DNA of 64,000 nucleotides. It comes from Planctomycetota bacterium (GTDB lineage Bacteria > Planctomycetota > Phycisphaerae > Tepidisphaerales > Tepidisphaeraceae). Numbering within the stretch: the stretch's first letter is position 1; every line of letters starts with the position of its first letter. Positions 1 through 64,000 of the stretch are shown here, piece by piece. The stretch is taken from the NCBI GenBank assembly GCA_026693085.1, contig JAPLNB010000155.1, positions 1 to 64,000 of the forward strand, given 5' to 3'. The position numbers and the translations under genes were made by a program. A model generated the notes under the pieces. That model was not told where the DNA came from. It saw only the letters and a program-made list of their open reading frames with translations, and did not search any database.

Positions 1-48
1 GCTGGACCACTGCCGCAGTTGAGCGGCTTCCTTGCCGACACGGACCAT
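1..48 (-). CDS. 5' end of an unidentified gene running off the left edge
   Basis: On the minus strand a strong ribosome binding site (AAGGAGG, positions 54-60) lies five bases before an ATG at 46-48, and the frame stays open for 16 codons to the window edge. The visible N-terminus (MVRVGKEAAQLRQWSS) is too short to assign to a family. The real evidence is the consensus Shine-Dalgarno sequence and its spacing. The gene would be divergent from ilvD. Confidence 0.4.
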   Translation of the reverse strand, partial: MVRVGKEAAQLRQWSS

Positions 49-255
49 CGTAGCCTCCTTGCCACAGGGCGTTTAGAACACCGCCATGATGGTAGGAGGC
101 TCGATTTTTGATATCGGGCATTGAACGGTATTGGGCTAAAGCCTGCACTACAAACTCAAAGGCAATTGTCGTGGGAACGTTTGGGGATCTGGTTGGGGGT
201 GACTACCTGGCGTCGGGATTTGTGCTATCATTCTTCGCCTGAAAAGGAGTCAGAG

Positions 256-1947
256 ATGACGGCGATCAGCGATACGATCAAGAAAGGGACGATCCGCGCC
301 CCGCATCGGAGTTTGTTGCGAGCGACGGGGGTGATTGAATCGGAAGCGGACTTTGACAAGCCGTTTATCGCGGTTTGCAACTCATTTACGCAGATTGTGC
401 CGGGGCATGCGCACCTGGACGTGGTTGGTCGGAAGGTCAGGGGGGCGGTGCGAGCGGCGGGGGGTGTTCCGTTTGAGTTTAACACGATAGGCGTTGATGA
501 CGGGATCGCGATGGGGCATGTGGGGATGAAGTATTCGCTGGCGTCGCGGGAGCTGATCGCGGATTGCGTGGAGACGATGCTGCGGGCGCACTGCTTTGAC
601 GGGATGGTGTGCATTCCGAACTGCGACAAGATTGTTCCGGGGATGATGATGGGGGCGGCGCGGGTGAATATTCCGACGGTGTTTGTGTCGGGCGGGCCGA
701 TGAAGGCTGGGAAATCGCCGACGACGGGGAAGGCGTTGGATCTGATATCGGTTTTTGAAGGGGTGGGCAAGCTGTCGGCGGGGAATATGACGGAGCAAGA
801 GCTGAATGAGATCGAGCGATTTGCATGTCCGAGTTGCGGGTCATGCTCGGGGATGTTTACGGCGAACAGCATGAACTGTTTGTGTGAGGCGTTGGGGTTG
901 GCGCTGCCTTACAACGGGTCGATTTTGGCGACCGATCCGAAGCGCGATGAGCTTTTCAAGGCGGCGGGTGCGGCGATTGTGAACCTGGTGCAGAAGAACA
1001 TCAGGCCGCGGGATATTCTGACGCAGAAGTCGTTTGAGAACGCGTTTGCGTTGGACATGGCGATGGGGGGATCGACGAACACGGTGTTGCACACTTTGGC
1101 GGTGGCGATCGAGGCGGGGTGCCCGTTTGATTTGAAGAAGCTGAATGAGGTTGCGGAGCGTGTGCCGCATATTTGCAAGGTTTCGCCGGCGGGGATTCAC
1201 CATATGGAAGACGTTGACCGGGCGGGTGGGATTCCGGCGATATTGAAGACGATTTCGCAGAAGGCGGGGGTGTTGCATCTGGATTGCATCACGGTGACGG
1301 GGAAGACGCTGGGCGAGAATATTGCGACGGCGGTGGTGAAGGATGCGGAGGTGATTCGGCCGTTGGACCGGGCGTACAGCGAGCGGGGGGGGTTGGCGGT
1401 GCTGTTTGGGAATTTGGCGCCGAACGGGTCGGTGGTGAAGACGGGGGGGGTGGCGCCGGCGATGATGAAGCACAAAGGGCCGGCGGTGATTTTCCATTCG
1501 GAGGAAGAGGCGAACGCGGGGATATTGGCGGGGAAGGTGAAGGCTGGGGACGTGGTGGTTGTGAGGTATGAAGGGCCGAAGGGCGGTCCGGGGATGCAGG
1601 AGATGCTGGCGCCGACGAGCGCGATCATGGGTCGAGGTTTGGGGGAGTCGGTGGCGTTGATAACGGATGGTCGGTTCAGCGGTGGGACACGAGGGGCGTG
1701 CATCGGGCATGTTTCGCCGGAGGCGGCGGTGTGCGGGCCGATCGCGTTGGTGGAGGCGGGGGATATGATCGAGGTGGATATTCCGAATCGGAAGCTGACG
1801 CTGTGCGTGGATGAGGTGACGCTGGCGAGGCGGAAGGCGGGGTGGAGGCGGCCGGGGCCGAAGGTGGACCACGGGTACTTGGCGCGGTATGCGAGCATGG
1901 TGACGAGCGCGGATACGGGGGCGGTGTTGAGGAAGCCGGAGCTGTGA
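256..1947 (+). CDS. ilvD: dihydroxy-acid dehydratase
   Basis: This enzyme dehydrates 2,3-dihydroxy-isovalerate and 2,3-dihydroxy-3-methylvalerate to the 2-oxoacids in cytoplasmic valine, leucine and isoleucine synthesis. The 563-residue product has the usual family length. The iron-sulfur ligands are visible as Cys119 and Cys123 (CIPNCDK) and the CPSCGSC cluster at 191-197, followed by the [10 protein letters not shown] signature. The C-terminal swivelling domain holds the GRFSGGTRG motif. The open frame extends upstream to 121, but ATG 256 is preceded by AAAGGAG at a six-base gap and matches the family N-terminus ([19 protein letters not shown]). No other ilv gene is adjacent. The plus strand is very G-rich here, as in the genes up to about 6 kb. 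Confidence 0.95.
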
Positions 1948-1953
1948 TACGCC

Positions 1954-2143
1954 TGGCAGCAAGCGTAGACATTGCATTGGCTCATTCAGGAAGCAGCGGC
2001 GAACGAAGGCGCGGGTTTCGGCGGTGATGGTCAGGTTGGCGGGGTCATCGGTCCAGGGTTCGACGGGGGAAGCGCGGTGTTCAGCGTCGCCGTTCGTGGT
2101 TGGCCCGGAACTTAACGGGGCGCCGGTTCAGTTGAGAGCACAT
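1954..2143 (-). pseudogene. possible frameshifted gene remnant
   Basis: On the minus strand an ATG at 2143 follows AAAGGAG (about six bases away) and encodes only 20 residues before a stop at 2081. A different frame then continues as plausible protein (for example HRASPVEPWTDDPANLTITA) to about 1960, where it meets the ilvD 3' end. This looks like a short gene broken by a frameshift, or a chance open frame. No family was recognised. The rest of the gap between 1948 and 2402 shows no other convincing feature. Confidence 0.25.
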
Positions 2144-2402
2144 AGCTTCTCCTTTGCTAATCCGCAGAGCAACCGGTGTGCCCCGCGGGGTTGAGCATTC
2201 TATGGCGGAGGGATCTGGGTCTTGGCTGAGGGTGGATGGAGCGAGGGATCGGTCGGGGTGATATAAGTAAGATGGTGTCAACAGGCTCGGCTCGGTTGCT
2301 GTACCAATCTGTGAGCACTTCTGAGAAACTGTCGATTGGCAGGATTCGCTTTTGGCCGGTGTCATGTCGCACAGGCGTTACGCGGAGCCGAGGAGTCAAG
2401 CA

Positions 2403-3800
2403 ATGAGCAAGACCAACGCAGGGCGTTCAGGTGGCGTGAGTCGTCGTGCATTTGTGCGCGCGGGTGCGGCGGGGCTGACGGCGCTATCGGCGAGCCGGGT
2501 GTTCGGCGCGAACGAGCGCATTGGGATCGGGATCATCGGGTTTGGGCTGATGGGTCGCATTCACACGCGGAACTTCAAGGAGCAGAGCGGCGTATCGGTG
2601 GTGGGTGTTTCGGACGTGTACCAGCCGCGGCTGGATGCGGCTGCGGAACTGGTTGGCGGGGATGTGGTCAAGTATCGGGATTTTCGGCGGATGCTGGAGA
2701 ACAAGGACATTGACGGGGTGGTGATCGCCACGCCGGACCACTGGCATGCGTTGATGACGATGATGGCGTGCGCGGCGGGCAAAGACGTTTTCGTGGAGAA
2801 GCCGCTGACGCTGTTTGTGCGAGAAGGGCGGTGGATGATCGATGTGGCGCAGCGGTATAAGCGAGTGGTGCAGGTTGGGGTGCAGAACCGATCGGGGCCG
2901 AACTTTCAGCGGGCGCGGGACTTTATCCGGAAGGGGAGGCTCGGGGCGATGGTGACTGTGCAGGAGAATTTCTATCGGAACCTGATGCCCGGGTTTGGCA
3001 ATCCGCCGGACCAGGACCCGCCGCGCGAGCTGGATTGGGATTTGTGGTTGGGTCCTGCGCCGCAACGGGAATACAACCCGAATCGGGGGCTTTATCACTT
3101 CCGGTGGATCTGGGATTACGCCGGGGGGCAGATGACGAACATGGGCCAGCATTCGCTGGACCTGGTGCACTGGGTGATGGGTGTGAATGCGCCGAAGACG
3201 GTCTATAGCAGTGGTGGGCGGTACTACCTCAAAGACAATATGGAGACGCCCGACACCCAGGATACGATCATCGAGTATCCGGGGTTTAACGTGATTATTC
3301 AGTATCGAGAGGCGACTGCGGGGCGGACGGGGCTGGGGATGGGCTCGATGGTATTTCATGGGACCCGGGGGACGATGCCGGTTAGCCGCAGCGGGTATGA
3401 GGTCTTCCCGGACCCGAAGGTCAATCCGATCAATACGTTTGCCGCGATCATCGGCGGGCATCCGGTGGGTGGGCCGCAGGCGATCCCGGAAGAGAAGGGC
3501 CAGTTGTGGACGGACAAGGAGAAGGATGCGACGGGCAGCGGCGCGATGGACTACGTTCGGCATGCCCGCAATTTTCTTGAATCGATAAGATCGCGTCAGC
3601 AACCGATCTGCGACATCGTGAGCAGTCATGGGGTTGCGACGACGTGTCATTTGGCGAACATTTCGCTACGGACGGGGCGTAAGCTGGTTTGGGATGCGGC
3701 GAAGGAGGAGATTGTGGGTGATGTGCAGGCGAACCAGATGCTGACGCGGGCTTATCGGAAGCGGTGGGACGCGGAGTTGCGGGCGCTGCATGTCGGATGA
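2403..3800 (+). CDS. Tat-exported Gfo/Idh/MocA-family oxidoreductase
   Basis: This is a predicted NAD(P)-dependent sugar or polyol dehydrogenase of the Gfo/Idh/MocA family, 465 residues. ATG 2403 was chosen because AGGAG lies seven bases upstream; an in-frame ATG at 2352 lacks a site. The N-terminus has a twin-arginine signal (SRRAFV, residues 13-18, then a hydrophobic Ala/Leu stretch and an FGA-type cleavage region), so the protein is probably exported folded with its cofactor. The Rossmann motif GFGLMG sits at 46-51, and VEKPL, the family's catalytic-lysine motif, near residue 138. The C-terminal alpha/beta domain contains GGQMTNMGQHSLD. It heads a run of sugar-metabolism genes through 6880. 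The substrate cannot be read from sequence. Confidence 0.88.
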   Translation: MSKTNAGRSGGVSRRAFVRAGAAGLTALSASRVFGANERIGIGIIGFGLMGRIHTRNFKEQSGVSVVGVSDVYQPRLDAAAELVGGDVVKYRDFRRMLENKDIDGVVIATPDHWHALMTMMACAAGKDVFVEKPLTLFVREGRWMIDVAQRYKRVVQVGVQNRSGPNFQRARDFIRKGRLGAMVTVQENFYRNLMPGFGNPPDQDPPRELDWDLWLGPAPQREYNPNRGLYHFRWIWDYAGGQMTNMGQHSLDLVHWVMGVNAPKTVYSSGGRYYLKDNMETPDTQDTIIEYPGFNVIIQYREATAGRTGLGMGSMVFHGTRGTMPVSRSGYEVFPDPKVNPINTFAAIIGGHPVGGPQAIPEEKGQLWTDKEKDATGSGAMDYVRHARNFLESIRSRQQPICDIVSSHGVATTCHLANISLRTGRKLVWDAAKEEIVGDVQANQMLTRAYRKRWDAELRALHVG

Positions 3801-3821
3801 ACTGCAATGGGAGGAGGCAAC

Positions 3822-4907
3822 ATGCTGGGAATGACGGGTACTGGGCGCGGATTGAATCGTCGGCAGTTTCTGGTGGCGTCGGCGGGGCTGCTGGCGCGAG
3901 TCGGGTGGGCGGGCGAGGCGGGGGCGCTGCAGCGGACGTCGGTGGGGTTGGCGACGGATGTGTGGGGCATTCACCAGAGGTCGCAGGTGGCGGCGGGTCG
4001 GAAGGGGGATCGTTCGGACCCGCTGGGGTTTCTGGAGCAGTGTCACCGGCTTGGCGCCAGGGGGATGCAGGGGCCGCTTGGGGTTCGGGACGCGGAGTAT
4101 GTCGCGAAGCTGCGGCAATTTGCGGAGGAGCGGGATCTGTATATCGAGGGGAGCATTGATCTGGCGAGTCCGCGGTTCGATGTGGCGCGATTTGAGAAGG
4201 AAGTGCTTACGGCGAAGGCGGCGGGTGTTAAGGTGATTCGGGTCGTGGTTACGCCTGGGCGGCGGTATGAGCAGTTTGGCTCGGCCGAGGAATTCGCCAG
4301 GGCGGTGGCGCAAGCGCGGGAGGTGCTTGAGAAGGTGGAGCCGGTCGTGGCGCGACACAAAGTCCGGTTGGCTGTGGAGAATCACAAGGATCATCGTGTG
4401 GCTGAGCGAGTGGAGCTGATGAAGCGGCTGAGCAGCGAGTACATCGGGATGTGTGTGGACGTGGGGAACAGTTTTGCGCTGTGCGAGGACCCGATGGAGG
4501 TTGTTCGGGCGTATGCGCCTTGGGCGTTTTCGGTGCATCTGAAGGACCAGGCGGTGCGCGAGTATGAGGATGGTTTTTTGTTCGCGGATGTTCACCTGGG
4601 GAAGGGTTTTTTGGATTTGCCGGGCATGGTGCGGGTGTTGCGCGAGGCAAGGCCGGAGGTGCGGTTCAGCCTGGAGGTGATCACGCGGGATTCACTGCGT
4701 GTTCCGGTATTGACAGCGAAGTACTGGGCGACGATGGGTGGTGTTTCGGCGGCTGATTTGGCGCGGACGCTAAAGACGGTGAAGACGAAGGCGTCGGCGG
4801 AGGCATTGCCCGTGATCGGGTTGCTGCTGGTGGAAGCGCAGGTGGAGGCGGAGACGCGGAACATCGAACGGAGCCTGGCGTATGCGCGGGAGCAACTGCG
4901 GTTGTGA
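3822..4907 (+). CDS. Tat-exported sugar phosphate isomerase/epimerase-like TIM barrel
   Basis: The 361-residue product belongs to the AP-endonuclease-2/xylose-isomerase-like TIM-barrel family, whose members isomerise or epimerise sugars or act on inositol derivatives with a divalent metal. ATG 3822 follows GGGAGGAGG closely and is preferred over ATG 3807. A Tat signal (NRRQFL, residues 12-17) is visible. Barrel strands carrying acidic metal-ligand candidates include LAVENHKDH, GMCVDVGNSF, FSVHLKDQ and RFSLEVITRD. It starts 21 bases after the upstream oxidoreductase, so the two are probably cotranscribed and exported to the same compartment. The C-terminal 60 residues look helical and are not part of the barrel core. 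Confidence 0.82.
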   Translation: MLGMTGTGRGLNRRQFLVASAGLLARVGWAGEAGALQRTSVGLATDVWGIHQRSQVAAGRKGDRSDPLGFLEQCHRLGARGMQGPLGVRDAEYVAKLRQFAEERDLYIEGSIDLASPRFDVARFEKEVLTAKAAGVKVIRVVVTPGRRYEQFGSAEEFARAVAQAREVLEKVEPVVARHKVRLAVENHKDHRVAERVELMKRLSSEYIGMCVDVGNSFALCEDPMEVVRAYAPWAFSVHLKDQAVREYEDGFLFADVHLGKGFLDLPGMVRVLREARPEVRFSLEVITRDSLRVPVLTAKYWATMGGVSAADLARTLKTVKTKASAEALPVIGLLLVEAQVEAETRNIERSLAYAREQLRL

Positions 4908-4928
4908 AACTGGAAGAATCGGAGCGAC

Positions 4929-5966
4929 ATGAGTGAGAAGAGTTATTTGAGGTGGGTGATCGGCAATACGAAGACGTGCTGGTGGCATGACTCGGCGGAT
5001 CCTCGTGAGTTGGATCGGGGGATCGAGCGTGGCGCTGTCGGCGTGACAACCAATCCGTTTTTGTCGAGCATCGCGCTGAATGCGAATCGGGGGTTGTGGG
5101 CGAAGGAGATCGCGACGGTGCTGGGCAGGGGTGGCAAAGCGGAGGAGCGGGCGGAGGCGCTGATGCGGATTCCGGTGGTGGCGGCGGCGAGCAAGATGCT
5201 GCGGGAGTTTGAGCGGAGCGAGGGGCGGCGGGGATGGGTTTGCTGCCAGGTTAACCCTGCGCGTGCCGGGGATCGAGTGCGGATGCTGGAGATGGCGAGG
5301 CGTGTTCATGGTTGGGCGCCGAACATCACGGTGAAGCTGCCGGCGACGTCTGCGGGGCTGGACGTGCTGGAGGATTGTGTGGCGGCGGGGATTTGTACGA
5401 CGGCGACGGTGGGTTTCACGGTGGCGCAGGTTTTGGCGGTGGCGGAGCGACATCGGCGGGGGATTGGGCGGGCGAAGGCGAAGGGGATTCGGGCGGGCGG
5501 GTGTTTTGCGGTGGTGATGATCGGGCGGTTGGACGACTACTTGCGTGAGGTTGCGGAGGATGCTCGGGTGGATGTGAGCGAGTCGGACATCCGGCAGGCG
5601 GGGATTGCAGTGGTGAAGCGGGCGTATTCGATCTACCAGGAGCGTGGCTACGAGGCGGCGCTGATCATCGCGGCGTTGCGGGGGACGCATCACATGACGG
5701 AATTAGCGGGTGCGGAAGTGATCCTGTCGATTTTCCCTGGGTGGCAGGAGCCGCTGATGTCGGGCGATCTGGCGTGCGAAGCGTGTATTGATCGAGAGGT
5801 CGATCCGGATGTGATCAGACGGCTTTCGCAAATGAGCGAGTTTGTTCGCGCGTATGAGGCGGACGGCATGAAGCCGGAGGAGTTCATAACGTACGGCGTG
5901 ACGCAGCGGACATTGTCGCAGTTCTTCGACGCGGGGTGGAAGCTGATGGAGACCTTCGAGGCATAG
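4929..5966 (+). CDS. transaldolase-like aldolase
   Basis: The 345-residue protein is a class I aldolase of the transaldolase family. Family marks are GVTTNPFLSS near residue 40, and ITVKLPATSAGLDVL near 137, which carries the Schiff-base lysine, followed by GICTTATVGFTVAQ. It has no signal peptide and should be cytoplasmic, unlike the two upstream enzymes. GGAG lies four bases before the ATG. It is longer than the compact 220-residue transaldolases and has an extra C-terminal segment (HHMTELAGAEVILSIFPGWQ and beyond), so it may use a substrate other than sedoheptulose-7-phosphate. It sits between an isomerase and a hydroxyacid dehydrogenase, consistent with retro-aldol cleavage in a sugar catabolic route. 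Confidence 0.82.
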   Translation: MSEKSYLRWVIGNTKTCWWHDSADPRELDRGIERGAVGVTTNPFLSSIALNANRGLWAKEIATVLGRGGKAEERAEALMRIPVVAAASKMLREFERSEGRRGWVCCQVNPARAGDRVRMLEMARRVHGWAPNITVKLPATSAGLDVLEDCVAAGICTTATVGFTVAQVLAVAERHRRGIGRAKAKGIRAGGCFAVVMIGRLDDYLREVAEDARVDVSESDIRQAGIAVVKRAYSIYQERGYEAALIIAALRGTHHMTELAGAEVILSIFPGWQEPLMSGDLACEACIDREVDPDVIRRLSQMSEFVRAYEADGMKPEEFITYGVTQRTLSQFFDAGWKLMETFEA

Positions 5967-5980
5967 CCAGGGAGCATTTC

Positions 5981-6880
5981 ATGAAGAAGATCGGGTTCAT
6001 CGGCCTGGGCATCATGGGCAAACCGATGGCCAGGAATCTGTTGAAGGCGGGTTATGGGCTGACGGTGTTTGATGTGCTGCCGCAGCGAATGGAGGAACTG
6101 GCGGCGGCGGGGGCGGCATCGGCGAGCTCATCGAGACAGGTTTCGGAGGCGAATGATGTGGTCATCACCATGCTGCCCAATGGCCCGGACGTGAAAGAGG
6201 CGGTTCTGGGCGTCGGCGGGGTCTTGGAAGGCGCCCGCCCCGGATTGTTGCTCATTGACATGAGCTCGATCGCGCCGGGCGTGAGCCAGGAGATCTCCGC
6301 GCGGGTGGGTGAGAAGGGTGTGGCGATGCTCGACGCCCCGGTGAGCGGCGGCGAGCCCAAGGCCATTGAGGGGACGCTGGCGATCATGGTCGGTGGTCCG
6401 GAAGAAGCGTTCGAAGAGGCCAAGCCCATCCTCAGCGCCATGGGCAGTTCGGTGACGCGCGTGGGCGAGATCGGCAGCGGGAACGTGACGAAGCTGGCGA
6501 ACCAGATCATCGTCGCGCTGAACATCGCGGCGATGTCGGAAGCGATGACGCTGGCGACCAAAGCGGGGGTTAGCCCGGAGAAGGTGTATCAGGCGATCCG
6601 CGGCGGCTTGGCTGGCAGCACGGTTCTGGACGCGAAGATGCCGCTGGTGCTCAAGGGGCATTTCAAGGCGGGGTTCCGGATTGAGCTGCACATCAAGGAC
6701 CTGCGTAACGCGCTGGACACCGCCGACGCCCTGGGCGTGTCGCTGCCGTTGTCCAGCGGCGTGATGGAGATCATGCAGGCGTTGCAGGCGGATGGTAAAG
6801 GGAAGGATGATCATGGCGGGATCATCCAATTTTATGAGAAGCTGGCCAAGGTGCAGGTCCGCGCGGAACGCTCGCATTGA
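5981..6880 (+). CDS. beta-hydroxyacid dehydrogenase (GarR/tartronate semialdehyde reductase-like)
   Basis: This 299-residue protein is an NAD(P)-dependent 3-hydroxyacid dehydrogenase of the 3-hydroxyisobutyrate/tartronate semialdehyde reductase group. The N-terminal FIGLGIMGKPMARNLL is the dinucleotide fold. DAPVSGGEPKAIEGTLAIMVGG and KLANQI with its catalytic lysine follow, then the KDLRNAL helix. ATG 5981 has GGAG six bases upstream; the frame is open from 5936 but without a site. It starts 14 bases after the transaldolase-like gene. Reduction of a semialdehyde produced by that aldolase is a reasonable inference. Codon use changes here from the G-rich pattern of the previous genes to a balanced one. 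Confidence 0.9.
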   Translation: MKKIGFIGLGIMGKPMARNLLKAGYGLTVFDVLPQRMEELAAAGAASASSSRQVSEANDVVITMLPNGPDVKEAVLGVGGVLEGARPGLLLIDMSSIAPGVSQEISARVGEKGVAMLDAPVSGGEPKAIEGTLAIMVGGPEEAFEEAKPILSAMGSSVTRVGEIGSGNVTKLANQIIVALNIAAMSEAMTLATKAGVSPEKVYQAIRGGLAGSTVLDAKMPLVLKGHFKAGFRIELHIKDLRNALDTADALGVSLPLSSGVMEIMQALQADGKGKDDHGGIIQFYEKLAKVQVRAERSH

Positions 6881-6898
6881 TTGCCCTGGCTAGGCGGG

Positions 6899-8227
6899 CT
6901 ACCCATTCAGCGTCCAGCCCGGTCGATACTTTCGGGTGAGCAGCGCATTGGCAGCCTCGTCGTTGGTGACCTTGCCGGCCACGCCATCGTAGTCGAGCTT
7001 CTTGCCTGCCCGGTATGCCACCAGGCCCAGCAGCATCATCTCGATCATGTTCCCGGCGTACTCGAAATCGCAGGACGTCTTCAGGTCGCCCTTGCAGGCC
7101 TTGACCCATTCGGTCTGGAAATTGCCCACCGGCCGAAGCAGGTTCTCCTTGGTTCGTGGCTTGAGGTAAGTCATGTCCGCCGAAGAGCCCAAGGGCAGGA
7201 GGATGCGGGTATCGAAGTCGCAGACCAGGAAGCCCTTGCTGCCCTTGAACATCGCGCCGTGGTCGATCTTCCTGAGGTCGACGTATTTCCTCGGCGAGTT
7301 GGGCATGGCGCCGCCTTGGTACCAGCCCACGCGCATAGGCGGCCGCCAGTTATTGCCGGGAACGGAGAAGTGCATTTCGAGAGTCACGGGGGTGACGTCG
7401 GGGTTGAAGGGTTCGCCCTTGGCCTCGGCCGATGTGGGGAGGCCCGCCTCGATGGCGTTCCAGACCAGGTCCATGGTGTGGCTGCCCATGTCGCCCACCT
7501 GTCCGCTGCCAAAGTCCCAGTACATGTTCCAGCTCAGGCAGTTCATCCCGGAACCGCCCGAAAAATAGTCCGGGTTGTACGGGTGCATCGGCGACGGGCC
7601 AATCCATAGATCGTAGTTCAGATACGACGGCGGCTCGCCCTTGGCTGGCAGGTAGCCGGCGCGGCGGATCTGGCGATCGCCCCAGGCATACGCGTCCGAC
7701 AACTCCCCGATGGCGCCATCCCGGATCAACTCCTGCACCCGGTTGAAATTGTCCAGCTCGTGGCGCTGCGTCCCAACCTGGGTGGCGATCTTGTCTTTGT
7801 TTTTGAGATAGTTGGCGCGGACCACGCGCGCTTCCTCGACGGTGTTCGCCACCGGCTTTTCACAGTAGACATGCATGCCGCGGTTGATCGCCCAGTTGGT
7901 GATGAAAGCATGGGTGTGATCGGGGGTGCAGACCATGACGGCGTCGATGTCCTTCTGATCGAGGCACTTTCGCCAGTCCACATAGGTCTTTGCGTTGGGA
8001 TAGCGTTTGGCGGCGCCCGCCAGATGCTGCTCGTTGACATCGCACAGGGCGACCACATTCTCGTTCGAGACGACACCGAAGTGGGCTTCGGCGCGGCCCC
8101 AGGTTCCGATCATGGCGATATTCAGTTTTGCCCCCGGCGCGTTCTTCCCCGCCCGGGTCCCGCTCGGAAGGATCAACAGTCCGGCTCCAGCCACCGCCGC
8201 GGTTTTCAAAAATTGACGTCGGTTCAT
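6899..8227 (-). CDS. exported Gfo/Idh/MocA-family oxidoreductase
   Basis: This 442-residue protein is a second Gfo/Idh/MocA oxidoreductase, convergent with the GarR-like gene (18 bases apart). ATG 8227 begins MNRRQFLKTAAVAGAGLLIL, a short twin-arginine signal; GGGAG lies about ten bases upstream. The nucleotide-binding region is slightly unusual (IAMIGTWGRAEAHF). EKPVANTVEEA carries the family lysine, and GSGQVGDMGSHTMDL is the substrate-domain motif, parallel to GGQMTNMGQHSLD in the gene at 2403. Proteins of this layout are multiplied in Planctomycetota. It probably oxidises a sugar or modified sugar outside the cytoplasm; substrate unknown. Confidence 0.87.
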   Translation of the reverse strand: MNRRQFLKTAAVAGAGLLILPSGTRAGKNAPGAKLNIAMIGTWGRAEAHFGVVSNENVVALCDVNEQHLAGAAKRYPNAKTYVDWRKCLDQKDIDAVMVCTPDHTHAFITNWAINRGMHVYCEKPVANTVEEARVVRANYLKNKDKIATQVGTQRHELDNFNRVQELIRDGAIGELSDAYAWGDRQIRRAGYLPAKGEPPSYLNYDLWIGPSPMHPYNPDYFSGGSGMNCLSWNMYWDFGSGQVGDMGSHTMDLVWNAIEAGLPTSAEAKGEPFNPDVTPVTLEMHFSVPGNNWRPPMRVGWYQGGAMPNSPRKYVDLRKIDHGAMFKGSKGFLVCDFDTRILLPLGSSADMTYLKPRTKENLLRPVGNFQTEWVKACKGDLKTSCDFEYAGNMIEMMLLGLVAYRAGKKLDYDGVAGKVTNDEAANALLTRKYRPGWTLNG

Positions 8228-8397
8228 TGTGTCTATTCTCCCGGAAAAGGTCCAACATTTCGCCGTACGGCCCTTGGCCCGCGACCATCGCAAGCCGATA
8301 AGGGCAGTCTACCACAGCGCCCGTTCGGCCGGTAGCCGACGGTAGAGTCGAAAGATGGCGCGGCGGTTTAGGTTCGGCGTATGGCATCAGGGGTGCA

Positions 8398-9720
8398 CTA
8401 TTTGCCTTCAGTTGGTGGGGATTCGATGCGATAGAGGTGCGTCTTGGTTCGCCAGATCAGGGCCTTGCCAGCCACTGCGGGCGACGCCATGCACCCGCTT
8501 TCCAGGGTGTTTGTGGCCAGAATCTCGAAGGTTCGGCCGGGTTTCAGCACGGTGGTCTTGCCCCGCTCGTTGGCGAAGTAGAGCCGCCCGTCGGCGTAGA
8601 TCGGCGATGCGGAGTGATTGCCGCCGATGCGCTCCCTCCAGACCTGGCTGCCTGTAGCGGTTTCCAGGCACGTGACGACGCCGTCGTCGCTGACCATGTA
8701 GAGCAGGTCGTCCACGATCACCGGCGAGGCGGTCTTCGCCACATTCTTGTTGAATTTCCAGGCCACATGAGTGTCGGTCACGTCGCCTTGGGCGCCGAGA
8801 CGGACGGCCAAGAGTTCCGTTGCGCCCAGGCCGGTGATCATCAGAGCAAGGCTTTGGCTGTAGAGCGGTCTCGGGGCGGCCGACCAGGCGATGAAGCGGA
8901 CCTGCCAGAGCTCGCGGCCGGTCCGTGGGTCGTAGGCATAGGCCGCTTTTGCGCCGGGGCTGAACATCTGCGGTTGCCCGTTGACGTTGACGATTAAAGG
9001 AGTGCTGTGCGCCTTGCGGAGATCCCCGTCCTTTGCGAACCCCTGGAAACCCTCCGCGTCGTTGAACTTGACCGAGCGATTGGTCTTCCAGACGGTTTGT
9101 CCGGTCTGTTTGTCGAGGGCGACCAGATACTGCACATCAGCGCCATCCATCGTGAGGATCAACAGATTCTCGAACAGGATCACGGATGATGCGGGACCGC
9201 GGTAGTGACGACAGGGCAGGTCTTGCCGCTGCCAGAGGATCTTGCCTGTTGCGCTGTCCAGGCAGGCGGTGCCATAACTGCCGAAGTGGACGTACACGCG
9301 CCCGGGCTCAATCGCGGGAGAAGGGGATGCGTAACAGTTCTGACTGTTGCCCAAGGGTTCAGGGTTATCGGTGTGAAACAGCTTCTGATTGACCCGTATC
9401 CGGCCGGTTTCGGCGTCCACACAAACAGCAAAGAAGTCGTGGCCATCCGGCGTAGCCGTGGTCAACCAGATGCGGCCATCCATCACCACCGGGGTGGACC
9501 AGCCGCGATCAGGGATCTCCGTCTTCCACTTGACGTTCTCGGTCTCGCTCCAGCGTAGCGGCAGGCCGATGGGCTTGGTGTCTCCGGGGGCTGACACATG
9601 TCCATCGCCCCACGGCCCACGGAACTCGGGCCAGTCCGCTTGCGCCGGCAAGCCAATGAACCACACTGTCAGCACGAGCAACCTGGCGACCGAGGGGCGC
9701 GAAACAGCCATTTTCGTCAT
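8398..9720 (-). CDS. exported PQQ-type beta-propeller protein
   Basis: The 440-residue product has an N-terminal signal (LLVLTVWFIGLPAQA) followed by WPEFRGPWGDG, the usual opening of planctomycetal PQQ-like repeat proteins. Repeated blades carry A-x-D-x-x-T-G-x-x-x-W motifs: CVDAETGRIRV, CLDSATGKILW, ALDKQTGQTVW, AYDPRTGRELW, CLETATGSQVW. These make a BamB-like or quinoprotein-like propeller. No calcium/PQQ catalytic signature was recognised, so a scaffold or binding role is as likely as an enzyme. ATG 9720 has GGAG six bases upstream; a TTG at 9741 is an alternative. It is on the same strand as the oxidoreductase ending at 6899, separated by 170 bases. Confidence 0.85.
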   Translation of the reverse strand: MTKMAVSRPSVARLLVLTVWFIGLPAQADWPEFRGPWGDGHVSAPGDTKPIGLPLRWSETENVKWKTEIPDRGWSTPVVMDGRIWLTTATPDGHDFFAVCVDAETGRIRVNQKLFHTDNPEPLGNSQNCYASPSPAIEPGRVYVHFGSYGTACLDSATGKILWQRQDLPCRHYRGPASSVILFENLLILTMDGADVQYLVALDKQTGQTVWKTNRSVKFNDAEGFQGFAKDGDLRKAHSTPLIVNVNGQPQMFSPGAKAAYAYDPRTGRELWQVRFIAWSAAPRPLYSQSLALMITGLGATELLAVRLGAQGDVTDTHVAWKFNKNVAKTASPVIVDDLLYMVSDDGVVTCLETATGSQVWRERIGGNHSASPIYADGRLYFANERGKTTVLKPGRTFEILATNTLESGCMASPAVAGKALIWRTKTHLYRIESPPTEGK

Positions 9721-9822
9721 GTATGCTCCGTTGTTGTCCAACCTCTTCTATCTCCGCCGTGGATCGTCGTTGCCCTGCAGTACTGCAGCAGGCCCAATCG
9801 GGTGCGGCCATTCTTTGTGGGC

Positions 9823-10084
9823 TCAGGCGGCGGCACGTTGGGCCCAATAGGCTTTCCACTGGCCGCTCTCACGCATGGCCATCAGGTCTATCATGCACGC
9901 CGCATGATCCCGATCCCATTTCATCCCCGGCCGTTTCAGCCGCAACGTCAGCGTTTTGCACGTCGCCTCCGTCGGCCCCGAGCCAATGTCGCAGCCGTTG
10001 GCCAGTGCCGTCGGATAATCCAGCATCTCCCGCCGCTTCCACACATAGTCCCGCAGCCGACGCAGGCATTCCTTCTTGCGTGGG
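9823..10084 (-). pseudogene. C-terminal remnant of an ISKra4-like transposase
   Basis: The minus-strand frame reads RKKECLRRLRDYVWKRREML, then DIGSGPTEATCKTLTLRLKR, ending in SGQWKAYWAQRAAA and a stop at 9823. The IGSGPTE and GxxW...SGQWKAYW pattern is the C-terminal end of ISKra4-type DDE transposases, including the catalytic Glu region. The N-terminal three quarters are missing. Upstream the frame is joined directly to an unrelated transposase start. Non-functional. Confidence 0.7.
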
Positions 10085-10271
10085 GCAGCCGCAGTGCCTG
10101 CTGGATGGCTTGGATAGCGTGATCCGGCAGATCAGTGATGTTGGCAAGGGTTCGGTGCCTGACCTTTCCATCGGCGCGAAAGGATTCGCGGACGGTGACG
10201 GTGCGGTAGGTTTTGCCGTGACGATGGAGGTGATTGGTCTCGACGTATATACAGGGCACTATATAGCACAC
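10085..10271 (-). pseudogene. N-terminal remnant of an IS4/IS1634-like transposase
   Basis: The minus-strand frame encodes YVETNHLHRHGKTYRTVTVR followed by ESFRADGKVRHRTLANITDL and PDHAIQAIQQALR. This is the conserved opening of IS1634-type transposases (a 'hydrogen-bond-rich' arm where the protein describes its own 'LANLS' strand). It stops after about 60 residues, where the sequence switches to the ISKra4-like tail in another frame. The natural start codon appears altered to ATA; an ATG at 10271 is in frame but adds unrelated residues. Confidence 0.6.
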
Positions 10272-10450
10272 TCACTATGGATGGAGAAGAGTAATTGTCC
10301 GAAAATATGCCCATTAGTACAGGCTATATCTTGAAACCTCAAACAGCGGTCTTATATCGGTGGTTACAGTGTCAAATGCACTTTGAGTGGGGGGTAGATT
10401 ACGTTTTGACACGGTGATTTCTGGAAAGGTGCGAAGGTTGGGTTAACGCG

Positions 10451-10648
10451 GTGGAGCGCGGAAACCGGCGGTTCCGCAAGATGGAGAAGACGGTCTATCG
10501 CGTGCGAACGCGGCTGGGCATCCAGCGTCGCATCGCCTTGGACCTGCTGCGCGATATGCAGGCCTCCGGAGGTTGTCGTGCGACCGCCACGCTGCACCAG
10601 AATCGCCGGTGCATCTCGGTCTCCTTCGGCAGCGGATCAACTCTGTGA
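10451..10648 (+). pseudogene. probable transposase C-terminal fragment
   Basis: The plus-strand frame gives RFRKMEKTVYRVRTRLGIQR followed by RIALDLLRDMQASG. This basic helix resembles the last 40-50 residues of some planctomycetal transposases, but I could not name the family. It has no upstream catalytic domain and no ribosome binding site. Just upstream, at about 10370-10377 and 10415-10422, lies an inverted pair GTGTCAAA/TTTGACAC that could be a terminal repeat scar. The remaining sequence between 9721 and 10770 shows no other gene. Confidence 0.35.
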
Positions 10649-10770
10649 CTGTGCTATAGTGTCGGAAAAATGAAGAATCGCCGAAACGGCACTTGGGTGC
10701 GGTTTCGTCGTTTCTTTTTTTGGGAGCGTAGAACCGAAGGCGACGCCGCGGGCTTTTTTCGCGGGCTGTT

Positions 10771-11196
10771 TCAAGCTGCGGGGGGTGGGTCTTGGGAGAT
10801 TCGCTCGATGAGCTTGTCGAGAGATTTGCGGTCGATGGGGGGGCGCGATTCGATCGCTTTGGAGAGCAGAGACGGGCAGAGCAGCAACGTCAGCGGGCTG
10901 GAATAGGATTGCTGTTCGGCAAGCCGCTTAAGCTGCTTGAGTTCGGTGAATTTCAGGGGCAGAGACTTGGCAAGCTCCTTGAGAAGGCGGCCGTGATGGT
11001 TGATGGGCTTGAGGACGACCGAACGCTTGTGAAACTGCTGAAGGACGATCAGGAGAATGGCCAGGGCCACGGCGCCGAGGGAGAAGGCGGTCAAATGCGA
11101 GGAGGTGGGGGTCCGGGTCATGTTCTCTTGGGTGCTCTTAAAGACGTCCTCGAGCGTGACCTGGGCCAGGATCAGTGAGTTGAGGGGAAAAAGCAT
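10771..11196 (-). CDS. small membrane protein of unknown function
   Basis: The 141-residue protein has one clear membrane segment near residues 37-57 (FSLGAVALAILLIVLQQF) followed by a basic, helical cytoplasmic tail. The tail contains LPLKFTELKQLKRLAEQQ and SPLTLLLCPSLLSKAIE. GGAG lies seven bases before the ATG. It lies 23 bases downstream of the HEAT-repeat gene on the same strand and is probably cotranscribed with it. I do not recognise the family. A csrA-like fragment upstream of the pair might point to a former motility or carbon-storage locus, but that is inference. Confidence 0.65.
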   Translation of the reverse strand: MLFPLNSLILAQVTLEDVFKSTQENMTRTPTSSHLTAFSLGAVALAILLIVLQQFHKRSVVLKPINHHGRLLKELAKSLPLKFTELKQLKRLAEQQSYSSPLTLLLCPSLLSKAIESRPPIDRKSLDKLIERISQDPPPAA

Positions 11197-11219
11197 GGCG
11201 ATTCTCCAGTGGGGGTTGG

Positions 11220-13163
11220 TCAGCCGGCGGCTTTCTTGGGGAGATTATCGAGAATGTGTGCGACGCTGTGGAGGACGGCCAGGGCATAGCGGCGGACGCG
11301 GGGCTGGGGGTCGGCTTTGGCGAGGTCGGCAACCTGGCGGATGAGTCGCCAGAAGCCGATCTGGCGGAGGGTCCAGAGGGCAGAGATGCGATGCTCCGGG
11401 CGTTCGTCCTGGAGCATGTTGGAGAGCTGACCGGAAGCGGTGACGACCTTCATGGAGTAAAGGGCCTTGATGGCGTTGGCTCGCTCGCGGCTGTGACGGG
11501 AACGGGCGCGCTCGGCGAGCATGGGCACAAACTCGACGCGGTGCTGGGCTTCGAGAACCTCGATGGCATTGGCGCGGACGCGCGGGTCGGCATCGTTCAG
11601 GACGTTATCGAGGAGGATTTCGGGAGGCAGGGATTTGACCCCGGCAAGGAGCGCGACTGCCTTCGAGCGGACTTTGGGGTCCGGGTCGTGACAGAGTTGG
11701 AGGAGGTTGGGGACCAACTGCTCGCCGATGCCGAGGTCCTGTGCGATCTGGATCGCTTTGATGCGGTCCTGGACGGGGCCGGAGCGGAAGCGGCGTTGGA
11801 GACGCTCGAGGGCGTCGGGCAGAGCCTTGAACGTGGCCAGGCCGATCGCTTTGCGATCGGGTTTTTCGAGGCCGTCGAAACGCTGCCAGAAGTGGTCGAA
11901 ACCGACCTGGCCGACGCATCGGGTGACTACGCGGCCAACCGAGTCGGGGCAGTGGGTCATCAGTTGGAGGAGGATCGTTTCGTAATCGGCGGGTTTTCGG
12001 CGGACGAACTCGCGGGCAGCCAGGCGAGCAAGACGCTCGTCAGGATCGGTAAGGAAAGAGCGGAGCAAAGCGGTCGAGGCCGAGCGGGGCCGCTGCATGG
12101 CGACACGCAGCACGCGAACACGCCCGGCCAGATGGTCCTTGAGGTGGAGGCGGACCTGTTCGAGCCGTTGGTCCTGGATGACGTCGTGCACACCGGAGGC
12201 GGCGATCCATTCGCAGACGCGCGCGGCGTCGTGGTTGTCGCGGCGGGAGAGATCTTTGTCGAGGTCGGGGGCCTCCCACCACAGGCCGCGGTTGACTTGG
12301 TGCATGCAGAGTTGGAGCTGTGGATCTTTGAGCCAGTGGGTCTTGCGGAGGATGGCATCGAGGACCGGGGGTTCGGCGATGTGGGCGAAGACAACGCCGA
12401 AGTGGGTTCGGAGAGAGGCGTGGCTGGCGGCCAGGAGGAATGCCTCGACGTGTTCGGAGTCGGGGGTCTGCTGCAGGCGGCGGACCATGGTGGTCTGGCC
12501 GCCGTGCTTGGTGGTGTGCAGGATGGCCAGGGTTTTGCTGGTCGGAGAATCGGCCAGCAGCAGGGCGGCACGGAGCAGTTCCGGGCCGTACTTGCCGCGA
12601 TGAACGTCCATGGCGCGAGCCACCGCCTGTTCGATTTCGGGGCGTTCCTGCATGAGCTGCAGATAGACGGCGGATCGGTCGGCGTCGCGGACAGGTTGAA
12701 AGGCGGTATTGGAGGGGGCTGGGAAGTCGGCGCGTTGCAGTCTGCGGGTTTCGGTGGCGACCCATCGGGCCAGAGCGACCATGGCTTCGCACGCGGCACG
12801 GGAGACGGCTTCCTCGGTGCCGTGGAGGCCTTCGGACAGGACGTAGGTGAGCCTGCCCTGCCGGCCAAGGGCGATGAGCTTCATGGCGGTGGTGGCGACG
12901 CCGGGGTCGTACGATCGACCACACTCGCGGAGGGCCGCGTGGAACAGCTTGATGTTCTGGATGACGGTCAGTTGCAGACGTTCGGGCAGGCCATCGAACT
13001 GGGCGACGACCCCCGCCAAGCCGCGGACCGTGCAGCGGCGGAGAAGCGTGGCCAACGCGACCGCTTGCTCGGATTCCTTGCCAAGGCGCAGGGCCTCGAG
13101 CAGAACCGCGTCGGCGGCCTCGTTCTGCGACTGCGAAAGGGCTTGAATCAGCTCGTCGAGCAT
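11220..13163 (-). CDS. HEAT-repeat protein
   Basis: The 647-residue protein is built almost wholly of alpha-helical HEAT/armadillo-type repeats with no catalytic motif. Recognisable repeats near the C-terminus are LCHDPDPKVRSKAVALLAGV, LNDADPRVRANAIEVLEAQ and LQDERPEHRISALWTLRQIG, and AKADPQPRVRRYALAVLHSV; more diverged repeats fill the N-terminal half. There is no signal peptide, so a cytoplasmic scaffold role is likely. The start at 13163 is fixed by an in-frame stop immediately upstream; the ribosome binding site is weak. A 682-codon open frame on the opposite strand is a shadow produced by codon bias. Confidence 0.78.
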   Translation of the reverse strand: MLDELIQALSQSQNEAADAVLLEALRLGKESEQAVALATLLRRCTVRGLAGVVAQFDGLPERLQLTVIQNIKLFHAALRECGRSYDPGVATTAMKLIALGRQGRLTYVLSEGLHGTEEAVSRAACEAMVALARWVATETRRLQRADFPAPSNTAFQPVRDADRSAVYLQLMQERPEIEQAVARAMDVHRGKYGPELLRAALLLADSPTSKTLAILHTTKHGGQTTMVRRLQQTPDSEHVEAFLLAASHASLRTHFGVVFAHIAEPPVLDAILRKTHWLKDPQLQLCMHQVNRGLWWEAPDLDKDLSRRDNHDAARVCEWIAASGVHDVIQDQRLEQVRLHLKDHLAGRVRVLRVAMQRPRSASTALLRSFLTDPDERLARLAAREFVRRKPADYETILLQLMTHCPDSVGRVVTRCVGQVGFDHFWQRFDGLEKPDRKAIGLATFKALPDALERLQRRFRSGPVQDRIKAIQIAQDLGIGEQLVPNLLQLCHDPDPKVRSKAVALLAGVKSLPPEILLDNVLNDADPRVRANAIEVLEAQHRVEFVPMLAERARSRHSRERANAIKALYSMKVVTASGQLSNMLQDERPEHRISALWTLRQIGFWRLIRQVADLAKADPQPRVRRYALAVLHSVAHILDNLPKKAAG

Positions 13164-13253
13164 CTATTGGGGGATTATCGGACGTTTTGGGCAGTTGGCT
13201 TAAATGCCGTAGGACTTGGCGCGGAGACACACAGGAACGAGCAGGTGCGGATA

Positions 13254-13292
13254 GCGGATCTCCTGGCCGGGCTTACGATTAAGAACCAGGCG
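13254..13292 (-). pseudogene. csrA-like N-terminal fragment
   Basis: Thirteen minus-strand codons read RLVLNRKPGQEIR, which matches the invariant start of the CsrA translational regulator (MLVLxRKPGQxIxIG) apart from the first residue, where Arg (CGC) replaces Met. The similarity stops abruptly at the codon where CsrA continues IG, and the frame ends at 13200. It lies upstream of, and on the same strand as, the HEAT gene. Read here as a truncated relic; chance similarity is possible at this length. Confidence 0.35.
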
Positions 13293-13319
13293 AACAAGCG
13301 GTGAAGAATCGATTGACCC

Positions 13320-13752
13320 GTGAGAGTTTTCCGGACGATTGCTGAGGTACGGTTTGCGCGGGCGAAGCTCGGGAAGGTGGCGTTGGTTGCGACGATGGGG
13401 GCATTTCAAGGGGGTGTGCCAGGTGGTGGCGAAGCTGTTCAACATCTTGACACCGGATGTAGCGTGCTTTGGGCAGAAGGACTACCAGCAGTTGAGGATT
13501 ATCGCGGCGATGGTGGAGGCGATGGACTGGCCGATCCAGGTGGTGCCGTGCCCGACGGTTCGGGAGCCGGATGGGCTGGCTATGTCGAGCAGGAACATGT
13601 ATTTATCGGCGGAGGAGCGGGGGAGGGCGTTGGCGATTTCGAGGGCGTTGCGGTTGGCGAAGGAGCAGGTGAAGGCGGGGTTCCGGCAGACGAACCGGCT
13701 GTTGACGACGATGCAGAAGAGGTTGCTGGAGCAGCGTGCAGGTCAAGGATAG
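13320..13752 (+). pseudogene. panC: panC (pantothenate synthetase) pseudogene with internal deletion
   Basis: PanC joins pantoate and beta-alanine in vitamin B5 synthesis. From GTG 13320 the frame gives the family N-terminus ([20 protein letters not shown], then TMGA). At about 13402 it jumps into another frame that begins [20 protein letters not shown] and continues through FGQKDYQQ and [15 protein letters not shown]. The segment between TMGA and GHFKGV, normally over 100 residues and including the nucleotide-binding HIGH-like motif, is absent, and the join shifts frame. The C-terminus also stops early, at 13752, after LEQRAGQG. The product cannot be active, so pantothenate must come from another locus or from outside. 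Confidence 0.85.
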
Positions 13753-14280
13753 GTAGGTTTGTCTGATAGAAATGTTCGTCAACAAGTTGGATTATGGCGG
13801 GAATTCGTGGGGATGGGAGGCTGAGAGACCATGATGTCATTTCATATGCTCTTGTCGAGGTTCCAGGGGATATGAACGTGCGTTTCCGGGTTGTGTCGCC
13901 TCGGTTTGGTGCGTAAGTTCGTACAAAGAAGAAGCGATATGACGGGGGGCATGGAGGCGGATGGTCGTCATTTATTGTGGCGAATTGGTTTGACACTTTG
14001 AGGCGGGTTGCCAGATCCAGTTGTTATCGGAGGGAGGTGGAGGAGAAGGTTGGGTCTGCCTCGTGGGTTCCCCTCTCCGGGCACGAGGCCGTGAACGGTT
14101 AGGTATTTTTCTTGTAAGTGGCACGAATCGGTGCCATATTCTATCATTGGCAGTTCGGTGGGCACCGTGGTTTTTGTGCGCATCTCTGCGGTCAGCGGGC
14201 TGTCTCGATTGGGCAAACATGGGAATCTGCGTAATGAGTCCCATTCGCTGCCTGCGTCCAGCGCGAGGAGGAGAAATTTC
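13753..14280 (+). other. intergenic region with leader of the giant exported protein
   Basis: No gene is supported here. A possible weak promoter for the downstream gene is TTGTAA (14112-14117) with TATTCT (14137-14142) at a long 19-base spacing; a GGCAC/GTGCC inverted repeat (about 14120-14135) lies between the two hexamers and could be an operator. If used, the leader would be about 130 bases. The open frame of the giant protein reaches back to 14131, but only ATG 14281 has a ribosome binding site. Confidence 0.35.
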
Positions 14281-17200
14281 ATGCGGTCACGTCGCTCTTT
14301 GCGTCGTTCTAAAGCCTTGTTGAGAATCATTTTACCAGCCACTGCGGTCTTAGCCGCCGCTCAGCAGGCGGTGGCGGGCTCGGTCAACTCGACCTGGACC
14401 GGAGCCGCGGGCAGCACCAGCTACGACACATCCGGCAACTGGGACCCCAGCGGGGTGCCTATCAATAGCGAGACGGACACGTACAACGTGTCTATACCGA
14501 ACAATGTTAGTGTGATATACGACGTAGGTGGGCCGCAATTGGTGACGGATCTGGTTCTGGGCGTCGGCGCAACGTTCACGGTTGCGGCAGGCAAGAGCCT
14601 GACGGTGCTGGATGATGCGAAGATTGGGGGGCTGCTGGTGGTTGACACCGGGAGCTTCATCGCCTCGTCGGCCGCGGCTCAGTTCACGGGCAATGCGGCC
14701 CGTTTGCAGGCATCTGGCGGGGGCGCGTTCACCGTCGCCGCCACGTCCTACACTGCCGCCGGCCTCGGTGGGGGCAATTACACCCTTTTTTCGGCCACGG
14801 GTGCTGGAACCGCGATAAACGTGTCTTCCCTTCAGACTCTGAGCGATGCCTGGGACGATGGCTGGGGCGGCGTGCGCGTTCACACCATTTCCGCCTCCAA
14901 TAGCGCCGCCATCAACCTGTCCAAGGTTCAGAATCTGGTCGGGCCCGTCCGTGGCGAAGACCGCCTAGATATCGTGACTGCCAGTGGGGCATCGATTGAT
15001 TTCTCGGGTTTGCAGTCGATCACCGGAGCCGGGCAGGTCCGCTTCATCACCGATGGCACGGCCTTCTCCCTTGCTTCGCTGGCCAGTTGTTCCATCCTGA
15101 GCATCAACGTCGGGGCGAACGCGACGGTGGACCTGCCGGCGCTGACCACGGCCTCGGCCTTCGGTGTCACTGCAGGGGATAGTTCGGTCGTCAACCTGCC
15201 CGTTCTGACCACTTTGGCGAACAGCAACATCTCACTGGCCAACAACCAGACGATCAACGCGCCCAATCTCAAGACCTTCACCGGCAGCAGCCTGACCCTC
15301 GGGCCCAACCAGACCCTTAACGCACCGGCCTTCACCACGATCGACAACTCCAGCTTCATCCTCAGCGGCGGCAAGACCCTGGCAGTGAACACCCCCACGT
15401 ATTCTGCGGTTGGAGTCGGGGCGAGTGCCTCGCTCATCTCGCTCTCGGGTTCCGGAACGAGCCTCGATTTCTCGACGGTCAAGACGCTCAACGACGGCTT
15501 CAACGACAGTTGGGGCGGGGTCAACGTGCATACCATATCGGTCGCCAGCAATGCCTCGCTCGACCTGTCCAATACGCAGAACATCATCTCCCCGGCGCGC
15601 GGCGAGGACCGGCTCGACTTCGTCGTCAGCTCCGGTGGGTCGGTGAATCTGACCAGCCTCCAGACGATCACCGGCGCGGGGCAGGTCCGCTTCGTCGTCG
15701 ATTCGCCTACGTTTACCCTGCCGGTTCTGACGGCCGCGTCCGGCGTCACCTTTGTCATGAGCGGCGGCTCGACGCTCGGTTTTCCGCTACTGGAAACCGC
15801 TGATCGCACGGCACTGAACGTCCCGAACAGCGGCACCTTCAACGCCAACGCCCTGAAGACGTTAACCAACTCCTCGATCACGCTCGGCACCGGCGGAACG
15901 CTCAACGCGACCTCGCTGAGGACCTTCACCAGCAGTTCCCTGACGCTCGGCGGCGGGCAGACCCTGAACGCGCCCGGTTTCACCAACATTGATAATTCCG
16001 TCTTCGCGATTTCCGGAGGCGCGACGTTCGCGAGCCCTGTCACGGCCTACAATGCCACAGGGCTGGCAGGCAGCAGCACGCTCTTGAACGTCTCGGGCGC
16101 CGGGTCCACGATGGATCTGTCCGCCGCCCAGACTTTCAACGACGCGTGGAACGACAGTTGGGGCGGGGTCCAGGTTCACACCATCTCGGTTAGCGGGGGC
16201 GGCACGATCAACCTCTCCAATGTCAGCACGCTCATTGCCCCCGCGCGAGCCGAGGATCGGCTCGACATCGTGATGGGGTCCGGGGGCACGGTCAACCTGG
16301 CCAAGCTTCAGTCGATCACCGGAGCCGGGCAGGTTCGTTTTGTGAGCGACGCCGCGACATTCACGCTGCCGATGCTCGCGCAGGCCGCGGGGCTGAGTTT
16401 TGCGATGAATGCCTCCTCCGTTCTCTCTCTGCCGGCCCTGACCAACGCCGACCGCTCCGCATTCACTGTGCCTGCTTCCGGGACGTTCAACCTGCCGCTG
16501 CTTACCACGCTCACCAACTCATCGATCGATCTGGCTGCCGCTGCCACTTTCAATGCCCCCAGCCTCAAGTCCTTCACCAATGGGACCTTGTCACTTAACA
16601 CCGGTTCAAACCTCAATACGCCGGCCTTCACGAACATCAACAACTCGAGGATCACTCTGACCGGGGGCGCGACGCTGACGGCGGCCGTCCCCGATTACTC
16701 TGCGACCGCTCTTGGCGCAAGCTACACGCTGTTCAACGTGTCCGGCGCCGGCTCGGCGCTTGACCTTTCGTCCGTGCTGAATTTCAGCGACGCGTGGGAC
16801 GATGGCTGGGGGGGGACCCAGGTCCACACCATCTCCGTCACGAACGGCGGCACCATTAACTTGGGCAACCTCCAAATCCTCGCGGTGCCCGTGCGGGCCG
16901 AAGATCGTCTGGATCTGGTTACCGGCACCGGAGGCACGATCAACCTGGCGAAACTGCAATCGTTCGTAGGCAGCGGGCAGGTCCGCGTCGTGTCCGACGC
17001 GGCGAACCTGACTTTGCCCGGCTTGGCCAGCGCCAATGGCCTGAGCTTCGCGATGAACGCGGGTTCGACCGTCAGTCTGCCCGTTCTGGCGAGCGCGGAT
17101 CGCGCCACCCTTGCGGTTCCCGATGCGGGCACGTTCAACCTGCCGCAGTTGGCAATCCTGACCAACTCGTCGATCGCCGTCGGCACCGGCGGCACGTTCA

Positions 17201-19488
17201 GCGCCCCCAAACTCAAGACCTTTACCGGCGGCAGTCTCAGCCTTGGCGCAAACCAGACCCTCAACGTGCCGGCCTTTACGTCGTTCAATAACACGGGCTT
17301 CACTCTCAGCGGCGGCGTCACCTATGCGGTCGCAGCGCCCGTCTATTCCGCCACCGCGCTTAACGGAGCCGCCACCCTCATCTCGCTCTCCGGCAGCGGC
17401 ACGAGCCTTGACTTCTCCTCCGTCAGGACCTTTAACGACGGCTGGGACGATAGCTGGGGCGGCACGCAGGTCCACACCCTCTCCGTCTCGAACAATGCCT
17501 CCCTTAATCTGTCCAATACGCAGACCCTCATCTCGCCCGCCCGCGCTGAGGATCGCCTGGACATCGTCACCGATTCCGGCGGGTTCGTGGATCTAAGCTC
17601 GCTGACTTCCATCACGAAACCCGGCCAGACGCGCTTTGTCGTCGGCGGAGGCTCGTCCATCCGCGTCGGGGATGTGAAGTCCAACCAGAACGTGGGCATC
17701 TACCTTTCGGACGTCACCTCTTCGTTCCGGGCCATCGGATCGCTGCTGCTTGGCAACAACACCCTCTCGGCGGCGGCCGGCTCCAAGATCACCATCGGTC
17801 GGCATTTCACGCACTCGGCCACGGATGAAGCCAAGGTGAACACCACGTCCGCGATCGTTCAGTTGGTAGGCCCCGGCGCACAGAGCATGGAAGTGGCCGG
17901 CAAAGACTCGGGCCTGCCGACGGATGCGTTGCCGGCCCACAACTTTGCCATCGGGCAGCTCGTGGTCGGATCGGACGAGCAGCCGAGCGTCGTGGAACTG
18001 CTCGATGTGGTGGACAACGGCAATCGCGGCGGGTCGGGAGGGAACACCGAGGCGCTCTACCTGCCCGGGCTGGGCGGGCCTGACGGACTGGTGCTCAAGG
18101 CCGGTTCGACGCTGGTTCTTGGCTCGGTCAATGTGTACTACCGCGAGGGCGCGACATGGAAGAGGCTGAATGATCTTCTGAGCGCGGGGGGCCCCACGCC
18201 GGTTGGCCCGGCTTACATCAGCTCATCGCGCGAGCTGGTTCCCAATGCCTGGAACCTCGACGCCAATGGCACTTGGTCGCCGGACGCGAACTGGGTCGTG
18301 GGCGCCCCCAATCAGCTCGGCCTGGGCGCCTATTTTGGCGCCAAGGCCACCGCTTCGCGCACGGTCACGGTGGATAGCGACAAGACCATCGGAGTGATCA
18401 ATTTCGACAACGCCAGCGGCTACACGGTCGCCGGCCCGGGCACGATCAAGCTCCAGGTGGCCGGCGACACCCGCGCCGCCATCAACGTCACCAATCGCAA
18501 CGGCAATGGCAACCATCGGATCGAGGCGGCGTTGCAGCTCAATAGCCCGCTTTGGATCAGCCAGGAGTCCACCGGCCAACTGACTCTCGCCGGGCCGTTG
18601 AACAACGCCGCGGGCCAGACGGTGGCGAAGTGGGGCGCGGGGGAGGCGGTGATCAGCGGGGCGCAGACGCACGGGGCGGGGGCGAGGATACTGGGGTATG
18701 AAGGGACGTTGCGGCTGAAGAGCGATGCGGGGACGGGTTTGTCGCGGACGGCGAGCGTGGAGGCGGCGGGGGGGACGATTGTGCTGGAGACGGCGCAGCA
18801 TCTGGCGAGCGCGTATGCTTATGATGGGAAGATCGAGTTGAAGGCGGGGCGGGACAAGGTGATTGTGGCGGATGAGGTGGGTTTGGGGGTCGCGGGGAAG
18901 ATTGATTTGATGGACAATGCGATGGTTGTGCCGTCGGATGCGGGGAACCGGGATGGTGTGCTGCAGTGGGTTGCGCAGCAGGTGAAGTCGGGGCGGAATA
19001 CGTCGCCGTTGTGGCAGGGAGCGGGGATTACGAGTTCGAAGGCGGCGGCGAATGGGTTCACGGGGTTGGCGGCGGTGATTAACGATAACGGGGAAGGCGT
19101 GACACTCGTGAGCAATGTTCTGGGGGAGAAAGTGGGGGTGAATGACATCATCGTCGGGTTTGTGTGGAATGGGGACGGGAATCTGGATGGTGTGATCAAT
19201 GCGGATGACTATTTCCGGATTGACAGCGGGTACATCACGCAGAAGGGGGGCTGGTGCCAGGGGGAGTTTAACTATGATGGGGTGGTGAATGCGGATGATT
19301 ATTTCTTGATTGACTCGGCGTATATCGGGCAGAGTGGGGCGATGCCGCTGGAGAAGGCGGGGATGTTTGCGGGGAGGGGGGTGGCGGTGCCGGAGGTTGG
19401 GGGGATGGGGTTGGGGTTGTTGGGGGTGGGGATGATGTGGAAGAGGAGGCGGAGGGGGAGAGATTGGAAATTGACAATTGGAAATTGA
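14281..19488 (+). CDS. giant exported repeat protein with dockerin-like repeats and PEP-CTERM tail
   Basis: The 1735-residue product is a surface or extracellular protein. ATG 14281 follows AGGAGGAG and starts a signal peptide (MRSRRSLRRSKALLRIILPA, cleaved near AAAQQAVAG). Residues about 35-130 form a beta-strand-rich opening (STWTGAAGSTSYDTSGNW). Residues about 150-1120 hold five copies of a 216-residue unit marked by DxWDDxWGG-x-VHTIS and RxEDRLDxV. A second 'NLDANGTWSPDANW' beta domain follows near 1320. Two dockerin type I-like calcium loops (DGNLDGVINADDYF and YDGVVNADDYFLID) lie near 1630-1685. VPEVGGMGLG with a membrane segment and RRRR at the very end is a PEP-CTERM exosortase sorting signal. 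Codon use changes sharply at about 18,600. The ligand or structural role is unknown. Confidence 0.85.
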   Translation: MRSRRSLRRSKALLRIILPATAVLAAAQQAVAGSVNSTWTGAAGSTSYDTSGNWDPSGVPINSETDTYNVSIPNNVSVIYDVGGPQLVTDLVLGVGATFTVAAGKSLTVLDDAKIGGLLVVDTGSFIASSAAAQFTGNAARLQASGGGAFTVAATSYTAAGLGGGNYTLFSATGAGTAINVSSLQTLSDAWDDGWGGVRVHTISASNSAAINLSKVQNLVGPVRGEDRLDIVTASGASIDFSGLQSITGAGQVRFITDGTAFSLASLASCSILSINVGANATVDLPALTTASAFGVTAGDSSVVNLPVLTTLANSNISLANNQTINAPNLKTFTGSSLTLGPNQTLNAPAFTTIDNSSFILSGGKTLAVNTPTYSAVGVGASASLISLSGSGTSLDFSTVKTLNDGFNDSWGGVNVHTISVASNASLDLSNTQNIISPARGEDRLDFVVSSGGSVNLTSLQTITGAGQVRFVVDSPTFTLPVLTAASGVTFVMSGGSTLGFPLLETADRTALNVPNSGTFNANALKTLTNSSITLGTGGTLNATSLRTFTSSSLTLGGGQTLNAPGFTNIDNSVFAISGGATFASPVTAYNATGLAGSSTLLNVSGAGSTMDLSAAQTFNDAWNDSWGGVQVHTISVSGGGTINLSNVSTLIAPARAEDRLDIVMGSGGTVNLAKLQSITGAGQVRFVSDAATFTLPMLAQAAGLSFAMNASSVLSLPALTNADRSAFTVPASGTFNLPLLTTLTNSSIDLAAAATFNAPSLKSFTNGTLSLNTGSNLNTPAFTNINNSRITLTGGATLTAAVPDYSATALGASYTLFNVSGAGSALDLSSVLNFSDAWDDGWGGTQVHTISVTNGGTINLGNLQILAVPVRAEDRLDLVTGTGGTINLAKLQSFVGSGQVRVVSDAANLTLPGLASANGLSFAMNAGSTVSLPVLASADRATLAVPDAGTFNLPQLAILTNSSIAVGTGGTFSAPKLKTFTGGSLSLGANQTLNVPAFTSFNNTGFTLSGGVTYAVAAPVYSATALNGAATLISLSGSGTSLDFSSVRTFNDGWDDSWGGTQVHTLSVSNNASLNLSNTQTLISPARAEDRLDIVTDSGGFVDLSSLTSITKPGQTRFVVGGGSSIRVGDVKSNQNVGIYLSDVTSSFRAIGSLLLGNNTLSAAAGSKITIGRHFTHSATDEAKVNTTSAIVQLVGPGAQSMEVAGKDSGLPTDALPAHNFAIGQLVVGSDEQPSVVELLDVVDNGNRGGSGGNTEALYLPGLGGPDGLVLKAGSTLVLGSVNVYYREGATWKRLNDLLSAGGPTPVGPAYISSSRELVPNAWNLDANGTWSPDANWVVGAPNQLGLGAYFGAKATASRTVTVDSDKTIGVINFDNASGYTVAGPGTIKLQVAGDTRAAINVTNRNGNGNHRIEAALQLNSPLWISQESTGQLTLAGPLNNAAGQTVAKWGAGEAVISGAQTHGAGARILGYEGTLRLKSDAGTGLSRTASVEAAGGTIVLETAQHLASAYAYDGKIELKAGRDKVIVADEVGLGVAGKIDLMDNAMVVPSDAGNRDGVLQWVAQQVKSGRNTSPLWQGAGITSSKAAANGFTGLAAVINDNGEGVTLVSNVLGEKVGVNDIIVGFVWNGDGNLDGVINADDYFRIDSGYITQKGGWCQGEFNYDGVVNADDYFLIDSAYIGQSGAMPLEKAGMFAGRGVAVPEVGGMGLGLLGVGMMWKRRRRGRDWKLTIGN
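14740..17640 (+). repeat. five in-frame units at exactly 648-bp spacing
   Basis: The TGGGG of the WGG landmark occurs at 14863, 15511, 16159, 16807 and 17455, each exactly 648 bases (216 codons) after the last. Units share GQVRF, TLPxL, FTxxSLTLG and PAFTxxNN motifs but differ at many positions. The fifth unit is incomplete and gives way to non-repeat sequence after about 17640. Unit boundaries are arbitrary. Confidence 0.9.
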
Positions 19489-19500
19489 GAAATGTAAAAT
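19463..19500. repeat. AATTG-word palindromic repeat at the 3' end of the giant gene
   Basis: The sequence alternates TTGGAAATTG and TTGACAATTG words. It lies across the last codons (WKLTIGN) and stop of the giant protein gene, and belongs to the same loose family as repeats at 21134 and 34273. Confidence 0.6.
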
Positions 19501-19508
19501 GGGGTAGG

Positions 19509-20711
19509 TTAGGGGGCTGTGAGGAACTGTTTGGTGGGGGGCCACCAGGGGGCGGAGTCGGAGAAGGGTTCGTTGGTGGGTTTCTGGTCTTTCTGGTAGT
19601 GGACGCCGCCCCAGATGACGAGGCCGTCGGCGTATTTTCGGCAGGTGGTGAGTTGGAGGAGCCAGAAGTCGGAGGGGAGTTTCTGGCCGATGAGGGAGGT
19701 GCTGTTGTGATAGTCCATCCAGATGAAAGGGATGACGGGTTTGTTGTAGCGTTTGGCTTCGAGGATGTTGGCTTTTGCGTAGTGGGGCCAGAGTGTGGGG
19801 TTGTCGTTGAAGGTGTAGATGGAGGGGAAGATGTAGTCGGATTTATCGGCGAGGGATTTGTAGAGGTCGTTGGCGGCTTGCCATTGCTTGTACTTTATTT
19901 CGAATTCGGGGAATTGTTTGTCCCACCAGGGGTCGCCGCGGTGGTCGAGTGCCTGGAGGTAGTTGACGGGGGTCCAGTAGTCTCGGCGGGGGAAGGAGGC
20001 GTAGAAGCCGAGCTTGAGGTCGGGGCGTTCGGAGCGGAGCCAGGCGAGGATTTGGGTGTAGATGTTGAGGGTGTTTTGGACGTCTGCGGGGGGGTCTCGG
20101 CGGGGTTCTTCGGGGAGGTGTTCGATGTCGATGCAGAGGATCTGGTGTAGGTCGGAGGCTCGGCGGGCGACTTGGCGAGTGGCGGCCTGGTTGGGTTTGG
20201 TCCAGTCGTAGCCGCCGCCGGGTTTGTCGAGGAGGTAGAAGAAGGAGCCGGCGGCGACGCAGATATCTTCGATGCCGAGGGATTTGAGGTCGGGTTTGTT
20301 GGTGAAGTAGGTGCAGTCGAAGACGCGGAAGTTTGAGGTTTTGGCGGCGGCGGAGACGGCGGCGGATCGTGGGGCGGCGGCGGGTCGGACGCGGTAGGAG
20401 TAGAGGGTGTCTGGGGCGAGGGATGTATCGGAGTAGGAGGTGGTTAGGGGTGAGACGGAGGCGATTTGGATGTAGCCGCCGTCGGCGCGGGCGCGTTCGA
20501 TGGCGTAGCCTGTGGCGTCGGGGGGGAGGGTTGGCCAGGCGAGTTTGATGAGGGGGACGTTGGCGAGGGCGTGTGCTTGGAGGGGTGAGGCGGGGTCGGC
20601 GGATGAGGTGGGTGAGGGAGAGGAGGAAGGTGAGGAGGAGTTGAGGAGGGCGGCGCAGCCTGTGGCGATAAGGAGTGCGACGAGGAGGGGGAGGTGGAAT
20701 GAGCGATGCAT
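19509..20711 (-). CDS. FN3-containing lipoprotein with hyaluronidase-like domain
   Basis: The 400-residue protein begins with a lipoprotein signal (LLVALLIATGC, lipid-modified Cys19) and a Ser/Pro linker. A fibronectin type III domain (about 50-110: LAWPTLPPDATGYAIERARA ... YSYRVRPA) follows. The rest looks like a TIM-barrel glycosidase of hyaluronidase type: LCIDIEHLPEEP places acidic residues on a strand, then LKLGFYASFPRRDYW, DYIFPSIYTFND and VIPFIWMDYHNS. ATG 20711 has AGGAG eight bases upstream; the longer open frame to 21170 is spurious. It is convergent to the giant PEP-CTERM protein, 20 bases apart. Likely role: an outer-surface enzyme on glycosaminoglycan-like or other polysaccharide; the assignment is by motif impression. 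Confidence 0.68.
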   Translation of the reverse strand: MHRSFHLPLLVALLIATGCAALLNSSSPSSSPSPTSSADPASPLQAHALANVPLIKLAWPTLPPDATGYAIERARADGGYIQIASVSPLTTSYSDTSLAPDTLYSYRVRPAAAPRSAAVSAAAKTSNFRVFDCTYFTNKPDLKSLGIEDICVAAGSFFYLLDKPGGGYDWTKPNQAATRQVARRASDLHQILCIDIEHLPEEPRRDPPADVQNTLNIYTQILAWLRSERPDLKLGFYASFPRRDYWTPVNYLQALDHRGDPWWDKQFPEFEIKYKQWQAANDLYKSLADKSDYIFPSIYTFNDNPTLWPHYAKANILEAKRYNKPVIPFIWMDYHNSTSLIGQKLPSDFWLLQLTTCRKYADGLVIWGGVHYQKDQKPTNEPFSDSAPWWPPTKQFLTAP

Positions 20712-21304
20712 GAGGTGATCTCCTGTGGGCGAAGGCCTAGTTGAGCGTGGTACATGATAGCGTGAGGTAGTTGCCAGTTTCCAGTTATTGGTTGCCAGGG
20801 GGGAATTGGGTTCGTTTTGTCGAGGCGGGGTGGAGGGGGCGGAGGGAGAGAGGGGCGGAGTTTGGGTGGTGCGGCGGGTGCGAGAATGGGTGCGAGTGGT
20901 GTGGGCCATGAACAATGCCTCCCTATATAGGGGGGTGTTGCGCGAGAAGTGAGGCGGCGGCGCAGCGCGAATCGGGGGGGGAGGGGGTTTTTGTGGGGGA
21001 ATGGGGTGAAAGCACTTTTGGGTTTTTCCGGGGGCGCAGCGCCGTGAATGTTGGGAAGATGTGGTAGCGGGTGGTTTGCGGGAGGGAGAGGGTCTTGGCG
21101 GGTCTGTTACGCACCCTGGGACTGTTGTGCGGACATTGGCAATTGAGAATTGCCAATTGTCAATTGCCAAATGGGGTGGGTGGGGGGTGGAGGCAGGGCG
21201 AACGCAATTGGCAGAACGGCTGGTCTCGGGCCGCCTTCAGGCAGTGGCAGGCGAGAGGGGGGGCTTTCGTATTTTCGGGGACCTATTTAGAATCAAGAAT
21301 TGAT
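20712..21304. other. intergenic region with palindromic word repeats
   Basis: No gene is supported. The stretch holds a short repeat at 20770-20798 built of TTGCCAG/CCAGTT words, a G-rich run at 20820-21060, and a longer palindromic repeat at 21134-21172. Downstream of the latter there is no good ribosome binding site for the ADP-ribosylglycohydrolase start. Confidence 0.6.
21134..21172. repeat. CAATTG-word palindromic repeat
   Basis: Overlapping words TTGGCAATTGAGAATTGCCA and ATTGTCAATTGCCAA form a self-complementary stretch able to fold into a hairpin. It is a clear member of the dispersed intergenic repeat family of this window. Confidence 0.75.
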
Positions 21305-22789
21305 ATGACACCCATCACCCTAAGTCGGTCGGTTTTTCGCGATAAGGTTAATGCCTGCTGGCTGGGCAAGAACATCGGCGGGACTCTGGGGGCACCTTAC
21401 GAATGCAGGCGGCACACGCAGGCACTGGAGTTCTACCATCCGGTTCCTACGGAATGCGCAGCCAATGATGATCTGGATCTGCAATTGGTGTGGCTGAAGC
21501 TGCTGGAGGAGTGTGGCATTGATCCGCCGCTGCCGCTGTTTGCGGAGTATTGGAGCCGGTACGCGGCGAGCTATCCGTGGAACGAGTATGGGTTCTTCAT
21601 GCGGAATTACAGTCGGGGGCTGAGGCCTCCGGTGGCGGGGTGCTTCGAGAATTATTTTGTGGATGAGATGGGGTCGTCGATTCGTTCGGAGATTTGGGCG
21701 TGCGTACATCCAGCCGATCCGCAGTCGGCTGCACGGATGGCGTGGAAGGACTCAGCGCTGGACCACGCGGGTGGGGAGGGGATGTATGGTGAGATGTTCT
21801 GGGCGGCGGTGGAATCTGGGGCGTTTGTCGAGTCTGATGCGATCACATTGATTCGGATCGGCCTGGAGATGATTCCGTTGTCGAGCCAGGTTGCGCGGTC
21901 GATTCGAGAGGCGGTGTGGTGTTACGAAAATGGTTTGATTTGGGGGGAAGCTCGGGAACGGATTGCGTCGCGATTCGGGCACTTGCAGCCGTGCAACGCG
22001 GCGCCGAACCAGGGGTTCATCATCATCGGGTGGTTGTATGGGAGGGACTTTGGGGACAAGTTGTGCAAGGCGGTCAACTGCGGGTACGACACGGACTGCA
22101 CTGGGGGTACGCTGGGCGCGCTGCTGGGGATTCTGAACGGGACGGAGGGCATTCCGGAGAGATGGCGAGGGCCCATAGGTGACGGGATTGTGTTGCACAG
22201 GTTTACGCGGAACTTCACGCCGCCGGCGACGGTTACGGAGCTTACGGATCGCACGGTGGCGTTGGCAGAGGGCGGGGACGATTCGATTGCGAGTGTGAAC
22301 GTTCCGGTTGTTTTTGCAGACGAAAGCGAGGTTCCTGCGGACACGGTGTCGCGGCTATTTCGGAACGAGTTGGCGCGGCAGGCGTTGTCGCAGGACATTC
22401 ACGCGGGGTCGGAAGTGGCAGATGGGATTGAAATTCGGTTTCACTATCACGGGGAGCCTGTGCTTCGTCCTGGGGTTGCGCGTGAGGTATCGGTGACATT
22501 GCCGTCCCAGCCGCCGCTGGACCGAGCCCCGTGGGCGTCGCCGGAGGTTGATCTGATCGTTCCGGCATCGTGGTCGGTCGAGCGACTGGGGCCGAATCGA
22601 TTCCGGCTGTTCAGTGAACTGGCAGTTTCGGACCGGAACATAGTGGTGGTACAACTTCCGACGGGCCAATCGGTTCGGTTCGCTATGCTGGGTCCTGGGG
22701 AGGCGCGGGGTTTTGCGGCGGGGGAAAATGTTGGGACTTGTCGGAAGTGCCAGGCGCGCGTGGAGGCGTGTATTTGCGAGGCGGGATGA
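21305..22789 (+). CDS. ADP-ribosylglycohydrolase-family protein
   Basis: The 494-residue product belongs to the ADP-ribosylglycohydrolase (DraG/ARH) family, which cleaves ADP-ribose from proteins or small molecules using two magnesium ions. Metal-binding features are CAANDDLDLQLVW near residue 52 and GYDTDCTGGTLGALLGILNG near 259; the opening KVNACWLGKNIGGTLGAPYE is typical. After about residue 310 comes a beta-rich domain, and the very end has a CxxC...CxC cluster (CRKCQARVEACIC) suggestive of a small zinc site. ATG 21305 was chosen from family alignment; its ribosome binding site is poor. No ADP-ribosyltransferase is adjacent. Confidence 0.85.
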   Translation: MTPITLSRSVFRDKVNACWLGKNIGGTLGAPYECRRHTQALEFYHPVPTECAANDDLDLQLVWLKLLEECGIDPPLPLFAEYWSRYAASYPWNEYGFFMRNYSRGLRPPVAGCFENYFVDEMGSSIRSEIWACVHPADPQSAARMAWKDSALDHAGGEGMYGEMFWAAVESGAFVESDAITLIRIGLEMIPLSSQVARSIREAVWCYENGLIWGEARERIASRFGHLQPCNAAPNQGFIIIGWLYGRDFGDKLCKAVNCGYDTDCTGGTLGALLGILNGTEGIPERWRGPIGDGIVLHRFTRNFTPPATVTELTDRTVALAEGGDDSIASVNVPVVFADESEVPADTVSRLFRNELARQALSQDIHAGSEVADGIEIRFHYHGEPVLRPGVAREVSVTLPSQPPLDRAPWASPEVDLIVPASWSVERLGPNRFRLFSELAVSDRNIVVVQLPTGQSVRFAMLGPGEARGFAAGENVGTCRKCQARVEACICEAG

Positions 22790-22802
22790 GAAATGCGCGC
22801 AT

Positions 22803-22832
22803 TAAAAAACGCCGGGGGGCTCGCCCGGCGTT
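22803..22832 (-). terminator. intrinsic terminator, minus strand
   Basis: A perfect nine-base stem AACGCCGGG (22808-22816)/CCCGGCGTT (22824-22832) with a seven-base loop is followed on the minus strand by TTTTTT. There is no T-tract on the plus strand, so it terminates leftward transcription, either of the candidate small RNA or of the operon starting at 25843. Confidence 0.85.
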
Positions 22833-22984
22833 CAGGAGGAGGGAATGGAGAGTACCTGCATAGCGGTCACTGTAAAGGGTTATTACCAATGACCGTTTTC
22901 GAACATTTGTCTTAGAGCAACTGGGGTGCCAAGGGGGTGGGAGGGCGTATTTTTTTGATTTTCCGGTGCTTAATGGCGGTAAGC
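22803..22984 (-). ncRNA. candidate small RNA between divergently placed gene ends
   Basis: On the minus strand a perfect TATAAT hexamer (22991-22996) is followed about 180 bases later by a strong intrinsic terminator (22808-22832 plus a T-tract). No convincing coding frame lies between. A hairpin CGGTCA/TGACCG (about 22866-22897) with an inner GGT/ACC pair sits in the middle. The putative transcript would end before the ADP-ribosylglycohydrolase stop codon. Alternatively the terminator serves the upstream dehydratase operon and the TATAAT is fortuitous. Confidence 0.45.
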
Positions 22985-22990
22985 GTGAGC

Positions 22991-22996
22991 ATTATA
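22991..22996 (-). promoter_or_regulatory. TATAAT -10 element for the candidate small RNA
   Basis: The minus strand reads GTCTTATAATGC, a consensus -10 hexamer. No good -35 hexamer is visible at 16-18 bases upstream. Transcription would begin near 22984. Confidence 0.45.
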
Positions 22997-23110
22997 AGAC
23001 TTTATGAACTAGCAGGCGGTGGGCTATCCAGAGCACTCTGTTGGTTGTGTGAGACAGCGGCCGCGTGAAATGGCCGGCGTATGTGTCTCCTTGTCACGCT
23101 TGGTGCCCGG

Positions 23111-24526
23111 TCATGTCGCTTGGTGGGGTCCGGTGCTTGTAAATGCTGGCGAAGGCAATGGCTGGGCGATTTCGTCTATGCGATATCCGAATCCGGTTGG
23201 TCCGATGGTTGAGAGATCGACACATCCGCCAGCGCGGTGATAGAGTCCCGGATGGACGCGTGCGTGGAGAGCGGAGGCGTCGGGGTAGAACTGCATGGCA
23301 TTGGTTTCAACGCCCATGATGGTTCCGGCGTGGGCGGCGAGCAGGACATGGGGGATTTGAGCGAGCATAGGGTTGGTGAGATCCTGGACCATGAGTGTCA
23401 TGCCGTTGGCCTTGGCGTAGCAGAGGCTTAGAAGGGCACCGGTCTGGGTCTTGCAGGTTTTGAGTGCGACGCCGGTCCAGCCCAGGGAGCGGCCGAGTTT
23501 GACGCTGTGCCAATCGTGCGCACTTTCGTCCATGAAGAGGGGCTTTCGGGCGGAGACGCTGTGGACGTCGATGCGATGGGCTTGGAGGTCGTAGGGGAAA
23601 GGTTGCTCGACGTAGAGGATCATGGCGTAGATGCGCGGGTGGTGGTCGCGGAGGCGGTCCAGGATGTTATTGACGTATTGGACGTTGGAGACGGTGCAGT
23701 TGAAATCGGTAGAGAGCCAATCCGCTTGTTGTTGGATGGCGATATTACCGACGCGTAGGAGGCGATCGTAGTCCCAATCGGGGTCATTGCCTCGGAGCTT
23801 GACCTTGAGGCACTTGAGGCCATCGGTTCGGATCCAAAGGGGTAGGAGCACGGGGTAGCCATCGTCAGGCTCATCGCCGATGAGGTCGGTTGGTTCGAGG
23901 GGGTCGAGGCCGCCGACGAGGTGCCAGGCGGGCAGTTTTGTGGGTGGGGGGTGAACGAGGAAATCATTGGGCCATTTTTGAGCGAAGGCGGTTTCGCCGG
24001 TCAGAAATGAGGCGAGATCACGGGTCATGAATTCGGGGGTGTAGGTTTGGTAGACAGGCTTTGCGGCGGCGTTTGCGTAGGCGTCGTGGAGCGCGATATC
24101 GAAGGGGGAGCAGCAGAGGAGCGCGGCGAGGTAGGGCATGTCATCGCCGATGGCGAGGCGGGCGTTGAAGGTGCGAGTGAGATGGGGGAGCATCTGTTGT
24201 TGGAAGTCATGGCCCACTTCCATTGCGTGTCCGGTGGCGTCAAAGGATGCCCAAGCTCGGGCGAGTTCGATGCAGAATTGCTTGAGCGCATGATGTCTGG
24301 GTTGGTAGGGCAGTTTGCCTGGCCAGACCCACTGAACGCTGAGGGGTGTTTCGCCCCAGCCTTGGGCGGTGTTTCCGAGTTGGTCGATGACGGTGATTCT
24401 TGCGCGAGCGCAAGTGACGGAGGTGAGGGTTTCGTGGCCGAACTTGAGGGGGACGCGAGTGTTGACGGGGAGGAAGTAGAGTTGGACGGCGACGACTCGG
24501 ACATCGGTGTTGCGGAGGTGTGTCAT
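23111..24526 (-). CDS. enolase-superfamily dehydratase (mandelate racemase/muconate lactonizing type)
   Basis: The 471-residue product carries the residues expected of the MR subgroup of the enolase superfamily. They are a KxK pair in CLKVKLRGND (about 241-243), metal ligands in STDFNC (274), YVEQPFP (307) and FMDES (333-334), and a lysine in LKTCKTQTGALL (356-359) on the opposite barrel face. Members abstract a proton alpha to a carboxylate, usually to dehydrate or racemise a sugar acid. It lies 12 bases downstream of an MFS transporter gene on the same strand, suggesting uptake and first processing of one sugar acid. It is somewhat longer than the usual 350-420 residues because of an insertion around 190-235. 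The start has only a weak AAAGAA ribosome site. Confidence 0.8.
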   Translation of the reverse strand: MTHLRNTDVRVVAVQLYFLPVNTRVPLKFGHETLTSVTCARARITVIDQLGNTAQGWGETPLSVQWVWPGKLPYQPRHHALKQFCIELARAWASFDATGHAMEVGHDFQQQMLPHLTRTFNARLAIGDDMPYLAALLCCSPFDIALHDAYANAAAKPVYQTYTPEFMTRDLASFLTGETAFAQKWPNDFLVHPPPTKLPAWHLVGGLDPLEPTDLIGDEPDDGYPVLLPLWIRTDGLKCLKVKLRGNDPDWDYDRLLRVGNIAIQQQADWLSTDFNCTVSNVQYVNNILDRLRDHHPRIYAMILYVEQPFPYDLQAHRIDVHSVSARKPLFMDESAHDWHSVKLGRSLGWTGVALKTCKTQTGALLSLCYAKANGMTLMVQDLTNPMLAQIPHVLLAAHAGTIMGVETNAMQFYPDASALHARVHPGLYHRAGGCVDLSTIGPTGFGYRIDEIAQPLPSPAFTSTGPHQAT

Positions 24527-24538
24527 GGTGATGGTTCT

Positions 24539-25843
24539 TTAATCGGGGAGTGATTTGCCTTTGGTATCCGGGGCGAGCCAGATGAGTGCCATTCCGAGGA
24601 GGTAGACGATGGGGGTGATGGTGCCGCACATTCGGGCGTAGTGGTTGTCGAAGGCGATGACGATGTGTCCCGCGGCGAGTACGGCGACGGAGGCGAGGAT
24701 GCGTCCGGTGTTGTAGGAGACGCCCTGGCCGGTAGCGCGGGCGCGGGTGGGGAAGAGTTCGGGGAGGTAGAGCGGGAACCAGCCGTAGAAGGAAGCGGTG
24801 ACTCCGCCGACGAGTGCGACCATGAGGAGGAATGCGGGGCCGTAGGTGTTCATTTTCCAGAAGAGTGTGACGCAGGCGATGAGGGAGATGGCGCAGAGGG
24901 TGAAGTAGGTTCGTGGTCGGCTGAGTTTACCGGCGATGATGGGTGTGAGGAGGCTAAAGAGGACGGCTCCAGCGGCGGAGGCGATTTGTGCGTAGGCCTT
25001 AGCGCGGGGGTTTCCGGGGTTGATTTCTTTGTCGACCCAGATGGGGATCCACTGGACGGAGGCCCAGGTTCCGATGAGGGCGATGGAGGTGAAGATGATG
25101 GCGAGGAGGGTGGTGCGTCGGAGTATTGGGGAGAAGATTTCGCGGAGGGGCTGGACGTTCTGGTGTTGCACGGCGAGCTGCCAGCGTGGTGATTCTGGGA
25201 CGAAGAGGCGGATGAAGAAGGTGAGCAGAGCGGGGCCGGCGCCGACGAGCATGACCCATCGCCAGGATTGGGGTGTGACGGGGAAGATGACGCCGCCGAG
25301 TGCGATGGTGAGGATACCGAGGTTGGCGGCGGCGCCGATGCATCCGGCGAGGAGTGGTCTTCGGTTTTGTGGCCAGCATTCCATAACGAGAGCGACTCCG
25401 AGGGACCATTCGCCGCCCATACCGAGTGCGGCGACGAAGCGTAGCGAAGCGAGGTGCCATGGGGCCTGAGCGAAGTAACCGAGGCCGGTGAAGAGGGAGT
25501 AGACGAGGACGCTGAGTGCCATGGCGCGGACGCGTCCGATGCGGTCGCCGAGCCAGCCGAAGATGAGGCCGCCGCAGGCGGCGCCGAGGAGCCAGCAGGC
25601 GGTGACATAGCCGAACCAAGCGGCGACGGATTCATCGCGGAGGGTTTGTGGGAGGGTGCTGAAGAACTCGAGGAGCGCGGGCCGTCCGATAAGAGGGAAG
25701 ATTCCTTGTTCGAGGCCGTCGAATCCCCAGCCGAGGAAGGCTGCGAGGAGGACGAGCCAGCGATCTCGCTGTGTCAGATCCGTCTGCGGCGGGATTGAAT
25801 CATAGTTCAGCACCGTTCGCGGCAGTTCTGATTGGTGTGTCAT
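24539..25843 (-). CDS. major facilitator superfamily transporter
   Basis: The 434-residue protein has about twelve membrane segments and the MFS motif between helices 2 and 3 (GWLGDRIGRVRAMAL). FLGWGFDGLEQGIFPL in helix 1, GMGGEWSLGVALVMECWP in helix 4 and SPRWQLAVQHQN after helix 6 fit the metabolite:H+ symporter group that carries organic and sugar acids. ATG 25843 has GGAG eight bases upstream; an ATG at 25873 is an alternative. The dehydratase downstream, 12 bases away, is probably cotranscribed, making a sugar-acid uptake and dehydration pair. The divergent gene at 26001 is a glucosidase. Confidence 0.87.
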   Translation of the reverse strand: MTHQSELPRTVLNYDSIPPQTDLTQRDRWLVLLAAFLGWGFDGLEQGIFPLIGRPALLEFFSTLPQTLRDESVAAWFGYVTACWLLGAACGGLIFGWLGDRIGRVRAMALSVLVYSLFTGLGYFAQAPWHLASLRFVAALGMGGEWSLGVALVMECWPQNRRPLLAGCIGAAANLGILTIALGGVIFPVTPQSWRWVMLVGAGPALLTFFIRLFVPESPRWQLAVQHQNVQPLREIFSPILRRTTLLAIIFTSIALIGTWASVQWIPIWVDKEINPGNPRAKAYAQIASAAGAVLFSLLTPIIAGKLSRPRTYFTLCAISLIACVTLFWKMNTYGPAFLLMVALVGGVTASFYGWFPLYLPELFPTRARATGQGVSYNTGRILASVAVLAAGHIVIAFDNHYARMCGTITPIVYLLGMALIWLAPDTKGKSLPD

Positions 25844-25933
25844 CGAGCGACTCCGTGAGAGAATGAGCTGCAATGCTGAAGGGAGCGATGCTAACTGATC
25901 GGGGGGGATGAGAAAAGGAGGGGCAAGGGGGCT

Positions 25934-25962
25934 TTGGTTTTGGGGCGGGGTTCAATTAGACT
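25934..25962 (+). promoter_or_regulatory. candidate promoter for the GH63-like gene
   Basis: TTGGTT (25934-25939) and TAGACT (25957-25962) are separated by 17 bases, about 32 bases before the predicted transcription-to-start interval of the ATG at 26001. TAGACT recurs as the -10 of the eno promoter. Confidence 0.4.
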
Positions 25963-26000
25963 AAGGCGGCATTGGGATCGCCGGATGAGGTGAATGTTTC

Positions 26001-28694
26001 ATGAGCGCTGTTGAGTCTTCTGATCCTGAGTCTGTTCGTCTGGCGGAGGATGGGCAGGGTGTGTCGAACTGGAAGCGGTGGGGGCCTTATTTGTCGGAGC
26101 GGCAGTGGGGGACGGTTCGGGAGGATTACTCGGCGGACGGGGATTGCTGGGAATACTTTCCGCATGATCACGCTCGCAGCCGTGCGTATCGGTGGGGGGA
26201 GGATGGGCTTTTGGGGATCACGGACCGAGAGTGCCGGGTGTGTTTTGCGGTGGCGTTGTGGAACGGGCGGGACCCGATTCTGAAGGAGCGGTTATTTGGG
26301 TTGACGAATTTGGAGGGTAACCACGGGGAAGACGTGAAGGAGCTTTATTTTTACCTGGACTCGACGCCGACGCACTCGTACATGAAGGCATTGTACAAGT
26401 ATCCGCAGGCGGAGTTTCCGTATGGTGGTCTAGTGGAGGAGAACCGGCGGCGGAACCGGCAGGTAACGGAGTTTGAGATTGCGGATACGGGGGTTTTTGA
26501 CGATGGGCGGTATTTTGACATTTTCGCCGAGTACGCCAAGGCATCGCCGAATGATATTCTGATCCGGTTGACGATTGCCAACCGGGGGGGCGAGGCGGCG
26601 GCGCTGCATGTGTTGCCGACGTTGTGGTTCAGGAATACGTGGACGTGGGGGTGTGCGCACGAGGGGTGCACGTTAAAGCCGGAGATGAAACGGACGTCGG
26701 CGACGAGCATTGAAGGGGATCATGAGACGCTGGGAAGGTTTCGGTTGGACATTGAGGCGATGGCGGAAGGGGAGGGGCCGGAGTTGCTGTTCACGGACAA
26801 TGAGACGAACTTGAAGCGGTTGTACGATGTGGCGAACGGGGGGCGGCATGTTAAGGATGCTTTTCACAATTACGTGATTCAAGGGGATGTGGAAGCGGTT
26901 AACGCGGGGTGCAGCGGAACGAAGGCGGCGGCGCATTATGTGCTGAATTTGGCGGCGAGGTCGCAACGGGTGCTTCGGCTGCGGCTGCGGGTCGGTGAGG
27001 AGGCTTCGGGCGCGTCATTTTCGGATTTTGAGCCGATTTTTTCGCAGCGTGTGGCGGAGGCGGAGGCGTTTTACACGCGGCACATTCCGCAGTCGCTTCC
27101 GGCGGCGGAGCGGCAGGTGATGCGGCAGGCATTTGGCGGTTTGCTATGGAGCAAGCAATTTTATCATTATGTGGTGGAGGACTGGCTGAGGGGCGATTCG
27201 GTGGAGCCGCGACCGCCTGGGCAGCGGAAAGAGGGGCGTAATCACGACTGGGTGCACTTGTTCAACCGGGACGTGATATCGATGCCGGACAAGTGGGAGT
27301 ATCCGTGGTATGCGACGTGGGACGCGGCGTTTCACATGATCACGATGGCGAGCATCGACCCGGACTTTGCGAAGAGGCAGCTACTGCTGTTTTTGCGGGA
27401 ATGGTACATGCATCCGAACGGGGAGTTGCCGGCGTACGAGTTCAACTTTTCGGATGCGAATCCACCGGTGCACGCGTGGGCGTGCTGGCGGGTGTACAAG
27501 ATGACTGCGCCGCGGGGGAAGCGTGACACGGATTTTCTTGCGCGAGCGTTCCAGAAACTGTTGCTGAATTTCACGTGGTGGGTGAACCGGAAGGACGTGA
27601 CGGGCAAGCATATTTTCGGTGGCGGGTTCCTTGGGCTTGATAACATTGGTGTTCTGGACCGATCGAAGCGGCTGCCGTCGGGGCAGGTTCTGGAACAGGC
27701 GGACGGGACTTCGTGGATGGCGTTCTACTGCGGGACGATGCTGAATATTGCATTGGAGCTGGCGACGGTGGATCGGACGTACGAGGACATCGCGTCGAAG
27801 TTTTTCGAGCATTTCGTGCGGATTGCGGATGCGATCAACACGGTGGGGGGGGATGGGTTGTGGTGCGAAGGGGACGGATTCTACTACGATCAGCTTCGGG
27901 CCGGGTCGAGGACGACTCGGATGTCGGTGCGGTCGATCGTGGGGCTGATTCCGCTGATGGCGGTGGAGGTTCTGGATCAGGAGACGATCGATCGTCTGCC
28001 GGGGTTTAAGAAGCGGATGGACTGGTTCATGGCGAACCGGCAGGACCTTTCGCAGCAGATCACGTATATGGCGTGTTCGTCGGCGTCGTCGCCGAGCGTG
28101 GAGGGCTGGCGCGGGAGCACGTGGTTGCTGGCGATCCCGAGCCTTTCGCGGCTGAAGGGGGTTTTGCGGCACATGCTGGATGAGAACGAGTTTCTGTCGC
28201 CGTATGGAATCAGGTCGCTATCGGCGTATCACCGTGAGCATCCGTTTGCGTTGCCGGGTGAAGGGCCGGAACGTTGCGTGCAGTATGTACCGGGCGAATC
28301 GGACACATCGCTGTTTGGGGGGAACTCGAACTGGCGCGGGCCGATCTGGATGCCGATCAACTATCTGTTGATTGAGGCGTTGGAGCGGTATGACTACTTT
28401 TACGGGGACTCGCTGCAGGTGGAATGTCCGACGGGGTCAGGGCACATGATGACGCTGAAGCAGGTTGCGCGAGAATTGGCGTTGCGGTTGTGTCACTTGC
28501 TGTTGCCGGAGCCAGTTGGTTTGCGGCCATGTCATGGGCTGGATCTGCGGTTTGCCATCGATCCTTACTTTAAGGATTTGGTGCTGTTCCATGAGTATTT
28601 TCATGCGGATACTGGGCGGGGCTTGGGCGCGAGCCACCAGACGGGCTGGACGGCGCTGATTACGCGGCTGATCGAGATTGCAGCCCAGCGATAG
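26001..28694 (+). CDS. GH63-type glucosidase
   Basis: The 897-residue protein is an (alpha/alpha)6-barrel glycosidase of the GH63 type (mannosyl-oligosaccharide glucosidase-like; bacterial members act on alpha-glucosides). Residues about 1-360 form a beta-sandwich-like N-terminal domain. The barrel carries YATWDAAFHMITMASIDPDF, a PAYEFNFSDANPPVHAWA segment with the probable catalytic Asp, SNWRGPIWMPINYLLIEALE, and FHEYFHADTGRGLGASHQTG with the probable second acid (Glu). There is no signal peptide, so it probably acts on imported or storage oligosaccharide. GAGGTG precedes the ATG at about ten bases. The plus strand remains extremely G-rich throughout. Confidence 0.82.
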   Translation: MSAVESSDPESVRLAEDGQGVSNWKRWGPYLSERQWGTVREDYSADGDCWEYFPHDHARSRAYRWGEDGLLGITDRECRVCFAVALWNGRDPILKERLFGLTNLEGNHGEDVKELYFYLDSTPTHSYMKALYKYPQAEFPYGGLVEENRRRNRQVTEFEIADTGVFDDGRYFDIFAEYAKASPNDILIRLTIANRGGEAAALHVLPTLWFRNTWTWGCAHEGCTLKPEMKRTSATSIEGDHETLGRFRLDIEAMAEGEGPELLFTDNETNLKRLYDVANGGRHVKDAFHNYVIQGDVEAVNAGCSGTKAAAHYVLNLAARSQRVLRLRLRVGEEASGASFSDFEPIFSQRVAEAEAFYTRHIPQSLPAAERQVMRQAFGGLLWSKQFYHYVVEDWLRGDSVEPRPPGQRKEGRNHDWVHLFNRDVISMPDKWEYPWYATWDAAFHMITMASIDPDFAKRQLLLFLREWYMHPNGELPAYEFNFSDANPPVHAWACWRVYKMTAPRGKRDTDFLARAFQKLLLNFTWWVNRKDVTGKHIFGGGFLGLDNIGVLDRSKRLPSGQVLEQADGTSWMAFYCGTMLNIALELATVDRTYEDIASKFFEHFVRIADAINTVGGDGLWCEGDGFYYDQLRAGSRTTRMSVRSIVGLIPLMAVEVLDQETIDRLPGFKKRMDWFMANRQDLSQQITYMACSSASSPSVEGWRGSTWLLAIPSLSRLKGVLRHMLDENEFLSPYGIRSLSAYHREHPFALPGEGPERCVQYVPGESDTSLFGGNSNWRGPIWMPINYLLIEALERYDYFYGDSLQVECPTGSGHMMTLKQVARELALRLCHLLLPEPVGLRPCHGLDLRFAIDPYFKDLVLFHEYFHADTGRGLGASHQTGWTALITRLIEIAAQR

Positions 28695-28770
28695 GGGGTG
28701 GCGGGGCGAAGCGAGAGGCAGGACTGGCGGCGGCACTTGCGTTTCGGGGCGGGTTAGGTAAAAGAAAGTT

Positions 28771-29718
28771 GTGCCTGACTTAACCATCGATGTTGCGGGA
28801 CTGAGACTGGCCAACCCGATGCTGACGTGCTCGGGGACGTGTGGGTATGCGCTGGAATATGCCGACTTCATGGACCTTTCGAAGCTTGGCGCGTTTGTGA
28901 CGAAGTCGATTACGCGTGAGGAGAGGGCGGGCAATGAGGCGGCGCGGATCGTGGAGGTGCGAGCGGGGATGCTGAACGCGATCGGTCTGGCGAATGTGGG
29001 GCTGGACCGGTTTTTGGAGGAGAAAGTGCCGCTGCTGCGGAAGATGCCGTGCCCGGTGATTGTGAATGTGGCGGGTCATTCGGTTGAAGATTACACGGCG
29101 ACGTGCGGGGCGATGAACGATTTGGAATGCGTGGCGGGGGTGGAGTTGAATGTTTCATGTCCGAATGTGAAGGATGGGCTGACGTTTGGGACGCATGCGG
29201 GGCAGTTGAAGGAGTTGACGCGGCAGGTGAAGAAGGTTCTGCCGAAGAAGCCGTTGATTGTGAAGCTGTCGCCAAACGTTGAGGACATCACGGTGATGGC
29301 GAGGGCGGCGGTGGAAGGTGGGGCGGATGCTCTGTCGCTGGTGAACACGTTTACGGCGATGGCGATAGACATTTGGAAGCAGCGGCCGCGTCTGGCGAAC
29401 GTGACTGGGGGTTTGTCGGGTCCGGCGATCAAGCCGATCGCGTTGCAGTTGGTGTCGCGGGTGTATCGGAGCGTGGCGAAGGGGGCGGGAGTGCCGATCA
29501 TCGGGATGGGTGGTATCCAATATTGGCAGGATGCGGTTGAGTTTATGCTGGCAGGAGCGACGGCGGTGGCGGTGGGGACGGCGTTGTTTGTGGATCCGAA
29601 TACGCCGATGGCGATTTGCGAGGGTCTTGTGCAGTACCTGGCGAAGATGAAGGTTGAGCGGGTGAGCGAGCTGGTGGGGGCGTTGCGGATGCCTGGGGAT
29701 GAGGCGGTGGCGGGGTGA
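28771..29718 (+). CDS. pyrD: dihydroorotate dehydrogenase, class 1 type
   Basis: This flavoprotein oxidises dihydroorotate to orotate in pyrimidine synthesis. The 315-residue protein has the class 1B length and motifs: GTCGYALEY at the N-terminus, KSITREERAGN, GVELNVSCPNVKDG with the class 1 active-site cysteine, KLSPNVEDI, and the FMN-phosphate region IIGMGGIQYWQDAVEFMLAG. It starts with GTG at 28771; the ribosome binding site is weak. No electron-transfer subunit (pyrK) is adjacent. It is convergent to the gene at 29732, 13 bases apart. Confidence 0.92.
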   Translation: MPDLTIDVAGLRLANPMLTCSGTCGYALEYADFMDLSKLGAFVTKSITREERAGNEAARIVEVRAGMLNAIGLANVGLDRFLEEKVPLLRKMPCPVIVNVAGHSVEDYTATCGAMNDLECVAGVELNVSCPNVKDGLTFGTHAGQLKELTRQVKKVLPKKPLIVKLSPNVEDITVMARAAVEGGADALSLVNTFTAMAIDIWKQRPRLANVTGGLSGPAIKPIALQLVSRVYRSVAKGAGVPIIGMGGIQYWQDAVEFMLAGATAVAVGTALFVDPNTPMAICEGLVQYLAKMKVERVSELVGALRMPGDEAVAG

Positions 29719-29731
29719 GCATATCCGTGAA

Positions 29732-31294
29732 TTATTTATCGCGTTTGAGAGGCAGGCCAAGGCGAGGGTCGTCCAGGTCGAGGCGGTACATGATCTGGTT
29801 GTAGTCGTAGCGTGGGGTTTGAAAGGGGTTTCCGGAGAAGGTGTTGCAGTAGGTTCCTTCGAAGAAGATGACCCGTCCGGCGTCCTGGTCGAAGAAGGGG
29901 TGTTGCTTGGGGTTGTAGAAGGTGTATTTGTCGTGGGTGACGATTTTTCGGGCGAAGGTCCAGGGTCCTGTGGGGGAATCGGCCTCGGCGAACCAGACCT
30001 CGCCGAGGACGGATGATCCCATTATTTGGACGCCGATCATGATCCAACGTTTGCGGTATTGGTTCCAGTAGACGGAAGCGCCGTGCATATCGACCTCTTT
30101 GTTGGTATCGATGTCGCGAAGTTGGAAGTGAGCTTCGGCGGGTGTGATTTTGTCGGCAGCGATGAGTTCGCGTTCCTCTTTTTGAGCTGTGGGGTCGGTA
30201 TTGGGTTTCCAGGCGTAGACGAGGCGTCCGTCGGGTGTTCGGTCGACGTGGGGGTTGTGTTTGTCGTACTTGGAGCCTGGGGTCAGGCAGGTGAAGGCTT
30301 CGTAGGATGCGGGATCGGTGATGGAGTTGATGTGTGCCTTGACGCGGACGGTGGGGTAGGGTGTGGGGAAGAGGAAGAAGTCGTGGGCATTGTCGTTGAC
30401 ACGGATGGGGTGGCCGCGTGGGCACCGCCACTGCTGTGCGAGGTCGAACTCTTTGTACTTATCGAAGGTCTGGGTCTGATCATTGAAGAGCATGAGGCCG
30501 TGTTCGAGCATTGTGGCGAGGTTCTTCATTCGAGAGTAGTGGGCGAGCAAGCGTTCCTGGGCGGTGTCGTCGGGGATAAGGAGAAGGCCATCGATCCAAA
30601 CGGGGCCATCGGCTTTCATGGGGGCCATTTTTCGGCTGAATCCGTTTTGATCGACGAAATAGGTGAGATCGACGCCAAGGGCGGGGTCGAGGGCGCCTTT
30701 TCCGGGGAGCAGGGACGTGGCGCCGGACATGGCGAACTGGCCGAGGGGGTATCCGGGCGTATTGGTGTCGCCCCAGAACCAGTAGAGTTTTTGGCGGTAG
30801 AGGATGGATTGGACGGAGTCTTGGCCGAGGACTTGTCCGTTGAGGAGGGGGTTCTGGGTGGGTGTTCGGAGGCCGAGGCGGACGGTGTCGGCGTAGATGC
30901 CATGGCCGGTGATGCGGTAGAGTCGTTGGGCGATGTTGATGCGTTTGATTTTGAGTTGTGCGGAAGCTCCTGGAAGTGGATGGAGCCTGGTGCCGTGGAA
31001 GCCGAAGCCGTCTTTGGGGAATTCGTAGCCGTGGCTGCGGATGTTGAAGAAGACGTCCTGGTTCATGAGTCCTGGCTCATCGAAGGCGATGATTCCGTTG
31101 CTGTCGGAGTAGTAGCGGATGTTGTTGACGGTTTCGAGTTCTACGAGCGGGACGCCTCGGCCGGTTTGTTCATCGACGACGGTGATCTGGAAGTATTTGT
31201 TTTGCGCAGCAGAAGTGGCGGAGGCGAGCAGAATGGCGGTGAGCAGGGCCATCAGTGGAAGGTGAGTCAGGATGGGTGGATTGATCTTTGGCAT
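29732..31294 (-). CDS. exported protein of unknown function, probable beta-propeller
   Basis: The 520-residue product has a cleavable signal peptide (LPLMALLTAILLASATSAAQ). Residues about 20-120 look like a small carboxypeptidase-regulatory or prealbumin-like domain (FQITVVDEQTGRGVPLVELE). The remainder has repeated Trp/Gly-rich blades (LYWFWGDTNTPGYPLGQF, GPVWIDGLLLIP, RWIMIGVQIMGSSVLGEVWF, DSPTGPWTFARKIV) that resemble GH43/DUF4185-like propellers. ATG 31294 has GGAG six bases upstream. It stands alone and is convergent with pyrD. A glycan-binding or glycosidase role is possible but I did not identify catalytic residues. Confidence 0.7.
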   Translation of the reverse strand: MPKINPPILTHLPLMALLTAILLASATSAAQNKYFQITVVDEQTGRGVPLVELETVNNIRYYSDSNGIIAFDEPGLMNQDVFFNIRSHGYEFPKDGFGFHGTRLHPLPGASAQLKIKRINIAQRLYRITGHGIYADTVRLGLRTPTQNPLLNGQVLGQDSVQSILYRQKLYWFWGDTNTPGYPLGQFAMSGATSLLPGKGALDPALGVDLTYFVDQNGFSRKMAPMKADGPVWIDGLLLIPDDTAQERLLAHYSRMKNLATMLEHGLMLFNDQTQTFDKYKEFDLAQQWRCPRGHPIRVNDNAHDFFLFPTPYPTVRVKAHINSITDPASYEAFTCLTPGSKYDKHNPHVDRTPDGRLVYAWKPNTDPTAQKEERELIAADKITPAEAHFQLRDIDTNKEVDMHGASVYWNQYRKRWIMIGVQIMGSSVLGEVWFAEADSPTGPWTFARKIVTHDKYTFYNPKQHPFFDQDAGRVIFFEGTYCNTFSGNPFQTPRYDYNQIMYRLDLDDPRLGLPLKRDK

Positions 31295-31502
31295 TGGGTC
31301 TCCGGATGTTGAAACTAATGAGGAGTGTAACATGTGGGCAGGCGGTGCAAATGGAACGAGGCATTATAGACTGTGGGATTGGGATATCGCGCTGGTTCAT
31401 TAGTAAATAAGGCCGAGCCTGATAGGATGGATATTGTGTGATCGCGTGGGGTTCGATGAGTTCGGATGCATGAATGATGATGTCTAACCGGAAGGAGACG
31501 CA

Positions 31503-32072
31503 ATGAACGCATGCAGAATCTTGATGCTCGGCATCTGTGCATTGTCAGTGGCTTTGTCAGGTGGGTGTGTGGCGAAAAGCGAGTTGACCAAGGTGGAAAG
31601 CGAGCGCGATCAGCTCAAGGCCCAGATGAAGGAAGTGACGGCAGCTCGCGACCAGAGCCAGGTGGATCTGGAGAAGGCCCGGGCGGCGGTGGGCGCCGCG
31701 GAAGCGAAGTTGAAGGCAGCCAACAACCAGTTGGCGGAGGCAAACAGCGAGGGGGCGAAGACCAAGGGCGCATTGGGCAAGGCTGAAAGCAGGGCGAAGG
31801 AACTGGAGGCGGCGGCGGCGACGTCGAGGGACGCGCAGACCAAGTTGGGGGCGGATCTGAAGGGTGCTCAGGACAAGGCACAAGCGGCGGAGAATCAGGC
31901 CAAGACGCAAAACGATCAGGTCGCGGGGCTTCGCAAGCAGGTTGATCTGCTGAGCCAGGAGAAGGCGGAGGGCGACAAGCGGTCCGGCGACTTGCAGAAG
32001 CAGGTGGACGGGTTGCGGAAGGATCTGGCGAATGCCAAGGCGGCGAGCACGACGAGGCCGGCTGGTGAGTGA
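31503..32072 (+). CDS. coiled-coil lipoprotein
   Basis: The 189-residue protein has a lipoprotein signal ending LSGGC (Cys22) and then a single long Ala/Lys/Glu/Gln-rich coiled coil with heptad character (SELTKVESERDQLKAQMKEV to KQVDGLRKDLANAKAA). AAGGAG lies five bases before the ATG. Such proteins often span the periplasm as spacers or scaffolds, comparable in layout to Lpp, but there is no sequence family I can name. It is upstream of eno but 226 bases away, so probably transcribed separately. Confidence 0.75.
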   Translation: MNACRILMLGICALSVALSGGCVAKSELTKVESERDQLKAQMKEVTAARDQSQVDLEKARAAVGAAEAKLKAANNQLAEANSEGAKTKGALGKAESRAKELEAAAATSRDAQTKLGADLKGAQDKAQAAENQAKTQNDQVAGLRKQVDLLSQEKAEGDKRSGDLQKQVDGLRKDLANAKAASTTRPAGE

Positions 32073-32151
32073 GGATTGTCGGCATTGAGTGTGTGAGGGA
32101 TAGGGGGTGGAATCGTGTGAAGGGGAGCCGCGGCTTATGGAAGTTTGTTGA

Positions 32152-33591
<1,440 letters not shown>

Positions 33592-33643
33592 TGCCGATAA
33601 TAGGGGCGGGCATCGTTCCGCCATGGAAGATCAGTTGATCTTG

Positions 33644-33671
33644 AAGGGCGAGGCAAGGCTCGCCCTTTTTT
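33644..33671 (+). terminator. intrinsic terminator of eno
   Basis: A perfect nine-base stem AAGGGCGAG/CTCGCCCTT with a GCAAGG loop runs into a T-tract, 52 bases after the eno stop. Confidence 0.92.
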
Positions 33672-33711
33672 GATTGGTTGCGTGGTTGGGAACGCGATTG
33701 CTGTAATAGCC

Positions 33712-34266
33712 ATGACGCTTACCGACCAGAGGATACCGGCCGAAGGGATGGGCACTGGGGAAGCACCGGCGTTGCCGAAGGGTGCAGCAGGCAAGAACGG
33801 CTGGACGATCGTTCTGATAAGCATTGGGATCAATCTGATTGCGTGCTGCCTGCTGATTCCGCAGGCGGACGAGAATCGGCAGCAGTTGTATGAATGCGAG
33901 AAACTGAGTGTGGACCTGGGGCACGTGAAGAAGCAGTCGCAGATGAACGAGGAGTTTATCAAGCAGATGAACGAGGATCCGGCGTTGGCTGAACGGCTGG
34001 CACAGCGGCAGTTGCACCTGATCCGCAAGGGGATGACAGTGCTGGAAATGCCTGGGGTATTGGTGTCGGAAGGGGATCGATCGCCGTTTGTTCTGGTGAG
34101 CGTGTCTCGTCCGCCGCCGATGCCGGCGTGCCCGAAGATAGGGGGCAAGTTGGCGGAGGTTTTCCGAGACTCGCGGAACCGGCTTTACCTGATTGGTGGG
34201 GGGCTGATGCTGGTGGCGACGGGGTTGGTCCTCGGCTCCACGCCGAAGGCGGATGGCGCGGTGTGA
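33712..34266 (+). CDS. membrane protein of unknown function
   Basis: The 184-residue product has two membrane segments, one at about residues 29-47 (WTIVLISIGINLIACCLLI) and one near the C-terminus (LYLIGGGLMLVATGLVLGS). Between them lies a roughly 90-residue loop with a helical, charged part (ECEKLSVDLGHVKKQSQMNE) and a beta part (GMTVLEMPGVLVSEGD). ATG 33712 is the most likely start; the frame is open to 33670 through TTG and GTG codons, and no start has a good ribosome site. It lies between the eno terminator and tsaB. No family was recognised. Confidence 0.55.
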   Translation: MTLTDQRIPAEGMGTGEAPALPKGAAGKNGWTIVLISIGINLIACCLLIPQADENRQQLYECEKLSVDLGHVKKQSQMNEEFIKQMNEDPALAERLAQRQLHLIRKGMTVLEMPGVLVSEGDRSPFVLVSVSRPPPMPACPKIGGKLAEVFRDSRNRLYLIGGGLMLVATGLVLGSTPKADGAV

Positions 34267-34272
34267 CTGGGG

Positions 34273-34314
34273 TGAATTGACAAATGATGGCAGGCGATTT
34301 TCAATTGCCCATTG
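34273..34314. repeat. intergenic word repeat before tsaB
   Basis: AATTGACAAATGATGG and TTTTCAATTGCCCATTGG resemble the CAATTG-word repeats at 19463 and 21134. It occupies most of the gap between the membrane-protein gene and tsaB. Confidence 0.5.
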
Positions 34315-34322
34315 GTATTTGC

Positions 34323-35030
34323 ATGCCCAAAGCAATTGCCATCGAGACGTCCGGCCGGGTTGGCTCGGTCGCATTGGCGGAGGGAGGTGGGATCGTTGTT
34401 GAATCGGAGTTTCCGCACGGGCTGAAACACGCGGCGGGGATGATTCCGATCATCGACGGTTTGTGCCGGGAGCGAGGGTGGTTGGCGGCTGATTTAGGGG
34501 AGGTTTACGTTTCGGCAGGGCCGGGCTCGTTTACGGGTTTGCGTATTGGGATCACGGTGGCCAAGGCGCTTGCTTTGGCGACGGGGGCGAAGATCGTAGC
34601 GGTTCCGAGCGTGCGTGTTCTGGCGGAGAATGCTCCCGCGGAGGCGGGGCATGTGATAGTGGTTCTGGATGCGAAGCGGGAACAGATTTTCACGGCGCGA
34701 TTTGAGCGATGCGGGGGGAGTTGGATCGAACGAGAGGCGGCTCACCTTGATTCGCTGATTGGGATGGTCGGTCGGTCGCCGCGGCCGGTGTATCTGATTG
34801 GGGAAGGTATTCCGTTTCACCAGAAATATATCTGTGGGGGCGATTCATCGATCCTGTTGACCGTGGAAGGCGCATGGCGGGCGAGTGCCGGGGTTGTGGC
34901 GAGGCTGGGGATGGAGATGGGGCGGAAGGGGCAGTTTTCGGATCCGTACCGGCTGATTCCGATTTACATTCGTTCGTCTGAGGCGGAGGAGAAGCGTTTA
35001 GGGGCGGAGGAGGCTGGGAAAGCGAGGTGA
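34323..35030 (+). CDS. tsaB: tRNA threonylcarbamoyladenosine biosynthesis protein TsaB
   Basis: TsaB (YeaZ) is the non-catalytic partner of the TsaD/TsaE complex that makes t6A37 in ANN-decoding tRNAs. The 235-residue protein has the ASKHA-fold N-terminus AIAIETSGRVGSVAL, and the family motif YVSAGPGSFTGLRIGITVAK near residue 60, followed by VPSVRVLAE and VVLDAKREQIFTARF. ATG 34323 (MPKAIAIETS) matches the family start; ATG 34284 would add residues encoded in a repeat. tsaD and tsaE are not adjacent. Confidence 0.9.
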   Translation: MPKAIAIETSGRVGSVALAEGGGIVVESEFPHGLKHAAGMIPIIDGLCRERGWLAADLGEVYVSAGPGSFTGLRIGITVAKALALATGAKIVAVPSVRVLAENAPAEAGHVIVVLDAKREQIFTARFERCGGSWIEREAAHLDSLIGMVGRSPRPVYLIGEGIPFHQKYICGGDSSILLTVEGAWRASAGVVARLGMEMGRKGQFSDPYRLIPIYIRSSEAEEKRLGAEEAGKAR

Positions 35031-35039
35031 TGGAGGTTG

Positions 35040-35837
35040 TCAGAACAGGTTATTGGCGTAGTAGATGACGGCGATGAAGCATCCGATTCCGCCGCAGATC
35101 ATGCCGGCGATGGCCAATCCCTTGCCGCCGCCGTCGCCTTCGTTGCGGTTGACCTGGGTGTAGCCGATGACACCGAAGACGAGTGCGAGTACGGGCAGGA
35201 TCAAGGTGAGAGCTGCGGGTATTGCGATGATTCCGAGGACGAGAGAGGCGACGCAGAAACCGTTGCTTGCACCGGCGGCTTCGACGGTGGTTCCTTCCAT
35301 GGTGAAGGGCATGCCGCAGGCCTTGCAGTTGTTGGCGGCGATGGGGCTTTGGCCTTGGCAGCGGGGGCAGATGATGGCCTGTCGGCGGTCGGCGAGGCGG
35401 AGGATCTTGGGAGCGCGGTCGCCGGCGGCGGCGTAGGCGTGGACGGGGTGGGGGTCCTGCCGGATGATCTGTCGGGTGCTTGGGTCGATGAGGCGGCCAT
35501 AGCGGTCGAGGATGGGGATGGTGATCTGCTTGCCGCAGGTGGGGCATTGTCCTTCCTGTGCGGCCATGGCTTGGGTCGCTTCGAGACGAGACGAGCAGTA
35601 AGCGCAGTTGAAGCCATATCGCTTGCCGGATGCTTGGGGTCCGATGAGGCCGGAGTAGCCGCGTGACAATCGGCTTGGGAGGTTGGCGGTTCCGGTTGCG
35701 GCTGCGGCGACCATTGCGTTGGAATTGGCGGGGACGTGCAACGTGGTGGAGCAGGTGGGGCATCGTACCCGTTGCCCGGCCTGATGCGGCTCGGCGCAAA
35801 GGGGCGTCTGACAGACATGGCAGGGGAATACGATCAT
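35040..35837 (-). CDS. multi-zinc-ribbon DUF4190-like membrane protein
   Basis: The 265-residue protein starts with a zinc ribbon (FPCHVCQTPLCAEP ... VRCPTCSTTL). A second follows near 75 (NCAYCSSR ... GQCPTCGKQITI) and a third near 155 (IICPRCQGQSPIAANNCKAC). The C-terminus has a DUF4190-like pair of membrane helices (CVASLVLGIIAIPAALTLIL and LAIAGMICGGIGCFIAVIYY). The cytoplasmic ribbons on a membrane anchor suggest nucleic-acid or protein binding at the membrane; function is unknown. It is convergent with tsaB (nine bases apart) and divergent from ffh. Confidence 0.75.
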   Translation of the reverse strand: MIVFPCHVCQTPLCAEPHQAGQRVRCPTCSTTLHVPANSNAMVAAAATGTANLPSRLSRGYSGLIGPQASGKRYGFNCAYCSSRLEATQAMAAQEGQCPTCGKQITIPILDRYGRLIDPSTRQIIRQDPHPVHAYAAAGDRAPKILRLADRRQAIICPRCQGQSPIAANNCKACGMPFTMEGTTVEAAGASNGFCVASLVLGIIAIPAALTLILPVLALVFGVIGYTQVNRNEGDGGGKGLAIAGMICGGIGCFIAVIYYANNLF

Positions 35838-35939
35838 TTCTGCAGGTCGATGCTAATCGTGCGCATCCATTTTGGAAAGGCATTTCATTGGATGGGACAT
35901 CCTGGCATAAGGGGCGGCTTGATCTTCGGATAGGAGACA

Positions 35940-35968
35940 ATGACAAAGCAGGTGTTCTGCGGCATAAT
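35940..35968 (+). promoter_or_regulatory. promoter of ffh
   Basis: ATGACA (35940-35945) and CATAAT (35963-35968), each one base from the sigma-70 consensus, are separated by 17 bases. The leader would be about 40 bases with AAGGA before ATG 36015. Confidence 0.7.
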
Positions 35969-36014
35969 CTCCACTTCGGCGATTTGGCCGAGGTAAGATC
36001 ACTGAAGGAAATCC

Positions 36015-37484
36015 ATGCTCGACGCACTGACGGAACGATTCAGCAAAGTATTCCGAGGCCTTTCGGGTCGCGGGCGAATCAGCGAGGAGAACGTCCGCGA
36101 AGCGATGCGTGAGGTTCGCACGGCGCTGCTTGAAGCGGACGTCAACCTCCAAGTGGTTAAGGACTTCACGGACAAGGTTCTGGAAAGAGCCACGGGGCAG
36201 GAGGTTATCCGCAGCCTGCAGCCTGGCCAACTGATGGTGAAGATTGTTTATGACGAGCTGGTGAACCTGATGGGCCCGGTGGACACGAACATTTTGTTTG
36301 TTCAGCCGGGTCCAACGATCATCATGATGTGCGGTCTGCAGGGCTCAGGTAAGACAACGACGTGCGGGAAACTGGCCAAGTATCTTGTTTCCAAAGGGCA
36401 TCAGCCTCTTCTGGGCGCGGCCGACTTGCAGCGTCCGGCCGCGATCGAACAGCTTCGTGTTGTCGGCGAGCAGGCAGGGGTACCCGTGTACAGCGATCCT
36501 GGGAGGGCCGCCGAGCATGGGCAAGTCGCTCGAGGCGCCGCGGTCGCCGTGTGCCGGGGTGCGGTGGCACAAGCCAAGTCAACGGGCCGTGATACGGTGA
36601 TTCTGGATACTGCCGGCCGGTTACATATTGACGACGAGCTGATGGGGGAGTTGCGTGAGATCAACTCGCAAATCAGGCCGCACCAGATTTTTCTGGTTCT
36701 GGATGCGATGTCCGGTCAGGATGCAGTGAACAGCGCCAAGGCGTTTAACGAACAGCTCGAGCTGGACGGGTTGATCCTGACGAAATTCGACTCCGACACC
36801 CGCGGCGGGGCGTTGTTGTCGGCGAAGATTATCACGGGCAAGCCGGTGAAGTTCATCGGCACGGGGGAGAAGCTTGACGGGATCGAGGAGTTTCGGCCGG
36901 AGGGCATGGCGCAGCGCATCCTGGGTATGGGCGACATTGTGGGCCTGGTGACGGAGGCGATGGACAAGTTCGACCAGGATGAGACGGCCCGGCTGCAAGC
37001 GAAGATGGAGAAGGGGAATTTCACGCTCGACGACTTTATGGCCCAGATGCGGCAGGTCCGGAAGCTTGGGCCGATGGGCAAGATCATGGGGATGATCCCC
37101 GGCATGAGCGAGCTGACGAAGCAGATGAACATGGGCGAAGGCGAAGTCGAGATGCAGATGACGCACATGCAGGCGATCTACAACTCGATGACTCCGACGG
37201 AGCGGAAGACCACCGATTTGATCGAGGGTGGGAGGCGGCGGCGTATTGCGCGTGGGGCGGGTGTGGAGCTCAACGAGGTCGGGCAGTTCATCAAGCAATT
37301 CGAGATGAGCCGCGACATGATGCGTGCGGTCGGCGGCATGGGAATGATGGGCAAAATGCAGCTCATGAAGTCGCTGATGTCCGGCAAACTCAACACGCTG
37401 GGCATGCCTGGCGGGCCGATGCTCAAGACCAAGAAATCGAGTTACATGGAGAAGAAGGACCGGAATAAGAGGAAGAAGCGATGA
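36015..37484 (+). CDS. ffh: signal recognition particle protein Ffh
   Basis: Ffh is the GTPase of the signal recognition particle; with 4.5S RNA it targets nascent membrane proteins to FtsY. The 489-residue product has the N domain (residues 1-85), the G domain with MCGLQGSGKTTTCGKLAKYL near 108, DTAGRLHIDDELM near 198 and TKFDSDTRGGALLS near 255, and the methionine-rich M domain from about 325 (MGKIMGMIPGMSELTKQMNM). It ends in a basic tail. AAGGA precedes ATG 36015 by six bases. It is followed by recX after a short repeat-bearing gap. The ADLQRP motif replaces the commoner D-x-x-RPAA context only slightly. Confidence 0.96.
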   Translation: MLDALTERFSKVFRGLSGRGRISEENVREAMREVRTALLEADVNLQVVKDFTDKVLERATGQEVIRSLQPGQLMVKIVYDELVNLMGPVDTNILFVQPGPTIIMMCGLQGSGKTTTCGKLAKYLVSKGHQPLLGAADLQRPAAIEQLRVVGEQAGVPVYSDPGRAAEHGQVARGAAVAVCRGAVAQAKSTGRDTVILDTAGRLHIDDELMGELREINSQIRPHQIFLVLDAMSGQDAVNSAKAFNEQLELDGLILTKFDSDTRGGALLSAKIITGKPVKFIGTGEKLDGIEEFRPEGMAQRILGMGDIVGLVTEAMDKFDQDETARLQAKMEKGNFTLDDFMAQMRQVRKLGPMGKIMGMIPGMSELTKQMNMGEGEVEMQMTHMQAIYNSMTPTERKTTDLIEGGRRRRIARGAGVELNEVGQFIKQFEMSRDMMRAVGGMGMMGKMQLMKSLMSGKLNTLGMPGGPMLKTKKSSYMEKKDRNKRKKR

Positions 37485-37542
37485 GAGTTGTGAGTTGTCA
37501 GTGTGGTTTACGCGGCTGGTGAGTGGCAACTGGGGACTGGGA
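37485..37542. repeat. intergenic word repeat between ffh and recX
   Basis: GAGTTGTGAGTTGTCAGTG and GAGTGGCAACTGGGGACTGG words occupy the gap. AGTTGTCAGT also occurs in the repeat inserted in rnpB. Confidence 0.55.
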
Positions 37543-37549
37543 CCGACGT

Positions 37550-38194
37550 ATGCCAAGCATCACGGGAATCACGGAGCAGAAGCGGACGCCGACCCGCCGG
37601 AATATTTTCCTCGACGGCCGCTACGCTTTCCCCTGCTCGGTTAACGTGGTCGCCAAATATCGTCTTCGCGTGGGGCTTGCCCTCTCCGAAGAACAAATCA
37701 ACGAGATCCAGTGCGGCGAAGTCCGGCAGGAGTGCTTCGACAAAGCGGCCGAATTCCTTGGCCGCCGCTTGCACAGCCGTTCCGAGCTTCACCAGAAACT
37801 GCGTAAACAGGAATACCCCGCGGCCATCATCATTAGCGTTCTGGACGACCTATCGCGGCTCGGGTACATCGATGACGAGCGATTCGCGAAGACCAAGGCG
37901 CTCTCTGCCGCCGAGCACAAGCAGCACGGGCGTCGGCGGGCGTTTATGGAACTGCTGAAGTGCGGCGTCAAATCGGACACCGCCAATCGGGCGCTCGATG
38001 AGGTGTATCAGGAAGTCGACGCGATCGGGCTTGCCCGGCAGTTGATCCAGAAACAAATTCCGCGTCTGCGGCGGCTAGACCCTCTGGTTGCGCGGCGCCG
38101 GCTGGTGGGCCTGCTGCAACGCCGGGGGTTTGATTATGGCGCGATGCGGCCGATGATCGACGAAGCGCTTGGCCGGCCCGACGAACCCGGCTAG
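37550..38194 (+). CDS. recX: recombination regulator RecX
   Basis: RecX binds RecA filaments and limits their activity. The 214-residue protein contains three RecX helical repeats: the first around 75-110 (RLHSRSELHQKLRKQEYPAA), the signature DDLSRLGYIDDERFAKT, then RRAFMELLKCGVKSDTANRA and RRRLVGLLQRRGFDYGAM. About 70 N-terminal residues form the variable region. ATG 37550 has no strong ribosome site, being preceded by the word repeat. recA is not nearby; the frame suggests separate or ffh-linked transcription. lexA lies 11 kb downstream. Confidence 0.88.
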   Translation: MPSITGITEQKRTPTRRNIFLDGRYAFPCSVNVVAKYRLRVGLALSEEQINEIQCGEVRQECFDKAAEFLGRRLHSRSELHQKLRKQEYPAAIIISVLDDLSRLGYIDDERFAKTKALSAAEHKQHGRRRAFMELLKCGVKSDTANRALDEVYQEVDAIGLARQLIQKQIPRLRRLDPLVARRRLVGLLQRRGFDYGAMRPMIDEALGRPDEPG

Positions 38195-38347
38195 ATAGAA
38201 CGCAGGTGAATCGAAAGTGGGAGAAGCAGAGGCTGACAAGCAGCCAGTGGCAGGCGGGAAGGGGGGCACTTACGTAATTTGGTGGACTTATTTATTGCGA
38301 ATCGGTTCGTTCAGCCGTGTACGTGCGGGGCGAGTTTTCCGGGTTCT

Positions 38348-39079
38348 TTAGACAATGGACCTCCCGCCATCGAGGCGGATGATCTGGCCGGTGATGTAGT
38401 TGCCCGTGGTGCACAGATAGTAAATCAGTTCTGCGACATCTGCCGGGGTTCCGGCATGAGCGAGGGGCACCCGCTGCAGATACTCGGCGCGCTTCTGCTG
38501 AGCGATCCCGTGCGGCCAATCGACGACTCCGGGCGCAATGCCGTTAACCGTGACCTCCGGCGCCAGCTCGCGCGCCAGGCCGACGGTCATATTCGCCAGG
38601 GCGGCCTTGCTTGCGCAGTAAATCAGATGATCGGGTCGGGGCCGCTCGGCGATGAGGTCGACCATGTTGATGACATGCCCGCGATTGTGGCGAAGGTGGG
38701 CCTCGAAGTGCCTGCACAAGAGGAGTGGCGCTTCCACATGAAGGGCCCAGAACCGCCGCGACTGCTGCAAGGTGACTGCCTGGAGCGAACTGGGCTGATA
38801 CAGGGAAGCATTGTTGACCAAGATGTCCAGGCGGCCGAATCGGTTGCTAAAAGCGGTGGCAATGGCCGCCACCGCCCGGTCCGGCTCGGCCAGATCGGCG
38901 GGCATCGTCACGACCTGCCGGCCGGACGCCACCAATCGCTCCGCCAACTCCTGCGCCTCGCGTTGGCTGTTGAAATAGGTGAACGCAACATTGCAGCCAG
39001 CGGCGGCGAGGCGTTCGACGATCGCCCGGCCGACCCGCTTCGCCCCGCCAGTTACCAACGCGACGCGACCTGTCAATTC
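38348..39079 (-). CDS. short-chain dehydrogenase/reductase, pteridine reductase-like
   Basis: The 243-residue protein is a classical SDR. It has the NADP-binding VALVTGGAKRVGRAIVERLA (TGxxxRxG), a basic residue-rich stretch after strand 2, ILVNNAS, and the catalytic YCASKAALANM (YxxxK) with an upstream NMVDLIAERP in place of the usual catalytic Ser strand. TGGAKRVGRA and the GQIIRLDGG end fit pteridine reductase/FolM-like enzymes, which reduce dihydromonapterin or biopterin. Start ATG 39079 matches the family; ATG 39091 is an alternative and neither has a good ribosome site. The gene is divergent from coaX with about 90 bases between. Confidence 0.82.
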   Translation of the reverse strand, partial: ELTGRVALVTGGAKRVGRAIVERLAAAGCNVAFTYFNSQREAQELAERLVASGRQVVTMPADLAEPDRAVAAIATAFSNRFGRLDILVNNASLYQPSSLQAVTLQQSRRFWALHVEAPLLLCRHFEAHLRHNRGHVINMVDLIAERPRPDHLIYCASKAALANMTVGLARELAPEVTVNGIAPGVVDWPHGIAQQKRAEYLQRVPLAHAGTPADVAELIYYLCTTGNYITGQIIRLDGGRSIV

Positions 39080-39157
39080 CATGCCGTTGAGCATACCCGA
39101 AAGGGGTGGGTTTTGCGTCACCGGGGCGCGGAAGTATATGCGGTGGTTGTCTTGCCC

Positions 39158-39163
39158 TATACT
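39158..39163 (+). promoter_or_regulatory. -10 element of coaX, possible leaderless start
   Basis: TATACT is separated from the coaX ATG by only six bases, so transcription would begin at or next to the start codon. No ribosome binding site and no clear -35 are visible. Confidence 0.5.
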
Positions 39164-39169
39164 TTGGGC

Positions 39170-39943
39170 ATGGAAATCAACCTGGTGGTTCTGAACGTGG
39201 GCAACTCGCGTGTGGCGATCGGCGTTTTCGTTGCCGGGAATCTCGAGTATGTGGCGCGTGTTTCCCAGGAGCATCGTCAGGACTGGCGGGGAAGAATTGG
39301 TGATGCTTTTTCTCGGGTCAAAGGGCGGCCGAGCGTCGGCGTTGCAGCCGCCAGCGTCAATCCGCCGCTCAATGAGCTGATCGAGCACATTGTCAAGGAG
39401 CAAACCAACTGCAGGACGGAGTGGGTGGGGAAAGACATCGAGTTGCCGATCAAGGTGCTCACGGAAGAACCCGAGCAGACGGGCGTTGATCGGATTCTCA
39501 ACGTTGCCGCTGCGTACGAGCAGATGGGGAAGGCGTGCGTGGTTGTGGATGCGGGGACGGCGATCACCGTCGATTGCTGCAATGACAAAGGCGAATTTCT
39601 TGGCGGCGCGATCGCGCCTGGCGTGAACATGATGCTGGAGGCGTTGCATGAGAAGACGGCCAAGCTGCCGCGGGTCGAACTGGCGGTTCCGACGGGGGCG
39701 TTTGGGCAGAGCACGCAGCAGGCGATGCTGCATGGGGTGTATCATGGGATTCGGGGGATGGTCAAAGAGTTGACGGAGAATTACGCGACGGCGTTGGGTT
39801 ATTGGCCGGAGATTATTGCGACGGGCGGGGACGCGCAGAGGCTTTTTGAGGATTGGGAGCTGATCCACGCGGTGTCGCCGGACTTGGCGTTATACGGGAT
39901 TGCGTTGGCGTACTCGGCGTATCAGGCGAAGCAGAAGACGTGA
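39170..39943 (+). CDS. coaX: type III pantothenate kinase
   Basis: CoaX phosphorylates pantothenate, the first step of coenzyme A synthesis from the vitamin, and is the feedback-resistant ASKHA-fold isoenzyme. The 257-residue protein has the phosphate-binding start LVVLNVGNSRVAIGVF (here VGN rather than DIGN), the TGVDRILNVAAAYEQMG motif near 103, and VVVDAGTAITVDCC with the catalytic Asp, then FLGGAIAPGVNMM. The frame is open far upstream to 38279, but that part is antisense to the SDR gene and ATG 39170 is the family start. The local panC is a pseudogene, so this kinase may depend on pantothenate from elsewhere. Confidence 0.92.
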   Translation: MEINLVVLNVGNSRVAIGVFVAGNLEYVARVSQEHRQDWRGRIGDAFSRVKGRPSVGVAAASVNPPLNELIEHIVKEQTNCRTEWVGKDIELPIKVLTEEPEQTGVDRILNVAAAYEQMGKACVVVDAGTAITVDCCNDKGEFLGGAIAPGVNMMLEALHEKTAKLPRVELAVPTGAFGQSTQQAMLHGVYHGIRGMVKELTENYATALGYWPEIIATGGDAQRLFEDWELIHAVSPDLALYGIALAYSAYQAKQKT

Positions 39944-39975
39944 GGCATTGACATTAGGCCGGAGCAGACGCGTTG

Positions 39976-41064
39976 ATGTCCGCCAGCAGAGCGATTCTCC
40001 TGACCCCGCCCGGCAGTGCCGCGATTGCGGTGATCCGTCTGATGGGTCCGGCGGTAGGGGGGTTTCTGCGGGGGCATTTTTCAGGGCTGTGGAATCCTGG
40101 TCGGCCGATCCATGGTCAGTTGAGTGAGGGAGGCCGGAATCTGGACGATCCAGTGATCGTCGTCTCGGCGGATGGGCGATTGGCGGATGTGAGCGTTCAT
40201 GGCGGGCCGTGGGTTGTGCGAAGTGTACTGGAGCTTGCGGGGCGTGCTGGATTTGAAGTGTTGGGAAAGGGCCCGTTGCCGGTGCCGCTTGAGGCGGTTG
40301 ATGGGGAGACGGTGCTTGATCGCGAGGTGGGTGCAGTGGTTCCATTGGCCAAGACGGAACTGGGGTTGCGCGTGCTGCTGTCGCAAGTGGAAGCGTGGCG
40401 GGAGTTTTGCGAACGCGCGCCGAGGGAGCGCGATCTGTCGGAGCAGATCGGTTGCATTCTGTGTGATCGGAGCCTTTTCTGGCTGCTGCATCCGCCGCGC
40501 GTCGCGATCGTTGGCGCCCCGAATGTGGGCAAATCGACGGTCGCGAATCAGCTTTTTGGGCAGAATCGCTCGATCACCGCCGACGTACCCGGCACGACTC
40601 GCGACTGGGTGGGAGAGCTGGCGAACCTTGACGGGTTGGCGGTGATGCTGGTGGACACTCCTGGGTTTGGGGCGACGGAGGACGCGATCGATCGCGAGGC
40701 GATCGAGCATGCTTCGGGGCAGATCGAAGCGGCGGATCTGGTCGTGGTAGTGCTGGACGCGACGCAGGCGCTCTGCGGGCAAAGGGTTCTGACTGAGTTG
40801 GACGGTGGGCATATGACGATCATCAACAAAATTGATCAACCGGCCGCGTGGGACGTGCAGGGCATCAACGGGATTGAGATCTCAGCGCTGAGGGGCGAGG
40901 GCATCGACGAGGTGCGTCGGGCGATCCGCGAGCACTTTGAATGCGAAGGGATCAAGGCCGCTGAGCCTCGGTGGTGGACGGACCGGCAGAAGGACCTGCT
41001 CGAGCGAGCCGCGCGATCGGCCGCGGGCGCCGCCGAGCTTCTATCTTCTGTGTTCTGTGTCTGA
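39976..41064 (+). CDS. mnmE: short MnmE-like GTPase
   Basis: MnmE, with MnmG, modifies uridine-34 of tRNAs. The 362-residue product has an N-terminal domain resembling the MnmE folate-binding domain (PPGSAAIAVIRLMGPAVGGF) and an embedded G domain: GAPNVGKSTVANQLF (about 180), DVPGTTRDWVG, DTPGF, NKID and a SALRGEG loop. It is about 90 residues shorter than typical MnmE. The central helical region is reduced, and the C-terminal C-x-G-K motif needed for modification is absent; the protein ends SSVFCV. It is therefore a diverged MnmE or a related GTPase. TTG 39973 immediately precedes the chosen ATG. mnmG is not nearby. Confidence 0.72.
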   Translation: MSASRAILLTPPGSAAIAVIRLMGPAVGGFLRGHFSGLWNPGRPIHGQLSEGGRNLDDPVIVVSADGRLADVSVHGGPWVVRSVLELAGRAGFEVLGKGPLPVPLEAVDGETVLDREVGAVVPLAKTELGLRVLLSQVEAWREFCERAPRERDLSEQIGCILCDRSLFWLLHPPRVAIVGAPNVGKSTVANQLFGQNRSITADVPGTTRDWVGELANLDGLAVMLVDTPGFGATEDAIDREAIEHASGQIEAADLVVVVLDATQALCGQRVLTELDGGHMTIINKIDQPAAWDVQGINGIEISALRGEGIDEVRRAIREHFECEGIKAAEPRWWTDRQKDLLERAARSAAGAAELLSSVFCV

Positions 41065-41083
41065 GGAGAGGCATTTGGTCCGG

Positions 41084-43168
41084 CTACATCCACAAGCGGG
41101 CAAGGTCTTGATATGTAACCAGCAAAAAGACGCTAAGGATGATCGCCAGGCCGACGACCTGTGCGGCGGTCTGCATGCGTGGGGAGAGCGGCTTGCCGGA
41201 GATCTTCTCCACGATGAGGAAGACGAACAATCCGCCGTCGACGATGGGGATGGGGAGGAAATTGACGACCGCGAGGTTGGCGCTGATCATGGCGAGGAAC
41301 CAGATGAGCCAATCCCAGCCCTTGAAGGCGAACATGGACCCGGCGTGGACGATGCCGATGGGGCCCATGAGGTTTGATGCGCCGACGGAGCCTTGGAAGA
41401 GCCGTCGGAGGGTGACGTAGAACTGGAGGAGGAGGTCGCGTGTTTCGGTGACGCCCCAGGCGGCAGCGGTAAGGGGGTTGGATGTTTTTCGCGGATCGAT
41501 GCGTTCGCGGAGGATGAGGTCGTGGGTGTATCGAACCTGGGCGAGCAGTTCTTGCTCCTGGGGGGTGAGTCGGAGGGTGGTTTGGACGGGGTTCTGAACG
41601 ACGGGCTTGCCTTCCTGCATGGGGGAATAGGTCAGGGTTGCGGAGTCGCCCACGTTTTTGAGGAGGCGGTGCAGGTCAAACCAGTTGTGGACGTCGTGTC
41701 CGTCGATTTTGAGGATTATGGCGCCGTGGGGGATCATTGCGCGTGCGGCGGCGGAACCATCGAGGATTTCTGAGACGATCGGAGATTCGGCGTCGAGCGA
41801 GACGGTTATTCCTACGCCGCGTTTGCCGCCTTCGTTTCGGAAGTCGGGGAGGACGTCTTCGATGGTTTGGAGTTTTCCATCGCGTTCGACGACGAAGCCG
41901 ACTTTTCGGCCATCGTCACCGGCCTTGTTGATTTGCCTGACGAAGTGGTCCATGCAGGGGTCAACGAGGCGTTCGCCGTTGATCCTCAGCTCGGTGACGA
42001 TGTCGCCCTTTTTGAGTTTTCCAGTGACGGGGGATTTTGGCAGGACGGCATCGACGACGGGGCGCGGCTGCATACCGGCAAGGTTGAGGGGGGTCATGCC
42101 GAAGAAGCGCTGGAAATGCACATCGGCGTGGACGAGCCGGGTGTTGCCGTCGGCGCCTCGGACGGTCAGCTTGAGGGGGTTGCCGGCGGAGTTCTGGACG
42201 GTCTGGTCAAGGAGCGGGTAATCGGTTTTGGGGTTCTGCACGGGGAGGTCATTGACCGCAGTGATCAGATCACCGGGGAGAATGTCGGTCTTGGGGTCGA
42301 GGTCAGATCCGTCGGTTTTTTTGAGTTTTCCCTGGAGCTTGGCATCTGGGCCGCGGAGTTCGGAGATTGCGCCATGTCCAGCGCCCAGAGAGAGGACCGA
42401 GCCGCCGGAGCCGATGGGGGCATGCTGGGGCTTGACGGTGAGATCGATTTCTTTACCGTTGCGGCGGATAACGATGGGGATATCCTGGCCTGCCTGGACC
42501 AGCGCGGTATTCAGGAAGAGCTTGGTGAAGTCGTGCTGATAGTCGCCGTTGAGGTAGAGGACGTGGTCGCCGACCTGGAGGCCGGCCAATTGGGCGGGCG
42601 AACCGGTTTCGATGTTTCCGATGATGGGGGGGGCGACTCGGAAGCCGATGAGGAAGACGACCATGAAGAGGATTGCGGCGAGGATGACGTTCATGATGAC
42701 GCCGGCGGAGACGACGACCATGCGGGCGCCGACGGATTTTTTGTTGTAGGCGTGGGGATCGTCGGCCTGGGCATTGGGGTTGATGTCGTCCTGGCCGAGC
42801 ATTTTGACATAGCCGCCGAGGGGGACCCAGTTGAGGCGGTACTCGGTGTCTCCGAGGCCGAGTTCTTCGGCTGCCCGGGCCATTTCCGCGGGCGTGGGCG
42901 CGACGTTTTCGTTGTGCTGCGACTGGTTGTGTTGGTTGGCCTGCAGGTGGTTTTTGAGGCGCTGCTCATATTCCGGGGTGGTGGTTCCGACGCGCCAGCC
43001 GAGGCCCTTTCGCCAGGCGCAGATGGCGTGGCCGAAGCCGACTGCGAACTGTTCGACCTTGATTCCGACCCACTTGGCTGCCAGGAAATGTCCCAGCTCG
43101 TGGAAAAAGACAACGAAGCCGAATCCGAACACGAGACAGGCGATGGCGATAATGTCACCGATTACCAT
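41084..43168 (-). CDS. rseP: RseP-type site-2 membrane metalloprotease
   Basis: This intramembrane zinc protease cleaves anti-sigma factors or signal-peptide remnants in the membrane. The 694-residue protein has VVFFHELGHFLAAK (HExxH) in the first helix, GGYVKMLG, PDZ domains around 180-260 (GSPAQLAGLQVGDHVLYLNG), 270-370 and 460-520 (MIPHGAIILKIDGHD), and the last helices with NLAVVNFLPIPIVDGG, whose Asp completes the zinc site. A hydrophilic insertion follows the first motif (about 60-105), making it much longer than the 450-residue E. coli protein. It is 59 bases downstream of dxr on the same strand, a common pairing. A membrane anti-sigma-like protein is encoded at 51386. Confidence 0.92.
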   Translation of the reverse strand: MVIGDIIAIACLVFGFGFVVFFHELGHFLAAKWVGIKVEQFAVGFGHAICAWRKGLGWRVGTTTPEYEQRLKNHLQANQHNQSQHNENVAPTPAEMARAAEELGLGDTEYRLNWVPLGGYVKMLGQDDINPNAQADDPHAYNKKSVGARMVVVSAGVIMNVILAAILFMVVFLIGFRVAPPIIGNIETGSPAQLAGLQVGDHVLYLNGDYQHDFTKLFLNTALVQAGQDIPIVIRRNGKEIDLTVKPQHAPIGSGGSVLSLGAGHGAISELRGPDAKLQGKLKKTDGSDLDPKTDILPGDLITAVNDLPVQNPKTDYPLLDQTVQNSAGNPLKLTVRGADGNTRLVHADVHFQRFFGMTPLNLAGMQPRPVVDAVLPKSPVTGKLKKGDIVTELRINGERLVDPCMDHFVRQINKAGDDGRKVGFVVERDGKLQTIEDVLPDFRNEGGKRGVGITVSLDAESPIVSEILDGSAAARAMIPHGAIILKIDGHDVHNWFDLHRLLKNVGDSATLTYSPMQEGKPVVQNPVQTTLRLTPQEQELLAQVRYTHDLILRERIDPRKTSNPLTAAAWGVTETRDLLLQFYVTLRRLFQGSVGASNLMGPIGIVHAGSMFAFKGWDWLIWFLAMISANLAVVNFLPIPIVDGGLFVFLIVEKISGKPLSPRMQTAAQVVGLAIILSVFLLVTYQDLARLWM

Positions 43169-43227
43169 GATAGGTCTTCATCCTCTACCAGTGTGGTCAT
43201 CTGTTCTGAAGTAGATGACTCGGGTGC

Positions 43228-44409
43228 TTAGCGGTGTGCCCGAAGGGCCACCGTTTTCTGTTCGATCAACGACTGCACGTTTAGCCGTGCCCAACGGTCC
43301 GCCCCCAACAGATCGTCCAGCGACGGAGCCTGCTGAAGCCGATGGTCGTTCATTGTAGACTCAACGAGCCTTGAAATCTCCATGAAGGAGATGTTACCGG
43401 AGATGAACGCCGCGACGGCTGCCTCATTGGCCGCGTTCATTACCGCGCCCATAGTTCCGCCGGCTCTTGCGACGTCATAGGCCAGTCGCAAGGCTGCAAA
43501 GCGTTCGAGATCGGGCGGCTCGAAGTGCAATGTAAATGACTTGGTGATGTCGAGCTTGCGGGTGATTCCGGGCAGGCGGTCGGGATAGGTCAGCGCATAC
43601 TGAATTGGGGTTCGCATATCCGGCGGGGAGAGTTGCGCCATTACCGATCCGTCGACGAACTCGACCAATGAATGGACGATCGATTCCGGATGGATCACGA
43701 CCTCGACGTTCTCGGGCGGCAGATCAAAAAGCCAGCAGGCCTCGATGATTTCGAGGGCCTTGTTGAACATTGTGGCCGAGTCGATGGTGATCTTGCTTCC
43801 CATCTGCCAGGTGGGGTGTCGGAGGGCATCCTGGAGGGTGGCGTGCTCAAGCTGGAGGGTGGTGGCGTTTCGGAACGGTCCGCCGCTGGCGGTGAGGATG
43901 ACGCGGCGGACTTCGGATGCGCGGCCGCAGAGTCTTGCCTGGAAGACGGCTGAATGTTCGGAATCGACCGGGAGGATGGTCACATTTCGTCGGCGGGCTT
44001 CGGGGATCAGGAGGCAGCCGGCGACGACGAGCGCTTCCTTGTTTGCCAGTGCCAGGGTCTTGCCTGCCTGGACCGCCGCCAAGACAGCGGGGAGGCCGGC
44101 GGCTCCTACGATGGCTGCGAGCACGATATCCACATTGTTCTGCCGGACCATCTCGGTCAACCCGGCCATTCCTGTGTATATAGTGGTGTCCAACTGTCGC
44201 AGTTTGTCGATGACGTCTGGACTGGCCGAATCATCGGTTAGCGTGACAGCCTCCGGCCGATAGCGCTGCACCTGCTGTATGAGCTTGTCTGTCTGGCGAT
44301 GTGCGCTGAGTGCGGTGGCACGGTAGGGGGGACCGAGGTGCTCGATCACCTCGAGCGCATTGGAGCCGATGGACCCCGTGGAACCGAGAATGGCTACCCG
44401 CTTGTTCAA
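43228..44409 (-). CDS. dxr: 1-deoxy-D-xylulose 5-phosphate reductoisomerase
   Basis: Dxr converts DXP to 2-C-methylerythritol 4-phosphate, the committed step of the MEP isoprenoid pathway. The 393-residue protein has the NADPH site AILGSTGSIGSNALEVI, LANKEALVVAG, the metal and substrate motif LPVDSEHSAVFQ, ILTASGGPFR, and MGSKITIDSATMFNKALEIIEA. The C-terminal helical domain includes NAANEAAVAAFI. The start is a TTG at 44409 with a GGATGG-type site upstream. It is divergent from the lipoprotein gene at 44572 and probably cotranscribed with rseP. Confidence 0.95.
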   Translation of the reverse strand: MNKRVAILGSTGSIGSNALEVIEHLGPPYRATALSAHRQTDKLIQQVQRYRPEAVTLTDDSASPDVIDKLRQLDTTIYTGMAGLTEMVRQNNVDIVLAAIVGAAGLPAVLAAVQAGKTLALANKEALVVAGCLLIPEARRRNVTILPVDSEHSAVFQARLCGRASEVRRVILTASGGPFRNATTLQLEHATLQDALRHPTWQMGSKITIDSATMFNKALEIIEACWLFDLPPENVEVVIHPESIVHSLVEFVDGSVMAQLSPPDMRTPIQYALTYPDRLPGITRKLDITKSFTLHFEPPDLERFAALRLAYDVARAGGTMGAVMNAANEAAVAAFISGNISFMEISRLVESTMNDHRLQQAPSLDDLLGADRWARLNVQSLIEQKTVALRAHR

Positions 44410-44557
44410 TAGGAGGCCATCCTATCGCCGGGCACGCCGGCGGCAAGCGCCAGGATCCAATCGAAGGGGTTCATAGTGGGGACACGGACTTTGGCGGCAT
44501 GAATGTGAGGCGGCGCGTCCAATGGCTCTGTTTCGTGTGAAGTCACGACTCGAGCGG

Positions 44558-44563
44558 TATAAT
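44558..44563 (+). promoter_or_regulatory. TATAAT -10 element, possible leaderless start
   Basis: A consensus TATAAT lies eight bases before ATG 44572 with no ribosome binding site between, implying a leaderless or nearly leaderless transcript. The -35 region is weak. Confidence 0.55.
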
Positions 44564-44571
44564 GGGGTAGC

Positions 44572-45156
44572 ATGTTTCATTGCATCGCCGATGCTGTTCT
44601 GCTCATTGTGTTGATGGCTTTGCTGGTTGGCTGCGGTAGCAGGACGACGGTTCCTGCTCCTGCGTCTGGGCATCAGCCCGCGGATGCTGGCGCGACGGAT
44701 CCGACGGTCTTCAGCAGCAAGCGGCTTGGCGTTGAGCTGACGATTCCGGCCGGGTGGATATCGCAGCCAAGCGTTGACCATGTGCTGATGCTGATCTACC
44801 CGCCGGCGAACGAACCTTCGGATTGCTCGATTTCGCTGGACGTTCCGGATCTTCCGGTGCATTTTCCCGGGTTGATTCCGATTGGGATGGTGAAGAATGG
44901 TTATATTGATGATTTGCGCAAGAAGTTTCCCCAGGTGCAGATCGAGCAAGACCCTACGGCGGAGATTCCACAGGCCCAGGCTCGGTTGGTTCGTTCGACC
45001 TGGCAGGATAATGGGCGCCGGCGTCACGAGACGGCGCTGTTGATGGTGCAGGGCGACCATGTGTACATCCTTCGGGCCAAGGCGGACGCGGCCAGGTATG
45101 GGGGGACGATTGCGGTTTTTGACGCCATCGCGAAATCGATCCGGTGGATCAAGTAG
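44572..45156 (+). CDS. lipoprotein of unknown function
   Basis: The 194-residue protein has a lipoprotein signal (VLLIVLMALLVGC, Cys21), a Ser/Pro/Ala linker, and a compact beta-rich domain beginning FSSKRLGVELTIPAGW. That opening resembles PsbP/DUF1795-type domains, in which a 'GVELTIPxGW' strand precedes an antiparallel sheet, and the end HVYILRAKADAARYGGTIAV FDAIAKSIRWIK fits the same pattern. The N-terminal gene start sits eight bases behind a TATAAT. No operon partner: dxr is divergent and a GH2 gene follows after 130 bases. Confidence 0.65.
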   Translation: MFHCIADAVLLIVLMALLVGCGSRTTVPAPASGHQPADAGATDPTVFSSKRLGVELTIPAGWISQPSVDHVLMLIYPPANEPSDCSISLDVPDLPVHFPGLIPIGMVKNGYIDDLRKKFPQVQIEQDPTAEIPQAQARLVRSTWQDNGRRRHETALLMVQGDHVYILRAKADAARYGGTIAVFDAIAKSIRWIK

Positions 45157-45286
45157 GGTATGAGTCCGGTCGGTTGCCATGGGTGGCTGCGTCAGTGGGT
45201 GCCTGCGTCAGGGTGGACTTTATCCTGTCTCTGCTTATTCTTTCTCGGCTGCGTTTTGACCGGCCAAGGCAAGAGAGGATCCCGTC

Positions 45287-47476
45287 ATGAAGCGCATCGA
45301 ACAGAACTTGAATGCTGATTGGCTGTATGTTCCTTTCGATCTCAAGGCTGCCGCGAAAGCGAACTGCCCTGAGGGCAAGTTCGTGCGGGTGAGCATACCG
45401 CACACCAATATTGAGCTGCCGTACCACAATTTTTCGGAGCAGGAGCACTGCTTTGTAAGCTGGTATCGCAAGCACTTTGCCGTTCCCAAGCTGCGTGCCG
45501 GTTGCCGGGTCTTCATCGATTTTGACGGGGTGATGATTGCATCGACGGTCTTTGTCAACGGCAAGCAGGTGGCGGCGGAGCACAAGGGCGGGTATACGCC
45601 GTTCTCGTATGACATCACGGATTTCGTGCATCCGGGCAGGAGGAACCTGATGGCGGTGCGCGTGGATTCGAGCGAGCGCAGCGACATTCCGCCCTATGGC
45701 GGGGTGGTTGATTACCTCACGTTCGGGGGCATTTACCGGGATGTGAAGCTCCGTTTGGTAGACGGTGTTTACATCAAGCACCTCTTCGTGCGGGCAGGCG
45801 ATGTGCCGCGCGATCGCAAGAAGGTCGATGTCAGCGTCAGGGTGGTCAACACCATGGCCGAGGCGCGTACGGTCAGGCTGACGGCAAGGTTTTGGGGCGC
45901 CGATGCCGCGGGGGTCACGGCGGATCTGAAGGTTCCTGCGAACGGCGAAGCCGACGCCGACCTAACCATTGCCGGGCTGGCGCAGATCGAGCGATGGGAC
46001 CTGGACCACCCCATGCTGTACCGTGTCAGCGTGTCGCTGGAGAATGGCGACGGGGTGGAGACGCGCGTCGGATTCCGGACGGCCGAGTTCCGCGAGGATG
46101 GTGGGTTTTACCTGAACGACAAGCCCATGAAGCTGCGGGGGCTGGATCGGCACCAGACTTATGCGTATGTGGGCCAGGCGGCCCCGGCGCGGATGCAGCG
46201 GAAGGATGCCGAGATCCTGAAGAATGACCTGGCGTGCAACATTGTCCGCACGAGCCATTATCCGCAATCGCCGCATTTTCTCGATCGGTGCGATGAGATC
46301 GGGCTTTTGGTTTTGGAGGAGATTCCAGGCTGGCAGCACATCGGGGATGAAGCGTGGCAGGCGATTTCGGTGCGTGATGTTGAGACGATGATCACGCGCG
46401 ACCGCAACCACGCCTCGATCATCCTCTGGGGCGTGCGGATCAATGAATCAGTCGATAACCACGATTTCTACACTCGCACGAACGCGCTTGCGCACCAGTT
46501 GGACCCCACGCGGCAGACGGGGGGCATCCGGTGCATCTGGAACAGTGAGTTGCTGGAGGATGTCTATACGATGAACGACTTTGGTTATGACCTTAAGGTG
46601 CCGGGCGCGAGGCGATATCTGAACACCGAATTCTGCGGGCACATGTATCCGACGAAGACGTTCGACCAGGAAGAGCGCGTGAAGCAGCATGCTCTGCACC
46701 ATGCGCATGTGCAGAACCAGATTGGCGGGATGAAGACGGCGGGCGGGATTGGCTGGTGCGCTTTTGACTACAACACCCATGCGGTGTTCGGCTCGGGCGA
46801 CCGCATCTGTTACCACGGCGTAATGGATATTTTCCGCCAGCCGAAGTTTGCTGCGTTTTTTTATGCCTCGCAGGTGGAGCCTGAGAAACGGATTGTTCTT
46901 GAGCCCGCCACGTACTGGAAGCAGGGCGACAAGAGCGGTGGTGGGGTTGAGCCGCTTGTGATTTTCGGCAATGTCGATGAGGTTGAGGTTTTCATTGGCT
47001 GCGAGTCCCGCGGCCGATTCAAACCGGATCGCGAAAGGTATCGCAATCTGCCTCGTCCGCCGTTTGTCATCAAGAGCCTCGGGGAGACATGGGGGAAGAA
47101 CTGGGCTGACGTTCGGGTGGTCGGGTACATCGACGGCAAGCAGGCGGCTGAGCGGCGTGTCTGTTATGACGGCATTCCTGCGCGGCTGGAGATGGTCGCG
47201 GACGACAAGACCCTCAGTGCGGACGGGGCGGACATGACGCGTATTTCGCTGGGTATTACGGATGGGTACGGCAACATTCTGCCATTTGCGATACAGCCGG
47301 TGGCGCTGAAGCTCAAGGGTCCGGGTGTGCTGGTGGGCGAGAATCCATTTTCGATGCCTGGAGGCCGTGGCGCTGTGTACGTGCGTTCGACTCGCAAACC
47401 GGGCACGATCACTCTGACGGCCGAAACGGCGCGGCTCAAGCGGCAGAAGCTGACGATCCGAACGAAGCCGGCATGA
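45287..47476 (+). CDS. GH2-family beta-galactosidase-like enzyme
   Basis: The 729-residue protein shows the GH2 arrangement. It has a sugar-binding jelly roll (about 1-170, WYRKHFAVPKLRAGCRVFIDFDG), an immunoglobulin-like domain (about 170-270) and a TIM barrel that starts after GGFYLNDKPMKLRGLDRHQT. HYPQSPHFLDRCDEIGLLVL is typical. ILWGVRINES supplies the acid/base Glu, and YLNTEFCGHM the nucleophile Glu. Two further beta domains follow (about 540-729), as in longer GH2 enzymes. No signal peptide is evident, so it may act inside the cell. GAGAGGA precedes the ATG. Substrate could be a beta-galactoside, glucuronide or mannoside. Confidence 0.88.
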   Translation: MKRIEQNLNADWLYVPFDLKAAAKANCPEGKFVRVSIPHTNIELPYHNFSEQEHCFVSWYRKHFAVPKLRAGCRVFIDFDGVMIASTVFVNGKQVAAEHKGGYTPFSYDITDFVHPGRRNLMAVRVDSSERSDIPPYGGVVDYLTFGGIYRDVKLRLVDGVYIKHLFVRAGDVPRDRKKVDVSVRVVNTMAEARTVRLTARFWGADAAGVTADLKVPANGEADADLTIAGLAQIERWDLDHPMLYRVSVSLENGDGVETRVGFRTAEFREDGGFYLNDKPMKLRGLDRHQTYAYVGQAAPARMQRKDAEILKNDLACNIVRTSHYPQSPHFLDRCDEIGLLVLEEIPGWQHIGDEAWQAISVRDVETMITRDRNHASIILWGVRINESVDNHDFYTRTNALAHQLDPTRQTGGIRCIWNSELLEDVYTMNDFGYDLKVPGARRYLNTEFCGHMYPTKTFDQEERVKQHALHHAHVQNQIGGMKTAGGIGWCAFDYNTHAVFGSGDRICYHGVMDIFRQPKFAAFFYASQVEPEKRIVLEPATYWKQGDKSGGGVEPLVIFGNVDEVEVFIGCESRGRFKPDRERYRNLPRPPFVIKSLGETWGKNWADVRVVGYIDGKQAAERRVCYDGIPARLEMVADDKTLSADGADMTRISLGITDGYGNILPFAIQPVALKLKGPGVLVGENPFSMPGGRGAVYVRSTRKPGTITLTAETARLKRQKLTIRTKPA

Positions 47477-47621
47477 GACGAGGCTGGGGTCAGTGCATCT
47501 TGGCCGCCAGGAAGGGCAGTAATGCGAAGGCGATGATGGCGGGTCGTAGCGGGGTTGCGCATTGTGCCTACCGTTGCAGTTTGGCGGCCTTGATGAATCG
47601 CCACGGTCGTATTAGGACCGC

Positions 47622-48961
47622 CGAATCAATAACTGGCGATGTTATTGAGGTGCGGCGACAAAGTTCCATCTGGGCAACAAGTCATCGAACCCGATGGCCA
47701 TCGTGGCTTTGAAGTTGTCGGCGACCTGGCGGCCGACTTGGTAGACGCGGCGGATGACATTGACCGTGCTGCGAAGGCCGGGGATGGTCGAAGCCTTTCG
47801 CATGAGACGGACCACGGTGTCGACGCTATCGAACAGCATGCCCTGGCAGGCGCGCGTGACGTGGGGAAAGAAGCGTCTCTCGATCGGGTTGTACTTCGAA
47901 CAGTAGCTTGGGTAGTGGGCCACCCGGATGGGGATTCCGATGTCGTTGACGAGGTCTTGCAGATCCTCTTTGAAAATGTAATGCGCCGCCGCATTGCTCC
48001 CGCCGGCATCGCACAGCATCAGGATGGACGTGGCGTCGGGGTAGCATTGTTGGCCGATGCGGTTCCAGTACCAGCGGAAACTGTCGCACGCGAACTGGCT
48101 GGTGTCGTGGCTCAGCCCGATGTTGAGGTGGCCGCGGTTGCGGGCAATGTCGTAAATGCCGTGCGGGATGATCACGCCGGTGGCCCAACTGGGGAAGTCG
48201 TGGTCGAAGGACTGAAATGCCCGCTGCGTCCACACGCGGCCCTTGCGAAAGAGCTGGCCGAGATGCTCCTTGGCCTTGGTATCGATGGAGAATACGGGGT
48301 TTCCCGCAGCGGCGTATTGGGCTTTCAGTTCGGCGATTCGCTGGAACTGCGCGTCTCGATCCGGGCTCTGGCCACCCTCCAGAACCTTCTCGATCTTGTG
48401 TCGCGCCAGCTTCTGCGCTTCCATCCAGTCCTGAACCACCGGCGGACTGACGGGCGTTCCCAACTCGCTCACCGCGTCGGCAACCTGGCGTGGCGAGAGG
48501 TCCGTCCACAGGATCTCGGGTTTGTCGGGGTCGCCGGCGGTGCGGCTTTCCAGAACCGATTTCAGGTTCGCCTGGAGTTGCGGCTCGGACTCGACTCTTT
48601 TTTTCGGCCGCCACCCGGCCGCCTCACCCGGCCCGCCGCGGGGTCGTCGGGCAAGCGTTTGAGTTCGTGAGCCCCCCGTTCGATGGTCCGCGTCGAACAC
48701 CCCAGGATATCGGCCACATACTCGTTCCCGCCGTGGCCCAGCCGCGCCGCCTCCAGCGCAGCAAACCGTCGTCGATCCTTCTCCGACAAGGTTCCCCAAA
48801 AGGCCCGCATTTGCTCCTCGATGTGCGGCTCGTACCGATCCCGAAATACGAAAGCCATCCTTGGCTCCTTGTTGTTACAGAACAGACCTCCGTGGCGTTA
48901 CACCATATCGGCATCGCCAATCCCACCACATCACACCAATCATCCGACAGTTGTTGATTCG
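47622..48961 (-). mobile_element. ISAzo13-family insertion sequence with terminal inverted repeats
   Basis: The element is about 1.34 kb. Imperfect terminal inverted repeats are visible: GAATCAATAACTGGCGAT at 47623-47640 and, reverse-complemented from 48941-48960, GAATCAACAACTGTCGGATG. The transposase stop codon abuts the left repeat. No clear target duplication was identified in the flanks. The right end lies eight bases beyond the lexA stop codon. Confidence 0.85.
47642..48858 (-). CDS. ISAzo13-family transposase in two overlapping frames
   Basis: The N-terminal frame starts at ATG 48858 and encodes a helix-turn-helix region (FAALEAARLGHGGNEYVADI, then CSTRTIERGAHEL) up to RRPGGGRKK. The C-terminal frame continues from PKKRVESEPQLQ to 47642 and holds the catalytic core (FSIDTKAKEHLG, GVIIPHGIYDIARNRG, LMLCDAGGSNAAAHY, SKYNPIERRFFPHVTRACQG). 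The two frames overlap at a run of seven A (minus strand, 48604-48598); a -1 shift there joins them into a roughly 405-residue protein of normal family length. In the zero frame the run reads A-AAA-AAA, a canonical slippery heptamer, so programmed frameshifting is possible, as is a simple inactivating indel. Confidence 0.85.
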
Positions 48962-48968
48962 TCGATCC

Positions 48969-49580
48969 TTAGTTGTAGCTGCGCAGGACGCCGATGACGA
49001 CTCCTTGGATGCGGCAGCGGCCGGCCTCGATGATGCGTGGTTCCATGGCTGCGTTGGCGGGCTGAAGCCGCACGCGATTGCCTTCCTTGTAATATCGCTT
49101 GAGAGTGGCTTCGCCGGTGTCGAGCAGGGCGACGACTTGTTCGCCGTTGCGCGCGGTTTGACGTCGTTCGATGATGACGTAATCGCCGTCGCACAGATGG
49201 TCGTCGATCATGGATTCTCCGCGGATCTTGAGCACGTATACACCGCTGCGCGAGGCGAAGAGCTGTTCGAGGTCGATTTCCTCGCGATTTTCGACTGCTT
49301 CGATCGGTGAGCCAGCGGCGATCGTGCCCAGGAGCGGGAGCTTGGTGCTGCGCTCTTCATCGGGCAACCTTTCGTCGGCGATGATTTCCAAAGAGCGTGC
49401 TTTGTGGCGGTCCCGCCGCAACACGCGTTTTTTCTCGAGGGCGTTGATGTGCTCGAAGATGGTGACCTTGCTGGTGCCGAGCTGGTCGGCCAGCTCCTGC
49501 ATGGTGGGCGCATAGCCGTGGAGGTGTCGGAAGTTGCGTACCGCGACGATCACATCCAGTTGGCGAGGTGTCAGATTCAT
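48969..49580 (-). CDS. lexA: LexA repressor
   Basis: LexA represses the SOS regulon and self-cleaves when RecA is activated. The 203-residue protein has a winged-helix N-domain (MNLTPRQLDVIVAVRNFRHL, then APTMQELADQLGTSKVTIFE), the Ala89-Gly90 cleavage site in IAAGSP, the nucleophile Ser123 in GESMID and the general base Lys161 in EATLKRYY. ATG 49580 has AAGGA seven bases upstream; a further in-frame ATG at 49610 is less likely. The recognition helix (SKVTIFEHINALE) differs from the E. coli one, as expected where the SOS box differs. An IS element lies directly downstream. Confidence 0.94.
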   Translation of the reverse strand: MNLTPRQLDVIVAVRNFRHLHGYAPTMQELADQLGTSKVTIFEHINALEKKRVLRRDRHKARSLEIIADERLPDEERSTKLPLLGTIAAGSPIEAVENREEIDLEQLFASRSGVYVLKIRGESMIDDHLCDGDYVIIERRQTARNGEQVVALLDTGEATLKRYYKEGNRVRLQPANAAMEPRIIEAGRCRIQGVVIGVLRSYN

Positions 49581-49961
49581 GGCACGTTTCCTTATATTGG
49601 CACACGACATCTGTGGGGAATACTTTGAATGCAGGCGTCACATAAGCTGCATTACAGACATCGACGGCAAATCAGTCTCACACAGAGGCGTACCCGGCCA
49701 GACGCGGCCGCCCGCATCTGGTCTGCCGGCTGGGTTGCATCTGCATTCCCATCGCCGGCGGTGCGGTCCTGTACAGTCCCAGAGGCAGTTCGGACTCTAT
49801 TCGGGTTAATCATTACCCTAACAATGGAGTGGCGTCAAGCGGAAAGCAGAAATTTTCTGGAAAGAGGGGGGGGTGAAGGGAGGGAATGGGGTATTGGTGT
49901 TCGCCGGTGAGGGGGAATGGCTGGCGGGTAGTTGGCGCGGTTTTTCCGAGTTTGCGGGTAG
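49581..49961. other. intergenic region between lexA and rnpB
   Basis: No gene is supported. An imperfect palindrome GGGTTAATCATTACCC at 49803-49818 could be a binding site. Nothing else was recognised; the ends of both flanking transcripts are to the left on the minus strand. Confidence 0.5.
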
Positions 49962-50004
49962 AAAAAAGTCGGGCGGCGGTCGATGTTGGACCGCCGCCGA
50001 CTTT
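49962..50004 (-). terminator. intrinsic terminator of rnpB
   Basis: On the minus strand a long stem (AGTCGG-CGGCGGTC pairing with GACCGCCGCCCGACT, one bulge) is followed by a T-tract, directly after the P1 strand of the RNase P RNA. Confidence 0.88.
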
Positions 50005-50010
50005 GATCAT

Positions 50011-50500
50011 GCTGCGGCAGCGCATAAGCCGAATTCTGTTCTCCGATGGTTGCCCAAGGGAGGGCGATCATTTCTCTGGGACGTGCGTTGCCGCACGCCT
50101 CAAGCGACCTACCCGCGGAGTTGTCCTGGCGAAAGCCAGGACGCCCAGGGCTTGGGCGTGCTCCGCCTATTTGGTCTTGCTGACGGTGGGGTTTGCCTTG
50201 CCGCCGGAGTCACCCCCGGCGCGGTGCGCTCTTACCGCACCATTTCACCCTTACCGGAAGCAGTTGCCAGTTGTCAGTTACCAGTACAAGGCGAACACAC
50301 TGGCAGCTAAGGACTGACAACTGCTCCCGGCGGTATTTTTTCTGTTGCACTTTCCGTCGGATTACTCCGCCTTGCCGTTGGCAAGCACCGCGCCCGGGGC
50401 GGCACGGGTCGAACCTGCGCCGGCCCCACAGTTCGGACTTTCCTCATCCTTGGTTGCTCTTGCGGGCAGCAAAGGATGCGACCGCCTCAGCGGCCGCAGC
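50011..50500 (-). ncRNA. rnpB: RNase P RNA, bacterial type A, with expanded P12
   Basis: This catalytic RNA removes 5' leaders from pre-tRNAs. On the minus strand the ends pair as helix P1 (GCTGCGGC at 50500-50493 with GCCGCAGC at 50018-50011). Conserved regions are present in order: GAGGAAAGTCCG (P4 5' strand), AGTGCAACAGA, GGGTGAAATGGTGCGGTAAG, GCAAGACCAAATAGG, GGGTAGGTCGCTTGAG and the 3' AATTCGGCTTAT. The length is about 490 nucleotides against roughly 380 for E. coli; much of the excess is a 70-base insertion in P12 carrying a dispersed repeat. A TATAAT and an intrinsic terminator frame the gene. Confidence 0.95.
50258..50328 (-). repeat. palindromic word repeat forming the P12 arm of rnpB
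   Basis: Within rnpB, GAGCAGTTGTCAGT and ACTGACAACTGGCAACTGCT (minus strand) pair to extend helix P12. The words AGTTGTCAGT and TTGCCAGTT match those of the intergenic repeats at 37485 and 20770. Confidence 0.75.
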
Positions 50501-50507
50501 ATGAACC

Positions 50508-50513
50508 ATTATA
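50508..50513 (-). promoter_or_regulatory. -10 element of rnpB
   Basis: TATAAT on the minus strand lies seven bases before the inferred 5' end of the RNA at 50500. No strong -35 is seen. Confidence 0.7.
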
Positions 50514-50664
50514 CGCGATAGTGGGGTTGATGGGTTTGATTTCTGGTTTTTGAGACCGGCGTGGAGCAAAGCTGATCCAGCTCTCGCCAACCGCCGACTT
50601 TGGGGTATGATACTCTTCTTCGGGTTTCCGGGTGGTGGCGATGGTGGTGGCGGTGTGGTGATCA

Positions 50665-51357
50665 ATGCAGAAGCGCGCGGAAAAAGCAGTCAGTGCCAAA
50701 GTCCCGGTGAAGCCTGCGGCTGAGGACGTGGTTGAGCTCAAGCCGGTCGCTCTTGGCCGGGCGTCGGATGAAGATCTGATGCGGCGGACTCAGCAGGGTG
50801 ATCGGCAGGCTTTTTCGCTGCTGTACGAGCGTTACAGCGCCTCGGTGCTGTCGTACTTGTATCGGATGATGGGCAACGTCGAAGACGTCGAGTCGATCGC
50901 GCAGGAAGTTTTTCTCAGGGCTTTCCGCTTTGCCGCCACTTATCGTTATCCGCAGAAATTTTCGACCTGGCTGTTCACGATTACGCGTAACTTGGCGATC
51001 AACTACTCGAGGCGGCGGAAGCGCAGCCCCGTGCGCAACGTTACGGAGCTCAATCTTGAAGGCGTGGACATCAACGGCGACCCGTACCAGATTGCGCATC
51101 GGGCGACCGACGACGTGGAGAAACAGGAAGAGATCGCCCGCGTGCTGCAGGCATTGGACGGTCTGCCGACCGATCAGAAGGAGGTCATTGTTTTGGGGGT
51201 TTTCCAGGACCTGTCCTATGCTGAGATGGAAGAGATCACGGGCACCAAGGCGGTTACTCTTCGTTCTCGGATGTTTCATGGGCTGAAGCGGCTGACCCGC
51301 ATGCTGAGCAGCAAGAGCGACGATGATGCAACACTGAAGGAGAACAGCCAACGCTGA
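50665..51357 (+). CDS. ECF-family RNA polymerase sigma factor
   Basis: The 230-residue protein is an extracytoplasmic-function sigma factor. After about 35 variable residues, region 2 (DLMRRTQQGDRQAFSLLYER to FSTWLFTITRNLAINYSRRR) runs to about 118. Region 4 (LQALDGLPTDQKEVIVLGVF, then LSYAEMEEITGTKAVTLRSR) runs from about 160 to 212. It starts about 150 bases from the rnpB promoter, in the opposite direction. The next gene, 28 bases downstream, encodes a single-span membrane protein that is probably its regulator. Confidence 0.92.
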   Translation: MQKRAEKAVSAKVPVKPAAEDVVELKPVALGRASDEDLMRRTQQGDRQAFSLLYERYSASVLSYLYRMMGNVEDVESIAQEVFLRAFRFAATYRYPQKFSTWLFTITRNLAINYSRRRKRSPVRNVTELNLEGVDINGDPYQIAHRATDDVEKQEEIARVLQALDGLPTDQKEVIVLGVFQDLSYAEMEEITGTKAVTLRSRMFHGLKRLTRMLSSKSDDDATLKENSQR

Positions 51358-51385
51358 AGACGACTTGATTGTGCGGTGAACACCC

Positions 51386-52369
51386 ATGGCCGAAGCGTCC
51401 CCACTTGATTCCGAGGAGTTCCTGAAGCTGCTGACGGATGCTCTGCGCGCGGGCCCCGGCAGTCCGCAGTGGCGTGAAGTTGTTACGCTGCTTCGCAGCG
51501 AGAATGCCACGGAAGCGGACGAGTACCAGCTTTTGCTCACAGCTCGCGAACGGCTGGAAAGCGGGCGCGAATTTCGCAGCATCCGGCCGGGGCCGGATTT
51601 CACGCGAAAGGTGATGCAGGCAGTTGACCAGGAGCGAGCGCCGAAGAGCCCCATTCCATCGGCGACGCTGATCGCCGTTATTGCCGCCACTGCCATCCTT
51701 ACGATCCTCATCGTTGTTGCGGTCATTCTCTCGACGAACCCGGCGTCAACGCCTACGCCGCAGGATCTGGCGTCGACGTACTTTGGCAACACGATCATTT
51801 CGGGCGATTTTTCGCAGAATATTCCTGTGGACTGGAAGAAGTTCGGCCTCGAGCCGGTGATTTCTATTCGAGACAAGGTTCTTCGAGGGGGCTTTTCCAA
51901 GGACCATAACAAGGACTACCGCGGGGGCGGCCTGGTTGCTGCCACGCCGATCGATCCGGGTCAGAGCTTCGCGGTGGAAGCGACGCTCCGGATGCCGCGT
52001 GCCAGCACGGATGTGGATCTATTCATTTTCGTGACGGAGGAAGCGTCGTTCGACCGGACGGCAACCGCCACCAGCCCCCGCGAATTTGTCGTCGATCTCA
52101 TCAATGGCCAACTCAGCATCTTCAATCCGGACGGCACGCTCAAAGGCCGGCAGGCGATGATCGCGGCGGGTCGCGATGCGATCCATCTTCTGATCAAGAT
52201 GGATCGCCAAAACGCGATCATCGAACTGGATGGTAAACGGCTGTACGAAGGTTCCCACGGTTTGGTTTCGACGAAGCCACGTTACCCCGGCATTCGCTTC
52301 CTGACGCAAGGGTCGGAGGAATCTCTCGACGATGTTGTTGTGCAGTCTGTGCGGGTTCTGAAGCCTTGA
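51386..52369 (+). CDS. putative membrane anti-sigma factor with extracytoplasmic LamG-like domain
   Basis: The 327-residue protein has a 90-residue cytoplasmic N-terminus, one membrane segment at about 92-115 (ATLIAVIAATAILTILIVVA) and a 200-residue exterior domain. The exterior domain has the look of a concanavalin/LamG-type jelly roll (DWKKFGLEPV, SFAVEATLRMPRAS, AIIELDGKRLYEG, YPGIRFLTQGSEESLDDVVV). Position directly after the ECF sigma gene and topology suggest it senses an extracellular ligand and controls the sigma factor. No classic zinc anti-sigma HxxxCxxC motif is present, so the role is inferred from context. Confidence 0.65.
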   Translation: MAEASPLDSEEFLKLLTDALRAGPGSPQWREVVTLLRSENATEADEYQLLLTARERLESGREFRSIRPGPDFTRKVMQAVDQERAPKSPIPSATLIAVIAATAILTILIVVAVILSTNPASTPTPQDLASTYFGNTIISGDFSQNIPVDWKKFGLEPVISIRDKVLRGGFSKDHNKDYRGGGLVAATPIDPGQSFAVEATLRMPRASTDVDLFIFVTEEASFDRTATATSPREFVVDLINGQLSIFNPDGTLKGRQAMIAAGRDAIHLLIKMDRQNAIIELDGKRLYEGSHGLVSTKPRYPGIRFLTQGSEESLDDVVVQSVRVLKP

Positions 52370-52372
52370 GGC

Positions 52373-52437
52373 GTTATTTGTTATTTGTTATTCGCGGGAC
52401 CTTTTTGATCGACCAGTGCCGTGCGAATAGCGAACAG
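52373..52437. repeat. GTTATTT tandem and inverted repeat
   Basis: GTTATTTGTTATTTGTTATT is a tandem heptamer, and GTTATTCGC is repeated in inverted form as GCGAATAGCGAAC about 35 bases on. It fills the gap between the anti-sigma-like gene and the MoxR gene. Confidence 0.6.
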
Positions 52438-52453
52438 CGAGGATCCGGAGATC

Positions 52454-53503
52454 ATGTCCATTACGGAAGCCGGCAGTCAGGGCGATTCCGCTTGTTCGGG
52501 GGCCGATCTGGAATCTGCGCGGTTTCTTGAGCAGGTGTGCCAAAGGCTGCAGCAGGAGTTGGGGAAGGTGATCGTGGGCCAGACGCGGGTGATCGAGGAA
52601 CTGCTGGTGGCGATCTTCGCGCGGGGCCACTGCCTGATGCAGGGGGTTCCGGGCTTGGCGAAGACGCTGCTGGTGTCGACGATCGCGCGGGCGATGGACC
52701 TTTCGTTCCGGCGGATCCAGTTCACACCGGACCTGATGCCGTCGGACATTACGGGCACGGATATTCTGCAAGAGCATCCGGAAACGGGCCGGCGGAGCTT
52801 TGAGTTTCAGAAAGGCCCGATTTTCGCGAACCTTCTGCTGACGGACGAGATCAACCGGACGCCGCCCAAGACGCAGGCGGCGTTGCTCCAGGCGATGCAG
52901 GAGCGTCAGGTGACTGCGGGCAACCGGACGTTCGATCTGCCGAATCCGTTTTTCGTCATGGCTACGCAGAACCCGATCGAGCAGGAGGGCACGTATCCGC
53001 TGCCGGAGGCGCAGCTCGACCGGTTCATGTTCATGGTGATGGTTGATTATCCGGAGCGAGAGGAAGAGCTGGAGATGCTCAAGCGGACGACCGGCGGCGG
53101 CGCCGCGACGGTGCGGCAGGTGCTTGACGCGGGGCGGATCATCGACTTGCAGGGGTTGGTGCGTCGGGTGCCGGTGGGGGAGCATGTGTATGAGTTTGCC
53201 TTGAATATCGCTCGCGCCACTCGACCGACGGAGCCTAGGGCCAGCGATTTTGTTCGGCACTGGCTGAGTTGGGGAGCCGGGCCGCGTGCGGGTCAGTACA
53301 TGATCCTGGGCGGCAAAGCCCGAGCGTTGATGCAAGGCCGGCTGTGTGTGACGATGGACGACATTGAGGCGGTGGCGTTGCCGGTGCTTCGCCACCGCAT
53401 CATCCCCAATTTCAACGCCGAGGCCGAAGGCATTTCGGTGGAGCAGATCATCAACAAGATCATGACGCTGATTCCGCGGGGTCCGGGCGATCGGCTGTTG
53501 TAG
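52454..53503 (+). CDS. MoxR-family AAA+ ATPase
   Basis: The 349-residue protein is a MoxR-type AAA+ chaperone, thought to help cofactor insertion or assembly of large complexes with VWA-domain partners. Walker A is GVPGLAKTLL (about 65), Walker B LLLTDEINRTPPKTQ, sensor 1 FVMATQNPIEQEGTYPLPEA and QLDRFMFMVMVDYP; the C-terminal lid follows. ATG 52454 has GGAG three bases upstream; GTG 52421 is an alternative. The usual DUF58 and VWA partner genes are not downstream; a YkgJ-type cysteine-cluster protein follows. Confidence 0.9.
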   Translation: MSITEAGSQGDSACSGADLESARFLEQVCQRLQQELGKVIVGQTRVIEELLVAIFARGHCLMQGVPGLAKTLLVSTIARAMDLSFRRIQFTPDLMPSDITGTDILQEHPETGRRSFEFQKGPIFANLLLTDEINRTPPKTQAALLQAMQERQVTAGNRTFDLPNPFFVMATQNPIEQEGTYPLPEAQLDRFMFMVMVDYPEREEELEMLKRTTGGGAATVRQVLDAGRIIDLQGLVRRVPVGEHVYEFALNIARATRPTEPRASDFVRHWLSWGAGPRAGQYMILGGKARALMQGRLCVTMDDIEAVALPVLRHRIIPNFNAEAEGISVEQIINKIMTLIPRGPGDRLL

Positions 53504-53575
53504 TGTTTTTACAGGTGGGGTGGCCTGCCCGTATGATTTGCGACAGGCCGATCGTAGGGTTGACGATCCGGCGTT

Positions 53576-54091
53576 GTGAAGTTTATGGACCAGGATCTTC
53601 GCGAAGCCGTGCTTGCCGCCGCCGCGCGGCCCGAGGTGTGCGAGGCGGTTCTGCGTGTTTACAGGGAGGTACAAACGGAGATCGACGGGCGGCGTCCTGT
53701 TTGCGTGCTGTCCGGCTGCTGTTGCGGGTTCGAGAAGTTCGGCCATCGTCTGTACGTCACGACGATGGAACTCGGGGCCTTTGTTTGCGGCTTTCGATTG
53801 TCGAAGCCGATGCCGCATCGTCTGGGCCGATCAATTGGAAGTTGGACGGGCGGGGGCTGCCCGTTGCAGGTCGCCAGGGTTTGCGGCGTCCATAGCATTC
53901 GGCCCTTCGGCTGCCGGATTTTTTTTTGTGATTCGACGTCCACGGAATGGCAGCACGAGCAATACGAGCGTTTCCATGCTGAGATCAGACACCTCCATGT
54001 TGGGTTGAGCGTGCCGTATTTCTACGTTGAATGGCGTCATGCTCTTCGTGAAGTGGTGTTGGGGAGGTGTGGGCCTGAAGTTGCCAAATAG
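53576..54091 (+). CDS. YkgJ-family cysteine-cluster protein
   Basis: The 171-residue product contains clustered cysteines: VCVLSGCCCGFEKFGHRLYV near residue 43, and GGCPLQVARVCGVHSIRPFG with CRIFFC near 100-115. These are the marks of the YkgJ (CxxCxxxxC) zinc- or iron-binding family, of unknown biochemical role. The start is GTG 53576 or ATG 53585; neither has a good ribosome binding site. It lies 72 bases after moxR. Confidence 0.72.
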   Translation: MKFMDQDLREAVLAAAARPEVCEAVLRVYREVQTEIDGRRPVCVLSGCCCGFEKFGHRLYVTTMELGAFVCGFRLSKPMPHRLGRSIGSWTGGGCPLQVARVCGVHSIRPFGCRIFFCDSTSTEWQHEQYERFHAEIRHLHVGLSVPYFYVEWRHALREVVLGRCGPEVAK

Positions 54092-54175
54092 CCGCCGAAG
54101 TTCGGTTCGGTGTGCGAGGTTGTCCGCGTAATTCCCGGCTGGGGTGCTTCGGCGGGATTTTCCCTTTCGTTTGTT

Positions 54176-54205
54176 TTGACAACTCAGGCGTGTGGATGAT
54201 AGATT
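54176..54205 (+). promoter_or_regulatory. promoter of the small lipoprotein gene
   Basis: A consensus TTGACA (54176-54181) is followed at 18 bases by TAGATT (54200-54205). Transcription would begin about 50 bases before ATG 54261. Confidence 0.65.
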
Positions 54206-54260
54206 ATGCAAGCGGTGCGGCTGTATCGGACGCACCCGGGATCTACAACAAGGCGGAGTC

Positions 54261-54503
54261 ATGAAAACGGTTTTGCTCGCTCTGGTCGGTGCAGGGATGA
54301 TTTTTCTAGCAGCCGGTTGTGCTTCGCCAAGCTACTCTGGTGGCACGCCTACCATCAAGTTTCCCAGCGAGAAGGCCACTGGGGAGAACTCGAACACCAT
54401 CGTCCGCGGCTGGTATTGGGATAGCCGCGGCCTCGTTGATGACCTCAATGATATGCTGCTTCTGGACGGCCCGAGCGACCTGACCCGGTGGAATGTGCGC
54501 TAA
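54261..54503 (+). CDS. small lipoprotein
   Basis: The 80-residue protein has a lipoprotein signal (VLLALVGAGMIFLAAGC, Cys20). It then has about 60 residues ending GWYWDSRGLVDDLNDMLLLD and GPSDLTRWNVR. It has its own promoter and a strong terminator, so it is a monocistronic, probably well-expressed gene. An AAGG site precedes the ATG. The SRGLVDDLNDMLLLDGPS segment is typical of small planctomycetal envelope lipoproteins; function unknown. Confidence 0.75.
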   Translation: MKTVLLALVGAGMIFLAAGCASPSYSGGTPTIKFPSEKATGENSNTIVRGWYWDSRGLVDDLNDMLLLDGPSDLTRWNVR

Positions 54504-54545
54504 GTTGCCAGGGTCTCGACGCGGCGTTTGCACCGTACTGAACAC

Positions 54546-54589
54546 GGACCGCCTTCCGCCCCTTTCGGTGGAACGGTCCATTTGTTTTG
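54546..54589 (+). terminator. intrinsic terminator of the small lipoprotein gene
   Basis: GGACCG...TTCCGCC pairs with GGTGGAACGGTCC around a CCTTTC loop (one two-base bulge) and is followed by ATTTGTTTTG. Confidence 0.65.
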
Positions 54590-54669
54590 TTGTGGGGATT
54601 ACAGTTCGTCTGCTGTGCGTTTCGGCGGTGTCTCAGTGACCGCGGAGCGAAGACGGCTCCGGGCGCACC

Positions 54670-56067
54670 ATGGTTCAACACCTGCTCAAGTTCCGCACCC
54701 GCCAGCAGCCCTACATGGTCCGGCTCAGCTATCGGTACGAGATGCGATCGGCGCTGACATTCCCTCTGGCGTCGTCGTTGGCGGAGGGTTCGTTCACGGG
54801 CGTTGTTGCGGCCAAGTTTTTCCAGGGTTCGCCGCTGCTGATTGCCGTGATTACGGCCGCGCCGATGTTCGGCAACATCATGGCGATGGTGTGGTCGGAG
54901 CTTTCGCGTTCTCGCCGAAAGGTTCCGTTCGTGAACCTCCTGCAGTTGGGCGTCATTGTCATGATTGCGCTGTCCGCGCTGACTGCGTTTTTGCCTCGAT
55001 CCGCGGGAGCGTGGATTTTCGCGTCGCTGATTATCATCGCGAGGTTGCTGGCCAGCGGCATCATCACGGTGCGTTCGGTCATCTGGCGGGCCAACTATCC
55101 AGGTCATATTCGCGGGCAGATCGTCGGGCGGATCACGGTGGTCGCCCGGGCCGTTCTGGCTATGAGCACATTTCTCGGCTCTTACTGGCTCGACCGAAAC
55201 CCGACCGCGTTCGTCTTCCTGTACCCTTGTGCCGCTGTTCTGGGCGGTATCGGCATATGGCAGTTTTCGGGTGTCCGAGTCCGCAAGGAAGGCCAGGACC
55301 TCCGCCGGCAGCGGGTCAACGATTGCCAGCTTGCTTTGTCCGAGGCCGGCGAAACGACCGGCGTCGATTTCGGGGACGGCGATCCCCGCCGCGGCTTGGG
55401 CGTGTTTTTTCTGGATGCATGGGCGGTTCTCCGGCAGGACGATCAGTTTCGCCGCTATCAGCGTTACCAGTTCCTGTCGGGGTTCAGCTTCATGTTCTTC
55501 GGGCCGGCGCTGCTGTACATGGTCAGCACGAAGATGACCGACCCCAAGCGCGAATACCTGCTGGCGACCGTTGTGCTGCAGATCATCCCGATGGTCATCT
55601 CGCTGATCTCTCTGCAACTCTGGTCGCCGCTGTTTGACCGGGTGCACATCACGACGTTCCGGGTATTTCAGACGAGCACGTCTGTGATTGGCCAGACGAC
55701 CCTTTTCGTCGGCGCCATTCTGAACCAGCTCTGGGTCGTCGCCGTTGCGCAGTTCGTCATCGGCATTTCCAACGGTGGGGGCGACCTGGCGTGGAACCTC
55801 GGCCACAATGACTTCGCTTCCGGCGACAAGGCGGCGACGTACATGGGCATCCACGTGATGCTGACGGGCGTGCGCGGGTGCATCGCGCCGTTCATTGGTG
55901 CCTGGCTTTACCAGATCCCGTGGATTGGCTGCCACGTCTTTGCTCTGTCTGCGTTGACGTGCTGCGTCGCCCTTTACGGATTTGCACAGATGTCCCGCCA
56001 TGCCCCGCGGAAGATTCATCCGCATCGTCCGCAAACTCAGCCTGAGCCGGTTACGGCGGTTCGCTGA
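54670..56067 (+). CDS. MFS-type membrane transporter
   Basis: The 465-residue protein has about twelve membrane segments, with a central hydrophilic loop at about 205-275. Helices include SFTGVVAAKFFQGSPLLIAV, GVIVMIALSALTAFL and a second half starting LSGFSFMFFGPALLYMVSTK. It resembles the permissive MFS group without clear sugar or antibiotic signatures. The start is set at 54670; the ribosome binding site is weak and the 140-base upstream gap contains the lipoprotein terminator. Substrate unknown. Confidence 0.75.
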   Translation: MVQHLLKFRTRQQPYMVRLSYRYEMRSALTFPLASSLAEGSFTGVVAAKFFQGSPLLIAVITAAPMFGNIMAMVWSELSRSRRKVPFVNLLQLGVIVMIALSALTAFLPRSAGAWIFASLIIIARLLASGIITVRSVIWRANYPGHIRGQIVGRITVVARAVLAMSTFLGSYWLDRNPTAFVFLYPCAAVLGGIGIWQFSGVRVRKEGQDLRRQRVNDCQLALSEAGETTGVDFGDGDPRRGLGVFFLDAWAVLRQDDQFRRYQRYQFLSGFSFMFFGPALLYMVSTKMTDPKREYLLATVVLQIIPMVISLISLQLWSPLFDRVHITTFRVFQTSTSVIGQTTLFVGAILNQLWVVAVAQFVIGISNGGGDLAWNLGHNDFASGDKAATYMGIHVMLTGVRGCIAPFIGAWLYQIPWIGCHVFALSALTCCVALYGFAQMSRHAPRKIHPHRPQTQPEPVTAVR

Positions 56068-56074
56068 TGGCCCA

Positions 56075-56229
56075 CAGCCGATCCATGAAACTCGTATGTT
56101 GGAACGTCGATGAAGGTGATGCCGCAGGCCATTGCTTCGGCCGTTGCGACGTCCTCTCTTGGGCGGCGGGTTTTCGTCCTGCCGGTAGTTCCGGTGGTAG
56201 TGCGTCAGGCCGCTACGTGCCCAGGGCAT
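56075..56229 (-). pseudogene. possible frameshifted remnant, minus strand
   Basis: From ATG 56229 the minus strand reads SGLTHYHRNYRQDENPPPKR. A one-base shift then gives EDVATAEAMACGITFIDVPT and YEFHG toward the 3' end of the MFS gene. Both halves look protein-like, and the plus strand has no supported gene in this 259-base gap. I do not recognise the family. Confidence 0.3.
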
Positions 56230-56291
56230 TGGCGAGGGGGCTCGGAGGGGCGTGATCGCAATTGATTGTGATGACGGATGATTGCGCAGGG

Positions 56292-56320
56292 TTGGCCTCC
56301 GCCGCGTCCCGTGGTAAGTT
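56292..56320 (+). promoter_or_regulatory. candidate promoter of the glycosyltransferase gene
   Basis: TTGGCC (56292-56297) and TAAGTT (56315-56320) are 17 bases apart. The GTG start is only six bases after the -10, suggesting a leaderless transcript. Confidence 0.4.
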
Positions 56321-56326
56321 GACTCT

Positions 56327-57607
56327 GTGCTGACTCCCGATAATCGCCCGATTTCGCGCGCCGTGATGACGGCGCTCATCCTGGCTGCCTTGGCCATCCG
56401 TCTGAGTTGGTCATTCCTGGCCCCTTCCGACGCCGCCAGCATGGACCGCTTGCCGGACCAAATCGGCTACGTGGACCTTGGGCGCAATCTGCTCGAACGC
56501 CAAGGCCTTGTCCGGATCGATGCGCGTTTCGACGACGTGATCCGCGCCGGCCGCATGCCTCTGTACCCGTTCTTCGTAGCCGGGTGCGGGGCCAGTGTTA
56601 CGGTTATCCGCATGGTGCAGGCGTTGATCGACACCTCGACGGTCCTGGCCGTCTACCTCCTGGCCCGCCGCTGGCTAACCACTCGACCAAGCTTCCTGGC
56701 CGCGGCGTTCGTTGCGTTCAACCCGTTTCTGATTTTTTTCTCTGCTTTGATTCTGAGCGAAACTCTCTTCACCGCGATGCTTGCTTGGGCGATGGTCATG
56801 CTGTCGCAGCGGAACGGCGTGATCTGGGGTGGGCTGGTTCTGGCCGGCAGCGTGCTGGTCCGGCCCTCTGCGATTGGGTTGCCGGTGGTCATGGGGATTG
56901 CCGGCGCCTTCCTCAATCGGTCAGCGCGTCGCGATCGTGAGAGCTTTTGGGCGTTGCCGGTCGGCAGCACCATGCTGTTTCTGACTGTGGTGATGCTCCT
57001 GCCCTGGGCGATCCGGAACCGGGTAGTCCTGGGCCGATGGGTCTGGACCAGCACGGACAGCGGCTTCGTGGCGTACGATGGTTTCAACGATCAAGCTACG
57101 GGTGCAAGCGACCAGCAGTCTCTTTCCGGCCTCGAATGGAACCGCCGTCTCCGCCGCCTCAGTGAAGTCGATCGCAACGAGCTGCTGGAGCAGCACGCCC
57201 GGCAATGGATCGCCCAAACAATACGCGAAAAACCTGCTCGGCTGCTTCAACTGACCGCCGTGAAGATTACGCGGACATGGAGCCCGATTCCGCTGAGTCA
57301 GGACTTTTGTTCCCGGCGTAACATGGTCATTGCGCTGCTTTTTGCGATCCCTTTTGATGTGCTGGTCGTATTGGGGTTGTGGAAAGTCGGCATGCCGCGG
57401 GTATTCAAGGTGTTCTTAATTTTGCCTGCGCTGTATTTTACGGTGATGCATGCGATGTCCGTCGGGTCGCTGCGTTACCGAGTTCCTGTCGAGCCGCTGC
57501 TGGCAGTACTGGCCGGGGCCGGTGCGTTCGCTGTGCTCGGTACGGTTGGGCTGCCGGCTTGGCGTCGGATCGCCGGATCGCCAGGGACCGAGGTCGTTGA
57601 GGGCTAG
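56327..57607 (+). CDS. PMT/ArnT-like membrane glycosyltransferase
   Basis: The 426-residue protein resembles the dolichyl/undecaprenyl-phosphate mannosyltransferase (GT39/GT83) superfamily. It has a first membrane helix followed by an exterior loop with acidic residues (DQIGYVDLGRNLLER), then GRMPLYPFFVAG, and about ten membrane helices (for example FLIFFSALILSETLF and VLPVGSTMLFLTVVMLLPWAIRNR). It probably transfers a lipid-linked sugar to an extracytoplasmic acceptor. The start is GTG 56327. It is followed after six bases by a TamB/AsmA-like gene, so the two are likely an envelope operon. Confidence 0.75.
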   Translation: MLTPDNRPISRAVMTALILAALAIRLSWSFLAPSDAASMDRLPDQIGYVDLGRNLLERQGLVRIDARFDDVIRAGRMPLYPFFVAGCGASVTVIRMVQALIDTSTVLAVYLLARRWLTTRPSFLAAAFVAFNPFLIFFSALILSETLFTAMLAWAMVMLSQRNGVIWGGLVLAGSVLVRPSAIGLPVVMGIAGAFLNRSARRDRESFWALPVGSTMLFLTVVMLLPWAIRNRVVLGRWVWTSTDSGFVAYDGFNDQATGASDQQSLSGLEWNRRLRRLSEVDRNELLEQHARQWIAQTIREKPARLLQLTAVKITRTWSPIPLSQDFCSRRNMVIALLFAIPFDVLVVLGLWKVGMPRVFKVFLILPALYFTVMHAMSVGSLRYRVPVEPLLAVLAGAGAFAVLGTVGLPAWRRIAGSPGTEVVEG

Positions 57608-57613
57608 AAGGAA

Positions 57614-60600
57614 ATGCCGCATCCGTCTACATATCTCGAGTTTCCCAGCCAGGGTGCAGTGACTCTTGGCGTGGTGGGGCGGCGTCGCCGTGGTCGCCGT
57701 CAATTCCTCAGGGCCGTTGTGTTGTTTTTTCTTGTTGGCATCATCTGCGGCTACTGGGTGATCACGGATTCCAATCGCGTCGGCCCGATAGCGGAGCATT
57801 ACCTCTCCAAAGTGGTCGGTGGCCGCGTGAAGGTTCACAAAGCCAACCTTTCCTTGTTCGAAGGGCTTCGGCTCGAGGGCGTGGAAGTCTACATCGGCGG
57901 CGCCGACCGGCCCGATTCGCAGCTTTTTTCGGCCCGCGTCCTGATCGTTCGTACGAGCCTGGGCGGCCTGGTGTCCGGGCGGCTGGAAGCGGCGCGGATC
58001 ATGGTCCTCGATCCGCATTTTCGCCTTTGCGAGAACGTCGATGCCGACGAATCCTCTCGCTGGAACTACATGCTTCTTTCACGGGGGCATGGTGCGGAGA
58101 AGCCGTCGGGCCGCGACCGGCCGACGGGCTTACCCGAGATTGTCCTCCGCGGCGGGGTGGTCGAATACAGCCGCATCATGAACGGCCGGTACGAACCTGT
58201 CGGCTCGATGGCGATCGATGGCCAGCTCACTCCAGATCCCCGGCCTGCCCAGGCCAACCGGTACCGGTTCGATCTGGACAGCCGCGGGCGAGGCGAGGCT
58301 GCCGGCCCCCACATCAGCGGGACCATCGACATGGACACGCCGTCGGTTAGCGCCAGGCTCCAGGACTTCGAGTTCAACCACGCGCTCCGGGCCATGCTCC
58401 CGGCGCAGGTGCAGGCGTGGTGTCAATCGCACCAACTGTCCGGCCGGGTTCGCATTCCCCGGTTCGAGTACATCCCCGAGAGTCGTGGCGCCTCACGCGC
58501 CTTCCACGTCGAAGTCCAGTTGGACGGCGTGGACATGGCGATTCTTCCGGAAGAACTGCTCGGGTCGGAGGATTTCCACCGGATATCGAGCCTTCGACCG
58601 GGGATCCGGATAGATGAGCCAGCCGATCTGGGCCTGGTCAGCCGCAGTGACATCATCGATCAGACATTGCAGCTTCGCCCGGTGTTCCTGACGAATGTGA
58701 GCGGTCGGCTTGTTTTCACGCCCGATCAAGTCCGCTTCTCCGGTGTGTGCGGCGAGATCGAGAACAACACGGTTCTGCTGGACGGCGCGATCTATGGCTA
58801 CAACGAGGATGCCCCGGCCTTGCTGAAGGTGATCGCCAATGATCTGCGTATCCCCCGCCATCCCCGGTACCTCGCTTCGCTGCCGCAGGTCGTGCGAAAG
58901 ATCTACAGTGATTTCAGCCCCGCCGGCCGCGCGAGCCTGTTCTTCGAGCTCCGCCGTGACAGGCCTGGCGGCCGGCTGAAGATTACGGGCGAGGCGGTCA
59001 TCCTCAACGGCGTTTTTTGTTTCGAAGGATTTCCGTACCCGCTGCGCGGCATCACGGGCCGGATCATCGTCGGCCCGGATCGCGCCACCGGCCAGGACCG
59101 CATTGACCTGGTTAACCTCCGCGGCATCGGCATGGAAGGGTCCTGCAACGCTGGGGTGGCCATCCAGGTGAATGGCTGGGTCTCCCCGATCGACCGAGGC
59201 AGTGCGGTCGAGGTTCACGTGGCCGGCTCCGATGTCCAGTTCGACCAACACCTTCGCCGGGCCCTGCCCAGCGATGTCCGCTCGGTGATCGACCTGTTCG
59301 ACATCCGCTCGCGTGGCGCATCGAGTCCGGCGAGGGTCATCGCGCCCATGGAACTCCGCGGGTCGTTCGCCGCCCGCATCAGGCGTCCGCCAGGACCGAA
59401 AAAGAAAGTCATGGTCGATGTTGACCTCGACATCGTGCAGGGCGTCGGCGAGTTCGTGGGCTTCCGGTATCCGTTGCGCAACGTCACGGGCCGGATTGCT
59501 GTCCACCCGCGTTACACCGAGGTCAAGAACCTGGTCGCGCGGCATGGCGATTCGTCGATTTGCATCGAAGGGCGCGTCAATTACGGCCCCGATCGCCCGG
59601 CGGACCCTGCGCTCACGGTCACCGCCAAGAACATTCCCCTGGACAACGACCTGTTTCTGGCGGTGCGTGACCAGCCGCGTGAGTGGCTCCAGAAGGGCGG
59701 CATCGGCGGCGGGTTCCTCGATATCAACGGCACCATTTTCCTCCCGCCCAGCGCCAATTCCTCATCGGACACCGATTTTCAGCTTGAGATCGCGATGCGC
59801 GACGGCAAGATTTGGCCGGTTGGCAACAGCTTCGCCGTGACCGATGCTGCCGCCAAGCTTCGGCTCTCCAGCAGCGGCCTGATCATCGACAAGATGACCG
59901 GGAAGCGCGGTTCGGGTGAGTTTCTCGGCCAGGGGATCATCTCTTGGCCGGAGGACCAGCCCCGATTCAACGTTGCCGCCACGATCACGAATGTCCTGCT
60001 GGATGAAACGCTGTACCAGATCATTCCAGCCGCCGCCCAGCGATCATGGAAGCTCCTCCGGCCCGAAGGCGGCGCTGATCTGGACATTGCCTACACGGGG
60101 GGCGTGGTGCAGGGCGCCGACTCCTCGGGCAAATTGCCCGCCTCGGCCGAAACCTACGAGGCCGTCATCCGCCCAAAACAGCTCGCGATCAATCCCGTTG
60201 GCTTCCCGTGGCGCATGGACAACATCACCGGCACCGTCACCATCACCCCTGAGAAAACGACTTTCCAGGACATCGTTTTCCATCACGGCCCCGCCATCCT
60301 GAGACTGAGCGGCTCGGGCGTGAGCGAGCCCAAGCCGCAGTGGGACGTTGTCCTGTCGGGCCAAGGGGTCGTCGTCGACGACGCGTTCCGCCGAGCCATC
60401 GGCGATACGCTACGGGGTTTCTGCGAGTCGATCAAGCTTGGCGGTCCGCTGTCGTTCGATTGCCCGAAGCTGACCATCCGCCAGATCGACTCGGCCGCTT
60501 CATCCGACCCCGGCAAGCCGGCGCCCCCGCCTGCCACTGAGGTCGAAATCGAGGGTGCCTCGCTCTTATTGGCGGACGGCTCGCTCGACACGGGGCTGCC

Positions 60601-61495
60601 GTTCACCGCCGTCAACGGCGGCCTCCGCGACCTGTCGGTGGTCATCCGAGACTCGGGGGTACGTTCTCTGTCTGCCAAGATCGACGTGCCCTCGATGGAA
60701 CTCGCCCAGCGTCCCGCCAAGGACTTTCGGGGCGCACTCAAGAAGATGGAATGGCCGGGTGTGACAGGCCACAACGTCTATCACTTTGAGGATCTTCAAG
60801 CGAAGGTCGCCGGCGGCAAGCTGGCGATGTCGCAGCTCGATATCGACGTTCCGGACAAGGGCCCCAGTATGTATGCCCTGCGACTGGACCTGAAGGACAT
60901 CGACCTTCGCAGTCTTGAACTCGAGGGCAACCTCCACGGCCGACTCAACGCCAGTCTGAACCTGGAGGCCAAGTGGAACGATCCGGCCTCCCGCGTCGGC
61001 CGTGGCGATGTGCTCATCCAGGGCCAGGATCTCTACAACGTTCCGATCGTCTTCGGCTGGCTACAGGTGGCCAACCTCGCCATGCCCGTGAAGAGCCCGT
61101 TCACGGAAGCCACCTGCACGTACAACATTCAGGGCCACAAACTGGTGCTCAGACCGATCGTGCTTCGGACCTCCACCGTCACCATGCAGGGCGACGGCGT
61201 CCTGGACTTCGGCTCGAAACGAATGGAGATGACGTTCCTCACGGACAATCGCAATCTCTTCCGGATCCCCTTCCTGGGCGACATCCTCGATGTTGCCAAA
61301 CACGAACTGCTTCCCATCCACGTTACGGGGACCATCACAGAGCCCCGGGTCCGTGTCAAATCTCTGCGCACGTTCACCACCACGCTCGACCAGGTCTTCG
61401 ACCGCCCTGAGGAGCAAGCTGCGAAGCCAGGCAAGAAAAGGGCAAGAACACCTCCGGGCATGATTCCGGTGGCGACGACGCGCCCGGCCAAGTAG
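57614..61495 (+). CDS. AsmA/TamB-like large membrane-anchored protein
   Basis: The 1293-residue protein has one N-terminal membrane segment (about 29-52, AVVLFFLVGIICGYWVITDS), then a very long beta-rich body with repeated 'GxVxI'-type sheets. It ends with an AsmA-like C-terminal region (about 1100-1270) containing GRLNASLNLEAKW, GDVLIQGQDLYNVPIVFG and VTMQGDGVLDFGSKRMEM. Proteins of this kind bridge the membranes and move lipids to, or assemble proteins in, the outer membrane. AAGGA lies close to ATG 57614. No BamA-type gene is adjacent. The gene has balanced base composition. Confidence 0.78.
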   Translation: MPHPSTYLEFPSQGAVTLGVVGRRRRGRRQFLRAVVLFFLVGIICGYWVITDSNRVGPIAEHYLSKVVGGRVKVHKANLSLFEGLRLEGVEVYIGGADRPDSQLFSARVLIVRTSLGGLVSGRLEAARIMVLDPHFRLCENVDADESSRWNYMLLSRGHGAEKPSGRDRPTGLPEIVLRGGVVEYSRIMNGRYEPVGSMAIDGQLTPDPRPAQANRYRFDLDSRGRGEAAGPHISGTIDMDTPSVSARLQDFEFNHALRAMLPAQVQAWCQSHQLSGRVRIPRFEYIPESRGASRAFHVEVQLDGVDMAILPEELLGSEDFHRISSLRPGIRIDEPADLGLVSRSDIIDQTLQLRPVFLTNVSGRLVFTPDQVRFSGVCGEIENNTVLLDGAIYGYNEDAPALLKVIANDLRIPRHPRYLASLPQVVRKIYSDFSPAGRASLFFELRRDRPGGRLKITGEAVILNGVFCFEGFPYPLRGITGRIIVGPDRATGQDRIDLVNLRGIGMEGSCNAGVAIQVNGWVSPIDRGSAVEVHVAGSDVQFDQHLRRALPSDVRSVIDLFDIRSRGASSPARVIAPMELRGSFAARIRRPPGPKKKVMVDVDLDIVQGVGEFVGFRYPLRNVTGRIAVHPRYTEVKNLVARHGDSSICIEGRVNYGPDRPADPALTVTAKNIPLDNDLFLAVRDQPREWLQKGGIGGGFLDINGTIFLPPSANSSSDTDFQLEIAMRDGKIWPVGNSFAVTDAAAKLRLSSSGLIIDKMTGKRGSGEFLGQGIISWPEDQPRFNVAATITNVLLDETLYQIIPAAAQRSWKLLRPEGGADLDIAYTGGVVQGADSSGKLPASAETYEAVIRPKQLAINPVGFPWRMDNITGTVTITPEKTTFQDIVFHHGPAILRLSGSGVSEPKPQWDVVLSGQGVVVDDAFRRAIGDTLRGFCESIKLGGPLSFDCPKLTIRQIDSAASSDPGKPAPPPATEVEIEGASLLLADGSLDTGLPFTAVNGGLRDLSVVIRDSGVRSLSAKIDVPSMELAQRPAKDFRGALKKMEWPGVTGHNVYHFEDLQAKVAGGKLAMSQLDIDVPDKGPSMYALRLDLKDIDLRSLELEGNLHGRLNASLNLEAKWNDPASRVGRGDVLIQGQDLYNVPIVFGWLQVANLAMPVKSPFTEATCTYNIQGHKLVLRPIVLRTSTVTMQGDGVLDFGSKRMEMTFLTDNRNLFRIPFLGDILDVAKHELLPIHVTGTITEPRVRVKSLRTFTTTLDQVFDRPEEQAAKPGKKRARTPPGMIPVATTRPAK

Positions 61496-61530
61496 GCAGC
61501 GGACTTCTTATCCTGCCGATGAATGTCTGG

Positions 61531-62868
61531 TTAGTAGGCTCTGGTCAGTCGTGCGCGCGGGTACGCGAGGGTGAGACTATCTTCGTGCCGCATGCCTGCC
61601 TGGGATCTAGCTTCGGTGCACCACTGGCACATCCCGACGCCGTGGCCCCATCCGTGTCCGCCCAGGAATCTGGCGCGGTCGCTGTCGTTGATGATGCTTT
61701 CCACGAAGCTGCTGTTGAGGGTGGTTCCGGGCGAGGCATCGGTATTAACCGCCCATCGGAGTTCTTCGCCGCTAAGGCTGTACCGGGTTCCCTGCGAGTC
61801 GGTCAGGGTGTATCTCACGGGACGTCCGAAGCGGTTGCGGAGCTCGATGTCGATGCTGCGCAGCGAAGCCATGTTCTTGGTGATTCCGTTGCGACCGGCG
61901 CCCCACTGTCGCAGGCGGCGAGTCAGTTCGTCCTTCATCACCACGATGGGTCCCCAGGTGAACTTTGGCGAAGCGCTGCAGAGCGATCCCACATTCTGTT
62001 CGGAGAGCGCCTCTTCATAGGGGTCATGGAATGCGTGCATCGACGACTGGCTGATGCCGCCGCAGCAGGAGCTGAAATAGGCCTTGAATATCTTGCCATG
62101 CGCGTCAGGGCCGGCCACCAGCACAATGCCGGCGGTGGCGTTCACCGCATCGCGGCTCTTGGGCGTCTCGGCGTCGATGCCACCATACACCTGGCTGCGC
62201 GTGTCCGCATACACGTCCCAATGGCGGGGCGCCTGCCTGGGAACCAGCTTTTCGTACAGGGCATAGGTGCGGGCGACGATCGCCTGCGCCTTGTAGGTTT
62301 CGTCGTGCCACCCGGCAAGCACCTCCCTGGCCAGTACGCCCTTGAGGTACTCGTCGATGTCCAGCTCATTGATAACATCCAGTTTCGCGCCGCCGACAGG
62401 GATCATGCGGTAGTGCCCGCGGTATGGCTTGTCATTGATGCGGACCGAGCCGTCAACGATTGGCCGGAGGATCAGTTCGCCGCGTCCGAGGCTCGTCCTG
62501 CCCACGATCCACTGGTCAGCCGAATAGGTAACCGGGGCGCTGACATTGGGCGGCAAATCCAGTTGCCGGCGTGTGGAATCGGCAGTGGTGTAGTAGATGG
62601 GCGGCTGGTCGGCGCGGATGAAGACCTGGTCAACCGCCGGATGCAGGCGCACGCGGATGATCTGTCCCTGCAGGGTTGTCGCGGTGCCGTCGGTCTTGGG
62701 GCTGCATCCGCAGGGCCAGCACAGCAGGACCGTAAGGATGATCATCATCGAAGCGCAAGCCGCCAGCATGCGTCCAACGGGCAGGCGGTGCGACTGTCGC
62801 CGTCCTGCACGCAGAAAACACCCGAGCGCGTGCGCGCTGGCAACGATATGGTGCCCGATTCTTCCCAT
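61531..62868 (-). CDS. SpoIID/LytB-domain protein
   Basis: The 445-residue protein has a lipoprotein-like or signal segment (MMIILTVLLCWPCGCSP) and the SpoIID domain found in peptidoglycan lytic transglycosylases. ELDIDEYLKGVLAREVLAGW is followed by YKAQAIVARTYAL, and GHGWGHGVGMCQWC near the end is a domain signature. The last 25 residues differ from the usual 'ILxHYYPG' tail. Non-sporulating bacteria often carry such proteins in the envelope. AGGGA precedes the ATG by four bases. It is downstream of the TPR/alpha-CTD gene with a palindromic repeat between. Confidence 0.85.
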   Translation of the reverse strand: MGRIGHHIVASAHALGCFLRAGRRQSHRLPVGRMLAACASMMIILTVLLCWPCGCSPKTDGTATTLQGQIIRVRLHPAVDQVFIRADQPPIYYTTADSTRRQLDLPPNVSAPVTYSADQWIVGRTSLGRGELILRPIVDGSVRINDKPYRGHYRMIPVGGAKLDVINELDIDEYLKGVLAREVLAGWHDETYKAQAIVARTYALYEKLVPRQAPRHWDVYADTRSQVYGGIDAETPKSRDAVNATAGIVLVAGPDAHGKIFKAYFSSCCGGISQSSMHAFHDPYEEALSEQNVGSLCSASPKFTWGPIVVMKDELTRRLRQWGAGRNGITKNMASLRSIDIELRNRFGRPVRYTLTDSQGTRYSLSGEELRWAVNTDASPGTTLNSSFVESIINDSDRARFLGGHGWGHGVGMCQWCTEARSQAGMRHEDSLTLAYPRARLTRAY

Positions 62869-62902
62869 GGCGTCCCTGCCATCAAAAAAAACGTGGAATA
62901 CA

Positions 62903-62955
62903 GAATGATGAATGATGAGTCAGAAGACGCATTTTTGACTCATCATTTATCATTT
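62903..62955. repeat. long palindromic repeat
   Basis: AATGATGAATGATGAGTCA pairs with TGACTCATCATTTATCATT over a 13-base loop, forming a nearly perfect 19-base stem between the SpoIID and TPR/alpha-CTD genes. It may also slow transcription ends on either strand. Confidence 0.7.
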
Positions 62956-62973
62956 TGCAGGCAATATTCTCGC

Positions 62974-63879
62974 CTATTCTTCCAGCTTTCGCAATCCGAG
63001 GCCGAATGTGCCAAGCTGCTGCTTGATCTCGTTCAGGCTCGTCTGGCCGAAGTTTTTGCACCCCAGCAGTTCCGCTTCCGTGCGGGCTGCCAGATTGCCC
63101 ACGGTGTTGATATTGAGCCGTTGGAGCGCCTTTCGGCTGCGGACCGAAAGCTCGATGTCGGCGACCGACTTGCTCAGCACCTCAGGGGCTACGTTGCCAG
63201 CGACTGGGGGCGTCGTATGTCGCGGCGGAGCCTTCGAATCCTCGATCGACTGGCCTAGCCGAAGGCCCTTGCTCGCAAGCAGCGCCTTGATTTCGTTGAG
63301 GCTTGTCTCGCCGAAGTTCTTATAGCCCAAGAGCTCCGCTTCGGTAACTCTCAACAGATCGCCCAGGGACCGGACATTCATTTTTTTCAGGCAATTTCGG
63401 CTGCGCACCGACAGCTCAAAGTCGGTCACGGGAATATCCAGGACGGCGTTGCGTCGGTCTTCGCGGTTCTCATCGTCCTCAAAGTACATCGAGCGTGCGG
63501 AGTCCACGTCCTTGAGATAAAGCCTGGCCCGCTGGTGATTGGGATTACTCCGCAAAACCGCCTGGAGGCACCGATGCGCCTCCTCGTAGTGGTTGTTGTC
63601 CTCGTACAGGATGGCCAGGTTCAGGAGCGCATTGATATGCACGGGAGGGCTGGTGCTGATGCGCTCATAAAGCTCGATGGCCTTGGCATCATCGGCCTGC
63701 CGGTCATAGAGCACCGCCAAGCGGAAGCACGCCTGTTCGTGGTCGGAGTTTTCGTGAAGTGCCCGCTCATAGAATTCTACGGCCTTTTCATGCTGGCCGT
63801 GCGCTTCGGCCTCTTGGGCCTTGCGAAAGTATTCTTCGGCGGCCCGCTCGTTAATTGACGAAACTGCAAGTTCGCTCAT
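62974..63879 (-). CDS. TPR protein with two RNA polymerase alpha-CTD-like domains
   Basis: The 301-residue protein has about three tetratricopeptide repeats (residues 14-125: [40 protein letters not shown]). Two copies of the RNA polymerase alpha C-terminal domain follow. Copy 1 at 149-208 reads [20 protein letters not shown], then [20 protein letters not shown] and [12 protein letters not shown]. Copy 2 at 235-297 reads [20 protein letters not shown], then [20 protein letters not shown]. Both keep the helix-hairpin-helix and C-terminal GLxLG helix that bind UP-element DNA and activators. The real alpha subunit has one such domain on an assembly domain. This is probably a DNA- or polymerase-binding regulator. 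A strong promoter precedes it. Confidence 0.85.
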
Positions 63880-63933
63880 GACCTCTGCTTGGTTGAGACA
63901 ACGGTCCTCATCTGCGACATTTTCGGACCCCTA

Positions 63934-63962
63934 TTGATAATTGGCCCGCGGCGTGCTGTCAA
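63934..63962 (-). promoter_or_regulatory. promoter of the TPR/alpha-CTD gene
   Basis: On the minus strand TTGACA (63962-63957) and TATCAA (63939-63934) are spaced by 17 bases. The leader would be about 45-50 bases to ATG 63879. Confidence 0.75.
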
Positions 63963-64000
63963 CTGTTCCGATAGGTCATTCAGATGACTTTCCATGACCA

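Follow-up and report, generated by a model that had tools for sequence, protein, structure and literature searches.

Helix P12 of the RNase P RNA of a planctomycete of the family Tepidisphaeraceae is extended by a long hairpin composed of 7-bp tandem repeats, and repeats of the same kind are dispersed in the host genome (G000). Probably, this extension is a copy of the host's own dispersed short-tandem-repeat palindrome, which landed in the P12 loop and was tolerated as a self-folding element. The same helix has been colonised repeatedly across the phylum by differing 7- and 8-mers, and neither this nor the 7-bp periodicity was part of the initial annotation of the locus.

THE P12 EXTENSION AND ITS STRUCTURE

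The analysed window (the whole stretch of 64,000 nucleotides) contains a full-length rnpB gene, the only one found in the 6.2 Mb genome. Its assignment to class A RNase P RNA follows from a cmscan score of 255.2 bits, against a curated value of 100, and from the presence of the conserved core. The gene is positioned between lexA and an ECF sigma factor gene, and the parts of its P12 helix are listed beneath these neighbours.

50009..50498, minus strand: rnpB, class A RNase P RNA, 490 nt, full length (RF00010, 255.2 bits, E 5.3e-82, model 1-367)
49610-48969, minus strand: lexA, one neighbour of rnpB
50665-51357, plus strand: ECF sigma factor gene, the other neighbour
50329..50334, minus strand: basal P12 stem, 5' side, ACCGCC, retained (cmscan alignment, fold; match to the plain P12 of L042)
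50299..50323, minus strand: inserted hairpin, RNA 5' arm, CAGTTGTCAGTCCTTAGCTGCCAGT, heptads in part decayed (sequence, fold, pattern matches)
50286..50298, minus strand: inserted hairpin, apical loop (fold)
50261..50285, minus strand: inserted hairpin, RNA 3' arm, ACTGGTAACTGACAACTGGCAACTG (Tandem Repeats Finder, genome matches)

The surplus bases that make up the extension fall between RF00010 model positions 136 and 137, which correspond to the apical loop of P12 in the cmscan alignment, and the same insertion point is found in six further rnpB genes (L034, L047, L048, L095, L172 and L083). They form an additional hairpin, some 65-70 nt long and located at 50258-50328, in which a tandem heptamer, (CAGTTGN)n, stands opposite its reverse complement above the basal P12 stem. 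The initial annotation correctly placed an element of about 70 bases in P12; its statement that the arm had been replaced does not hold, as the basal stem is kept and the plain state is seen in a relative (CCGGGA-[hairpin]-TTCCGG in the window versus CCGGGA-GAAA-TCCCGG in L042).

The heptad structure is clearest at 50261-50285, which on the plus strand reads CAGTTGC CAGTTGT CAGTTAC CAGT and which Tandem Repeats Finder reports with a period of 7, 3.6 copies and 83% matches. The arms of the window P12 show an excess at lag 7 (p = 0.004, lag test with shuffled arms). The insert folds into a single long hairpin that runs on from P12, with an energy of -51 kcal/mol as compared with -28 +/- 3 for shuffled sequences (z = -7.4), which bears out the earlier claim that the stem has been kept paired.

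COPIES OF THE HEPTAD IN THE HOST GENOME

Within the window, AGTTGTCAGT with at most one mismatch has 6 matches against 1.8 expected, three of the six lying within P12, while TTGCCAGTT has 2 matches against 0.44 expected, a count reached by 6 of 100 shuffles. Since this word excess is modest and the copies are few, the window alone gives only moderate evidence of dispersal. Across the genome, the degenerate 17-mer CAGTTGNCAGTTGNCAG, again with at most one mismatch, is matched 71 times, on the forward strand in 38 cases and on the reverse in 33, whereas the reversed-pattern control has 0 matches. The repeat was initially described as a dispersed palindrome sharing words with P12; dispersal is confirmed by these counts, and the element is, besides a palindrome, a 7-bp tandem array. 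The two intergenic gaps named at that time, at 20770 and 37485, do contain copies, the second of which directly follows ffh (ORF 36015-37484, TIGR00959).

37485..37545, no strand assigned: intergenic copy of the P12 heptad palindrome, directly past the ffh stop codon (sequence, pattern)
20767..20799, no strand assigned: intergenic one-armed copy of the P12 heptad array, AGTTGCC AGTTTCC AGTTATT GGTTGCC AG (sequence, patterns)

The CAGTTG-type copies that were examined are intergenic and often abut start or stop codons. In some of them, two palindromic arms enclose a loop of 10-30 nt, others are single-armed, and both the number of units and the loops vary. Among the loci compared, several intergenic copies share with the P12 insert a 25-nt stretch that matches at 96% (E 2e-6). 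The loops of two-armed intergenic copies, which were delimited by hand, exceed GC-matched genomic pieces in mutual similarity (their value was reached in 0 of 300), and this likeness in sequence suggests that whole elements may have been copied. The loop of the P12 insert is no more similar to those of the other copies than chance allows, as 165 of 500 shuffles scored equally high, and a loop common to the P12 insert and the intergenic copies was therefore dropped as a proof of copying.

Several other repeats were encountered in this genome. In a ribosomal operon (L301, G000:C214:9714-12730, genes named from their translations), heptad palindromes occupy the rpmJ-rpsM and rpsM-rpsK gaps and a further heptad array lies near the rpsK-rpoA gap; the palindromes in these gaps may influence transcripts. 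Two more heptad arrays in the window, at 21135-21170 and 19463-19493, have related units (ATTGCCA and ATTGAAA) that are in part mutually complementary, and a further palindrome of 7-bp units (GAATGAT...), whose sequence is not related to that of the P12 family, is located at 62901-62957. The genome seems to contain more than one heptad family. A 1785-aa ORF at 14131-19488 has no Pfam or NCBIfam match, and its DNA includes a 648-bp internal repeat in at least four copies that are 61-72% alike.

P12 IN RELATED PLANCTOMYCETES

In the comparison, the genus is represented by the G000 genome alone and the order adds no genomes to the 26 of the family. An rnpB gene was found in 22 of these 26 and in 237 of the 258 genomes of the class. 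P12 was read in 145 same-class rnpB genes, after extension to the class had enlarged the set by 100 genes, and in 108 from a wider phylum sample assigned to Planctomycetota by placement. Periodicity was assessed against shuffled arms as the maximum over lags 4 to 12, in the same-class set together with a Gemmataceae sequence (L083).

Across the class and phylum sets, about 21 P12 arms show a period of 7 or 8 bp, their units being unrelated between lineages (GGCAGTA, AGTAGTC, GTTGCTG, AAGGATG, GAAACTC, GTGGGAAC and GAAACGYC). Among P12s of at least 45 nt, 20 of 37 are periodic at p <= 0.01, the best lag being 7 in 11 cases, 8 in 8 and 11 in 1; such rates are likely underestimates, since the matches listed lean towards high-scoring and hence shorter rnpB genes. 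In the family, P12 is either plain, as in L042, or a long palindrome of heptads other than that of the window: GGCAGTA in L047, L050 and L052, AGTAGTC in L048, GTTGCTG in L051 and AAGGATG in L034. At the class level, heptads are found in L109, L116 and L150, and octads in L058, L063, L086, L095, L096, L172, L179 and L180. The 108 P12s of the phylum set include heptad palindromes in L272 and L293 (both p = 0.001), with L240 at 0.013. These differing 7- or 8-mers indicate that the arm has been colonised repeatedly by the repeats of each host genome.

On a tree built from the rnpB core with P12 left out, the periodic state requires at least 13 changes, a count that does not separate gains from losses. 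The nearest neighbours of G000 on this tree include G015, with a different heptad (L048), and G019 and G024, with plain P12s (L042 and L043).

Outside P12, periodic windows were detected at 3 loci, two of them past the 3' end of rnpB; the third lies within the gene itself, at the P16/P17 region of L095. Arrays elsewhere in rnpB were considered as a sign that there is no site preference, a reading rejected on the basis of this single in-gene case; the restriction of in-gene arrays outside P12 to L095 points to a strong preference for P12. The L095 gene (from G238) has the GAAACGYC 8-mer family in both P12 and the P16/P17 region. A separate case is L061 (rnpB of G256), in which P12 is a perfect long palindrome containing the non-tandem repeat AAAAGGTTCCTGACACCTTTTT, which suggests that P12 also receives dispersed palindromes of other kinds.

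CORRESPONDENCE BETWEEN P12 AND HOST GENOME

For the four repeat families tested besides that of the window, the P12 unit is also present elsewhere in the same genome. Two consecutive GGCAGTA units (GGCAGTAGGCAGTAGGC) occur in 5 of the 26 family genomes (G005, 38; G006, 22; G020, 10; G023, 8; G022, 1), and the three carriers of GGCAGTA in P12 (G005, G006 and G023) are all within the top four by genome count. The doubled GTGGGAAC unit (GTGGGAACGTGGGAAC) is found in 6 of 258 class genomes, all from one family, with its carriers G232 (22 matches) and G102 (4) ranking first and second of the 258. Doubled GAAACGYC (GAAACGYCGAAACGYC) is more widespread, being present in 26 of 258 class genomes including all four carriers of a GAAACG-type P12; none of the matches listed for these four carriers lies inside rnpB. 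For AGTAGTC, the carrier G015 has 11 matches, 4 of them in rnpB. The carriers partly share ancestry, so these tests are not independent trials, and the GGCAGTA association may reflect a single event as its carriers form one clade.

The abundance of a unit alone fails as a predictor of P12 occupation, at least for GAAACGYC: four genomes with 25-39 matches (G211, G131, G215 and G203) have P12s that lack such arrays. The presence of the repeat family in the genome appears to be a necessary but not a sufficient condition for the occupation of P12. CAGTTG-type heptads abound in G011, G015, G020 and G021 as well; P12 is occupied by different heptads in the first three, and G021 yielded no rnpB gene.

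ORIGIN OF THE EXTENSION

The reading that we favour starts from a resident two-armed array, in which 7-bp units run one way, followed by a short loop and then by the reverse complement. A copy of such an array would enter the apical loop of P12, the distal end of which would tolerate additional length provided that the RNA there folds back on itself. As a palindromic array does so automatically, the basal stem and the catalytic core would be left undisturbed. The insertion may have been nearly neutral, with pairing acting as the selective filter, and the same event would have recurred in the phylum with whichever 7- or 8-mer family each lineage carried. That a repeat had invaded the helix, as first proposed, is supported by the genomic copies and by the unlike P12s of relatives; the outcome initially named as refuting it, a sequence common to all close relatives and no intergenic copies above chance, was not seen. 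The likeliest course is that a ready-made copy was inserted, short of proof over growth in place. Neither a target-site duplication nor a mobilising enzyme was identified in an unsystematic search, which weighs against this course.

Growth in place is the strongest of the other explanations, although distinctly less probable. The array would have expanded by slippage of 7- or 8-bp units, the opposite arm being matched by template switching, and its likeness to other arrays would reflect a genome-wide mutational habit. Such slippage could independently generate arrays of similar units, and it accords with the P12 loop having no excess similarity to other loops, with the many single-armed genomic copies of differing unit number, and with the different number of units in the P12 arms of the related genomes G005 and G006. 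On the other hand, the P12 unit matches a family scattered over many unrelated sites of the same genome, and slippage would have to begin from the same 14-16 bp every time. The similarity of the hand-cut loops of two-armed intergenic copies (0/300) also suggests the copying of whole elements.

It is improbable that the long P12 was selected for a function, for example stabilisation of the specificity domain or binding of a partner, with repeats serving as convenient material. Long P12s do recur in several families and are well paired; however, three relatives from the same family (L042, L043 and L033) have a P12 of only 11-13 nt, and P12 overall ranges from about 11 to more than 200 nt with unrelated sequences. 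Moreover, the cyanobacterial repeats in rnpB are reportedly dispensable for RNase P activity in vitro. P12 itself is sometimes dispensable, according to a passage of PMC2858038 that cites Vioque 1997 (Nucleic Acids Res 25:3471).

Ordinary inherited variation of P12 with coincidentally shared words, a reading already refuted, has a negligible probability: the word excess is modest within the window alone, but the genome-wide count is 71 versus 0, relatives lack the sequence, being plain or bearing an unrelated repeat, and the best lag is 7 or 8 in 19 of the 20 significant P12s.

RELATION TO KNOWN REPEATS

In heterocyst-forming cyanobacteria, the short tandemly repeated repetitive (STRR) sequences of rnpB are reportedly located in helix P12, and close strains are said to carry unrelated repeats there. 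The window resembles these systems in that its rnpB is lengthened in P12 by a 7-bp tandem repeat dispersed in the host genome, and in that close relatives have no repeat or an unrelated repeat in the helix. This likeness implies that the planctomycete case works like a known kind. The initial comparison with cyanobacterial tandem repeats was apt and even understated, because the window element is itself a heptamer tandem repeat. The planctomycete repeats differ in belonging to another phylum and to many families of it, in including 8-mers besides 7-mers, in forming one long palindrome from their arms, and in the match between unit and genome having been tested across up to 258 genomes. The host is not a heterocyst-forming cyanobacterium, which bears on the host range of rnpB invasion and not on its working. 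The title of Vioque 1997, as cited in PMC2858038, refers to STRR sequences within the rnpB genes of these cyanobacteria.

When 84,980 species genomes were scanned for exact matches to CAGTTG-type heptads beside the conserved J12/13 sequence, two were returned, a Gemmataceae MAG (L083) and Microcystis aeruginosa NIES-4325 (L082). In each of these, P12 holds a heptad palindrome with two arms. On an rnpB tree, the Gemmataceae sequence falls within the phylum set and that of Microcystis lies outside it; the window's organism is called a planctomycete on the strength of this placement.

Heptameric simple sequence repeats are also known from Nostoc and Xanthomonas, where they occur in many copies and are over-represented in non-coding DNA (PMC4692102). 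They share with the window family the 7-bp units and the high copy number; unlike it, they are G-rich (GGGNATC) and feature in quadruplex studies, and RNase P is not mentioned in that report. REPs (repetitive extragenic palindromes), described in a passage of PMC3733652 as non-tandem palindromes of 20-40 bp, are likewise short, dispersed and mainly intergenic, whereas the arms of P12-type elements are tandem 7- or 8-mers of variable number.

No description of repeat invasion of rnpB in planctomycetes was found in the literature searched, which included few subscription journals and did not extend to work on planctomycete RNase P RNA. The invasion of rnpB by repeats is itself known; the novelty here lies in the phylum and the breadth, in units of 8 bp, in the palindromic form and in the test of the match between unit and genome.

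CONCLUSIONS

It is conceivable, albeit very improbable, that P12 is a general landing pad recording the active 7- or 8-mer family of each lineage across phyla, and that a repeat-bearing P12 could pair in trans with messages, because the same units lie as transcribed hairpins between genes. If true, such pairing would give the repeats a route to act on RNA, or to be copied from it.

Dispersed tandem repeats have invaded a helix of an essential ribozyme recurrently in a second phylum, with different repeats each time, and such invasion is not peculiar to heterocystous cyanobacteria. As the site is constant and the core can be aligned, rnpB provides a dated and countable record of repeat gain, loss and replacement, and this record in P12 offers a way to ask how these poorly understood repeats move.
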